37,497 bases of DNA, taken from Caldifarciminota bacterium (GTDB taxonomy: Bacteria; Hydrothermota; UBA3072). Of the stretch, positions 1-37,497 are shown one piece after another. Below the pieces are notes generated by a model. That model was given only the letters and a program-made list of their open reading frames with translations, did no database searches and had not been told where the DNA came from. Numbering within the stretch: position 1 is the first letter of the stretch; each line of letters begins with the position of its first letter. The position numbers were made by a program, and so were the translations under genes. The DNA lies in contig JAGLZA010000134.1 of assembly GCA_023131835.1 (NCBI GenBank), positions 1-37,497 of the forward strand, written 5' to 3'.

Positions 1-100
1 TAAATCCACATCCAAGATATTTATGCACCTCCATCGCACAACCTATAATTCTGTATATTCTCTCATCTCTCATTTTGGTTCCCTAATCCGTGTAATCTGC

Positions 101-187
101 GCCTGCCCCGCCTGCCCCGCCCGCCCCGTTAAATGTTTTTGTTGATCTATTTAACTGGGGTAGCTCCGGCAGATCGTACTGGGGCGG
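101..187. repeat. GC-clamped hairpin repeat (family B), two overlapping units
   Basis: Tandem CCTGCCCCG units lead into TTAAAT, a variable loop and ATTTAACTGGGG, followed by a short TAGCTCC...GTACT-GGGGCGG unit. The general plan, seen again around 1157, 2065, 2155, 3033, 5133, 5185, 6242 and 6361, is TGCCCC, an inner inverted repeat, then TGGGGCGG. It lies upstream of the promoter at 195-223. Bases 1-100 show no gene. Confidence 0.7.
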
Positions 188-194
188 ATTTCGC

Positions 195-223
195 TTGACT
201 GGAAAGAAAATAACATCTAAAAT
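195..223 (+). promoter_or_regulatory. Sigma-70-like promoter of the AbrB/RelE-like pair
   Basis: TTGACT at 195-200 and TAAAAT at 218-223 are separated by exactly 17 bases, near the consensus -35/-10. The AbrB start codon at 257 follows 33 bases after the -10 box, with AAAGGAGA as ribosome binding site in between. AbrB-type antitoxins usually repress their own promoter; no clear operator was identified. Confidence 0.7.
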
Positions 224-256
224 AGTTTAAAAGTTTAATTGTTTAAAGGAGAAGCT

Positions 257-541
257 ATGTCAACGTCAACAATAATGAAGATAAGCCCTCAGGGGCAGAT
301 TCGTATACCCAAGAAGATTATGATTACTCTCGGGATTGAAAAAGGCGATTATGTTGAAGTGGATGTGGAAGAAAGGCAAATTGTATTAAAACCCAGAAAG
401 CTTATTGACCCTTCGCAGGGATGGTACTGGACAAAAGAATGGCAAAAAATGGAAGCCGATGTTGATGAGGAAATCGAAAAAGATCAGCTTTCCGCCAAAT
501 TCGAGTCTGCCGAGGAAGGGTTAAAATGGCTAAAAAAGTAA
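257..541 (+). CDS. AbrB/SpoVT-family antitoxin
   Basis: A 94-residue protein whose first ~45 residues match the SpoVT/AbrB swapped-hairpin DNA-binding fold: the ISPQGQIRIPKKI segment, then GDYVEV and IVLKP. The acidic C-terminal half (EADVDEEIEKDQ...) is typical of the tail that wraps the toxin. The ATG at 257 is chosen over an in-frame TTG at 239 because AAAGGAGA precedes it at proper spacing. Its 3' end overlaps the downstream toxin-like gene by 16 bases, the usual coupled TA arrangement. Expected role: neutralise the partner and repress the operon. It is one of the few plus-strand genes in the window. Confidence 0.85.
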   Translation: MSTSTIMKISPQGQIRIPKKIMITLGIEKGDYVEVDVEERQIVLKPRKLIDPSQGWYWTKEWQKMEADVDEEIEKDQLSAKFESAEEGLKWLKK

Positions 542-816
542 CAACCTACCAGTTCAGCAGGCGATTCAAAAAAGAATATAATAAACTACCCAAAGAAATT
601 CAAAAAGCCTTTGATCAAAAGCTGCAACTTCTTCTGCAAGAGATGTTCCATCCTTCCCTTCGGGTGAAGCGAATCTCAATAAGGCACACCGCTTCAGGAA
701 TGATCAGCTCTTCATATAACTCACGAAGAAGACCGAGTTTGCCGATTCGCGCAAGGTTGATTAAAGGAGAAGCGTTGCACACAATTTTCATAATCGACCA
801 AGTTCTCCCAGTGTAG
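526..816 (+). CDS. RelE/ParE-like toxin, C-terminal half apparently degenerate
   Basis: Residues 8-52 (FSRRFKKEYNKLPKEIQ...FHPSLRVKRI) are a clear match to the RelE/YafQ mRNA-interferase superfamily. After RVKRI the family normally continues with a segment like GT-WEMSIT-NYR and ends with a hydrophobic strand and a GTHD-type motif. Here the sequence becomes a serine/arginine-rich stretch with none of these landmarks, and no single alternative frame restores them, so several small indels are likely. The ORF runs 29 bases into the convergent UPF0175 gene. It overlaps the antitoxin by 16 bases. Probably an inactivated toxin; the start and first half are secure, the functional status is inferred. 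Confidence 0.6.
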   Translation: MAKKVTTYQFSRRFKKEYNKLPKEIQKAFDQKLQLLLQEMFHPSLRVKRISIRHTASGMISSSYNSRRRPSLPIRARLIKGEALHTIFIIDQVLPV

Positions 817-1045
817 TCAGGTCTTCCTCGTAATCCTCTACCTTATAATGAATGGGAATTTCTCTGCTCCCCAGCAATTGCTGAAACGCCCATACGGTCA
901 TACCGGCCATTTCCCTGGCCTTGCCGAAGGAGAGTCTGCCCTGCTGAAACAGATAGATGCTCAGTTCTTGTTTCAGCTCCTGTGGTGTCATTCGAGTCGC
1001 ATGAATGACCTCGCGCGGTATTTCAATAGAAATCATAGTAGACAT
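788..1045 (-). CDS. UPF0175 family protein, antitoxin-like
   Basis: An 85-residue protein with the UPF0175 pattern: IEIPREV, ELKQELSIYLFQQGRLSFGKAREMAGMTVWAFQQLL, then IPIHY-VEDYEEDL. These resemble small helix-turn-helix antitoxins usually followed by a DUF3368 PIN-like toxin. Start at 1045 is chosen because GGAGG at 1053-1057 is well spaced; an upstream in-frame Met at 1069 overlaps that site. No DUF3368 gene follows: the gene runs convergently into the degenerate RelE-like toxin, so it looks orphaned. Family assignment is good; the antitoxin role is known only by association. Confidence 0.75.
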   Translation of the reverse strand: MSTMISIEIPREVIHATRMTPQELKQELSIYLFQQGRLSFGKAREMAGMTVWAFQQLLGSREIPIHYKVEDYEEDLTTLGELGRL

Positions 1046-1156
1046 TTCAAAACCTCCATTTTTAAACATTACTTAAGTGCTGCATATTGTAAAGCTCAAA
1101 TATGTCATCTTTATTTCTTATCATTTAAACCATCTTGCGATTCTTGTGCCTCTTTA

Positions 1157-1200
1157 CCTGCCCTGTTAAATTCCGCAAGGAGTATTTAACTGGGGCGGCC
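1157..1200. repeat. Family B hairpin repeat
   Basis: CCTGCCCTG, then TTAAATTCC-gcaa-GGAgtATTTAA as a stem-loop, then CTGGGGCGGC. It lies between the convergent ends of neighbouring TA genes and may act as a bidirectional transcription stop, though no T-tract follows. Confidence 0.65.
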
Positions 1201-1226
1201 AATTTAATATGTTTTGGCTATCCTGT

Positions 1227-1604
1227 TCATGTAATCAAAGTAAGAATGCTCGTAGTAATCGGCCGCATTCGTATCCGGTCATCTTCAACAACTGCAAAAT
1301 TCCCATTCCAATCAGAACGACTATTCAATACCTTCGCCATATTGATAGCAGCAGCCCTTGCATCTGTCATCTTCATACGGAAAAGCACTATACCACACGA
1401 TGCTGGCAACCTCATTCCAAATGCCAGCTCTCCAAAATCTTTATCCAGAGTGACTAACAACCTTTCTTCAGTTTGCGCACATGCCAGAATAGCATCATCG
1501 CGAGCACCGGGCATGGCTGTGCGTACCCACAAGACATCATGTCCGAGCCTTCGCAATTCCTGCACTGAAAGACCCGGGAAATTTTCGTTAGCGAGAATTC
1601 GCAT
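1227..1604 (-). CDS. DUF5615 PIN-like toxin
   Basis: A 125-residue protein beginning MRILANENFPG, the DUF5615 start pattern in which early acidic residues (here Glu7 and Asn6) correspond to the PIN metal site. GHDVLWVRT, ARDDAILACAQTEERLLVTLDKDFGEL and GIVLFRM are the other family landmarks (DxD/E and TLDxDF motifs). Start at 1604 is set by the family start, just 2 bases after the stop of the DUF433 gene; a longer ORF reading to 1667 overlaps that gene. The pair is a recognised putative TA module in which DUF5615 is presumed to be the nuclease. The first metal-binding Asp of most members appears as Asn, so activity is uncertain. Confidence 0.8.
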   Translation of the reverse strand: MRILANENFPGLSVQELRRLGHDVLWVRTAMPGARDDAILACAQTEERLLVTLDKDFGELAFGMRLPASCGIVLFRMKMTDARAAAINMAKVLNSRSDWNGNFAVVEDDRIRMRPITTSILTLIT

Positions 1605-1606
1605 CT

Positions 1607-1837
1607 TCAGGTTCCGAGAGCGTAGACCCTTTCCGTTTTGAGAACCTGTTCCGCATACCTCAAACAAGCAATAATATCTTCATGGGTAATGCCAGGATAA
1701 TTTTCAAGGATATTCTGTTCGCTCCATCCCTGTGCTAACAAATCCATAATAAATTCTACCGCTATACGTGTCCCCTTAATAACGGGTTTGCCCACTAAAA
1801 CAGCAGGATTAATGCTAATACGGTCTTTCCAGTCCAT
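1607..1837 (-). CDS. DUF433 antitoxin-like protein
   Basis: A 76-residue DUF433 protein: DRISINPAVLVGKPVIKGTRIAVEFIMDLLAQGWSEQNILENYPGITHEDIIACLRYA is close to the full family pattern (winged/HTH-like fold). AGGAGGCC is visible just upstream of the ATG. It is followed after 2 bases by the DUF5615 gene, so the two are translationally coupled. Expected role: antitoxin and autorepressor for the DUF5615 partner; this is inferred from family context. Confidence 0.85.
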   Translation of the reverse strand: MDWKDRISINPAVLVGKPVIKGTRIAVEFIMDLLAQGWSEQNILENYPGITHEDIIACLRYAEQVLKTERVYALGT

Positions 1838-2258
1838 TTTTCGGCCTCCTTATTTTCTCCTCTTGTGATTCTTGCCTGCCCTGTCAAGAATTAAGACCTG
1901 ACACTTCTCCTTTCTCTTTCTTGTGCCTGGTTAATTTTTTCATATCGAGCTTTGGAAATTCGAAGTCGATCAAAAGCCCATGTTCAAAGAGCACAGTCAT
2001 CATAAACATTCAGAGAATGTTGTTGTTCTAGATCAAAACCCTTTTGCGCCTTTTTGTTTACCCCGCCTGCCCCGTAGCTCCGGCAGATGGTACCGGGGTA
2101 GCTCCAGCAGATGGTACAGGGGTAGATCCGGAAGATCGTACTGGGGCGTCTTTTTGCCTGCCCTGTTAAATCGTAGTTTCCCCATTTAACCGGGGCGGCC
2201 ATTACTTTAAACTCGCTGTCATGGATTCGTCTGCTGAAATCAAGAGGTAGGTCCTTTA
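1838..2258. other. Intergenic spacer filled with hairpin repeats
   Basis: About 420 bases without a convincing gene. It contains an inverted repeat TGTCA/TGACA at 1882-1886 and 1899-1903, three consecutive TAGCTCC-(c/g)-GCAGAT-GGTAC-type units ending in GGGG at about 2072-2147, and a TTAAAT...ATTTAA family B hairpin at 2155-2200. The short ORFs here are low-complexity readings of the repeats. Confidence 0.6.
2065..2200. repeat. Array of family B repeats (three GTA/TAC units plus one TTAAAT unit)
   Basis: Three direct copies of a ~24-base unit (GTAGCTCCGGCAGATGGTAC type) are separated by GGGG and bounded by CCTGCCCC on the left and CTGGGGCG on the right. Each unit is short enough to fold GTA-gct-CC against GG-TAC. 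A TTAAAT...ATTTAACCGGGGCGG hairpin follows immediately. The units differ by one to three bases, so they are degenerate copies. Confidence 0.7.
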
Positions 2259-2492
2259 TCAGCCCAAGGCAATTACAGGCACTGAAATAATCTCCCGTGG
2301 AACTAACGTGTCTTCCTTCCGCATCAGTTCCCCTATTTTTTCGGCCCATTTCCCTGGGATATATTGCTCTCCACATTGACGGCATTGGCTTACAGGAATA
2401 CCCTTAAAAATTATCAGGCTACCGTCCTTTTTCGTCATTTTAACAGAGCCGAGTGTTTGAATGACCTCGCCCCCACACTCAAAGCACCTCAT
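2259..2492 (-). CDS. YgiT-type zinc-finger protein (MqsA N-terminal-like antitoxin)
   Basis: A 77-residue protein with two CxxC pairs: MRCFECGGE near the N-terminus and SQCRQCGEQYIP around residue 36-42. This is the YgiT/MqsA-type zinc-binding module without the C-terminal HTH of full MqsA. It follows a DUF4258 gene with a 4-base ATGA overlap, a common TA pairing. Expected role: antitoxin for the upstream DUF4258 protein. Confidence 0.8.
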   Translation of the reverse strand: MRCFECGGEVIQTLGSVKMTKKDGSLIIFKGIPVSQCRQCGEQYIPGKWAEKIGELMRKEDTLVPREIISVPVIALG

Positions 2493-2800
2493 TTAAATAC
2501 CCTCCTCTTCTTTGGGTTAACCCATTCTGCAGGATCCGGTTCGTATACCGTAATTATCCATAGTATATCATAGGCCCTTCCACATAGCACATGAATATCT
2601 TTTCCAATCCGAGACTTTCCATAAACAAGACAGCTATGCCCTCTCTTATCCTCTGGGTAATCCTCTATGATCTCTCTGTTCACAAGCGCCTCTTTGACCT
2701 CAAGCGGATCAATTCCTCGAATAGAAGCTCTCTCCACCGCATGGAGTTTGAGCTGATAATTTCCCTTTTCTACCTGTTCCTTGATCCATTGCATCTTCAT
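2489..2800 (-). CDS. DUF4258 protein, putative toxin
   Basis: A 103-residue DUF4258-like protein: YQLKLHAVERASIRGI (the H...R core), VKEALVNREIIEDYPEDKRGHSCLVYG, DIHVLCGRAYDILWIITVYEPDPAEW. These proteins share features with the BrnT/RelE-type ribonuclease fold and are normally partnered with a YgiT-like zinc-finger antitoxin, as here (4-base overlap). The start at 2800 is the first ATG; a second Met two codons later is equally possible. An AGGAAG sits slightly far upstream. Confidence 0.8.
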   Translation of the reverse strand: MKMQWIKEQVEKGNYQLKLHAVERASIRGIDPLEVKEALVNREIIEDYPEDKRGHSCLVYGKSRIGKDIHVLCGRAYDILWIITVYEPDPAEWVNPKKRRVFK

Positions 2801-2989
2801 TGATTTATTATTTCTTCCTGTCGTTTCTGCCCCGCCTGTTTAACACATCCAAAACCATTAAACGATTTTCGTTATCAACAACAATATCCTGTCATCCAAA
2901 GCCGCAATAAAATCACAACATAATGACCCCCAATCTGTCTCCCCGAATCTGGTATGTTAGTTCATTAATATCCATATTTCTTCATCTTT

Positions 2990-3156
2990 GCCACAGACCC
3001 AAACAGACGGACACAGACATTTTAGCCGAGCGACCCCAGTTAAATAGTCCTTCGGAATTTTACGGGGCAGGCATGCTCGGCTAAAAAGAGTCATCGCTTC
3101 GCGAAAAGAACCCAATGTTGTTTCGTCCGTGTGTTTCTGTGTGAGTCTGTGGCTAA
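2990..3156. repeat. Family A covarying-hairpin element, reverse orientation, with nested family B element
   Basis: A 12-bp perfect stem, TTTTAGCCGAGC (3020-3031) with GCTCGGCTAAAA (3075-3086), encloses a family B unit at about 3033-3072. On one side lie repeats of CAGAC (reverse complement of the GTCTGTG box); on the other a 32-base constant block at 3089-3120, which is the exact reverse complement of 6198-6229. A second set of GTGTG/GTCTGTGGCTAA boxes follows to 3156. Confidence 0.8.
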
Positions 3157-3210
3157 ATCAAAAAATCTGCGTTAATCCTCCAGGCGGACAAGTCTGCGTA
3201 ATCTGCGGAT

Positions 3211-3291
3211 CTATCTCACATCTATCTCACATTCTCACACGATCTCACATCAAACAGAATATCTCACACGCGGACCGCTTCCCTGTTTGTG
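3211..3291. repeat. 81-bp direct repeat, copy 1
   Basis: By eye this is base-for-base identical to 9714-9794. It begins CTATCTCACATCTATCTCAC and ends CCCTGTTTGTG. The left third is a TCTCACA(T) micro-repeat. It lies 21 bases downstream of the stop of the AlbA_2 gene at 3313. In copy 2 the same sequence encodes the last residues of the other AlbA_2 gene. Confidence 0.9.
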
Positions 3292-3312
3292 TTTCTTTCA
3301 TAGCCTTCGTCA

Positions 3313-4704
3313 CTATTCCCGCACTACACGGTAAAAACCATTCTTCGGCGCGCCGACAAACTCGACCAAGCCCTTCCTTTTTAAATCTGCAATATCTCGT
3401 TTTGCGGTCTTCTCGGAAATGCTCCAATAGGCAGCCAGGTCGGATGCTCTGATCTGTTTGCCCGCTGCGAGTTGCTCCAGGAACCATCTTTGCCGATCAC
3501 TTATAGGGACACTTATAGGGACACTTACAGGGACATCGGCGCGTGGATATTCAAGCACTGCGGGATGCGGATGAAATATCACCCGGAAAGCCGTGCCAAG
3601 CTCCTCCCAATCAGGTTCCGGATACCCGCCGGACTGACATGCGTGGATGACGCGTTTATACCCGCTTCCCCATTCCTCCATCAAGCCCATTTCCCTGAAT
3701 ACGCGCGCAATAACACGATTACGAATCTTGCTTACGCCAGCCTTAAGATCTTCCATCGTCATGCCGAAAGGAAGCATACCGGGATTCTGTATTTCCATTC
3801 GGTCTGCATAGATCCCTATTAGAATACGCATACCGCTCAACGAATAATCCGCATGGCCGATGGCATTAACCAGAATTTCACGAATTGCCAACTCTGGATA
3901 TTCAGGAATATCTTGCCGGCGCATGTTTTCGATTTTTGCGGCAAGGCGTGTGTTACGGCGAATAAAACGCGGCACCTCATCAATGGCATCAAGCACACTG
4001 CCGGCAATGTCTATGCGATCAATAAATTCCGATTTATCCGTCCCCCGAAAACGGGCACAACTCACTCTCGCATCAGGAAAATAGCGTTGCCTCACATCAT
4101 CCAGGCCAAACAGAATCAGTCCGCCATTAGACACCGAAAGACTCCCGGCATGCTGGACAAGCAGTCCCAAAGACTCCAGCTTTTTTTCATCGATTTGCTG
4201 ACCTGTAACAGTGAAGACACGCTGTACTTTTTCGATATCCAAAGCTTTTATCGATAGATCATGACAAGGCAACTGGTCAAAAGACCGGTTTTGCATCGAA
4301 CGTTGCAATTCAGCTAATATTTCAGGGCCAGCCTGACGATTGGTAGAACCGAGGCGAACATACACTCCCTTCTCTGGGCCATCGGCCTTTAAATAAAAGG
4401 GGCCTTTCCAGTGAAAAACACGCAGTATCAACAACGACTTATCATTATGGGAATATATTTCAATCTCAGGCATCATCGCAGGACGAATACTGTCAGCAAT
4501 GGCATTGGTCAGACGTTCTTCCGCCTGGAGCACTTCCGGTACCCCATGGACAGTTCCGTCATTTCCGCGTCCTATAATAAGAATTCCTCCTGCTGTGTTG
4601 GCAAAGGCTACCAGGGTCCTAAGAATTGGCTTGAGTGAGGAAATGTCACGCTTAAATTCCAGCGTCTTTCCTTCAGGTTGTTTGAGGATTTCCTGTATTT
4701 TCAT
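3313..4704 (-). CDS. AlbA_2 / RecG-like ATP-binding regulator with C-terminal winged HTH (copy 1)
   Basis: A 463-residue protein. Residues ~10-130 form a Schlafen AlbA_2 domain (EGKTLEFKRDIS, VAFANTAGG-LIIG, GVYVRLGSTNRQA). Around 270-350 comes the HATPase_c_4-type segment (AIREILVNAIGHADYS, MEIQNPGMLPFGMTMEDL, RNRVIARVFREMGLMEEWGSGYKR). The C-terminus ~405-455 is a DeoR-like winged helix (IRASDLAAYWSISEKTAKRDIADLKRKGLVEF). Such proteins are often annotated as RecG-like helicases or transcriptional regulators, but no helicase motor is present. A VPVSVPISVPIS stretch is encoded by a tandem micro-repeat (GGGACACTTATA type). It is a diverged paralogue of 9753-11093 with similar sequence just upstream of the start. 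Function unproven; likely regulatory or defence-related. Confidence 0.85.
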   Translation of the reverse strand: MKIQEILKQPEGKTLEFKRDISSLKPILRTLVAFANTAGGILIIGRGNDGTVHGVPEVLQAEERLTNAIADSIRPAMMPEIEIYSHNDKSLLILRVFHWKGPFYLKADGPEKGVYVRLGSTNRQAGPEILAELQRSMQNRSFDQLPCHDLSIKALDIEKVQRVFTVTGQQIDEKKLESLGLLVQHAGSLSVSNGGLILFGLDDVRQRYFPDARVSCARFRGTDKSEFIDRIDIAGSVLDAIDEVPRFIRRNTRLAAKIENMRRQDIPEYPELAIREILVNAIGHADYSLSGMRILIGIYADRMEIQNPGMLPFGMTMEDLKAGVSKIRNRVIARVFREMGLMEEWGSGYKRVIHACQSGGYPEPDWEELGTAFRVIFHPHPAVLEYPRADVPVSVPISVPISDRQRWFLEQLAAGKQIRASDLAAYWSISEKTAKRDIADLKRKGLVEFVGAPKNGFYRVVRE

Positions 4705-5010
4705 TCCAATCTCTTAAACCTCCGTCCTTTGATCTCCGACCTCCGCCACCTCGCCACCAATGATTCTTGCGGAATATTGTGTTTCTCTTCTGTCTTCTGA
4801 TCTCCGTCCTCTGACCTCCGACCCCCGCCCGCCTCGCAAGCGAGAGCGTTGCGGGCAGGTCTGTCTTTTCCTCGCAAAGCGATGACTCTTTTTTATTCGG
4901 TCAGGTCGACCGAATAAATGTCCGTGTGAGTCTGTGTGCGTCTGTGGCTAATCCATCTTTATCTTTTGTCATTTAAAACCATTTGTGCCTTTTGCGCCTT
5001 TTTGCGGCTA
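4705..5010. other. Intergenic region with two repeat families
   Basis: About 300 bases without a gene. From 4720 to 4830 it carries degenerate CTCTGACCTCCGAC-type heptamer micro-repeats (family D, also found inside fnlB at 14413-14440). At 4870-4952 is a family A element. At about 4831-4858 a GCCCGC...GCGGGC inverted repeat is present. Confidence 0.55.
4870..4952. repeat. Family A covarying-hairpin element without nested insert
   Basis: CGCAAAGCGATGACTC leads into a perfect 11-bp stem, TTTATTCGGTC (4892-4902) with GACCGAATAAA (4908-4918), loop AGGTC, then GTCCGTGTGAGTCTGTG boxes ending in GGCTAAT. The stem sequence is unrelated to the stems of the other copies, but self-complementarity is kept. 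Confidence 0.8.
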
Positions 5011-5604
5011 TTAATCCAAAATCGCTACACAATAAATCACCTTATGACTCGTATTCGCCTCTTCAGAAGATATCCTATCCGGCTCAACATAACGTCCTCT
5101 GTATAAGGTTTTATCATCTTTTTCACTCTGCTTGCCCTGTGGAATTCCCGACTTGTCGGGACTATTCCTCTGGGGCGTAATCCCTGCCCCGTGGAATTCA
5201 CTTGTGACAGGGGAGCGTATTCCACTGGGGTGCGGATCTATCTCCACCGGCATCTCCACCAACCCCCCAAACACAATCCTCTTCAACCACTTCTTTCCCC
5301 CAGTAGTCTTAGGCATAATCCCCAACATCACAGCCAACTTTTTTATCGGTCTAAGCACCCTCTGCCGCATTGAAGCATCACCAACGGGTGTATCTCCAAA
5401 AAACTCCGTCTTAAACCCATGCCTTGCAAACAGATCATTCAACTCCACCACTCCATAATACTTATAACTATGCGGACTCGAATTAAAATCATAGCCAGCG
5501 CAATACTGCCTTGCCCAGTAATAGCGGTTGCACAACCTGTCTATCTGTTCTTGCGTAACCTCATCACCAGCGATTTCGGTGACTCAAACGTAATCTCTAT
5601 TCAC
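5011..5604 (-). pseudogene. SAM-dependent methyltransferase remnant: stop codon, internal deletion, repeat insertion
   Basis: Reading from a GTG at 5604 (AGAGGGG upstream): MNRDYV, a TGA stop at 5584-5586, then VTEIAGDEVTQEQIDRLCNRYYWARQYCAG, the usual N-terminus of a class I methyltransferase found in polysaccharide loci. The family then continues with the SAM-binding core (a DVLEVACGTG-type motif and ~100 residues), but here the sequence jumps directly to YDFNSSPHSYKYYGV, the C-terminal part. So the cofactor-binding core has been deleted in frame. Near the C-terminus, between VEMPVEID and YVEPDRISSEE, about 45 extra residues are encoded largely by two family B repeats (5133-5234). It cannot bind SAM in the normal way and is non-functional. 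Identification is from memory of the family. Confidence 0.75.
5133..5234. repeat. Two family B hairpin repeats inside the methyltransferase remnant
   Basis: Unit 1 (5133-5177): TGCCCTGT, then GGAAT-t-CCCGAC-tt-GTCGGG-act-ATTCC, then CTCTGGGGCG. Unit 2 (5185-5234): TGCCCCGT, GGAATTCACT...AGCGTATTCC, ACTGGGGTGCGG. The inner stem is GGAAT/ATTCC instead of the TTAAAT/ATTTAA of other copies, with the CCCC/GGGG clamp kept. Both are read through in frame on the minus strand. Confidence 0.75.
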
Positions 5605-5698
5605 TACAACCCCTCTTGTTTATCCAACAAAGTGCCACTTGCCAAGCGCAAACTTAGAATAAATCTTTTTCAATCAGAAGCATTTCCACATGCCCTCC

Positions 5699-6004
5699 CT
5701 ACTGTAATTCCTCTATATTGCGCCTCATCGTTTTCATGCCACTAATGGCTGTTTCCCATTCCATAGCATCCGACTCAACATCCCAGCCATATCCTCTTTC
5801 ACGAACAATCCTGCGGGATATGAATTCATCAAATGACATCTCATATTTTTGTGTCAGCAAAATGTCAACACGGCGATATTGGCTAAGGCGACGTAGATAC
5901 TCTGACTTAAGCAAATGACGCACCTTTGAATCCACATCCTTGCCACCAAGTGGAACTTCTTCCAAAAGTTCTTGTGTGCGTTTCAAAATTGCTATGTTTT
6001 CCAT
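5699..6004 (-). CDS. Small hypothetical protein, possibly antitoxin-like
   Basis: A 101-residue, charged, helix-rich protein with no domain I can name firmly. The middle (LRRLSQYRRVDILLTQKYEMSFDEFISRRIV) and the end (GYGWDVESDAMEWETAISGMKTMRRNIEEL) recall small proteins that precede toxin genes in TA-like pairs; that is a weak memory-based inference. The ATG at 6004 is preceded by AGGAGGTAATC, an excellent ribosome binding site, which supports expression. No intact partner follows: downstream is about 95 bases of spacer and then the methyltransferase remnant. Confidence 0.6.
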   Translation of the reverse strand: MENIAILKRTQELLEEVPLGGKDVDSKVRHLLKSEYLRRLSQYRRVDILLTQKYEMSFDEFISRRIVRERGYGWDVESDAMEWETAISGMKTMRRNIEELQ

Positions 6005-6197
6005 CACGATTACCTCCTGTTTCCTGGCAGTTTTGCAATGCTACTTTGCGTAAATTCACGTAAGATTGTATTGTAAGAAGATCGGAAAGTAAAGAAAATC
6101 ATACGGTAACAACTTAAGAAGATTAGTAATCAGAAAGTTAGTAACACGGCAAAATAATACGCGGAAAACGGTATTTTTTGACTTTTTACGAGACCAT

Positions 6198-6328
6198 CAA
6201 CATTGGGTTCTTTTCGCGAAGCGATGACTATTTTTGTCCGGCGAAGCCTGCCCCGTTAAACGCGTAGCCTGTTTATCTGGGGTCCGCCGGACAAAAGTCT
6301 GTGTCGGTCTGTGTGTGTCTGTGGCTAA
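6198..6328. repeat. Family A covarying-hairpin element with nested family B unit
   Basis: The 32-base constant block 6198-6229 is the exact reverse complement of 3089-3120. A perfect 12-bp stem follows, TTTTGTCCGGCG (6232-6243) with CGCCGGACAAAA (6285-6296). Its loop is occupied by a family B unit (CCTGCCCCGTTAAAC...TTTATCTGGGG). GTCTGTG boxes ending in GGCTAAT close the element. Confidence 0.85.
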
Positions 6329-6360
6329 TAATGTTTTTTATTGCTTTTGTGCCTTTGTTT

Positions 6361-6402
6361 ACCCAGTTAAATTCCGAAGGGCCATTTAACCGGGGTGGCT
6401 AA
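6361..6402. repeat. Family B hairpin repeat
   Basis: CCCAG, TTAAATTCC-gaag-GGccATTTAA, CCGGGGTGGC. It is located just 10 bases downstream of the stop of the aminotransferase pseudogene and could stop transcription, though no T-run is present. Confidence 0.65.
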
Positions 6403-6543
6403 TCCCCAATCTTATTTCCTACAGCCCCTTATCACCTTGACAACTCTATCCAGATCCTCCTCCGTCATCGCCGTACCGGATGGCAAACACAACCCCCTCT
6501 CAAACAAGTCTTCCGCCACCTGACCACCAACCATCCTCGCCTT

Positions 6544-6672
6544 ATATGGTTTGTTTTGTATTTTCCCCGCAAAGCGGTAACTGTTTTTCCTCTGCGAAGT
6601 CCGCAGGGAAAAAGTCTGTGTCAGTCTGTGTGTGTCTGCGGCTAATTTTTCTTCAGTTCTTGTCTTTATATC
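6544..6672. repeat. Family A element inserted in frame in the aminotransferase gene (copy 4)
   Basis: Stem TTTTTCCTCTGCG (6584-6596) with CGCAGGGAAAAA (6602-6613), one bulged T, loop AAGTC, flanked by GCAAAGCGGTAACTG and by GTCTGTG boxes ending in GGCTAAT. The extra protein segment is 43 codons and includes AADTHRLTQT from the boxes. Confidence 0.8.
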
Positions 6673-7152
6673 GAACACAGGCTGCAGATGCATCGGCTTC
6701 CACACCGGCCTAGCCTCGATATTTTCCTCCTCCAGCGCCAAGCGCACAGTCTCCCTGTCCGCCCCAAACTCCTCCGGCGTAATCAGAATCACCGTCAGCC
6801 ACCGGTTAGACTTTCCATAAGAAGCCTCGGGCATAAACTCAATCCCCGGCACATTTCCCAATGCTTCACGATAATAATCAAATATCTCCCTTTTTCTTTT
6901 TACCCGCTCATCCAAAACCTTAAGCTGTCCTCGTCCAATCGGGGCCAGGATATTACTCATCCGGTAATTATAACCAATCTCTGTATGCTCATAATGCGGA
7001 AACGGATCCCGTGCCTGCTGAGAGAGGTTGCGTGCATAATCAATGAATTCATTATCATCAGAAGCCAACATCCCCCCACCCGACGTCGTGATAATCTGAT
7101 TCCCGTTAAACGAAAAAACAGCCGCCTTTGCCCCCACTCCCGCATGCCTATA

Positions 7153-7260
7153 TCTTGTAAGGTTATCTGCTCGCGTATGCGATGACACTTTTTCCCCTGC
7201 GAAGTCCGCAGGGGAAAAGTCTATGCCTGTCTGTGTAAGTCTGTGTGGGTCTGTGGCTAA
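7153..7260. repeat. Family A element inserted in frame in the aminotransferase gene (copy 5)
   Basis: Perfect 12-bp stem TTTTCCCCTGCG (7190-7201) with CGCAGGGGAAAA (7207-7218), loop AAGTC, preceded by GCGATGACAC and followed by GTCTGTG boxes. It is read as 36 extra codons containing ATDPHRLTQT, the same frame as the other insertion. Confidence 0.85.
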
Positions 7261-7785
7261 TTTGTATTTCGCACCTAACGCCTCTGCCGCGTCAGCCACC
7301 ACCGGCACACCATATTCCCCACAAATCTCAAATATCCGCTCATAATCAACGCAGTGCCCATACAGATCCGTAGGAACCACCGCCTTAGGTAAGTTTCCCC
7401 TCTTTTCACACCTCTCCAGCTCCCCCTTCAACAACCCCGGATCCATATTCCACGATTCCTGATCACAGTCAATAAACACCGGCACCGCCCCCTCAAACAC
7501 AACCGGCGTCACACTCCCGATAAATGTCAAGGAAGATGCGATCACCTCATCCCCCGACCCCACACCCAAAAGCCGCATGGCCAGATGCATGGCCGCAGTC
7601 CCGCTTGAAACCGCCACCACATAAGGAATCCCCCACATACTCGGCAAACTCCCGCTCAAACGCATCCACCTGCGGTCCTAAGGGTGCAATATAATTGCTC
7701 TCAAACGCCTCACGAACAAACCGTATTTCTTCTCCACCCATATGAGGCGGAGAGAGGAAGATGCGTTTTGTTAATTTTAAACTAC

Positions 7786-8217
7786 TCATGTAATCTCATA
7801 GATATTTTCTTCGTAAAATTCTCGTGCTGTCATAATACGAACAGATTTGTATTGTTTTAAATCCAGGAGATGTCTATCGCCAGAAACCAGAACCTTCACA
7901 TTTGCAGCAAGGGAACAAGAAAGAAATTTTTCGTCATCTGTATCAGAACACGCGCCGCTTACGACTTGCTCCACCTGAATAATGGTGCACAACGATGCAA
8001 TCTTTGCAAAAAGTTCCCTCGATGAAGCTTTCTGCTTGTCGATATATTGCTCAAATTTAGGGTAATGCAGAACACGTTAGACTTCGTCTAAAATCTCAAG
8101 ACTTGTGTAGATCCGCAATCTGCCTTCTTCAGCCCATTTCAATAATTGAAAAGGAATGCCCCTCCATAGAATACCAGAAATCAGCAGATTCGTATCAAAA
8201 ACAGCATTTAAGTTCAT
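7786..8217 (-). pseudogene. PIN-domain toxin with a premature stop
   Basis: From the ATG at 8217 the frame reads MNLNAVFDTNLLISGILW (first PIN Asp), IYTSLEILDEV, then a TAA at 8077-8079 where the family normally has Tyr (EVYRVL). The same frame continues as RVLHYPKFEQYI...CSDTDDEKFLSCSLAANVKVLVSGDRHLLDL, giving the remaining acidic motifs. One TAC-to-TAA change therefore explains the break; the ORF after the stop can start only at an internal Met. The gene overlaps its antitoxin by 4 bases and overlaps the aminotransferase pseudogene start by 4 bases. Intact members are Mg-dependent ribonucleases. Confidence 0.85.
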
Positions 8218-8450
8218 TTCCGACTCTCGTGGATAAGCTCATTTAATTTCTCATCAGACAAAGGGGCTTTATCTTTCGTGACCATCTCTTCCAAAGTCCG
8301 CTGAACATGCGCTCTTTTTAAGATAAGTTCATCATTTTCTATAACAACCACAAAACGTTCTCCACCACTTAACCATTTCTGAATATCCTCAGGTAAAATC
8401 AGGCTTTTTCTGTCCTCGGATAAGACTGCATATTGACTTGCAATAGGCAT
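8214..8450 (-). CDS. AbrB-like antitoxin of the PIN pair
   Basis: A 78-residue protein. Residues 3-46 (SQYAVLSEDRKSLILPEDIQKWLSGGERFVVVIENDELILKR) look like a SpoVT/AbrB swapped-hairpin domain, followed by a charged helical tail that would contact the toxin. AGGAGGTC is placed just upstream of the ATG at 8450. It overlaps the PIN gene by 4 bases. The toxin partner is broken, so this may be a solitary antitoxin. Confidence 0.75.
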   Translation of the reverse strand: MPIASQYAVLSEDRKSLILPEDIQKWLSGGERFVVVIENDELILKRAHVQRTLEEMVTKDKAPLSDEKLNELIHESRK

Positions 8451-8538
8451 AATATGACCTCCTCTATTATGTATTACTAATCAATGATTCTGTTGATTAT
8501 CTGTGTTAATTCTGGGTTTTAGTTTTCCATCTTTGAAC

Positions 8539-8958
8539 TCATATTTGTTCAGCCTCATCAATGCTCTTGATGATTTTAACAGGGACACCCGCAGCAACAC
8601 AATTATCCGGAATATCGCAATTTACAAAACTCATTGCTCCCACCACTGCATTCTCACCAATCGTCACACCAGGCATCACAACGGTGTGGCTCCCTATCCT
8701 ACAATTTTTCTTCAAGACAACCTCACCCTCTTTATCATCAATCGTGGAAACCGAATAAATCGCGCAATGCGAACCTATCTGCACAAAATCCTCAATCACC
8801 ACACCATTTTTAGCATTAATGTAAGTAAATGCCCCTACATCAGTCTTAAACCCCAGTTTGAATTTATCTTTATGTTGAACAACCCAATTGTATTTTGTCG
8901 GCTTGCCATCCTCAATTTGAGGATATTCCCAATCTATAAATCGTGTTTTACTGTTCAT
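8539..8958 (-). CDS. Left-handed beta-helix acyltransferase (hexapeptide repeat)
   Basis: A 139-residue protein starting MNSKTRFIDWEYP, with hexapeptide-repeat rungs (VGAFTYINAKNGVVIEDFVQIGSHCAIYSVSTIDD, KKNCRIGSHTVVMPGVTIGENAVVGAMSFVNCDIPDNCVAAGVPVKII). Predicted to acetylate an amino or hydroxyl group of a nucleotide sugar using acetyl-CoA. Start at 8958 gives a 4-base ATGA overlap with the sugar-phosphate transferase stop, indicating coupling; a longer frame to 9039 overlaps that gene. The usual order PglC-PglD-PglE (transferase, acetyltransferase, aminotransferase) is visible, but the aminotransferase is decayed and a TA pair lies in between. Confidence 0.8.
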   Translation of the reverse strand: MNSKTRFIDWEYPQIEDGKPTKYNWVVQHKDKFKLGFKTDVGAFTYINAKNGVVIEDFVQIGSHCAIYSVSTIDDKEGEVVLKKNCRIGSHTVVMPGVTIGENAVVGAMSFVNCDIPDNCVAAGVPVKIIKSIDEAEQI

Positions 8959-9584
8959 GGTTTCTGGATAGCTCTTTTGAATTCTTCCGCAGTTGCCTGA
9001 CCAGGCTGATTGATTCCTTCGCGCTTTATAATCTTCCATACAGTTAGAGCAATGATTTTCATGTCTAGCCAGAAGGATAGATGATCTACATACCAGATGT
9101 CATGCTCAAACTTCTGCTCCCAGGTGATAGCATTCCGTCCATTGACCTGCGCCCAGCCTGTAATCCCCGGCTTCACCTCGTGCCGCCTCGCCTGCTCAGG
9201 AGTGTAACGATCCAGATATTGCATCAGTAAAGGCCGCGGCCCTACAATGCTCATTTCACCCTTGATCACATTAAAAAGCTCAGGCAGCTCATCCATGCTG
9301 GTTTTTCGCAAAAACCACCCCAAAGAAGTCAACCGCTCTCCATCCAGCAGCAGATGCCCCTCTTCATCACGCTCATCCGTCATGGTACGAAATTTATATA
9401 TCACAAAAGGCTTGCCATGCAGCCCCGGCCGCACCTGTCTGAAAAGGACAGGCGAGCCGATTCTTATTCGCACCAGGAATCCAATGAGAACAAGAACAGG
9501 TGAAAGAATAATCAGCAATGGAACTGCAATCGATAGATCAAAAAGGCGTTTGACCCAATTTGTATACGGTTTGGAATCATGCAT
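8955..9584 (-). CDS. Initiating phosphoglycosyl transferase (PglC/WcaJ-type, monotopic)
   Basis: A 209-residue bacterial sugar transferase. One N-terminal hydrophobic re-entrant helix (LIILSPVLVLIGFLV), then FRQVRPGLHGKPFVIYKFRTM, the catalytic Asp-Glu dyad in MDELPELFNVIKGEMSIVGPRPLL, and GITGWAQVNGRNAITWEQKFEHDIWYVDHLSFWLD. It transfers a sugar-1-phosphate from a UDP-sugar to undecaprenyl phosphate at the inner membrane, starting repeat-unit synthesis. Length matches the small PglC class. A truncated paralogue lies at 11103-11609, so this copy is probably the working initiator of the locus. Confidence 0.9.
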   Translation of the reverse strand: MHDSKPYTNWVKRLFDLSIAVPLLIILSPVLVLIGFLVRIRIGSPVLFRQVRPGLHGKPFVIYKFRTMTDERDEEGHLLLDGERLTSLGWFLRKTSMDELPELFNVIKGEMSIVGPRPLLMQYLDRYTPEQARRHEVKPGITGWAQVNGRNAITWEQKFEHDIWYVDHLSFWLDMKIIALTVWKIIKREGINQPGQATAEEFKRAIQKP

Positions 9585-9713
9585 TCAAAACTGCCTTTCC
9601 AGCCTTCACTACTGTGCAAGAACTGTGCATGCACACTTAATATCTAAGCCTGTACCTACGTTTGGATCATTTCGATTTTCGGATGTAGGTATTTCATAAG
9701 AGGCCTTTTAACG

Positions 9714-9794
9714 CTATCTCACATCTATCTCACATTCTCACACGATCTCACATCAAACAGAATATCTCACACGCGGACCGCTTCCCTGTTTGTG
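9714..9794. repeat. 81-bp direct repeat, copy 2
   Basis: Identical by eye to 3211-3291. The last 13 codons and stop of the AlbA_2 gene at 9753 are inside this repeat, while the remaining part extends beyond the stop codon. Flanking sequences of the two copies differ on both sides. Confidence 0.9.
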
Positions 9795-11093
9795 AATCAA
9801 CCCTTTTTCTTCAAGCTGTCTTAGTCTTTTCAGGGCTGTATTCTGATGGATATTCAAATTCTCTGCTATCTCCTTGCTCCCTAAAGGGATCCCCTGCTTG
9901 ATTAGCTCAAAGACATCTTCAAAATCAGGCGAGAGGGTCAAGCGGGCCCTGAAGATAGTTGCTTTGAAAAAATTGCCCGTTTCTTCGAATTTTGGCTCCG
10001 GCAGTGCATTTGTTCTGCATGCTTCCTTTATCCTCATTATGCCTGTCCCTAACTGCTCAACATACCATGCTTCACGGAATATCTTTACGATAAACCTGTT
10101 TCTGACTTCGGATATCCCATCCCCTAAATCCTGAAGAGTTATCCCTAAAGGAAGCGTGCCGGGGCTTGTGATTTCAATTCTGTCCGAAAAAATATCAAGC
10201 TTATTGTCAGCTCCTGCAATGGAGTAATCTCTATGACAGATTGCATTTAAGATTTCCTCCCTGATAGCTGGCAGAGGGATGTCATAGTCCTCCTTTCTTC
10301 GCAAGGCAGATATCTCTATCTTTCTTTCCATGTAAAGACGAACAAAATCCATGATTTTTTCCGGCATCGCCAATAAACCATCATTAATAGTGGTCGAGTT
10401 TATTAGCTCAGCCCTGTTTTCGGCCTTGAAGCGGGAAACCCTGAACCTTGCATAGGAATATTCATCCGGCAGAGTAAAACAAAACAAAAGTATCCCGCCA
10501 ATGGTTGGATGACACGCATGATCATAACGCTGCGCAGCCTTGATTTTTACCAGATAGCCAAGGGTTGGTTTGATTTTTAATCCACGCGATTCAATAAACT
10601 TGTCAAGCAACCGCCTGTCTAATATCTCACAGTCAAAGGATGGATCAATCTCCTGATCAAGGCTGATATTCCGGGCTTGTCTCCTCAGCTCAGCCACAAC
10701 CTGGGAATCTGCCTTCCTGTTCGTTGAGCCAATCCTTACAAAGACACCATCTTCCGGACCAAGTTTTTTCAAATAATAGGGTTTGTTTGCCCCGGGAAGA
10801 ATTCTTATGATAAAAATTACCTTATCTTCAAGGGTGGCTGTTTGAAAAAAGACATTCGGGATGGGTGAAATTGAATCATATATGATACTCGACAGCTTTT
10901 CTTCCAGGTCAAAAGGCTCTTCCTTTATACCTGTTACAGTACGGTCGTCATTTACGCCAACATAGATATGTCCTCCGGTTCCGTTGGCAAAGGCAACCAC
11001 TGTTTTCAGTAGATTCTGCCTGTTTTTTGGAATTTCTTTTTTAAATTCCAAGGACTTATCTTCAGGTTGTTTGAGAATTTCCCGTATTTTCAT
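9753..11093 (-). CDS. AlbA_2 / RecG-like ATP-binding regulator with C-terminal winged HTH (copy 2)
   Basis: A 446-residue paralogue of 3313-4704. AlbA_2 domain at ~10-130 (DKSLEFKKEIP, VAFANGTGGHIYVGVNDDRTV, GVFVRIGSTNRKADS); HATPase-like segment ~270-360 (AIREEILNAICHRDYS, IEITSPGTLPLGITLQDL, RNRFIVKIFREAWYVEQLGTGIMR); a C-terminal winged helix of a different subclass (LGSKEIAENLNIHQNTALKRLRQLEEKGLI). Both copies begin MKI(Q/R)EILKQPE and share similar bases just upstream of the ATG. The stop codon falls inside the 81-bp repeat. The gene sits between an intact and a truncated sugar-phosphate transferase, as if it entered the polysaccharide locus. Exact function unknown. Confidence 0.85.
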   Translation of the reverse strand: MKIREILKQPEDKSLEFKKEIPKNRQNLLKTVVAFANGTGGHIYVGVNDDRTVTGIKEEPFDLEEKLSSIIYDSISPIPNVFFQTATLEDKVIFIIRILPGANKPYYLKKLGPEDGVFVRIGSTNRKADSQVVAELRRQARNISLDQEIDPSFDCEILDRRLLDKFIESRGLKIKPTLGYLVKIKAAQRYDHACHPTIGGILLFCFTLPDEYSYARFRVSRFKAENRAELINSTTINDGLLAMPEKIMDFVRLYMERKIEISALRRKEDYDIPLPAIREEILNAICHRDYSIAGADNKLDIFSDRIEITSPGTLPLGITLQDLGDGISEVRNRFIVKIFREAWYVEQLGTGIMRIKEACRTNALPEPKFEETGNFFKATIFRARLTLSPDFEDVFELIKQGIPLGSKEIAENLNIHQNTALKRLRQLEEKGLIHKQGSGPRVRYSV

Positions 11094-11102
11094 TTCAATC
11101 TC

Positions 11103-11609
11103 TCAGTCTCTTCTCGTCTCAACACCAGCTTTCCGACCATTGACCTGTGCCCATCCCGTGATGCCAGGCTTTACCTTGTGGCGCCGGGCCTGTTTGGGCG
11201 TGTAACGATCCAGATACTGCATGAGCAAAGGTCTCGGCCTTACAATGCTCATATCTCCTTTAATTACATTAAACAGCTCCGGCAGTTCATCCAGGCTGGT
11301 CTTTCGCAAAAGACGTCCCAGTGGGGTCAACCGCTCTCCATCCAGCAGCAGATCCCCCTCTTCATTCCGTTCGTCCATCATGGTGCGAAACTTATAAATT
11401 ACAAAGGGCTTTCCATGCAGCCCCGGGCGCACCTGCCGGAAAAACACAGGCGAGCCGATCTTAAGGTGTACCAGAAATCCAATAAAGACAAGAACAGGTG
11501 ACAAAATGATGAGCGATGAGACAGACGTAACGAGATCAAAAATCCTTTTAATCCCAATTAATTCAAGCTCCTTTTTAATCTGTGTTAATCTGCGTAATCT
11601 GTAGATCAT
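11103..11609 (-). pseudogene. Truncated second sugar-phosphate transferase
   Basis: Residues 18-157 parallel the intact enzyme at 8955-9584 (LIILSPVLVFIGFLVHLKIGSP, KFRTMMDER, LDELPELFNVIKGDMSIV, GITGWAQVNGR). After NGR the homology stops and only KAGVETRRD follows, so the last ~45 residues (the EQKF-HDIWYVD segment and beyond) are missing. In addition the conserved SIVGPRP is SIVRPRP. The break lies about 35 bases from the start of the AlbA_2 gene. The N-terminal extension encoded by 11573-11609 is a TCTGTGTTAATCTGCG micro-repeat, so the true start was probably further in. Likely inactive. Confidence 0.75.
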
Positions 11610-11618
11610 AGGCCCATC

Positions 11619-12845
11619 TCAATAGCTTACACTAACAGATTGAAATGTTTCTTCGAATCGCCGCGCACCGATCCGAAGTGAAAATTCCTGTTCATAAAAC
11701 ATTTTCCCATTATGCCCCATCAGGTCAAGCTCTTCACGAGACATATTATAAAACTTTTTAACAGCATCAGCTATATTCTGTGGATCTTCCGGCGTGCATG
11801 TCAGGCCAGACTTGGCCTTCACCACCAACCCTGCAGCGTTTCCTTTTACACCCATTAATATCGGACGTCCTGCTGCCATGTAAGCCTGTGTCTTGGAAGG
11901 TATTGTGATTCTAAAAAGAGGATCACCCCCTAAATGGACGAGAAGCACATCGCCCAGGTTCAAAATATCACCTATTTCGCTTGGTGGCTGGCGTGGTAGA
12001 AAACGAACATTTATCAACCCTTGTTCAATTGTTTTTTCTTTCAATCTATCAACATCGACACCACCGCCCACAAAAACAAATTGAATCTTCGGTAAGTTAT
12101 CACGCAATAAGCGCGCGGCCTCCAAAACCGCATCAAGGGCCTGCGTCTTTCCCATTGTACCGGCAAATACGACATTGAATCGCCCGGCCATGCCAAGATC
12201 GCGCGCCAGGGTTTCACTCCGCCCTGTGGTTTGAATTTTATTGTCTTCACACCAGTTGTATATCACCTCAATCTTATGCTCCGGCACGCCTCGCCTGATC
12301 AACATTTCCCTGAAGCCGGGGGACAAAACAACAATTTTGGCTGCCTGCGAATATACAAACCGGCACCATTTTTCAACCATCCAAAGAGCAACAGAATTGC
12401 CTAACATGCCTGACGCCTTAAGTGTATCTGGCCAAAGGTCCTGAATATCATAAACAAAGGGAGCGCGGTGAAGTAAATGCAAAAACAAACCGGGCAAACC
12501 TATGGTTGCCGGTGGATGATATACATAAATGACATCTGGTCTCTTTACCAAAAAACATCCGATAAGGGATGCTGATAATGCAAAACTTGTGTAGTTTAAT
12601 ATGCGCTTTATGGCATTGTTATCATGGCTTGGATACAGCGGAACCCGCAAAACAGGGATTCCATCCATAACTTCCCTTTGAAAAAGCTTTACGCTATAAC
12701 CGTCATAAATTTTTCCACCGGGATAATTTGGAAATCCGGTCAAGACCTCCACTTCATGACCTCTTTTTGCCAACTCCTTTGCAAATAGCAACCCTTTAAA
12801 AGTCGGTTCAGGATCGAACCATTGCGTAAGCATTAATATGCGCAA
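11619..12845 (-). CDS. wbuB: WbuB-like GT4 glycosyltransferase (probable FucNAc transferase)
   Basis: A ~408-residue GT-B enzyme: N-terminal domain RILMLTQWFDPEPTFKGLLFAKELAKRGHEVEVLTGFPNYPGGKIYDGY, DVIYVYHPPATIGLPG, YDIQDLWPDTLKASGM; C-terminal domain VVFAGTMGKTQALDAVLEAA, then TIPSKTQAYMAAGRPILMGVKGNAAGLV. This signature is that of WbuB/WbjE-type enzymes, usually encoded beside fnlABC, which transfer L-FucNAc. Start: a TTG at 12845 with TTGAGG eight bases upstream is preferred; the frame is open to a TTG at 12866. The position directly after fnlA-B-C in transcription order supports the acceptor/donor assignment, which remains an inference. Confidence 0.85.
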   Translation of the reverse strand: MRILMLTQWFDPEPTFKGLLFAKELAKRGHEVEVLTGFPNYPGGKIYDGYSVKLFQREVMDGIPVLRVPLYPSHDNNAIKRILNYTSFALSASLIGCFLVKRPDVIYVYHPPATIGLPGLFLHLLHRAPFVYDIQDLWPDTLKASGMLGNSVALWMVEKWCRFVYSQAAKIVVLSPGFREMLIRRGVPEHKIEVIYNWCEDNKIQTTGRSETLARDLGMAGRFNVVFAGTMGKTQALDAVLEAARLLRDNLPKIQFVFVGGGVDVDRLKEKTIEQGLINVRFLPRQPPSEIGDILNLGDVLLVHLGGDPLFRITIPSKTQAYMAAGRPILMGVKGNAAGLVVKAKSGLTCTPEDPQNIADAVKKFYNMSREELDLMGHNGKMFYEQEFSLRIGARRFEETFQSVSVSY

Positions 12846-12928
12846 TTTTAGAAACCTCAACTGCAAATACCAACAGGGATTAAGGTAATTTTTTTGATCT
12901 AATTTGGGTTAATTCGTGACATTCGTGG

Positions 12929-14062
12929 CTAAATATATTTCTTCCAGACCGTTCGATTCACATAATCTGTATAACTTATAATAATGCGCAACACCTTTTC
13001 AGAAACGTTTGGAATGTTATAATCGGCAACAATTGGTAAGGTTCGCTGTTGGCCGCGTGATTGGGATTCAAGTACTTCCAGTGCTTGCAGTACTCGATCA
13101 ATTTCCAGACCAGTCATCATTACCACGGCTTCTTCCATCCCCTCCGGCCGCTCGTGGGCTTCTCGGATATTGAGAGCTGGGAAATTTAATATGGATGACT
13201 CTTCACTGATGGTTCCGCTGTCAGATAGCACTGCACGGGCATTTTTCTGCAGATTAACATAGTCAAAGAATCCAAGTGGTTTTAGGAGTTCAATATTGTT
13301 ATTAAAAGAGACGCCAATGGTTTCTACCTTTTTTCTTGTCCTGGGGTGTGTTGAAACAATAATTCTTCTGTTGAAATGTTCGGCCAGTTTGTTCAAGATT
13401 TCGACCAACTTTGTAAAATTAGCATCAGAGTCGATATTTTCCTCTCTATGGACACTCACGACAAAATAATCATGGGTCTTTAATCCCAACTTTTTTAAAA
13501 TTTGGGAATTGTCAGTGTCGTTCTTGTAGTGATGAAGCACCTCGTACATAGGGCTGCCGGTTTTGATAATCCGGTCAGCAGGAATCCCCTCACGCAGTAA
13601 ATATTCACGTGCTATGTCACTGTAAGGCAAATTGATATCACTGGTGTGATCGACGATTTTACGATTGATCTCTTCCGGCACCCTTTGATCAAAACACCGG
13701 TTCCCGGCCTCCATGTGAAAGACAGGGATTTTTCGTCTCTTGGCCGGAATCACCGAAAGGCAACTGTTAGTATCGCCTAGAACCAGCAATGCCTCAGGTC
13801 TCTCCTTTGCCAGTATGGGATCGATTTTAATAAGGGTCTGGCCAATGGTTTCAGCGACCGACCCGCCAGCAGCATCGAGAAAATAATCCGGCTTGCGAAC
13901 CCCCAGATCATGGAAGAATATTTCGTTTAATTCATAGTCATAGTTTTGCCCCGTATGCACCAGAATATGATCTGTATGACGATCGAGCAAAGCCAGCACA
14001 CGAGACAAGCGTATAATTTCAGGCCTTGTTCCAACAATAGTCATCACTTTTAGTTTGTTCAT
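12929..14062 (-). CDS. fnlC: UDP-N-acetylglucosamine 2-epimerase, FnlC/WbjD type
   Basis: A 377-residue epimerase: VMTIVGTRPEIIRLSRVLALL, LVHTGQNYDYELNEIFFHDLGVRKPDYFL, VLGDTNSCLSVIPAKRRKIPVFHMEAGNRCFDQRVPEEINRKIVDHTSDINLPYSDIAREYLLREG, and the SDSGTISEESSILNFPALNIREAHERPEG motif characteristic of the FnlC/CapG/WbjD branch. It catalyses the last step to UDP-L-FucNAc by C2 epimerisation in the cytoplasm. Together with FnlA and FnlB it completes the pathway. The ATG at 14062 has only a weak ribosome binding site because a CACGAAT micro-repeat stands immediately upstream. Confidence 0.92.
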   Translation of the reverse strand: MNKLKVMTIVGTRPEIIRLSRVLALLDRHTDHILVHTGQNYDYELNEIFFHDLGVRKPDYFLDAAGGSVAETIGQTLIKIDPILAKERPEALLVLGDTNSCLSVIPAKRRKIPVFHMEAGNRCFDQRVPEEINRKIVDHTSDINLPYSDIAREYLLREGIPADRIIKTGSPMYEVLHHYKNDTDNSQILKKLGLKTHDYFVVSVHREENIDSDANFTKLVEILNKLAEHFNRRIIVSTHPRTRKKVETIGVSFNNNIELLKPLGFFDYVNLQKNARAVLSDSGTISEESSILNFPALNIREAHERPEGMEEAVVMMTGLEIDRVLQALEVLESQSRGQQRTLPIVADYNIPNVSEKVLRIIISYTDYVNRTVWKKYI

Positions 14063-14071
14063 AATATTTTT

Positions 14072-14245
14072 TTGCCACGAATTTCACGAATGGGCACGAA
14101 TATTACAGGATCAACTGCTTGGATCTTACTTGTTTTCGTTCGAACTTATAAGAAAACCGAGCAGCAAAAAAAAATTTATGTACAACTTCTTCAATTGAAA
14201 CATCTAAATCCAATTCGTGATAATTCGTATAATTCGTGGCTAAAC
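14072..14245. repeat. CACGAAT/ATTCGTG micro-repeats flanking a short spacer (family C)
   Basis: At 14078-14102 lie three CACGAAT-type heptamers (CCACGAATTTCACGAATGGG...), and at 14211-14243 the reverse-complementary form (AATTCGTGATAATTCGTATAATTCGTGGCTAA), so the ~170-base spacer between fnlC and fnlB is bracketed by inverted arms. No gene was seen between them. Similar sequences occur at 12905-12935, 15389-15424 and 11573-11608. Confidence 0.65.
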
Positions 14246-15376
14246 CTTTTCAAAATAAGTATCCGGTTTTTCAGGATCGAACATTTCACTTGCCCAGAAC
14301 AGTGTCACCAACTCATCCTGGCCTACATTTTCAATGGAATGAGTATACCCCGGCGGAATATCCACCACACGAAATTCTCTGCCCCATACCTGATATTCAA
14401 TCACCTCAGCACCCTCTGACTTCTGACCTCTGACCTCTGGCTGTATGGAGCGAAAGCGAATCACAGCAGTTCCCTGCAGCACCAGAAATTTTTCAGTTTT
14501 TGTATGATGAAAATGATCACCCCGTGTAACCCCCGGCTTTGTATGGCTGACAAAAATTTGTCCCATGGACGGCGACTTCAAAAATTCCGCAAGACTGCCG
14601 CGCTGATCGGTTTTTATATCCAGGCCATATTCAAATTCCTGATTATTCAAGTAGCTGAGATAGGTACCATACAGGGCTCTTTCAAACGCATCGCTAAAAT
14701 CCGGCAGATTCAATTTGGTACGCATTCCACGGAACGATTTAATCTTCTCTGCTAATTCTCCCAGGCTTATCCGTTTTGAAGGGAGTGGCTGGGCAAACCT
14801 GAAACCGGGAGATACTGATTCCAGCTCAGCGATAAAGGCTTCCACCACATCATCAATGTAAATCAGGTCTATCTCATGAGCCGGATCAGAGATCTGAATG
14901 TGCAGACCGTTGGCAATGTTGTGGCAAAACGTTGCGGTTACAGAGTTATAATCAGGCCGGCACCATTTTCCAAACAGATTTTTAAAACGATATATCACAC
15001 ACTCTGCTCCGGTATTCTCTGCAAATCGTCGCAGCGCTTCTTCCGCGCGGCGTTTACTGATGCCGTATGGGTTATCCAGCTCCGCCTGAATCGAAGAAGA
15101 GAGAACGATTTTAGGCGCTCTGCCAAACTCCTGTAATTTTGAGCATATTTCTTTTAAAGATCCAGCATTTCCAGTCTCAAACTCCTTGGGATCTTCCGGC
15201 CTGTTCACGCCTGCAAGGTGAATAACGAAAACAACCTGTTGCAGAGCTACATCCAATTCGGCGGGTTCATTATCCAAATCGAATTCATATAACTCAATAT
15301 CTTCACGCCGCCGCAACACAGAACAAAGATTCCTTCCCACAAATCCCTTAGAACCAGTAACAAGCACCTTCTTCAT
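14240..15376 (-). CDS. fnlB: FnlB/WbjC/CapF bifunctional C3-epimerase/C4-reductase
   Basis: A 378-residue protein: SDR domain (KKVLVTGSKGFVGRNLCSVL, VVFVIHLAGVNRPED, SSSIQAELDNPYGISKRRAEEALRRF) followed from ~250 by a cupin domain (RGSLAEFLKSPSMGQIFVSHTKPGVTRGDHFHHTKTEKFLVLQG, VVDIPPGYTHSIENVG, MFDPEKPDTYFEKV). This is the known two-domain architecture of WbjC/CapF. The start at 15376 is the family start; 66 upstream bases in frame are encoded by a TTCGTG micro-repeat. In the cupin, RFRSIQ is followed by PEVRGQKSE-GA before EVIEYQ: about 8-10 residues more than usual, matching a CTCTGACCT heptamer repeat at 14413-14440. The active site residues appear spared, so it is probably functional. Confidence 0.9.
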   Translation of the reverse strand: MKKVLVTGSKGFVGRNLCSVLRRREDIELYEFDLDNEPAELDVALQQVVFVIHLAGVNRPEDPKEFETGNAGSLKEICSKLQEFGRAPKIVLSSSIQAELDNPYGISKRRAEEALRRFAENTGAECVIYRFKNLFGKWCRPDYNSVTATFCHNIANGLHIQISDPAHEIDLIYIDDVVEAFIAELESVSPGFRFAQPLPSKRISLGELAEKIKSFRGMRTKLNLPDFSDAFERALYGTYLSYLNNQEFEYGLDIKTDQRGSLAEFLKSPSMGQIFVSHTKPGVTRGDHFHHTKTEKFLVLQGTAVIRFRSIQPEVRGQKSEGAEVIEYQVWGREFRVVDIPPGYTHSIENVGQDELVTLFWASEMFDPEKPDTYFEKV

Positions 15377-15438
15377 AATAATCTCTTTTTCATCTTCGTG
15401 TTCTTCGTTTCGTGCCCTTCGTGGTGAGAAAAGCATCT

Positions 15439-16449
15439 TCACATCCCAAGTTCATCCTGAATATAACACACCTTCAAAAGAACCTCTTTTATCTCTTCAA
15501 CCCCCAATATCCTTGTATTCTCAGACGTATAATCCTCTTTACTTGATATCTGCTCTTCACCCTCAACAAAATACTTATTGTAATTCAGATCCCTCGCATC
15601 AACCGGAATCCTGTAGTAATCGCCCAAATCCAAAGCGCCGGCCATCTCTTCTCTGTTCAATAGAGTTTCATACAGCTTTTCCCCATGCCTCGTCCCGATT
15701 ACCCTTATTTCATTCTTTGCCTTAAATAGTTCCTTAACCGCGACCGCCAGATCACCAATAGTGCAGGCAGGGGCTTTTTGAACAAATATATCACCCGCAT
15801 TTCCATTCTCAAAGGCATACAAAACCAGCTCCACAGCATTTTCCAGAGACATGATAAATCTTGTCATATTAGGATCTGTAACCGTTAATGGTTTGCCAGC
15901 TTTTATCTGTTCCACAAACAGAGGTATCACAGAACCCCTTGAGGCAATTACATTTCCATAGCGCGTCCCGCAAAGCACAATCTTTTTTTCATCAACCGTC
16001 CTCGCCTTCGCAGTCATCACCTTTTCCATCAGCGCCTTGGACATCCCCATCGCGTTTACCGGATAAACCGCCTTGTCCGTGCTCAGGACTATAACCTTCC
16101 TGACATTTTGGGAGATAGCCGCATTCAGGACATTTTCCGTACCGAGGATATTTGTCTTCACTGCCTCCACCGGAAAAAACTCACAGGAGGGCACCTGTTT
16201 TAAGGCAGCAGCATGAAAGACATAATCAACCCCGTGCATGGCAGAATAAACACTGTCATAATCTCTTACATCCCCGATATAAAACTTCAGTTTATCGTTG
16301 CGGTACGCATTCCGCATATCGTCCTGTTTTTTCTCATCACGGCTGAAAATGCGGATCTCTTTTATACCGGTATCCAAAAATTTCTTGATCACTGCATTGC
16401 CGAAAGAACCGGTGCCGCCGGTTATAAGAAGAGTTTTATTATTAAACAT
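15439..16449 (-). CDS. fnlA: FnlA/WbjB/CapE UDP-GlcNAc 4,6-dehydratase/5-epimerase
   Basis: A 336-residue SDR enzyme: TLLITGGTGSFGNAVIKKFL (NAD(P) binding), DYVFHAAALKQVPSCEFFP, the LSTDKAVYPVNAMGMSKALMEK segment in which the usual Tyr of YxxxK is replaced by Met as in the FlaA1/CapE branch, then GTRYGNVIASRGSVIPLFVEQI, MTRFIMSLENAVELVLYA and RHGEKLYETLLNREEM. It performs the first step of UDP-L-FucNAc synthesis. It begins the fnl set in transcription order, with GGAGGC upstream of the ATG. The following gene's start is separated by a 62-base micro-repeat. Confidence 0.93.
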   Translation of the reverse strand: MFNNKTLLITGGTGSFGNAVIKKFLDTGIKEIRIFSRDEKKQDDMRNAYRNDKLKFYIGDVRDYDSVYSAMHGVDYVFHAAALKQVPSCEFFPVEAVKTNILGTENVLNAAISQNVRKVIVLSTDKAVYPVNAMGMSKALMEKVMTAKARTVDEKKIVLCGTRYGNVIASRGSVIPLFVEQIKAGKPLTVTDPNMTRFIMSLENAVELVLYAFENGNAGDIFVQKAPACTIGDLAVAVKELFKAKNEIRVIGTRHGEKLYETLLNREEMAGALDLGDYYRIPVDARDLNYNKYFVEGEEQISSKEDYTSENTRILGVEEIKEVLLKVCYIQDELGM

Positions 16450-16457
16450 AAGCCTCC

Positions 16458-17603
16458 TTATACATGTCTCTCATGTGCTATCTCAGACAATAGTTTAAAA
16501 ATATTACTTGAGCACCGTTGCCATGAATAATATTTTGATCGTTCAAAAGCAGCCCAAGCCTTATCGGACCGCAATTGTGGGTTTAAAGCCAAACTGAGAA
16601 TTGCCTCGGCAATTTTGTCGGGATTTTCAGGATCAAAATAGACGCCTGCTTCACCCAGTACTTCCGGCATTGAGCCCCGATCTGAACATGCAATGGGTAG
16701 ACCCGCCGACATTGCTTCAAATTGTATAAAAGATCCCCCTGCTTCACAACTTGAGGCGAAGATAAACGTATCAGCTTGCCGGTATGAAGAATGAAGTTCT
16801 TTAAAGGGTATTTCACCGCGATACTTTATCCATAGTTGGTCTGAGTCTAATCGTGATAAGGCTTTATAAAAGCGCCCTTTACAATTTCGAATTCCTCCAA
16901 TGATTTCCAACATAACTGGTAATCCTTTTTTTCTTAACTTATGAACAGCTTCCATAATATGCCATTGGTGCTTATAAGGAGCGACCGCAGAGACATAAAG
17001 CAATCGGAATGGATTTTCGTTTGTATAGCAGGAAATTGGTTTTTGAATTTTAGGGCTCGAGCGAAATCTTTCATTCACACCAGCATAAATAACTTTTAAG
17101 AGCAATTCTGATTGATTTATGAACTTGCTCACGGTTGCTTTAGCGTATTCTGACGGAAATATTACTGCATCGGAACGGTTAAATGCAGATAGCTGGGATA
17201 ATCGCAGCAATAAAAACTTAACCAAATGCCATGAGATACCGTATCGCTTAGCTTCATTCCATACAAAAGGTAACATGTTGAGTGACATTGTTACATATGG
17301 TCTGAATGATCCACAATACGAGGCCCCGGGTGAAAATAATATGTCACAAGCTGATTGAGACAGCAAATGGTCAAGCTTGAGCCGTTGCCAATATAGTCTA
17401 TACGGCAGGGATAAATCTATAAGCGGATCATGAATCTTGCAAAGCCATGGTCTGTCTTCCAGTTGCTGCAGCGTAAATGATCCCGCGTAAACTATAACTT
17501 GTTCAAAACCATAATCATTAGGATTAGCAGTCTGGAGAAATTCCAATAAATAAGTAATACCACCGCCACCGCGGATATTGGATGCATCAATACCGAGGCG
17601 CAT
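16458..17603 (-). CDS. Glycosyltransferase family 4
   Basis: A 381-residue GT-B glycosyltransferase. N-terminal domain begins LGIDASNIRGGGGITYLLEFLQ (acceptor side); the C-terminal Rossmann half contains NPFRLLYVSAVAPYKHQWHIMEAVHKL and the GT4 E-x7-E-like donor motif in SSCEAGGSFIQFEAMSAGLPIACSDRGSMPEVLGEAGVYFDPENP. Cytoplasmic or membrane-associated addition of a sugar to the growing repeat unit is expected; donor unknown. Two adjacent ATGs exist (17606, 17603); the second fits the GGAGGG spacing better. Only 8 bases separate the stop from fnlA, so both are in one operon. Confidence 0.88.
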   Translation of the reverse strand: MRLGIDASNIRGGGGITYLLEFLQTANPNDYGFEQVIVYAGSFTLQQLEDRPWLCKIHDPLIDLSLPYRLYWQRLKLDHLLSQSACDILFSPGASYCGSFRPYVTMSLNMLPFVWNEAKRYGISWHLVKFLLLRLSQLSAFNRSDAVIFPSEYAKATVSKFINQSELLLKVIYAGVNERFRSSPKIQKPISCYTNENPFRLLYVSAVAPYKHQWHIMEAVHKLRKKGLPVMLEIIGGIRNCKGRFYKALSRLDSDQLWIKYRGEIPFKELHSSYRQADTFIFASSCEAGGSFIQFEAMSAGLPIACSDRGSMPEVLGEAGVYFDPENPDKIAEAILSLALNPQLRSDKAWAAFERSKYYSWQRCSSNIFKLLSEIAHERHV

Positions 17604-17614
17604 CATTCCCTCCG

Positions 17615-18820
17615 TTAATAAACATGGTCATATATCCTTCCCGCAACCGTCCGGTAATCAAACAGTGATTTGGTAATTGATAAAGTATTGCTTGATAGTT
17701 TTGTTTTTAGTTTTTCTTCATCGAGTACCATATTGATTGCATTAGCAAGTTCCTTAGTATTGCCTGGTTCACAAAAAATTACATGTTCCATATGTTTTAA
17801 GTGATGATCAAGTTCACAGATTCGTGACGCGACAATGGGACGACCAGCAGCCAAGTATTCTGCAATTTTAATTGGTGATGCTACATGATTTAGCGGGTGG
17901 TCAATTTTGGGCATCACAAGAACGTCGGATGCGTTAAGCAAATCGATGACGTCCTGTATCGGCAGATGACCAGTAAAGACGGTGTATGCTTCCACACCTA
18001 ATTCGTGCGCCAACGCCATAAAATCCATTTTTTTCCCGAGAACGTGGTCTTTATTTAACGCCTGACCTGCAATAACCTGGACAACATTAGGATTCTTTTG
18101 TGCTACTGACTTTATTGCCTCTAAAAGAATGTCAATTCCCTCAAGAGTATCTAATGTACCGGAATAGGTCACGATGTTCTTCCCCTTCAGTTCGAACTTA
18201 GCCTTAAATCTCGATCCATTGCCCCCTGCGAACATGTCCGTGTCCACAGGCGCTAATATCTGCACACGGGACGACTTTGGAGCAAAACGAGCGTAGCGCC
18301 GCACCAATTTCGACGTCCCCAGAATAACAACGAGGTCAGATATGTTGGCTAAAGAAATATCAACAATATTTGCCAGCAATCTCCTCAACTTTCCAGATAT
18401 TTTCATATTTGCTGTTTTCGGCTGGATATCTGCCATTAAATAGGCCACACGACGTCTCATAATCTTGGCTAATAATCCAACATAAACAAAAGCGGGACCC
18501 GGTCCATAAAAGAAAATAAGATCGTATCGTTTCTTGGCGGTTAAATAAATCAAATAGATCATTAACTTCAAATGTGATTTTAACTTCTTGACTAAGCTAA
18601 GTCTATTCAGATCATGCAGCAGCCCAAATGAGTATGCAACAAATCCATCCATTTCAATCCTTCGCTTGTAGGTATCCGTGCCATACGTTGTGGCAACCTC
18701 AACATGATGTCCGTTAGCTGCAAATCCTTTTGCAAGCATGTGCATACATCTAACCGCGCCTCCTGAACCTTCTGGGAATATACAAGCACCAGCAATAAGA
18801 ATTTTTTTTGTTGCGCCCAT
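17615..18820 (-). CDS. Glycosyltransferase family 4 (WbuB/PimB-like)
   Basis: A 401-residue GT-B enzyme: KKILIAGACIFPEGSGGAVRCMHMLAKGFAANGHHVEVATTYG, DLIFFYGPGPAFVYVGLLAKIM, NIVTYSGTLDTLEGIDILLEAI, VFTGHLPIQDVIDLLNASDVLVMPK, and HVASPIKIAEYLAAGRPIVASRICELDHHL as donor site. The ATG at 18820 has AGGAAAAG upstream and fits the family start; an in-frame TTG at 18841 is less likely. It stands 11 bases upstream of the next GT4 gene. Probable role: another transferase of the repeat unit; the sugar cannot be told from sequence. Confidence 0.87.
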   Translation of the reverse strand: MGATKKILIAGACIFPEGSGGAVRCMHMLAKGFAANGHHVEVATTYGTDTYKRRIEMDGFVAYSFGLLHDLNRLSLVKKLKSHLKLMIYLIYLTAKKRYDLIFFYGPGPAFVYVGLLAKIMRRRVAYLMADIQPKTANMKISGKLRRLLANIVDISLANISDLVVILGTSKLVRRYARFAPKSSRVQILAPVDTDMFAGGNGSRFKAKFELKGKNIVTYSGTLDTLEGIDILLEAIKSVAQKNPNVVQVIAGQALNKDHVLGKKMDFMALAHELGVEAYTVFTGHLPIQDVIDLLNASDVLVMPKIDHPLNHVASPIKIAEYLAAGRPIVASRICELDHHLKHMEHVIFCEPGNTKELANAINMVLDEEKLKTKLSSNTLSITKSLFDYRTVAGRIYDHVY

Positions 18821-18968
18821 TCTTTTCCTATCAAAGTACAAAAAAGATCACATTATGGTAAAGATGCTCTTTTCCTATAAACACTTCGCCTAAGGCAACA
18901 ACAAGATGGTTTTTCCTACCCCCAGGGAAAAAGAAAAAGGCTCCTTTCGTGATAAAACTAAAACACAT

Positions 18969-20150
18969 TCACGCCCGCGCCATACTACGACCAAACCACA
19001 ACATTATATATCCGGTCAGAAAGCCCATGTGGAAAAAAACCGATATAGGCGACATGATTATGATAACTGATGACATAATTTGAAATGGAACCACAAACCT
19101 TTTCTTTCGCCGGAATAAATCTTTTAAAATATTTAGCAAACCAAAATACCATGCTATCGTATATAATATTCCGCCCTTAAAGAACAAAAGCATAAGTCCA
19201 TTTTCCACCGACTGAATTTGCACTGAACTCCTTAATATGGTAGATCCTAAACCCTGTCCAACAATTATTTGGTATCCCTCCGCTTCAGCAATAATATCCT
19301 TGGGAATTGAATCTAATCTGGGATCATGCAAAAGCGTGTCGATAAAACCGCCGCGAGCAGAACTTCTATCAATTAATTCTGCTACATAATAGTATCCTGT
19401 TTTTTCCTGCGCGCGAACAATCAGGTAAGACCCTGTCCCTAAAATGGTTATTGCCAAGATCACTGAAACGAACTTATAAATCAAGCTGTTATTGGCGATT
19501 TTCTTTGTCATGGCATTATATTTAAAAAAGATAATATATAATCCCATGAATAACATTAAAAAAACCATAGGATTCCTTTTTCCATACATCAATGCTAATA
19601 TAATAAATATTGTGAAACCGAGTACGGTTATCATTTTTCTAAGCAAAGAACTCCTTTTATAGGTAAGGAACATATACGGCCAGCTATACAATAGACCCCA
19701 AGCCCACGCCAACCGAGGCCTTTCAAAAGAATTAGAGCTTTGTTGAAGTATTTCTCTTGTAATATTTAGGCCGTAATGAGACCAGATAAAAAGCACTAAG
19801 ATTATAGTAAACGTAAATTGAAAGTATATCATCCGATCGATAACAATCCAGTTATCTTTTTTAGCGGCAACCAAAATGCATGCAAAGAAACAAAACGCCC
19901 ATAAATCACGAGATATATATCTCAAATCATGTCCTAAAAAAGCGCCATGCAAAAGCATAAAAAGCGCAAAGATCCATATTGCCAATAGCCAATTGGCGTA
20001 CTTACGTTCAAGATAATTTAATTTACCCTCAACAATTGCGGTGCAAAGTGATAAAAACAAGAAAATAAAGCCAGTATAAGCTATTACCATATGAATAACG
20101 GCGAGACTTAGCAAGACTTCGTGCAGATATAAAACGCTCATCCCTGTCAT
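18969..20150 (-). CDS. Wzy-like polysaccharide polymerase (copy 1), N-terminus recombined with asnB
   Basis: A polytopic protein of about 390-395 residues with at least nine hydrophobic segments. It is recognisably related to the protein at 21671-22972: HEVLLSLAVIHMVIAYTGF versus HEVLKSFAINVMPIAYSGF, SRDLWAFCFFACILVAAKKDNWIVIDRMIY, RLAWAWGLLYSWPYMFL, VGQGLGSTILRSSVQ-SVENGLMLLFFKGGI, FFHMGFLTGYIMLWFGR. The large loop before GQGLGS is typical of Wzy/O-antigen ligase proteins. Relative to copy 2 the first ~20 residues are missing; the upstream bases belong to asnB. Start at 20150 or 20141 (MSVLYLHEV) lies right at the junction. It would polymerise repeat units in the periplasmic leaflet; whether it is expressed is uncertain. 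Confidence 0.65.
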   Translation of the reverse strand: MTGMSVLYLHEVLLSLAVIHMVIAYTGFIFLFLSLCTAIVEGKLNYLERKYANWLLAIWIFALFMLLHGAFLGHDLRYISRDLWAFCFFACILVAAKKDNWIVIDRMIYFQFTFTIILVLFIWSHYGLNITREILQQSSNSFERPRLAWAWGLLYSWPYMFLTYKRSSLLRKMITVLGFTIFIILALMYGKRNPMVFLMLFMGLYIIFFKYNAMTKKIANNSLIYKFVSVILAITILGTGSYLIVRAQEKTGYYYVAELIDRSSARGGFIDTLLHDPRLDSIPKDIIAEAEGYQIIVGQGLGSTILRSSVQIQSVENGLMLLFFKGGILYTIAWYFGLLNILKDLFRRKKRFVVPFQIMSSVIIIMSPISVFFHMGFLTGYIMLWFGRSMARA

Positions 20151-21045
20151 ACCCGATGCAGAATGTCCTGACAGGCCCACCTCCGTCCTCAGAAAAGAGG
20201 GCGGCGTTAGTGCTGGAATCAATCCCACCGGAAAGAAATACGCCCACAGGTACATCGCTTACCTTGCGCAATTTTACCGAGGTTTTGAGTTCATCAAGGA
20301 GCATACGTGAGATATCTTCTTCGCTAACATCGGTAAGCGGAGCTGTATGATCCAGTACGTCCCAGTACAGGTTTTCACAAATACTTCCGTTCTCGCTAAT
20401 CCTTATCCATGTACCACCAGGGAGTTTTTTTATTCCGTCGAAGAGGGTCTGGGGGGCAGGGGAAGTAAGAAAGGAAAGGAAGTGATAAAACGCTTCCTCA
20501 TCCACGGCTCTTTTTTGCTGCGGGTCTTCAAGAAGCGCCTTTATCTCGGATGCAAACACAATTCTACCATGATGAATACTGTAATAAAGAGGCTTTATAC
20601 CGATACGGTCGCGGATAAGCCAAAGCTCCCTTTTGCGTATATCCCAGAGTGCAAAGGCAAACATACCGCGAAACTTATCCAGACACCCTATCCCCCACTC
20701 TTCAAAGGCATGGAGAATTACCTCAGTATCCGAATGGTCGGTCTTCCATTTATGCCGTCCACTCTTTGACAGCTCCGCGCGAATTTCCGCATGATTATAG
20801 ATTTCATCATTATATGTTATCCAGAGACTACCGTCTTCATTGCACATAGGCTGTGCTGCAACATCAGAAAGATCAATAATAGACAAACGGCGGTGTCCGA
20901 GCCCAATCCTACCGTCTTCAGACACCCAGGTTCCTGAACCATCCGGCCCGCGGTGGGCCATAGCATCGCGCAACTTGGTAAGGTACTGTTCGGTGATCCT
21001 AAAATTGCCGTTTTTAAAGACAAATGCTCCGACTATGCCACACAT
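20029..21045 (-). pseudogene. asnB: asnB-like glutamine-dependent asparagine synthetase, truncated after the ATP-binding loop
   Basis: Residues 1-302 are AsnB: MCGIVGAFVF with the nucleophilic Cys2, AMAHRGPDGSGTW, GLGHRRLSIIDLS, SDTEVILHAFEEWG, FRGMFAFALWDIRKRELWLIRDRIGIKPLYYS, then VPVGVFLSGGIDSSTNAALFS and TFCIGYDR. At about 20140 homology stops and the frame runs through wzy bases as a meaningless tail, so most of the ~300-residue synthetase domain is lost. The oxyanion-hole motif, normally YNGEIYNH, reads YNDEIYNH. AsnB-like enzymes in such loci are believed to amidate sugar carboxylates. A second fragment of the same gene type sits at 21264-21446. Non-functional. Confidence 0.85.
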
Positions 21046-21263
21046 CTATTTTCGTCCTGTTATCAAAATATACCATCCCCAATGGTCAGGGAAAAATCTG
21101 CTTAGGCTGTCGGGCCATTTGGCCCTGTCTGATATAGTTAGGACAGGTTTTGCTTCAAAACTTGAAAACCTTTGAAACATTTTGGTAAGCTCTGCGACTG
21201 TATATGCTTTTGTCCCTATACTTTCCTGATGATGCCAAACCACATCAGAGAATGTTTGCCATG
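21046..21263 (-). pseudogene. C-terminal fragment of a SAM-dependent methyltransferase
   Basis: In one frame: WQTFSDVVWHHQESIGTKAYTVAEL-TKMFQRFSSFEAKPVLTISDRAKWPDSLSRFFPDHWGWYILITGRK and a stop just before the asnB ATG at 21045. This is the usual end of class I methyltransferases from polysaccharide loci (an ES-GTKAYT segment, then a W-F-PD-WGW pattern). No SAM-binding part precedes it; the asnB fragment abuts it at about 21264. The family call is from memory. Confidence 0.6.
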
Positions 21264-21446
21264 GCTAAGAATCCGTTCGTGATATTCGGCTCCAACCTCC
21301 CTTGCCATCAATCGGGCATATTCGGTTTCGTTCTGATACGTGCCGTAATTCCTGTCATACCCGATGCAAAAAGTCCTGATAGGCCCGCCTTCACCTTCAG
21401 AAAAGAGGGCTGTGTTCGTGCTGGAATCGATCCCGCCGGAAAGAAA
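21216..21446 (-). pseudogene. Internal asnB fragment (second copy)
   Basis: From 21446 the frame reads FLSGGIDSSTNTALFSEGEGGPIRTFCIGYDRNYGTYQNETEYARLMAREVGAEYHERILS, which overlaps the truncated copy at SGGIDSS...CIGYDR and continues further into the synthetase domain. Homology ends at about 21264; the frame runs on to a stop at 21216-21218 across the methyltransferase fragment. There is no GATase domain upstream. At the nucleotide level 21353-21446 closely resembles 20143-20236, so the two copies are paralogous or duplicated. Confidence 0.75.
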
Positions 21447-21670
21447 CGGTACAATGGATTCCTCATAACAAAAATATCATCTCCGGCCTGTCACATCGGA
21501 CGGGTCTTGAATGCGAATTTCTAAAAAATCGGCCACAAAACCGGGATTGGGGGGAATAGCTCATTGTTCAAAGCTCTCTTCTATTTTATCAAACCACTCC
21601 TTGGTCAATTTTCTCGCTTGATCGGTTATACTTTTACTGCTTCCACATGGTTCAATTGCATTTCCTCTCG
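21447..21670. other. Scar region with unrecognised coding remnants
   Basis: Between the asnB fragment and the stop of wzy copy 2. On the minus strand one frame reads ...LSGRSRKVTRGNAIEPCGSSKSITDQARKL-TKEWFDKIEESFEQ to a stop at 21561-21563 (open from about 21720, overlapping the wzy end), and another reads NPGFVADFLEIRIQDPSDVTGRR to a stop near 21490. Both look protein-like but I cannot name them. They are probably ends of genes cut by recombination. Confidence 0.4.
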
Positions 21671-22972
21671 TTACCTTTCTTGACCTACCAGAGAGCGTAA
21701 TACCCTTCGCCCTTTCTTGGAACTATTAGCAAAACTTTCATTTGCGGCGAAAAAAGAATGTCCTCTTACACGAGAAGCACATCGCCCTAGCCAAAACATT
21801 TGATAACCACCTGTAGGGTACATAAGGAAAAAGGGACCCATGGGAGAACTGATAATAAACATTGCTGAAAGGAGCCCAAATAATAGAGTCTCCCTTCTCT
21901 TTCCCCAAAAGGTATCCTTTAGAATAGAAAGGAACCCAAAATACCAAATTATCAAAAAAATAATACCACCTTTCAAAAATACAGTATAAAACCCACTTTC
22001 TACCACGGTATTTATTATCCCGTCTTTCACAACAGCGGATCCTAATCCTTGACCATATAGTATTTCAAAGGTAGTGGCCTGATTATAGATATTCAGTGGC
22101 GTCTCTCGTAATCTCGTATTTTGGGATATAGTCTTCAATATTGAACCGGCTTCTGTTGTACGCGATAAAAGTCTCTTGAAGTAGGAGATATCTTCACGTT
22201 TCTCATAAAAACTGACAATTGAAAAGGCAACAACAGCAATCGCAACGAAAGCGGTTACAACCTTGATGATATTAACTTTTTCCACTTTTTTAGCATATAT
22301 TAATTTAAAACAACTTATCATCCCGAATTCAACGATTATCTGTCTTTTTAACATAATTATGCCAAACACAGCATAAAGAATAATTCCTAAGATAGTCGCT
22401 ATCTTTCGGCTTTTTGGATCCTTTTTATTATAACGAAGAAACATATATTGCCAACCATATAGCAATCCCCATGCCCAATATATACGCGAGGCATCCCAAG
22501 ACATGTTATTAAGTAGTATAATATTTCGTTCAAATGTTATATTTAGGGTAAGCCCTATGTATATGAATACTCCAACACCAATTAAAAATTGCTGATAGAT
22601 CATTTTATCAATGATGCTCCATCTATTTGTCCTTGCAGCTAATAGCAAGCAAGCAAAATAACTATAAGGCCAAATATCTCTCGATAAGAATTGCAGCGTA
22701 TGTGATTTCGTTATGCCATAGACAAGAGCAAAGAGCGAGAAATACCATATGCTTATAATCCAGAGACGGTATTTTCCTTCAAGAAAGGATAGTGCACCCT
22801 TTTTTAACTCAATAAACAGCGCGAAGAACAATATAAAAAAACCGCTGTAAGCTATAGGCATTACATTAATGGCAAAACTCTTCAATACTTCATGAAAAAA
22901 AAGAATCCACATACCCAATACAACGAGATAGAGAGATATGAGAGATTGATTGTTTCTTTTTGTTAGATCCAT
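21671..22972 (-). CDS. Wzy-like polysaccharide polymerase (copy 2)
   Basis: A 433-residue membrane protein with about ten hydrophobic segments (for example SLYLVVLGMWILFF, VMPIAYSGFFILFFALFIE, LWIISIWYFSLFALVYG, ILGIILYAVFGIIML, IIFLIIWYFGFLSIL). The periplasmic-type loop and ATTFEILYGQGLGSAVVKDGIINTVVESGFYTVFLKGG match O-antigen polymerase/ligase-like proteins. ATG at 22972; an in-frame TTG at 22984 exists. The last ~20 residues (SSKKGRRVLRSLVGQER) are basic and may be an acquired tail, since the next bases carry another coding remnant. As the longer copy it is the better candidate for the working polymerase of the locus. Confidence 0.72.
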   Translation of the reverse strand: MDLTKRNNQSLISLYLVVLGMWILFFHEVLKSFAINVMPIAYSGFFILFFALFIELKKGALSFLEGKYRLWIISIWYFSLFALVYGITKSHTLQFLSRDIWPYSYFACLLLAARTNRWSIIDKMIYQQFLIGVGVFIYIGLTLNITFERNIILLNNMSWDASRIYWAWGLLYGWQYMFLRYNKKDPKSRKIATILGIILYAVFGIIMLKRQIIVEFGMISCFKLIYAKKVEKVNIIKVVTAFVAIAVVAFSIVSFYEKREDISYFKRLLSRTTEAGSILKTISQNTRLRETPLNIYNQATTFEILYGQGLGSAVVKDGIINTVVESGFYTVFLKGGIIFLIIWYFGFLSILKDTFWGKRRETLLFGLLSAMFIISSPMGPFFLMYPTGGYQMFWLGRCASRVRGHSFFAANESFANSSKKGRRVLRSLVGQER

Positions 22973-23232
22973 AGCATTGGTCAATTAAACAAAGCGTTAA
23001 ATTTGTTCTTTGAGATTTTATAAGATCTCCGCATTAGAATCTATTCTGAAAGCTGAGTTGCGCGGTTCATTCTGAATCTGCGGAACGTGTCAAGTAAAAA
23101 AGTAATTTAATATGGTAATTTTATAATTTATTCGCATGCAAAACCCTAACCGGAAATTACTGTTTTCTATTGGGTTCTATGCTATGAGATGAACTGTACC
23201 TGTTGGAACCGGTATTACTGAAACGACATGAT

Positions 23233-24591
23233 CTAGATATCATATCGCTGAACTTTTTTAACGCACCAGATTCCCAATCCGAGATTCATGACGACAAACA
23301 ATATCTGACCAGCCAGGAATATTTCAGCGAAAGTTATCATGGGAACCTTCAGCCGGGCAGCTGTGAGATAACAGAGGAACAATACCAAAGTCACCGCAAT
23401 GGTCCACATCATGGCCAAAAATTGCTTGTTGAAAATATTTATCATGCCCCCAGCCAGATTCATAACGGCCAGGCCCCCAGCAAAATAAAATATTTGCAGA
23501 AGCGGCAAGGCTCCCACATATCTGGGGAAAAACCGTTCCACCAAAAAACCACTAACCAGCACAAAGGGATACCAGCATATAAGCAACGTAAGGAGAGTAC
23601 CTCCCATTATACTGAGGATCACAGCAAAACTCCTCGCAGGCTCCAACCCTCTACCATGATTATACATTATCTGTGGTCCTATCCATTGTGCTACGATTCC
23701 AGCAAACGCGGCACCTGCTATAAACACCAAGTAAGCGAATTGATATTGACCCAGTTCAAATACTCCGAAATACTTTGTTATGAAAAGTCGGTCCATACTT
23801 AGAACAGCAGTATAACAAAATGTAGATAAAACGAGAGGAATCCCGATACGTAACAAATACTTAATTTCTTTTACCTGTAGTCGAGCTATCCGAATATGGT
23901 GAATCCAAAACTTCGACGCAATGGCAATCGTTACTATATAGCTCAGAAAAACAGCGGCTATGACACCCTTCAAGCCCCAGTATAAGCCGCCCATAATCCC
24001 GCCTGCGCAGACAATAAGCGCCTGGAAAAGGTAAATAAGTGAAAAAGGCAGCAGTAATTGACGTCCTCGTAATTCAAGCGCCACAAACCCGTACAAAACT
24101 GATATGGCAGATCCTCCATAGGCGGCCAAACAAATAACCTTAATTCCAACATCTGCTTTAACCCACCATAAACTTGCGGCAAAAAACGGAAAAAGCAACA
24201 CGATCATCATAAGAATTAATGTGAGCACCATATTACGCAAGCGAATAGCACGCTCGTTTTCACCTCTGCCGATAGCTACCGGCAATTCCCTGTTAAGACC
24301 GTTGAGCAGGCCAAACTGGAAAAGAACTGCCATATACGAAACACCAATATTGAAGAGAGCAAGATAACCAAAATCGTTGACTGTAAGCACCTTTGCAAAC
24401 GCTAGACTCTTTCCAAAACCAATAGCGGACCCCAGTAGCATTAATAGAAAATATAGTGGGGTAAAATTGATGGACTGGAATTCTACTCTTCCAAGGTAAC
24501 TTTTAAGGATGCCCGAGAAGCCTTCAAAGAAGCCGTTTTTTGTGTTTTCGGTGTTAATAACTTTCAAATTCTCGGAGATACTGCTTGACAA
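23233..24591 (-). CDS. wzx: Wzx-type polysaccharide flippase (MATE/MOP superfamily)
   Basis: A 452-residue polytopic protein with about 12 hydrophobic helices, starting (after a ~40-residue cytoplasmic head) FTPLYFLLMLLGSAIGFGKSLAFAKVLTVNDFGYLALFNIGVSYMAVLFQFGLLNGLNRELP. FGYLALF, GLNRELP, the conserved RIGIPLVLSTFCYTAVLSMDRLFITKYFG and GQYQFAYLVF are typical of Wzx and related lipid-linked oligosaccharide exporters. It moves undecaprenyl-PP-linked repeat units across the inner membrane. Its TTG start at 24591 lies inside the 3' end of the upstream gene (28-base overlap); a later start is possible. Its pair would be one of the two Wzy proteins. Confidence 0.85.
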   Translation of the reverse strand: MSSSISENLKVINTENTKNGFFEGFSGILKSYLGRVEFQSINFTPLYFLLMLLGSAIGFGKSLAFAKVLTVNDFGYLALFNIGVSYMAVLFQFGLLNGLNRELPVAIGRGENERAIRLRNMVLTLILMMIVLLFPFFAASLWWVKADVGIKVICLAAYGGSAISVLYGFVALELRGRQLLLPFSLIYLFQALIVCAGGIMGGLYWGLKGVIAAVFLSYIVTIAIASKFWIHHIRIARLQVKEIKYLLRIGIPLVLSTFCYTAVLSMDRLFITKYFGVFELGQYQFAYLVFIAGAAFAGIVAQWIGPQIMYNHGRGLEPARSFAVILSIMGGTLLTLLICWYPFVLVSGFLVERFFPRYVGALPLLQIFYFAGGLAVMNLAGGMINIFNKQFLAMMWTIAVTLVLFLCYLTAARLKVPMITFAEIFLAGQILFVVMNLGLGIWCVKKVQRYDI

Positions 24592-26033
24592 TATTCTATA
24601 CGTTTAAGTGTTTCCTTAAGTAATTCGTGGGACGGGGATAATTGGATATCGTGTCGCTCAGTGTCTAATTCAAGAGCGAATGGACATGATATAAGTTGTT
24701 GAACCCATTGGTTGAAACACGATTTTGTTAATTCATCACTAACTTGAGAAGACAACAACTCTTGAATCGTGTCAGGAAAAGATTTCAGGTCGCAAACCTG
24801 AGCAAAATTCGGCAATTCACTGAAGAATTGGGCCCACGTCGGATCCCCAAATATCAGAGATGATTTTCCCATCAATAAACCCTCCAAGGCTGACGTTCCG
24901 CTTAGGGTAGCTACCATATCAACGTGGGGTATAATTTCATTGGGAGGTATTTGAGGATCGAGAAAAACAACTCGCGGGATAGCATTCAGATCCCTATAGT
25001 ACTTTGGATGCCTCAGTCCAAGCATGTAAGGATTTTCCTTAACAAGTATAGTTGTGCTCACTGGCGTAGAATGAGAAATTAAACGGACAAAGTCAACCTG
25101 GTTAGTAAACTGATGGCTGAATACAAGAGTTGCAGCTTCAGGCTCAAAATGAAGAGGCATATATATTTTTATGCCATCGCTATTTTTCACATCATAAAAA
25201 TTACAATATTTTCGGAACGCATTTTTCCTGTATTTTCTAAGCAAACTAAACGCTATATCCGGCAACAAGCCTTTAAGGTCCGCGAAATAAGACCCGTTTA
25301 AGTAATCTGACAATAGATACTTTGACCCACGATATCTACGTATTAGCCGCCTGAACAGACTCGGTTGGGCAGCAAACTTCTGATAGGCTGGTTTAGCACT
25401 ACCCTGAAGAAACTTCTGCTTCCACTTTTCGAGCGGATATTGATTCTCTGTAGGCTTTGTATCCTGGGGTATTTTCCAAATTTCATTTGGTGGCCGCCGG
25501 GCAGGCACGACGTAACCAGGTGGCACCCCCGTCCTACGGAAAGAAATAGGAGCACCTCCCTTAACCAAAACCAATTCGACAGCAATCCAATAAATCATAT
25601 GTTCTGGATCACTGCAAATGAAAAAACAGTCTCTCGGTATCAGTTTATTCAACACCAAAACATGCTTAAATAGAAAATCGTTTTTCTTTAAACCAGAATT
25701 TGGAGCAAAGCGTTCAGCGTTAAGCATTGTCGTGAAGTTAACTCCACCATTTGATACAATATCATGTTCAAGGTCAGTGCAGAATCTTCTCTCCTGCGCA
25801 CCGACTTTTGCTTTTTTAAGTAGAGGAGGAAGATAATTAACAGCGTAGCCTTCCTCACTGATTTTTTCAACTACAGCGGAAAACATCGTCAAAAAACTAA
25901 TTGCAAATTTGTTCAGTTGAAAGAGCTGCCTAACCTGTTTAGCCATGAATTTATGCGCTTCAACCTCCCAGGGCCGAGTAAAAAAAATGAAATGTGTTCC
26001 GATTTTTTTCTGCCCAGTGATATGTCTATTCAT
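24564..26033 (-). CDS. Capsular polysaccharide synthesis-like protein (GT-B-like)
   Basis: A 489-residue soluble protein. The C-terminal half resembles proteins annotated as capsule synthesis / surface carbohydrate biosynthesis: IKIYMPLHFEPEAATL, FVRLISHSTPVSTTILVKENPYMLGLRHPKYYRDL, VVFLDPQIPPNEIIPHVDMVATLSGTSALEGLLMGKSSLIFGDPTW. The VKENP...D-VATLSGTSALEGLL pattern recalls the donor-binding half of KpsC/KpsS-like and CMP-sugar-using glycosyltransferases. The N-terminal ~250 residues are not recognised. ATG at 26033 has AGGAG eight bases upstream. A role as glycosyltransferase for the nonulosonic acid made by the neighbouring genes is possible but inferred. Confidence 0.65.
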   Translation of the reverse strand: MNRHITGQKKIGTHFIFFTRPWEVEAHKFMAKQVRQLFQLNKFAISFLTMFSAVVEKISEEGYAVNYLPPLLKKAKVGAQERRFCTDLEHDIVSNGGVNFTTMLNAERFAPNSGLKKNDFLFKHVLVLNKLIPRDCFFICSDPEHMIYWIAVELVLVKGGAPISFRRTGVPPGYVVPARRPPNEIWKIPQDTKPTENQYPLEKWKQKFLQGSAKPAYQKFAAQPSLFRRLIRRYRGSKYLLSDYLNGSYFADLKGLLPDIAFSLLRKYRKNAFRKYCNFYDVKNSDGIKIYMPLHFEPEAATLVFSHQFTNQVDFVRLISHSTPVSTTILVKENPYMLGLRHPKYYRDLNAIPRVVFLDPQIPPNEIIPHVDMVATLSGTSALEGLLMGKSSLIFGDPTWAQFFSELPNFAQVCDLKSFPDTIQELLSSQVSDELTKSCFNQWVQQLISCPFALELDTERHDIQLSPSHELLKETLKRIEYCQAVSPRI

Positions 26034-26050
26034 AGGTAATTCTCCTATAT

Positions 26051-26659
26051 TTAACTCTCTGAGGCAATTTGTAAAGCTCTTTCATGTACTGCCACCTCCA
26101 CTTTAGCTGAGTCGAATTTTGCATAGAATTCGCGCCTCAAGATTCCAAATTCTACAATATCAACAAACTTTCCATTTTTAAAAAAAGCTTCCCGCCTTAC
26201 TCCCTCTTTTTTCATCCCCAAAAAACTTGCAAGTTTAATCATTGGAATATTTTCAGAAAAGGTGCCGCAGTAAATTCGATGTAGGTTCAACGCAGAAAAA
26301 CCATGTTGTATGATTAATAAAGCAGCCTCTTTTGAAAACCCTTTGCCCCAATATTTTTTCTCACCAAAGAGGATCGCAAATTCAGCATGTTGGCTCATGA
26401 AGTCTATACCAAGCAATGAAATATTCCCAATATGTCGATCATTTTCTTTCAATACAGCAGCAAGCACTAATTTGTCTTTCGAAATATATGCATTTTGAAT
26501 GTAGTCTCGAGCCATCTCCTCTGTATAAGGCAAAATGTGATGTGAATTGTTCACGCATACTTCAGAATCATTCAGCCAGCTCACATAATTACCATTTAAA
26601 TCCTCCAAAGACAGAGGCCTTAGATAAACCCTTTCGCCAAATAAAAATGGATTTTTCAT
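26051..26659 (-). CDS. GNAT family N-acetyltransferase (RimJ/RimL or PseH-like)
   Basis: A 202-residue GNAT: FGERVYLRPLSLEDLNGNYVSWLND at the start, IGNISLLGIDFMSQHAEFAILFGEKKYWGKGFSKEAALLIIQHGFSALNLHRIYCGTFSENIPMIKLASFLGMKKEGVRREAFFKNGKFVD containing the acetyl-CoA loop (KYWGKGFSKEA). In nonulosonic-acid clusters such enzymes acetylate the 4-amino sugar intermediate. It overlaps the upstream nucleotidyltransferase by 4 bases, so it is in the same operon. A hexapeptide-type acetyltransferase is also present at 33333, so which one acts on the LegC product is open. Confidence 0.82.
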   Translation of the reverse strand: MKNPFLFGERVYLRPLSLEDLNGNYVSWLNDSEVCVNNSHHILPYTEEMARDYIQNAYISKDKLVLAAVLKENDRHIGNISLLGIDFMSQHAEFAILFGEKKYWGKGFSKEAALLIIQHGFSALNLHRIYCGTFSENIPMIKLASFLGMKKEGVRREAFFKNGKFVDIVEFGILRREFYAKFDSAKVEVAVHERALQIASES

Positions 26660-27735
26660 TCCGTCAACGCCCTTATCGCTGTTTTATATTCTGCCAGTTG
26701 GCCAATATCTATCCACGACTTTTCTGATACAGGATAAACGCCCACACTGTGGCCCTTTTCTTTCAATACATTTATCAGTTCGGTCATATCGAAATATGTA
26801 TTTTCTGGAATATATCTTAAAATATGGGGGTTTAATAGGTACATGCCCGTATTAACCAAGAAATCGTATTTTGGTTTTTCGTGAATACTTTTCAATAAAC
26901 CTCCATTTTCTAACATACATACACCATAAGGAATCGTGTGGTGTTGCATTGAGCCCACCACGGTTAGATCGTATTCACCGTCCTTATGAAATTGCAAAAT
27001 ATCATAATAATTATTTTTCACGATGATGTCACAATTAGAAACGAAAAAAGGACTATCAAATTTATCCTTCAAAAACCTTAGTGAACCTGCTGTGCCTAAT
27101 GGTTTGTCTTCATCGATAAAACTAATATTATAATCACTGTCTTGATCCCCAAAATATGCTTTGATCATTTTGCTCTTGTTGTTTACAGAAATATAAAAGT
27201 TTCTCATTTCATATTTGGCATATTCATTCATAATAATTTCTATTATTGGTTTTTCTCCAAGCGGAATTAGCGCTTTGGGTAAAATACGTGTAAAGGGATC
27301 AAGTCTGGTGCCTTTTCCGCCAGCCATAATTACTACAGGCAAATCCAATCTTTGTTTCCTTGATAGTTCAATGTCAGCTTTGTCGTGCAAATCATTATAG
27401 AAGATAACATCCACCAGCTTGCTGTCTTCCAAAATAGGCAGGCATTCAACCGCTGCATTTTTATAACTTTCACGAATTTCCTCTTTTGAATATCCCTTTC
27501 TTAAATATTTATATGTTTTATTTGTAATTTTTAGCACATTATCATCTAAGCTAACACCATCTAACACTGCTCGTCTAAAATCTCCATCAGTAACAATGCC
27601 GACCATTTTCCCTTCTGCATCAGTAACTGCAACAAATCCCATGCCGCCCTTGTCCATCTGTTGGATAGTTGCCCTTATACTCGTAGATTCATCTACTATA
27701 AATTTAGCTATGTCTTTCATTTCACTCGAACTCAA
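26656..27735 (-). CDS. ptmE: CBS-domain sugar nucleotidyltransferase (PtmE-like)
   Basis: A 359-residue protein: two CBS-like motifs at ~10-120 (GGMGFVAVTDAEGKMVGIVTDGDFRRAVL; AAVECLPILEDSKLVDVIFYNDL), then an NTP-transferase domain from ~130 (LPVVIMAGGKGTRLDPFTRILPKALIPLGEKPIIEIIM, FFVSNCDIIV, EKPKYDFLVNTGMYLLNP, WIDIGQLAEY). This matches PtmE of Campylobacter, which makes GDP-GlcN in the GDP-based legionaminic acid route. Start: TTG at 27735 overlaps the aminotransferase stop by 4 bases; an ATG at 27720 is the alternative. Context with LegB/LegC/NeuB supports the assignment; the exact nucleotide used cannot be read from sequence. Confidence 0.82.
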   Translation of the reverse strand: MSSSEMKDIAKFIVDESTSIRATIQQMDKGGMGFVAVTDAEGKMVGIVTDGDFRRAVLDGVSLDDNVLKITNKTYKYLRKGYSKEEIRESYKNAAVECLPILEDSKLVDVIFYNDLHDKADIELSRKQRLDLPVVIMAGGKGTRLDPFTRILPKALIPLGEKPIIEIIMNEYAKYEMRNFYISVNNKSKMIKAYFGDQDSDYNISFIDEDKPLGTAGSLRFLKDKFDSPFFVSNCDIIVKNNYYDILQFHKDGEYDLTVVGSMQHHTIPYGVCMLENGGLLKSIHEKPKYDFLVNTGMYLLNPHILRYIPENTYFDMTELINVLKEKGHSVGVYPVSEKSWIDIGQLAEYKTAIRALTE

Positions 27736-29012
27736 TTGACCAAATCTCCAATAGTGTTTAAAACTTTTGCTACAGCAGCAACAAAATCATCAATATCTTT
27801 TTCCGTTAATGGGTAATGACATATCGGTGTCGTTAGCAGCTCTTCAAAGTGCATTTTTTCACAGACAGGCGCCATTCCTTTCGGATAAGATATTGTTTTC
27901 TTCATGTGCGGCCCTTTAAAAGGAAATCCGCTGTCTCCATACGCCAATAATTCCTGATACATTGGTTCTAAATAAATAGGTCTCACATACCCAGCTCCAA
28001 TTGGCACACCTTCAGCTCTCACTGCTTCAGCAAATTTGTCTCTATGCACATTTGCTTCTGCGGCATTGAATTTCATGGGATATACAAAATATACGTGTTT
28101 TGAATATGCTTTAATTCGAGGAGTGGTAATTATTGGTGTAAACTGATGTAACTGCTCGGTTAGATATTCCGCTAACTGTATACGGTGCTTATTCAGCTTG
28201 TCTAATTTTTTAAATTGAGCTACCCCAACTGCACCTTCCAGTTCTGTCATTCTGTAATTATATCCAACTATGCCGGCAACTGTTTCTACAGGATAATGTT
28301 CTACAACGACTTCACCATGGTTCCTGATTAGGCTTATTCTCTTTGCCAATTCATCATCATTAGTAACAATAATACCGCCTTCACCGGTTGTTATTGTTTT
28401 GTTCTGATTAAAGCTGAACACGCCAATATCAGCAATAGTCCCTATTTGATTGCCTTTATATGTGGAACCAGGCGCTTGTGCCGCATCCTCAATAACTTTG
28501 AGATCATGCTCCCTGGCAATCTGCATAATTTCATCCATTTCAGCAGGGTATCCAAAAAGATGCACTACAATTATTGCCCTGGTTTCCGGAGTTATGGCTT
28601 TTCTAATCTCTGCCGGATTTATGTTAAAAGTGTCTCCATCAATATCCACGAATACTGGAATGGCATTATGCATAACTGCCGCAGTCGCTGACGCACACAT
28701 ACTGTAAGGCGTAACTAAAATTTCATCTCCGGGGTTCACATTTATTGCGGCAATAGCAGCATGTAACCCTGCTGTCGCAGAATTTACAGTAAGCGCATGC
28801 TTCACATGATAATAATCCTTAAAGCGATCTTCGAGCATTCTTACTTTTTCACCGCCCAGAAACTTCTCTCCAGGTGAAGCAAGAAAACCGGATAATTGCT
28901 TACTGTCTAAGACCTCCATTATAAGGCGTTTCTCCTCTTCACCAAAATCCTGCTGCGGGGCAAACTCTTTATCCCTGACTTTTTGCCCGCCTAACAAAGC
29001 TAATTCCGACAT
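27732..29012 (-). CDS. DegT/DnrJ/EryC1/StrS aminotransferase
   Basis: A 426-residue PLP enzyme: HALTVNSATAGLHAAIAAINVNPGDEILVTPYSMCASATAAVMHNAIPVFVDID, DLKVIEDAAQAPGSTYKG, and FSFNQNKTITTGEGGIIVTND with the catalytic lysine present. VGYNYRMTELEGAVGVAQFKKLDKL is the usual dimer motif. It belongs to the StsC-like branch rather than the LegC branch (compare 34412). In clusters with a Gfo/Idh oxidoreductase such an enzyme would aminate a keto-sugar made by the oxidoreductase. It is followed with a 4-base overlap by the PtmE-like gene and preceded by Gfo/Idh, hence operonic. AAGGATTTC is a fair ribosome binding site. Confidence 0.87.
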   Translation of the reverse strand: MSELALLGGQKVRDKEFAPQQDFGEEEKRLIMEVLDSKQLSGFLASPGEKFLGGEKVRMLEDRFKDYYHVKHALTVNSATAGLHAAIAAINVNPGDEILVTPYSMCASATAAVMHNAIPVFVDIDGDTFNINPAEIRKAITPETRAIIVVHLFGYPAEMDEIMQIAREHDLKVIEDAAQAPGSTYKGNQIGTIADIGVFSFNQNKTITTGEGGIIVTNDDELAKRISLIRNHGEVVVEHYPVETVAGIVGYNYRMTELEGAVGVAQFKKLDKLNKHRIQLAEYLTEQLHQFTPIITTPRIKAYSKHVYFVYPMKFNAAEANVHRDKFAEAVRAEGVPIGAGYVRPIYLEPMYQELLAYGDSGFPFKGPHMKKTISYPKGMAPVCEKMHFEELLTTPICHYPLTEKDIDDFVAAVAKVLNTIGDLVN

Positions 29013-29025
29013 AATGAAATCCTTC

Positions 29026-30072
29026 CTATTTCGATTTAATCGTCACATCCCTGCGTTTTAAGGGCAGATCAATTAGTATATTGCCTCGCATTGCCGAAGC
29101 ATGAAAGGCACAAATAATTTCCAGCGATTTAACGCCATCTATTCCTGTACAGGCCGGCATGGCTTCCGAAGACAAACATTCAACAATATTTTGCACCGCA
29201 TTTTTCATGATTGCTTTTTGTAAAACCGTAATAGGACTATCATCCCTGAAGAGTGCTCTATATCCAAGGCTTTCGGTACTGTCTCGCATCTCCCAATAAC
29301 TGACCTTAAAACCATTGTTCTCAATTCGCAATCTTCCCTCCGTACCGTATATATCAAACTCGAATAAGCTATAATAGCGAGCATCCAAAGATTGAAGTGT
29401 TGCTGTCATTCCATTTTGAAATATTATATAGCCATCCATATCGGGGTCATCTTTGTTTAAATCATTCTTATGCCAGGCACAAACACTTGCTATTTCTCCG
29501 AAAAACATCCTCAAGACATCAAACAGATGAGAACATGTGTTTGCTATTCCGGAAGTGTAATAACAGCTTACCTGTTGAATACTGCCCATACGCCCTTCCT
29601 TAATATAATCTCTGATTTTCTCGTACAGGTCATCCCACCGGCGCCGATGATTAACAAGCAAAGATATATTATGGTCGTTTGCAATTTTTACCATTCTATC
29701 GGCGTTTTCGAGTGAATTGGAAATCGGCTTTTCGCAAAAAATAGCCTTTACATTGTTTTTTGCTGCCTGCTCTAATATTTCTAAATGTGTGGTATTCCAT
29801 GTACATATACTGAGAATGTCAATCTCTTCATTTTTCAACAACTCTCTGTAATCTTTATATAGCCTATGAACACTCCACCGTTTACCAAACTTATTCAATT
29901 GCTCATCAGAAATATCAGCAGCAGCAAATAGTTCAATGTTTGGATTATCAATATAAGCACCTGCATGTGTGGATATACCATAGCTTTTTCGCATCATCGG
30001 ATCGTCATCAAAATCACTTGCGATCCTGCCGCATCCGATGATGGCTGCGCTGTATTTATTTGGTAATGCCAT
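29026..30072 (-). CDS. Gfo/Idh/MocA family oxidoreductase
   Basis: A 348-residue NAD(P)-dependent oxidoreductase: YSAAIIGCGRIASDF (Rossmann), LSICTWNTTHLEILEQAAKNNVKAIFCEKPISNSLENADRMV with the EKP motif, and HRRRWDDLYEKI in the substrate domain. The ATG at 30072 (MALPNKYS) is one base from the stop of the cytidylyltransferase gene; the longer frame to 30114 overlaps it. It likely oxidises a hydroxyl of a sugar or nucleotide sugar, giving the keto group for the next gene's aminotransferase. Substrate not known. Confidence 0.85.
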   Translation of the reverse strand: MALPNKYSAAIIGCGRIASDFDDDPMMRKSYGISTHAGAYIDNPNIELFAAADISDEQLNKFGKRWSVHRLYKDYRELLKNEEIDILSICTWNTTHLEILEQAAKNNVKAIFCEKPISNSLENADRMVKIANDHNISLLVNHRRRWDDLYEKIRDYIKEGRMGSIQQVSCYYTSGIANTCSHLFDVLRMFFGEIASVCAWHKNDLNKDDPDMDGYIIFQNGMTATLQSLDARYYSLFEFDIYGTEGRLRIENNGFKVSYWEMRDSTESLGYRALFRDDSPITVLQKAIMKNAVQNIVECLSSEAMPACTGIDGVKSLEIICAFHASAMRGNILIDLPLKRRDVTIKSK

Positions 30073-30073
30073 T

Positions 30074-30835
30074 TTAGTTTTTATCTCTCCCCGCAACTTC
30101 AATATTTGCGACATCTCTGTTTATTTCAGTCAGATCTGGTCGACGTTCAAATAAATCGAGCATATCGTCATAGTTAAAATGTGGTTTCTTATCGTATAAT
30201 TGTTTGTAAATGCCTTCAATGAAGTCAAAATCTTCCTTATGATCCACAACTAATCTTAAATCGGGACGACGCTGTTTTCCCTTCGCTTCAATATTCAGCA
30301 ACTTATATTTTTCGGGGTGCTCATAAATATATAAAGAAACATTCTCCCTGTCTGCCGGATCATTTGTTATATCTGCCACTTCTTCCAAGGTTTTAGTAGT
30401 AAACACTTTTCCATCTAAGCCCAAAGGAAATGTCTTGACTAAATGGCAACCAATATAGTCTACATCATTATCCAGAAAAGTTTGTATTTCCATATCTATA
30501 ACATCAGGATCAATAACCGGACAGTCTCCACATGCTTCAACGATGAGATCAATGTCATACTTTTTCGCTGCTTGCAATACTCTGTCCAACACATCTTCAG
30601 AACTGCCTTGGCAATAGCCCACTCCCATCTCTTTTGCCAGGTCAACAATAGGACTATCTTCCGGCTGATTGGTCGTGGCTATCACAATAATATCAGCTAA
30701 TTTCACCCTCTTTAATCGTTCAATCATTCTTGCCAGCATCGGTCTTCCATGTAAGAGCTTCAACGTTTTTCCAGGCAACCGGGTCGAAGCCATCCTGGCC
30801 TCGATTGTTATCCCAATCTTCTTTTTTGAATACAC
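30074..30835 (-). CDS. SpsF/NeuA-type cytidylyltransferase
   Basis: A 253-residue nucleotidyltransferase: IGITIEARMASTRLPGKTLKLLHGRPMLARMIERLKRVK with the R-S-RLPGK nucleotide loop, VGYCQGSSEDVLDRVLQAAKKYDIDLIVEACGDCPVIDPDVID, RRPDLRLVVDHKEDFDFI. SpsF-type proteins are associated with CMP activation of nonulosonic acids in loci that lack a classical NeuA. GTG start at 30835 with AAGGAG nine bases upstream. It sits directly after NeuB in transcription order, supporting the role as CMP-sugar synthetase. Confidence 0.85.
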   Translation of the reverse strand: MYSKKKIGITIEARMASTRLPGKTLKLLHGRPMLARMIERLKRVKLADIIVIATTNQPEDSPIVDLAKEMGVGYCQGSSEDVLDRVLQAAKKYDIDLIVEACGDCPVIDPDVIDMEIQTFLDNDVDYIGCHLVKTFPLGLDGKVFTTKTLEEVADITNDPADRENVSLYIYEHPEKYKLLNIEAKGKQRRPDLRLVVDHKEDFDFIEGIYKQLYDKKPHFNYDDMLDLFERRPDLTEINRDVANIEVAGRDKN

Positions 30836-30878
30836 TTCACGTAACTCCTTTTAAGCTTCCCTCTTGAATGGAATGAAA

Positions 30879-31925
30879 TCAGATCAAATCATCCCATCTT
30901 ATCAATTCATCACCCTCTATGTCTTTATTCAACGTCCTGCCAATTACATAATCTGATTCATCTGGAGATATACCGGACCCCGGCCTTTTAAAACTCAGGT
31001 CGGTAGAAGTTATTTTATGCCCTTTTTTTAAATGGGCATTTGTAACTATACTCCTTCTAAATTTTACCTTTTTTTCTTCCTCAGCCTGAGAAACTGTTCT
31101 ACGAAATGTCCCAAGGGATTTAACTATATTACGTGATTCAGCAACAATCATCCGCATCTCTTCAGGATTGGCGGAAACCTCGTGATCCCAGCCGGGCAAG
31201 TCTTTGTCTAATGTGAAATGCTTTTCAAGCACACAACTGCCCAGGGCTACAGAAGCCAGAGGTATCGAAATTCCGATAGTATGATCTGAAAAACCTACGG
31301 GGTAGCCGAACGTCTGCCGAAGCATGGGGATATTGTTCAGATTAATATCCTCATACGCAGGTGGATATATGGCAATGCAGTGGAGCAATATAATCTGACG
31401 ATTCCCTTCATCCTCAATTGCCTTTACTGCATTTTCAATCTCAGCCAGCGAGGCCATTCCGGTAGATAAAACAATAGGTTTTCCTTTTCCGGCAACGTGT
31501 TTCAGGAAACTTAAATTGTTTATATCCATGGAAGCGATTTTATAGAAATGAACTCCCAATTCTTCCAAAAGATCAGCTTCATCCTCAAAAAAAGGTGTGG
31601 AGCAAAACTCGATTCCTATCTTATCGCAGTAATGTTTCAATTCACGGTGCTGTTCCGGTCGCAGATAGTATTTTTCTACCATCTCTTTTAAGGAACCGAA
31701 ATGTTTTTTTGGCGAATCATTATACTGTTGATTTCTGTCATACTCTTCCTTTGCAATCAATGAATCGGGCGTCCATGACTGAAATTTGACCGCGTGACAT
31801 CCGCAGGTTTTGGCCGCATCAATCATCTTTATAGCCAGATCCATATCACCGTTGTGATTAGCTCCAATTTCCGCGATTATATAGGGTATGCTAAAATCTT
31901 TAACTTCGCAATTGCCTAACTTCAT
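30879..31925 (-). CDS. neuB: NeuB/LegI-type nonulosonic acid synthase
   Basis: A 348-residue protein: IAEIGANHNGDMDLAIKMIDAAKTCGCHAVKFQSW (NeuB barrel start), EFCSTPFFEDEADLLEELGVHFYKIASMDINNLSFLKHVAGKGKPIVLSTGMASLAEIENAV, LLHCIAIYPPAYEDINLNNI, GFSDHTIGISIPLASVALGSCVLEKHFTLDK, and a C-terminal SAF/antifreeze-like domain (RRSIVTNAHLKKGHKITSTDLSFKRPGSGISP). It condenses phosphoenolpyruvate with an N-acetylated hexose to a nine-carbon sugar (legionaminic or neuraminic type). The ATG overlaps the GT2 stop by 4 bases. The exact sugar is inferred as legionaminic-type from LegB/LegC. Confidence 0.92.
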   Translation of the reverse strand: MKLGNCEVKDFSIPYIIAEIGANHNGDMDLAIKMIDAAKTCGCHAVKFQSWTPDSLIAKEEYDRNQQYNDSPKKHFGSLKEMVEKYYLRPEQHRELKHYCDKIGIEFCSTPFFEDEADLLEELGVHFYKIASMDINNLSFLKHVAGKGKPIVLSTGMASLAEIENAVKAIEDEGNRQIILLHCIAIYPPAYEDINLNNIPMLRQTFGYPVGFSDHTIGISIPLASVALGSCVLEKHFTLDKDLPGWDHEVSANPEEMRMIVAESRNIVKSLGTFRRTVSQAEEEKKVKFRRSIVTNAHLKKGHKITSTDLSFKRPGSGISPDESDYVIGRTLNKDIEGDELIRWDDLI

Positions 31926-32791
31926 AATCCCAGCTCCTTCAATGACTTAATGGGTTCCCACCACAACGGTATGACTGGGGCATGTTTTCGCACGGCCTGG
32001 CAGTACTTTCGTCTTAGTATTTCATCGGATTGCAATTGGTCTAACAACTGTCCAAATACATCCGCCAAAAGGACATATTCTTTATAAAACAGGGAAAGCA
32101 TCTGATAATGATCCCGTTTTACCTGTACTCCACGCAAGATTTGTACTTCTGTAAAAGAATGAGGAGATGCAAGATTGTTGCCATGCTGCCTGTAGTAGGT
32201 CGCAGCCTTTTTTGTGAATACCCCACTTGCGTCGGCATGGAGACACAGGGCAAACAGCGCCCAGTCAAAAGCGATTATGTTCTCCGGTATCTGATCAAAA
32301 CAAGAGGGAATGCTATTTACCCTTAGTGCTGTATTTGAGAGTCCCATGCAGTTGACCGTCCTGATGTGCTTGCAGGAAACTATTTCTCCATCACTGAAAT
32401 GTGTTTTAAGCATTGGTATGGAATTTGCGGAGCCCTTGCTTATCAGAATAAGTTCATTGAATACCAGATCATATTTGACCAGCATATCTCTGGATACTTT
32501 AACCCTATTTTCCAGAAAGTAGTCATCTGAGTCAGCAAAAACGATGATCTTCGCGCCCGCCTCCTGTACCCACCTGATGCCCATCTTTCTGAGAGCCGCA
32601 GGCGGACCCGCTACGTCTTTAACTTTCACATCAAGGTCAGATCTTTCCAGAAATCGTTCGATATTTGACAACCCATCGTTTATTAAAAATAGGGTGAAAT
32701 TTCTGTCTGTTTGCTTAGACAATGTACTTAAAAACTCTGGGAAATAGGGTTCCACACCGGGGTAGACAACACTAAATACTGCTGTATCCAT
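31922..32791 (-). CDS. Glycosyltransferase family 2
   Basis: A 289-residue GT-A protein: FSVVYPGVEPYFPEFLSTLSKQTDRNFTLFLINDG at the start, AALRKMGIRWVQEAGAKIIVFADSDDYF with the metal-binding D-D region, FDWALFALCLHADASGVFTKKAATYYRQHGNN at the end. AGGAAA precedes the ATG. It lies within the nonulosonic-acid genes, overlapping neuB by 4 bases. Predicted to transfer a sugar during assembly of the repeat unit or onto a protein; acceptor and donor unknown. Confidence 0.8.
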   Translation of the reverse strand: MDTAVFSVVYPGVEPYFPEFLSTLSKQTDRNFTLFLINDGLSNIERFLERSDLDVKVKDVAGPPAALRKMGIRWVQEAGAKIIVFADSDDYFLENRVKVSRDMLVKYDLVFNELILISKGSANSIPMLKTHFSDGEIVSCKHIRTVNCMGLSNTALRVNSIPSCFDQIPENIIAFDWALFALCLHADASGVFTKKAATYYRQHGNNLASPHSFTEVQILRGVQVKRDHYQMLSLFYKEYVLLADVFGQLLDQLQSDEILRRKYCQAVRKHAPVIPLWWEPIKSLKELGL

Positions 32792-32809
32792 TATGTTTCC
32801 TTTGTGTTT

Positions 32810-33208
32810 TTATAAATAATCCCCAGCTCTTAAAAGCAGGCTACAATTATGCTCTATCAATTGCAATAGGCCTTCTCCACATTTAACGATAATTTTTGTT
32901 TCCTCAATTTCTAATATCTTGCCCGGTTCTATATTTTCATACCTCCATGGCGTGTTTTTTTTCAACTCTGTTTTCCAGACTTTCACATCTTTCCCGCCAC
33001 AAAGAAAATGAGCACCCACATGCAGCTCATTATAAGATCCTTTCTGTCCACATGAAAGGAGCTTGCTATCCCCTTTTCCTCTTGGGACAGTATCCTCATA
33101 TTTAAATTGCTTATTGATATCTTCAATCGATTTAAGATTGATACAGTCTTTTTTGGGCAACGTATCGCTTTGCAGTATATCGCGAATCTTTGAAGTCTTT
33201 ATTTTCAT
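32810..33208 (-). CDS. Stand-alone formyltransferase C-terminal (OB-fold) domain-like protein
   Basis: A 132-residue protein. Residues ~55-130 (NELHVGAHFLCGGKDVKVWKTELKKNTPWRYENIEPGKILEIEETKIIVKCGEGLLQLIEH) resemble the C-terminal OB domain of methionyl-tRNA or sugar formyltransferases (a KVWK...PGKILEI...VKCGEG-LQL pattern). The N-terminal catalytic domain (H-S-LP-RG type) is absent; residues 1-50 are unrecognised. AGGAGGT eight bases before the ATG is one of the best ribosome binding sites in the window, so the gene is probably expressed. Inferred role: accessory to the nonulosonic-acid pathway or carbohydrate binding; a remnant of a larger enzyme is possible. Confidence 0.55.
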   Translation of the reverse strand: MKIKTSKIRDILQSDTLPKKDCINLKSIEDINKQFKYEDTVPRGKGDSKLLSCGQKGSYNELHVGAHFLCGGKDVKVWKTELKKNTPWRYENIEPGKILEIEETKIIVKCGEGLLQLIEHNCSLLLRAGDYL

Positions 33209-33248
33209 TTTAGGTTACCTCCTAAGATTTTGGTATAGTTCATAGTAT

Positions 33249-33336
33249 GAAAGCTCGAAGCTCAAAGATTGAAGCTCAAAGCTCAAAGGTAAAAGCATAA
33301 AAGATTGAAGCTCAAGGCTCAAAGGTGAAAGGTTAA
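33249..33336. repeat. AAGCTCAAAG heptamer-type array (family E)
   Basis: Degenerate tandem motif AAGCTC(G/A)AAG, GAAGCTCAAAGCTCAAAGG, AAGCTCAAGGCTCAAAGGTGAAAGG between the stop of the NeuD-like gene and the formyltransferase-like gene. The period is about 7-8 bases. It runs into the TAA stop of the NeuD-like gene. Confidence 0.75.
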
Positions 33337-33938
33337 GGAATTTGTGGAGAAATGTTCTTGGTAATTTTTGCACCGCAGCCAATTACAGCATTTTCACCAA
33401 TCTCAATATATTCTTTACAAACAGCATTACTGCCGAAAAAAGTTCCCGATCCAACTCTCACTCCTCCGTTGATGATGGCACCCGTTGCAATATGGCAATG
33501 GTCCCCGATGATTGCATCATGCTCAATCAAGACTTTGGTATTAACAATGCAGTTTTTACCAATTTTTGCCCCGGCATTAATCAGGGCCTGATGCATTATT
33601 ATCGTCCCATCTCCGATTTCTGCGTGTTTTGACACATAGGCAAGAGGTGAAATAATTACCGGTAATTTTGCCCCTGATTCTTTCAGGGTTTGAAAAATCC
33701 TTATCCGCTTTTCAGGGCTCTTGATCTGGCCCAGAGTAATCAAGAAATTTTCATATTCATGTGCAAGCTGCGGCAGGTCATCGTCTGTGGCGATGATTTC
33801 ATAGCCAAGTACCTTCTGATGCAATTTTTCCGATACATCCACAATGCCGGCAATCTGATACTTTCCTTCCTGCTCAATTACGTCAATGCAGGATTTGCAG
33901 TGGCCGCCACCGCCTATTAATATAATTTTTTCTTTCAT
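33333..33938 (-). CDS. NeuD/PglD/LegH-like sugar acetyltransferase
   Basis: A 201-residue protein: N-terminal Rossmann-like part (IILIGGGGHCKSCIDVIEQEGKYQIAGIVD) and C-terminal hexapeptide beta-helix (VSKHAEIGDGTIIMHQALINAGAKIGKNCIVNTKVLIEHDAIIGDHCHIATGAIINGGVRVGSGTFFGSNAVCKEYIEIGENAVIGCGAKI), the PglD/NeuD architecture with the active-site His in the EHDAIIGDH region. It would N-acetylate the UDP/GDP-4-amino sugar from LegC, or O-acetylate the sialic-acid-like product. The start is preceded by a heptamer array rather than a good ribosome binding site. Confidence 0.88.
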   Translation of the reverse strand: MKEKIILIGGGGHCKSCIDVIEQEGKYQIAGIVDVSEKLHQKVLGYEIIATDDDLPQLAHEYENFLITLGQIKSPEKRIRIFQTLKESGAKLPVIISPLAYVSKHAEIGDGTIIMHQALINAGAKIGKNCIVNTKVLIEHDAIIGDHCHIATGAIINGGVRVGSGTFFGSNAVCKEYIEIGENAVIGCGAKITKNISPQIP

Positions 33939-33944
33939 AAAAAA

Positions 33945-34009
33945 TTTAAGCTCGAAGATATAAGCTCAAAGCTCAAAGCGTATAAGCATGAAGCTGAGAG
34001 CTGAGAGGG
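33945..34009. repeat. Family E array, left arm of the four-helix-bundle cassette
   Basis: TTTAAGCTCGAAG, TATAAGCTCAAAGCTCAAAG, TATAAGCATGAAGCTGAGAG, CTGAGAGG: degenerate heptamers on the plus strand. Its motif is the reverse complement of that at 34381-34418, so both arms point towards the enclosed gene. Confidence 0.75.
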
Positions 34010-34372
34010 TTATGGTTTATAAAGGGAGTTGATAAGGCCTTTTATCATTGAAGCAATTTCGATTCCTTCAGATTTCAGCGAGGAAAATTCCTCTTCGGAA
34101 ATCCAGCTCTTTCTTTTAAATATCTCCAACAAGGTCACGGTTTCATATAACGAACCGCGTGCGATATAGCAATACTGTACAAATTCTTTTTGGGAAAATC
34201 GGCCTTTTCCTTCAGCCAAATTCATTGATACGCTGGTTGAGCTCGCTTCAATTTGTTCAAAAAGCCTGTAGTGTTTCCTGCCTGTATCAATTATTTCAAC
34301 GAGTTCTATGACCTTTACTGCAAAATCAACAGCCCGATCCCAAACCTCCAAATCTTCATAACCAAACTTCAT
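34010..34372 (-). CDS. Four-helix-bundle protein (S23/IVP-like)
   Basis: A 120-residue protein: FGYEDLEVWDRAVDFAVKVIEL, HYRLFEQIEASSTSVSMNLAEGKGRFSQKEFVQYCYIARGSLYETVTLLEIFKRKSWISEEEF, ending LINSLYKP. This is the family first seen inside 23S rRNA intervening sequences and related to the Avd accessory protein of diversity-generating retroelements. Its job in isolated copies is unknown; basic surface and nucleic-acid binding are suspected. Here it stands between LegC and the NeuD-like gene, bounded on both sides by heptamer repeats in inverted orientation, which looks like an insertion into the sugar operon. Confidence 0.88.
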   Translation of the reverse strand: MKFGYEDLEVWDRAVDFAVKVIELVEIIDTGRKHYRLFEQIEASSTSVSMNLAEGKGRFSQKEFVQYCYIARGSLYETVTLLEIFKRKSWISEEEFSSLKSEGIEIASMIKGLINSLYKP

Positions 34373-34380
34373 CTTTCTGC

Positions 34381-34418
34381 TCCTTTGACCTTTCAGCTTT
34401 CACCTTTAAGCTTATACC
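34381..34418. repeat. Family E array, right arm of the four-helix-bundle cassette
   Basis: CTTTGACCTTTCAGCTTTCACC-type heptamers ending AAGCTTATACCC; reverse-complemented it starts GGGTATAAGCTTAAAGG and resembles the left arm TATAAGCTCAAAG. It overlaps the stop codon of LegC (34412-34414). Confidence 0.75.
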
Positions 34419-35575
34419 CTCACACTACTCGGAATATTTACCACTCCTTCTTCAAGCCACTTTGCATTAGTTAAAGTATCTGTCTGGCATGTTTTATACA
34501 TATCAAGTTTATTCAATAGCCTCCAGACGGGGCGGGTCATGACATTTGCATTGTTGGTCACTTTTAGAAACTCGTCACGCGCTTCGCTATCCGGAAGGAT
34601 TATGGCATTCAGCCAATAATTAGACCTGGCATGTTCCGGTTCATGTATAAAAGGAATACTGAGAGATTCAAAAAAAGTTTTGTATGTTTTGGCCAGTTCC
34701 CGCTTTCTATCTATGAAAGAGTCCAGTTGCTCAAGTTGGGCGCATGCAAGGGCCGCGTTTAGATTTGGGAGACGGTAGTTGTAACCGGTCGTGTCATGGA
34801 CATATTCGTATGGATGGGACACTTTGGCTGTTGTAGTTATGTGTTTTGCCTTTTTTGCAAGAGCTTCATTATTGGTTACAATGGCTCCGCCGCCTCCGCA
34901 GGTAACGGTCTTGTTGCCGTTAAAGCTGTAAACGCCAAAGAGCCCAAACGTACTTGTATGTTTACCTTTGTAAAGGCTTCCAAGTGATTCGGCAGCATCT
35001 TCAATAAGTGCCAAGTGGTAACGGTCGCAAATTTGAGCAATGGAATCAATCTGGCAGGGGTGGCCGAAGGTGTGCATGGGAACACAGGCCGCGATCCGCC
35101 TGCCTGTAGTACTGTTATAGCAGGCCTCATTTTTTATCTTGGTGCTGGATCTTAAAAAATCTTCCAAAGCTGTCGGATCAAGCCCCAATGTTTCCCGGTC
35201 TACATCGAGGAATATGGGTCTTGCCCCACAGTGCGCGATGGAATTGGCCGTTGCCACAAAGCTCAAAGGCTGGGTAATTACCTCATCGCCCGGCTGAACA
35301 CCTGCCAATTTCAGGGCAATATCTAGGGCACAGGTGCCGTTTACCGTGGCTATGGCATATGCCGCACCTGTGATTTCGCATATCATTTCCTCAAAACGAT
35401 CAACATATTTGCCGACAGAAGAAACGAAGGTGGAGTCGATAGCGTCAGCAACATATTTTTTTTCATTGCCTGTAAATCTGGGCGCGTGCAGCGGCACAGG
35501 ATTCTCATCGGGATAGAGGGATTTGATAAAATGAATAATCTCTGAAAATGAATTTGATGATGATTTTTTTATCAT
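34412..35575 (-). CDS. legC: LegC-type sugar aminotransferase
   Basis: A 387-residue PLP aminotransferase: LYPDENPVPLHAPRFTGNEKKYVADAIDSTFVSSVGKYVDRFE (typical LegC start), AIATVNGTCALDIALKLAGVQPGDEVITQPLSFVATANSIAHCGARPIFLDVDRETLGLDP, ALIEDAAESLGSLYKGKHTSTFGLFGVYSFNGNKTVTCGGGGAIVTN with catalytic lysine, GYNYRLPNLNAALACAQLEQL. It aminates the 4-keto product of LegB. ATG at 35575; the frame further up to 35593 is encoded by heptamer repeat and is not part of the gene. The stop codon merges with the right arm of the four-helix-bundle cassette. Confidence 0.9.
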   Translation of the reverse strand: MIKKSSSNSFSEIIHFIKSLYPDENPVPLHAPRFTGNEKKYVADAIDSTFVSSVGKYVDRFEEMICEITGAAYAIATVNGTCALDIALKLAGVQPGDEVITQPLSFVATANSIAHCGARPIFLDVDRETLGLDPTALEDFLRSSTKIKNEACYNSTTGRRIAACVPMHTFGHPCQIDSIAQICDRYHLALIEDAAESLGSLYKGKHTSTFGLFGVYSFNGNKTVTCGGGGAIVTNNEALAKKAKHITTTAKVSHPYEYVHDTTGYNYRLPNLNAALACAQLEQLDSFIDRKRELAKTYKTFFESLSIPFIHEPEHARSNYWLNAIILPDSEARDEFLKVTNNANVMTRPVWRLLNKLDMYKTCQTDTLTNAKWLEEGVVNIPSSVRV

Positions 35576-35578
35576 ATC

Positions 35579-35645
35579 ACTTTGAGCTTTCACCTTTGAG
35601 CTTTGAACTTTCAGCTTTCATCTCCCATGCTTTCAGCTTCGATCT
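35579..35645. repeat. Family E array between legB and legC
   Basis: GAGCTTTCACCTTTGAGC, TTTGAACTTTCAGCTTTCATC, CATGCTTTCAGCTTCGATC: same heptamer family as 33249-33336 and the cassette arms, in the orientation of the right arm. No gene lies beside it, so it may be an empty or donor site. Confidence 0.7.
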
Positions 35646-35660
35646 GGGATCAACAGGTCG

Positions 35661-36653
35661 CTACACATTATAGATATCTGTTTTATATTTCCGCAGATTA
35701 TCAGGGGTTGTGAACCAGTCAATCGTTTTTTTGAGCCCTTCCTGGATTGAATATTTGGGTTCAAATCCGGTCAGTGAGTGGATTTTTGTATTGTCGCACC
35801 ACAGGCGATACACTTCTGATTTTTCGGGACGTATTCTCTCTTTTTCTTCAACTACTTCAATATCTGAATTCATTAATTCCTTTATAAGGTTGACGACCTC
35901 ACCCATAGAAATCTCATAATTCGACCCTATGTTTACGACTTCGCCAATAGCTTCTTCGCATTCGGCCAGGGCAATAAAACCCCGGCATGTGTCTTCAACG
36001 TAGTTCAGGTCGCGCGTGGGAGCTAAATCGCCAAGTTTGAGTTCTTTTTTACCGCTGGCAATTTGAGTAATAATTGTCGGAATAATAGCCCTTGCTGATT
36101 GTCTCGGCCCGTATGTATTAAACGGCCTTGCGATTGTTACCGGCAAATCAAAGGCGCTGTGAAAGCTCATTGCCATTGCATCTGCCCCTATCTTGGTTGC
36201 GCTGTAAGGGGATTGCGGCTGCAAAGGATGTTTTTCATCAATGGGAACATATTGTGCTGTGCCGTAAACTTCCGATGTTGAGGTATGAATCACACGCTCA
36301 CAACCATTTTCTTTTGCTGCCTGGCAGATATTCAAAGTACCTTTTACATTGGTATCCACATAACTGTCCGGCGCAACATAAGAATAGGGTATTGCAATAA
36401 GCGCCGCCAGATGAAAGATGATATCCACATCCTTGATGATGCGCTTGCAATAATGGGGGTCGCGCACATCACCGGTGGGCACTTCTATATCATTCAAGCA
36501 ATCTAAATCCTCCAGCCAACCCCAATAATTAAAGGAATTGTAATAGCTCAAGGCTTTGACTTTTGTGCCACGCTTCACGAGCATCTCGGTAAGATGCGAG
36601 CCTATGAAGCCGTCGGCACCGGTAACGAGGATTTTTTTATTTTCAAAGTTCAT
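35661..36653 (-). CDS. legB: LegB-type nucleotide-sugar 4,6-dehydratase
   Basis: A 330-residue SDR: KKILVTGADGFIGSHLTEMLVKRGTKVKALSYYNSFNYWGWLEDL (NAD site, with the YNSFNYWGWL segment characteristic of LegB), IIFHLAALIAIPYSYVAPDSYVDTNVKGTLNICQAA, STSEVYGTAQYVPIDEKHPLQPQSPYSATKIGADAMAMSF (catalytic YxxxK), RPFNTYGPRQSARAIIPTII, DLAPTRDLNYVEDT. It makes the 4-keto-6-deoxy intermediate of legionaminic acid from UDP- or GDP-GlcNAc. It is the first gene of the leftward operon; the promoter would be within 36654-36822. Confidence 0.92.
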   Translation of the reverse strand: MNFENKKILVTGADGFIGSHLTEMLVKRGTKVKALSYYNSFNYWGWLEDLDCLNDIEVPTGDVRDPHYCKRIIKDVDIIFHLAALIAIPYSYVAPDSYVDTNVKGTLNICQAAKENGCERVIHTSTSEVYGTAQYVPIDEKHPLQPQSPYSATKIGADAMAMSFHSAFDLPVTIARPFNTYGPRQSARAIIPTIITQIASGKKELKLGDLAPTRDLNYVEDTCRGFIALAECEEAIGEVVNIGSNYEISMGEVVNLIKELMNSDIEVVEEKERIRPEKSEVYRLWCDNTKIHSLTGFEPKYSIQEGLKKTIDWFTTPDNLRKYKTDIYNV

Positions 36654-36740
36654 TTTGGTCTATTTGGTTTGCAAGTTCTTGCGACCCTTGTTCTCTGCGC
36701 TACACAACATAGCCGAGTTGGAGTAGTTTGTTTTTGGGGG

Positions 36741-36784
36741 AAAGTCGGGGACGTCCATTTGTAAAGTCGGGGACGTCCATTTGT
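36741..36784. repeat. 22-bp perfect tandem repeat, two copies
   Basis: AAAGTCGGGGACGTCCATTT plus GT occurs at 36741-36762 and 36763-36784, followed by a further AAA. The GGGGACGTCC core is partly palindromic (GGACGTCC). From memory, this kind of motif recurs near REP-type elements and Y1 transposases; none is seen here. It lies between legB and hicA. Confidence 0.85.
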
Positions 36785-36822
36785 AAATCAGTAACTCATT
36801 TTTTTTGCCCCGGTAATAGGGC

Positions 36823-37074
36823 CTATTTGATTTGTTTGGCTTTCAGAAGCCTCAGGAACTCTTCACGGCTCAGGCCCGCTTGCTCCAGGATCGCTCGCAG
36901 GGTTCCCCTTGGCAGGCTTTTTCTATCTGGAATTATGACCAGCCTCGTCCTATCGCTATCTTGCTTAACCATCGCTACATGGCTTCCTTTTCCCCTTTTG
37001 GGGGCATCCTTGAAGCCAGCTGCCCGTAGCGCTCTAATCACCTGCCTTGCGGAAACGATGGGAATTTTCGTCAT
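36823..37074 (-). CDS. hicA: HicA toxin
   Basis: An 83-residue HicA: MTKIPIVSARQVIRALRAAGFKDAPKRGKGSHVAMVKQDSDRTRLVIIPDRKSLPRGTLRAILEQAGLSREEFLRLL. It has the double-stranded-RNA-binding-like fold with catalytic His in GSHVAM (the KGSH motif). It cleaves mRNA in a ribosome-independent way when free of HicB. It overlaps hicB by 4 bases, with the antitoxin first, an order often seen. It looks intact. Confidence 0.93.
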   Translation of the reverse strand: MTKIPIVSARQVIRALRAAGFKDAPKRGKGSHVAMVKQDSDRTRLVIIPDRKSLPRGTLRAILEQAGLSREEFLRLLKAKQIK

Positions 37075-37310
37075 GGCATTACAGCTTCCAGATGAGCCGT
37101 ATATTTTTCCTTTGCGCTTAAACTTTCTTCCACATCTTCAATCATATCCAGCTCTTTAGCATTTTCCAGATACAACTCTACGGCTTCCCTCAAGTTATGC
37201 ACGGCCTCATCAAAAGTATCTCCGCAACTAGCCACCCCAAGTTCTGGGCACTTAGATACATAACCTTCGACTTCTTTCCAAACCACTGCCGTATATCCGA
37301 AAACCTTCAT
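37071..37310 (-). CDS. hicB: HicB antitoxin
   Basis: A 79-residue HicB-type protein: FGYTAVVWKEVEGYVSKCPELGVASCGDTFDEAVHNLREAVELYLENAKEL, the partial RNase-H-like fold that plugs HicA. The C-terminal ~20 residues are charged and there is no clear HTH or ribbon-helix-helix, so autorepression would rely on another contact. GGAG precedes the ATG by five bases. Forms the hicBA pair with the next gene. Confidence 0.92.
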   Translation of the reverse strand: MKVFGYTAVVWKEVEGYVSKCPELGVASCGDTFDEAVHNLREAVELYLENAKELDMIEDVEESLSAKEKYTAHLEAVMP

Positions 37311-37363
37311 GATTACTCCTTTTCTTGGCCATTTGATTATTTATACACGCGGTCATAAATAAC

Positions 37364-37387
37364 TGCGCATACTCGTCATTATGCGCA
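37364..37387. promoter_or_regulatory. Inverted repeat upstream of hicBA, candidate operator
   Basis: TGCGCAT (37364-37370) and ATGCGCA (37381-37387) are perfect 7-base arms with a 10-base spacer, about 54-77 bases upstream of the hicB ATG. One arm could overlap a -35 region of a promoter whose -10 would be TATAAA, 18 bases further towards hicB. Role as HicBA operator is inferred from position only. Confidence 0.4.
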
Positions 37388-37497
37388 AAAACTTATGTCC
37401 TTATGTATAACTAATTGACCAAATCAAAAAAACTTATAAAGCGATGGACGATCCCTCGTTCTTGTCCTTAGTAGATAAAATTTGAAAGGATAGAAAA

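Follow-up and report, generated by a model that had tools for sequence, protein, structure and literature searches.

A contig binned with a Caldifarciminota bacterium raises the question of how one short palindromic repeat came to lie inside the hairpin loop of another, twice and at the same base. The window analysed here is the entire contig (JAGLZA010000134.1 of assembly GCA_023131835.1, 37,497 nucleotides, C40 of a 3.9-Mb bin of 537 contigs). Very short palindromes have repeatedly entered the hairpin loop of another repeat, at one base and in one orientation, in a group of sulfate-reducing-type bacteria, which suggests that the loop itself can be a landing site for mobile DNA. Taken as a whole, the data are probably best explained if these palindromes, of two families called B and C, are small mobile elements of a non-autonomous kind that insert cleanly into loops and also at linear G^T sites (the caret marks the insertion point). 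The spread of short non-coding palindromes in bacterial genomes is a long-standing question, on which these nested copies bear.

Repeat families and nested copies of the window

A family A element comprises a small hairpin (TCGCGAAGCGATGAC or variants) and a GC-rich one that stands between a T-run and an A-run, followed by a tail in which 10-bp TCTGTG repeats lead up to a final GTCTGTGGC. The stem of the second hairpin varies from copy to copy across Desulfobacterota and its loop is conserved, ending in GTC (AGGTC, AAGTC, ATGTC, AAAGTC and similar); these hairpins were collected by demanding pairing, so that only the diversity of the stems, not their pairing, counts as evidence. One full-length element lies at 2987-3157 on the minus strand, bounded on either side by TIR-like TCTGTG-repeat tails and containing the small hairpin TCGCGAAGCGATGAC and a variable hairpin that is filled; its subfamily also occurs full length on contig C188 of genome G067 (locus L353). 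A function of the A hairpin as a terminator was rejected, as on either strand its GC stem has T-runs on the 5' side and A-runs on the 3' side. In the Olavius algarvensis Delta 4 endosymbiont (L157), positions 610-990 hold a tandem array of five units, each of them a small hairpin with its TCTGTG tail.

Three A hairpins of the window, all on the plus strand, are un-nested and have the 5-base loops, AAGTC or AGGTC, that the initial annotation had ascribed to such copies: 4892-4918 (AGGTC at 4903-4907), 6584-6613 (AAGTC at 6597-6601) and 7189-7218 (AAGTC at 7202-7206). The last two lie within a DegT ORF. The A copies concerned (6567-6646 and 7172-7261) are in frame within a single DegT/DnrJ aminotransferase gene (ORF 6412-7665, minus strand), to whose protein they add about 35 and 40 residues that are absent from the solved homologue 1o61; the N-terminal part of this gene lies upstream, out of frame. 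Family A thus shares with the Rickettsia palindromic elements (RPE) the presence of an in-frame palindromic repeat in ORFs (two copies, one DegT ORF). This likeness concerns position inside a protein gene, and the nested loop is a separate matter.

Among the matches listed in a scan of the genome collection with the A tail, family A is found chiefly in Desulfobacterota; in the viral collection, the tail was matched only once. The 59 phylum relatives of the bin lack family A, and the tetranucleotide composition of the contig correlates with that of G067 (Desulfobacterota, Meg22_46_Bin_1) at r=0.92 versus 0.58-0.70 with most other contigs of the bin. Because of this absence and this composition, the contig looks mis-binned.

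Families B and C are palindromes of roughly 26-48 nt with the ends 5'-CYTGCCC...GGG-3'. Family B has the form CYTGCCC(C/T)GT-variable stem-AYTGGGG and family C the form CCTGCCCGCC...GGCGGG. On the plus strand, the window carries un-nested B copies at 1157-1195, 2157-2195 and, with a longer interior, 5183-5230, as well as a copy at 2066-2098 that belongs to the B2 subclass (GTAG..GTAC interior). G067 contains 49 exact-pattern matches to B and about 35 copies of C, and the majority of B and C copies lie outside hairpin loops.

Two further B copies fill the loop of an A hairpin. Copy 1 reads, in minus-strand sense and with the insert in brackets, TTTTAGCCGAGC-ATG-[CCTGCCCCGTAAAATTCCGAAGGACTATTTAACTGGGG]-TC-GCTCGGCTAAAA: the 5' arm TTTTAGCCGAGC (3075-3086) is followed by the loop remnant ATG (3072-3074), a family B palindrome of 38 nt (3034-3071), the loop remnant TC (3032-3033) and the 3' arm GCTCGGCTAAAA (3020-3031). 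Copy 2, on the plus strand (6232-6296), reads TTTTGTCCGGCG-AAG-[CCTGCCCCGTTAAACGCGTAGCCTGTTTATCTGGGG]-TC-CGCCGGACAAAA. Its family A 5' part, CATTGGGTTCTTTTCGCGAAGCGATGACTAT (6201-6231), precedes the 5' arm TTTTGTCCGGCG (6232-6243), the remnant AAG (6244-6246), a B palindrome of 36 nt (6247-6282), the remnant TC (6283-6284), the 3' arm CGCCGGACAAAA (6285-6296) and a tail of 10-bp TCTGTG repeats (6297-6328). A complete B unit therefore sits in the A loop at both places, as first noticed. The TC remnant noticed with it also stands, whereas the other remnant, read at first as A or AA, is of three bases (ATG or AAG), giving the junction NNG^TC.

With DNA parameters, the two nested units form much more stable folds than their shuffles do (z -5.2 and -4.7; none of 200 shuffles as good). 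If copies were placed at random, the probability that two of about eight B copies would fall at exactly these loop positions in about 10 kb of spacer is estimated at about 1e-6. Both stems also occur empty, as GAGC-AAGTC-GCTC on contig C73 of the same bin and as GTCCGGCG-ATGTC-CGCCGGAC at L121, the latter with an identical 25-base 5' flank (TTTTCGCGAAGCGATGACTATTTTT). The B unit of copy 1 is closest to the un-nested copy at 1157-1195 (alignment score 30, versus 18.5 to the B unit of copy 2). The B insert of copy 2 is identical to one on G067:C188, which points to a nested ancestor common to these two. The two nests of the window had been taken as independent insertions at one point; the point is the same in both, and they are likely to be separate insertions, which is less strictly shown for them than for others.

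Filled and empty loops in other genomes

Nested A copies were sought by pattern in 40 Desulfobacterota genomes drawn from the A-tail scan and then in 22 genomes of one GTDB family. With the two of the window, 17 were found; the other 15 belong to seven Desulfobacterota genomes (four in G067, four in G085, three in G110 and one each in G100, G107, G111 and G115), mainly from one GTDB family. All 17 have the form 5'-stem-NNG[CCTGCCC..GGG]T-stem'-3' and agree in both junction and orientation (17/17). The constancy of TC on the right is partly built in, as the pattern demanded it; TT replaces it in the nested copy L205. A broad scan of loops returned many large-loop matches that are chance pairings or TIR pairs, and only NNG[CYTGCCC..GGG]T was retained. 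In G067 and G085, 6 of 12 hairpin-bearing A copies are filled, in a small tail-based sample counted by eye.

The loop filler is family B in some nested copies and the unrelated palindrome family C in others, and stem classes and filler families occur in 13 combinations. Comparing loop contents across A copies, as had been proposed, yielded filled and empty versions of the same stem. The stem CGCCGGCC has an empty AAGTC loop in one genome (L084), while another genome carries both a C-filled (L186, identical to L075) and a B-filled copy (L200), with sequence matches on both sides of the hairpin. Likewise, the stem GTGGCGAC is empty at L342 (G085:C195), C-filled at L199 (G085:C104) and L355 (G100), and B-filled at L369 (G110) and L361 (G111). 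No target duplication is seen in the filled/empty pairs. A minimum of four insertions can be called strictly separate, as B and C have each entered two stem classes that are also known empty.

Structure, sequence and descent at the insertion sites

The initial annotation proposed that family B targets hairpin loops. The 17 nested A copies, with their at least four strictly separate insertions, the entry into other hairpin families and the pairing of flanks support this well. Exclusivity does not hold, since most B copies are at linear sites, typically G^T; hairpin loops are preferred targets of B, not obligatory ones. The B2 subclass is found only at linear sites, and the loop insertions involve the other B type and C. 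For C, the sites outside family A show no strict target.

Some of these other sites are themselves repeats. In G067, the spacer repeat AATCTGCG^TAATCTGCGGA, which is widespread, carries inserts of family B at this point or close to it in nine or more cases, chiefly of the GTAG..GTAC subclass (L233, L235, L244, L290, L294, L299-L301). Family C occupies the middle of a REPIN-like inverted pair, CCCTA^CGTAGGG, whose many copies may go back to a single composite that spread (L232, L267, L278, L279, L283, L285). The A tail is also a target, with B2-type elements at GTCTGYG^T in L353 (G067:C188), L361 (G111), L363 (G115) and L367 (G114); the first three of these tail inserts are on A copies whose loop is filled too.

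Targeting by sequence only, in which G^T or G^TC would be all that B and C recognise, the A loop being merely a good copy of this motif and its hairpin irrelevant, agrees with the base preference of B (G at -1 in 27 of 32 sites, T at +1 in 23 of 32) and with the repeated entry into the linear hosts AATCTGCG^TAATCTGCGGA, AATCCTG^TCAATCCTG and GTCTGTG^TC. It is nevertheless improbable. The bases on the left vary freely in hairpin hosts (AAG, ATG, AGG, ACG, GGG, AGA, CTC, GTC, TTC). For the pentamer A[AGT]GTC, extrapolation gives about 44,000 occurrences in G067 and G085 together, yet the collected B and C insertions at this pentamer are confined to A hairpins. Furthermore, the A tail, although each copy of it offers about eight sites of the G^T type, totals no more insertions than the single loop site.

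Paired flanks argue in the same direction, exceeding what shuffles give. Among B and C sites gathered without reference to family A, and therefore not selected for nesting, the flanks pair with a stem of at least 8 at 3 of 32 non-redundant B sites (0.19 in shuffled flanks) and at 5 of 33 non-redundant C sites (0.18 in shuffled flanks), values reached in none of 2000 shuffles in either case. The background at random GT sites is 11 of 2599 (0.4%). Host hairpins other than A include hairpin D, GTCTGATTTTTCCTC^TCAAAAAATCAGAC (the GTCTGATTTTT hairpin), which is empty at G067:C30 and filled at C87 and C132, as well as TTTCGTTTGTCGCTG^TCTCTCGACAAACGAAA (L254), CTCAGTTTCCA^GATGAAACTGAG (L268, filled by family C) and, in a further genome, TTTCTTTTCGCCTTC^TCAGCGAAAAGAAA (L095). 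It is very likely that loop targeting is linked to structure.

The structure recognised could in principle be that of an RNA, the element entering the loop of a transcribed hairpin (by reverse splicing or through a reverse-transcribed intermediate) before being copied to DNA. The fixed orientation, the clean joints and the loop position would suit an RNA hairpin equally well, but neither intron-like nor retron-like features were seen in B or C and Rfam gives no match at the gathering score in the window, so that the RNA route appears decidedly improbable.

Descent from one nested ancestor, an objection that the initial annotation had raised against its own proposal, would mean that B entered A once and that the composite then spread, its stem and insert diverging later. 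Some nested copies are indeed kin: the copy at 6244 and that of G067:C188 have identical B units, both window copies have the A 5' part ATTGGGTTnTTTTCGCGAAGCGATGAC in common, and G085:C21 carries two near-identical nested copies. For the pair of copies in the window, taken by themselves, such a history could still apply. In general, it is contradicted and very improbable, because one and the same stem occurs empty, C-filled and B-filled. A single entry would not leave fillers of two unrelated families at one base of a stem class that also has empty relatives; the B unit of copy 1 is closer to un-nested B copies than to that of copy 2, and other hairpin families have been entered as well. Least credible of all is a modular structured RNA or protein site, in which selection would extend a functional A loop with B/C-like modules without transposition: pairing and the loop GTC are retained while stems vary, but B and C are dispersed in dozens of copies at unrelated sites, and exact empty and filled versions exist.

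Possible mechanism and related systems

For B and C, the identity of the elements, their recurrence at one base and in one orientation, the clean joints without duplication, the filled and empty versions, the several host hairpins and the excess over chance are direct observations. To account for them by insertion of mobile DNA into loops, the following model can be drawn. The loop would be recognised as a structure, be it a cruciform, an extruded hairpin or a single-stranded hairpin. The element would travel as a folded single strand, and the enzyme that cuts and joins would be supplied in trans and could be HUH/Y1-like, i.e., an IS200/IS605 or RAYT transposase. Single-stranded transfer, with ssDNA as the presumed intermediate, is plausible but unproven, and movement by a single-strand HUH mechanism is put forward tentatively, as a serious candidate. 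It is also possible, though rather unlikely, that these repeats represent a structure-guided system in which hairpin mini-elements of about 35 nt would be joined into the loops of other DNA hairpins by an enzyme so far unconnected with repeats of this kind, the stem sequence being largely irrelevant; the repeats would then stack, each new hairpin providing the next landing site.

Y1-domain (HUH) matches number 14 in G067 and 5 in G085. B or C lie beside almost none of the Y1 genes: B adjoins 1 of 30 Y1 loci, and neither family flanks the rest. A link of B and C to RAYTs was therefore rejected, as Y1 genes are present but not flanked by these repeats, and a non-exhaustive search found no autonomous partner of either family.

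Like the REP/RAYT-type repeats, B and C are short, palindromic and present in many copies per genome. They do not carry GTAG or CGTC at the foot of the hairpin, as they start with CYTGCCC and GTAG is found only inside B2, and their copies do not flank a RAYT gene. Because B and C lack these two REP features, their loop nesting is classed as a variant of a known phenomenon, palindromes within palindromes, in a new and unusually clean form. MITE features, namely a target site duplication and ends common to an autonomous transposon, are not seen in B and C. The absence of target duplication and the fixed orientation of the 17 of 17 A-nested copies are as expected for the IS200/IS605 type, whose insertion is orientation-specific. 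In both REPIN/RAYT and IS200/IS605 systems, a tetranucleotide guide sets the cleavage site (PMC3116915, PMC6006769). B and C resemble the elements of both systems in being small hairpins without target duplication, and Y1 genes are present in these genomes; they differ in having no GTAG foot and in not flanking Y1 genes.

REPs located within other palindromes have been reported for GTAG-15 of A. variabilis, GTAG-23 of T. roseum and CGTC-1 of H. neapolitanus (Di Nocera et al. 2013, PMC3733652). The target of T. roseum GTAG-23 exists in hundreds of unlinked copies, and REPs were also found inserted in ORFs, some of them twice (PMC3733652). Like B and C, these GTAG/CGTC REPs, 20-40 bp in length, are bacterial palindromic repeats lying within palindromes. 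In contrast, B and C have no terminal tag, and here a single base of a variable-stem hairpin is entered by two unrelated families, with empty and filled versions that match; the association is mentioned only in passing in PMC3733652. The insertion sequences IS1397, ISKpn1, ISPsy8 and IS621 insert into REP palindromes (Tobes and Pareja 2006, PMC1525189), and one of them, ISPsy8, goes into what is probably a REP hairpin, on its axis of symmetry, and makes a 3-bp duplication (PMC1525189). Palindromic repeats are the targets in both cases, but those elements encode a transposase, whereas the inserts described here are non-coding palindromes with which no duplication is seen.

Nested palindromic repeats are also known from the organelle DNA of Volvox (PMC2670323), and the GC clusters of yeast mitochondria are mobile, merge with each other and are flanked by short direct repeats (PMC4478555). 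Both are short mobile hairpins inserted in or merged with each other, as here, but they are organellar, and base-precise, orientation-fixed insertion into loops is not described in the portions of these two papers drawn on here.

Loop nesting accounts for the growth of composite intergenic repeat clusters that are hard to align. As one defined hairpin exists in natural filled and empty versions, with two unrelated elements at the same base and in several hosts, loop targeting can be put to a direct test, using Y1 transposases and targets on plasmids.

The window has two other repeated segments. An 81-bp stretch is 100% identical between 3211-3291 and 9714-9794; it adjoins two paralogous genes (SLFN_AlbA_2 + HATPase_c_4), or lies at their 3' end, and the genes themselves are more diverged, which suggests a recent conversion or a mobile gene end. 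At 36741-36784, the 22-bp sequence AAAGTCGGGGACGTCCATTTGT is perfectly duplicated in tandem.

Follow-up and report, generated by a model that had tools for sequence, protein, structure and literature searches.

Intervening sequences (IVSs) with an ORF of the S23p/PF05635 family are present in the 23S rRNA genes of Leptospira and Coxiella (PMC4990558). The Coxiella IVS combines its PF05635 ORF with a 28-bp terminal stem that is cut by RNase III in vitro, and it has been proposed to be a former mobile element (PMC4990558). A family member of solved structure, Xcc0516 (2GSC), is a pentamer of four-helix bundles (PMC4990558). Separately, heptamer arrays (SSR or STRR) have been described in Xanthomonas, Nostoc, Calothrix, and Beggiatoaceae and interpreted as G-quadruplex or regulator sites (PMC4692102, PMC4679880). 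In Xanthomonas campestris, the source of 2GSC, GGGAATC arrays number 186 and most have four units; inverted pairs occur in 70 cases (PMC4692102). The main texts of these two papers (PMC4692102, PMC4679880) make no mention of PF05635 family names. PF05635 genes are widespread and multicopy, yet their function is unassigned; from their neighbors, they have been counted as CRISPR-associated (PMC3936711) and as DGR/immunity-associated (PMC10053308).

The component facts, namely the IVSs, the heptamer arrays, and PF05635 genes near cas and DGR genes, are therefore already known one by one. In open-access full text we found no report that joins them, and priority is not certain. A sequence-only reading of one bacterial locus had proposed a general element made of a PF05635 gene and inverted heptamer arrays, lacking a transposase. 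The analysis described here supports that reading and adds three observations to it: the arrays keep their period alone, the gene takes a sense position inside operons, and arrays and genes co-occur genome-wide.

Results

A PF05635 gene between inverted heptamer arrays

The window is the whole stretch of DNA that was analyzed, 37,497 nucleotides of contig JAGLZA010000134.1 from a Caldifarciminota bacterium whose genome (G000) carries three PF05635 genes. The features around its four-helix-bundle (4HB) gene are as follows.

33249..33336, heptamer array lacking a gene, of the type that flanks the 4HB gene, in the spacer that follows neuD (TRF; lag-7 segment score 19)
33333..33938, minus strand, PglD_N/hexapeptide acetyltransferase gene, neuD-like, downstream of the 4HB gene (Pfam)
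33945..34007, minus strand, 3′ arm in the sense strand, an inverted heptamer array (plus strand AAGCTCGAAGATATAAGCTCAAAGCTCAAAG)
34010..34372, minus strand, 4HB gene, 120 aa, PF05635 (23S_rRNA_IVP; Pfam E = 3.5e-29)
34382..34420, minus strand, 5′ arm in the sense strand, heptamer array TATAAGCTTAAAGGTGAAAGCTGAAAGG, pairing with the 3′ arm
34412..35593, minus strand, DegT/DnrJ/EryC1 aminotransferase gene, legC-like, upstream of the 4HB gene (Pfam)
35579..35645, second gene-less array of this type, oppositely oriented, in the spacer that precedes legC (TRF; lag-7 segment score 17)

The flanking inverted arrays and the two gene-less arrays that had been claimed near this gene are all present. In those flanking the gene, TATAAGCTCAAAGCTCAAAG lies at about 33959-33979 and TATAAGCTTAAAGGTGAAAG, as its reverse complement, at about 34390-34418; both arrays belong to a single type, AAAGCTC with variants, and are inverted relative to each other. 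The outer pair (33249-33336 and 35579-35645) is likewise mutually inverted. The gene order is epimerase, legC, 4HB, neuD, and a formyltransferase-domain gene, five of five on the minus strand, with an array in each of the four spacers. Between 33200 and 35700, four period-7 segments reach a score of at least 11, whereas dinucleotide shuffles yield 0.003 on average. Within the sense transcript, the arms are predicted to pair into a long stem around the ORF (minimum free energy −134 kcal/mol, z = −2.6), in which the element ends pair over about 19 bp and beyond and the ORF lies in the loop; the arm duplex, at −53.7 kcal/mol, beats 99.8% of mismatched arm pairs. As the sequence-only reading had suggested, no recognizable transposase accompanies the arrays: Pfam finds the PF05635 gene alone between the arms. 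Relatives of this protein with solved structures are 2RLD and 2GSC.

The nearest related gene cluster (L395, in genome G032) encodes an epimerase 61%, a legC product 42%, and a neuD product 47% identical to those of the window. Its order is epimerase, legC, nucleotidyltransferase, neuD, its spacers are almost absent, and there is neither a 4HB gene nor any array at its legC and neuD junctions; synteny of the 4HB gene with legC and neuD is thus not conserved.

Elsewhere in the window, a heptamer array of CCTCTGA (14415-14439, lag-7 score 15.5) lies within coding sequence, in the 3′ part of the minus-strand ORF at 14240-15442. Decamer repeats GTCTGTGTNN at 4920-4946, 6297-6323, and 7229-7255 form a separate dispersed period-10 repeat, and two near-identical 18-mer tandem repeats TCTCACATCGATCTCACAT occupy 3209-3251 and 9714-9753.

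The anatomy recurs across bacterial phyla with a constant period

PF05635 genes were found in 31 of 60 relatives of the window genome, in up to 16 copies each, some with stop codons. We fetched 80 loci from public genomes on protein similarity alone. They come from Bacteroidota, Omnitrophota, Planctomycetota, Atribacterota, Bacillota, Chloroflexota, Acidobacteriota, Pseudomonadota, Desulfobacterota-type, Patescibacteria, and Cyanobacteriota-type genomes, among others, and the PF05635 gene with inverted arrays, predicted as a general element in other phyla, recurs in many phyla. Within 400-nt flanks, period-7 arrays reached 27% and period-8 arrays 13.5%, to which multiples of these periods add; periods 4-6 and 9-13 hardly occurred. 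In distant stretches of the same loci, taken as a control, the figure for arrays was 1.2%. The expected enrichment around the family was likewise observed, arrays occupying 38% of the gaps adjacent to a 4HB gene; the remaining gaps of these loci gave 12% and shuffles 0.16%.

Inverted orientation also proved general. In 79% of 123 PF05635 loci from over ten phyla, reverse-complementing the right flank gave a match to the left flank of that locus with a score of at least 12; the reverse-complemented right flanks of other loci did so in 3.3% (p = 2e-58, own versus cross-locus), and the locus's own right flank in direct orientation in 10%. Inverted arms are absent at about 20% of loci. The unit sequence differs at almost every locus, and arm similarity across loci is near background. 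What the loci have in common is the period of 7, less often 8, the array length (median 34 nt, about 4.6 units), and the inverted layout; array termini vary between copies. The same anatomy is present in isolate genomes and in complete cyanobacterial plasmids, for example with arrays of AGTAGGG (Nostoc edaphicum) and of AACAGGG (Nostoc C052), and a period-7 array occurred at 9 of 10 plasmid loci examined.

Carriage by phages was rejected, since tblastn with the query 4HB protein gave no match in 50,697 phage records. Strong direct repeats around the element were considered as target duplications and rejected as well, these repeats being further arrays. At two loci (L017, 1845-2889, and L021), in-frame heptamer arrays lie in neighboring oxidoreductase genes and encode peptides such as ENRIPITDNR; array insertion into these proteins is tolerated where no stop results.

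The 4HB gene lies in sense between genes of one operon

At 56 of the 70 loci with two callable neighbors, as judged from simple ORF calls, the 4HB gene lies in sense between two codirectional genes, and at 2 of the 70 it lies antisense between such neighbors (56:2, binomial p = 6e-15). Control genes were codirectional with both neighbors in 57 of 97 cases (Fisher p = 0.004 versus 4HB loci). The arms mostly start at the upstream stop codon and finish before the downstream start. The gene pairs, named from our reading of the translations unless a record annotation is stated, are diverse. Insertions between sdhA and sdhB occur in Dysgonomonas, in Mucilaginibacter, and in the genus of Bacteroides caecigallinarum; one between fadB and fadA in Flavobacterium fluvii; the window's phylum has others between mvhD and hdrA (two families) and, like Flavobacterium, between an ABC permease and an ATPase. 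The thiC/thiH, argC/argD, and etfA/acyl-CoA dehydrogenase (etfA/acd) junctions bear 4HB genes too. By record annotation, copies of the same anatomy on cyanobacterial plasmids sit in cas6/cas4, in cas10/cmr3, and, antisense, in nrdB/nrdA.

Three loci (L245, L389, and L392) have PF05635 genes and arrays within CRISPR operons; these copies lie in cas6/cas4 of two cyanobacteria and in cas10/cmr3 of Picosynechococcus. PF05635 genes can resemble cas genes because they are placed within such operons.

Sites are empty, partly occupied, or refilled in closely related species

Empty-site alleles, for which the sequence-only reading had proposed a test, were found in sister species. In the genus of G064, the sdhA/sdhB gap measures 33-38 nt in most species examined and 48 nt in two close relatives, compared with 475-513 nt in four species with a 4HB element; a fifth occupied species was found in a family search. 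Six species have sdhA and sdhB flanks that are 95-98% identical, and their site is empty in two and occupied in four. The 4HB proteins in these near-identical backgrounds are 93%, 61%, or 44-46% identical pairwise, and the site has therefore been filled, or filled again, on more than one occasion.

Across the thiC/thiH, etfA/acd, and argC/argD junctions, related species show the site as empty, with a gene-less hairpin, with a solo array, or with the full element; the empty, hairpin, and full states occur within one Bacteroides genus. The empty etfA/acd site is an overlapping stop-start, TAATG, which the element of G094 expands to TAA...ATG. Gene-less hairpins with array arms occur at argC/argD and thiC/thiH (L216, L220, L221, and L233), as do solo right arms related to the right arms of full elements (L249-L251). 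The thiC/thiH junction is occupied by both PF05635 subfamilies, and its elements in G064 and G132 are nearly identical (dS 0.013), which is consistent with recent transfer. Spread between species at one site could proceed by homologous recombination of the flanks. In 9 of 10 computable PF05635 pairs, dN/dS is 0.04-0.3, the older pairs showing such values; judged by these ratios, the protein is under purifying selection and maintained. Broken, pseudogenized copies also exist.

The compared empty and occupied pairs revealed no clear target-site duplication and no exact element end. The occupied right end at thiC/thiH, CTAAAAACTAATAGAATG, contains the empty-site sequence of G084; this suggests that the array unit may be copied from the target site, but the match is equally explained as an excision or deletion footprint, and additional empty sites favored neither reading.

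Two further insertions were noted at argC/argD. One (L256, in G101) is a hairpin that lacks a gene and is built of ACACAGAG units with period 8; related species hold a full element at this junction. The other (L255, in G140) is a different large hairpin insertion (TTGTCATTCTGAACGAAGTGAAGAATC...) with other sequence at the same junction, so that junctions of this type attract or tolerate unrelated insertions.

Arrays are concentrated in genomes that carry the gene

Genomes from the phylum of the window were sampled in pieces no longer than 20 kb, chosen blind to content. Period-7 and period-8 arrays numbered 32 in 512 kb from PF05635 genomes versus 1 in 684 kb from PF05635-free genomes (one-sided p = 3e-11), the carriers and noncarriers being phylogenetically unmatched and the latter clustering in some families that may be generally poor in mobile DNA. 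For other periods, the counts were 6 and 12, respectively, which is not significant. With the same unmatched sampling, the PF05635 gene, or something inherited alongside it, is likely to be the cause of the arrays.

Most of the arrays are solo: an inverted partner lies within 900 nt for only 4 of 32. Strong matches to resident 4HB arrays were obtained for 8 of 34 solo arrays, in an overall test that was not significant and with the resident arrays incompletely sampled, and the idea that every solo array derives from a resident 4HB array was rejected on these grounds.

Discussion

We infer, with a probability of roughly 0.6, that the window element is a copy of a widespread intercistronic insertion element, related to the IVS and both gained and lost, whose 4HB protein makes and spreads the arrays. 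This reading builds on the observed anatomy, inverted arms, sense position in operons, site states, constant period, purifying selection, and co-occurrence of arrays and genes. Together these data point to a class of genetic element that has gone largely unrecognized until now.

The element would consist of an array with 4-6 repeats of a 7-nt (or 8-nt) unit, the PF05635 gene, and a complementary inverted array, and may be regarded as the mRNA counterpart of the 23S rRNA IVS. It would directly follow one stop codon, precede the next start, and be cotranscribed with the host operon, and on that account would need no promoter. Base pairing of its arms is predicted to give a stem that RNase III could plausibly cut, the ORF being looped out and neither host gene disrupted. 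The arrays, with a median of 34 nt or about 4.6 units, are probably bound by the pentameric 4HB protein, and this protein, together with host replication or repair, is probably what generates arrays and elements and spreads them. Hairpins without a gene and solo arrays would then be nonautonomous derivatives or remnants.

An alternative that we consider unlikely is that the protein is a post-transcriptional regulator: a 4HB ring would bind phased heptamers in untranslated RNA and tune the downstream cistron, the solo arrays would be its regulon, and presence and absence would reflect gene loss and horizontal transfer of regulators. TRAP, a ring wrapped by phased RNA repeats (spaced triplets), provides an analogy. 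Strong purifying selection on the protein, an array of about 4-5 units that suits a pentamer, the proximity of arrays to stop and start codons, and the match of some solo arrays to resident 4HB arrays all agree with regulation, as does the proposal that Beggiatoaceae heptamer arrays upstream of starts are regulator sites (PMC4679880). However, the target genes are not constant, the site is empty in most species, different elements swap at one site in nearly identical backgrounds, and pseudogenized copies exist; nor does regulation require inverted arms around a looped ORF.

It is improbable that the arrays are independent hairpin or simple-repeat elements of the REP or MITE kind, carrying the PF05635 gene as passive cargo tolerated in the hairpin loop. 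Gene-less hairpins and solo arrays are indeed common, and arrays occur within coding sequence too, but same-phylum genomes lacking the PF05635 gene are nearly array-free, and the array sequence has no REP-like conservation. A Y1 transposase is present in 19 of 23 carrier genomes, G000 included, and absent in the other four (G021, G094, G098, and G126); the RAYT/Y1 transposase is therefore not required.

By analogy with the DGR accessory protein Avd, the element might be a retroelement that a reverse transcriptase mobilizes in trans. This would fit the sense orientation of elements in transcripts and the related folds of Avd and PF05635 (PMC10053308), but we regard it as very improbable. As a general mechanism it is largely refuted by the 19 of 23 carrier genomes without a PF00078 match, among them the window genome and the genomes with 16 and 12 copies; a divergent enzyme that escapes PF00078 would be needed. 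The reverse transcriptase thus being missing from 19 and the Y1 transposase from 4 of 23 carriers, we favor an IVS-like element with an array-generating 4HB protein. Chance low-complexity sequence or an assembly artifact, conceivable for short, degenerate repeats in hosts of which many are MAGs, is refuted by the shuffle controls (four segments versus 0.003 expected) and by recurrence of the anatomy in isolate genomes and complete plasmids.

More tentatively, and at somewhat less than even odds, PF05635 proteins may be the agents of pan-bacterial transposase-less mobile elements, inserted in sense between cistrons, that construct their ends themselves from inverted 7/8-nt arrays heritable in period only. 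The heptamer repeats of cyanobacteria, Xanthomonas, and Beggiatoa would then be footprints of such elements and the rRNA IVS a special case. The finding also offers a single cause for three puzzles, namely heptamer arrays in intergenic DNA, the sporadic occurrence of 23S rRNA IVSs, and PF05635 function. Operon insertion would account for the cas and DGR neighbors of PF05635 genes without a role in the host pathway. Element ends that conserve period rather than sequence would require a new mechanism of recognition or synthesis, and because gene presence predicts array presence, the origin of short-period inverted arrays becomes testable.

Comparison with known systems

The closest counterpart is the 23S rRNA IVS. 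Both have a PF05635 ORF of similar length inside the element (E = 3.5e-29 for the window), complementary ends that form a closing stem with the ORF in the loop (predicted here), a sporadic, apparently horizontal distribution, and similar size, about 430 nt in Coxiella and about 450-520 nt here. They differ in that the IVS occupies a helix of an rRNA gene, whereas the window element lies between legC- and neuD-like genes and other copies between protein genes; in that the arms here are period-7/8 arrays of locus-specific sequence; and in the gene-less and solo derivatives found here. Heptamer SSR/STRR arrays resemble those described here as degenerate tandem 7-nt units in intergenic DNA, and those of Xanthomonas also in having mostly four units and often forming inverted pairs. 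REP/BIME elements with their RAYT (Y1) transposase, and MITEs, are likewise dispersed intergenic hairpins with gene-less copies, but the hairpin sequence here is not conserved and the element has no transposase. Avd shares a related pentameric four-helix bundle; unlike the DGR, the element does not need a reverse transcriptase, PF00078 being absent in G000 and 18 other carriers.
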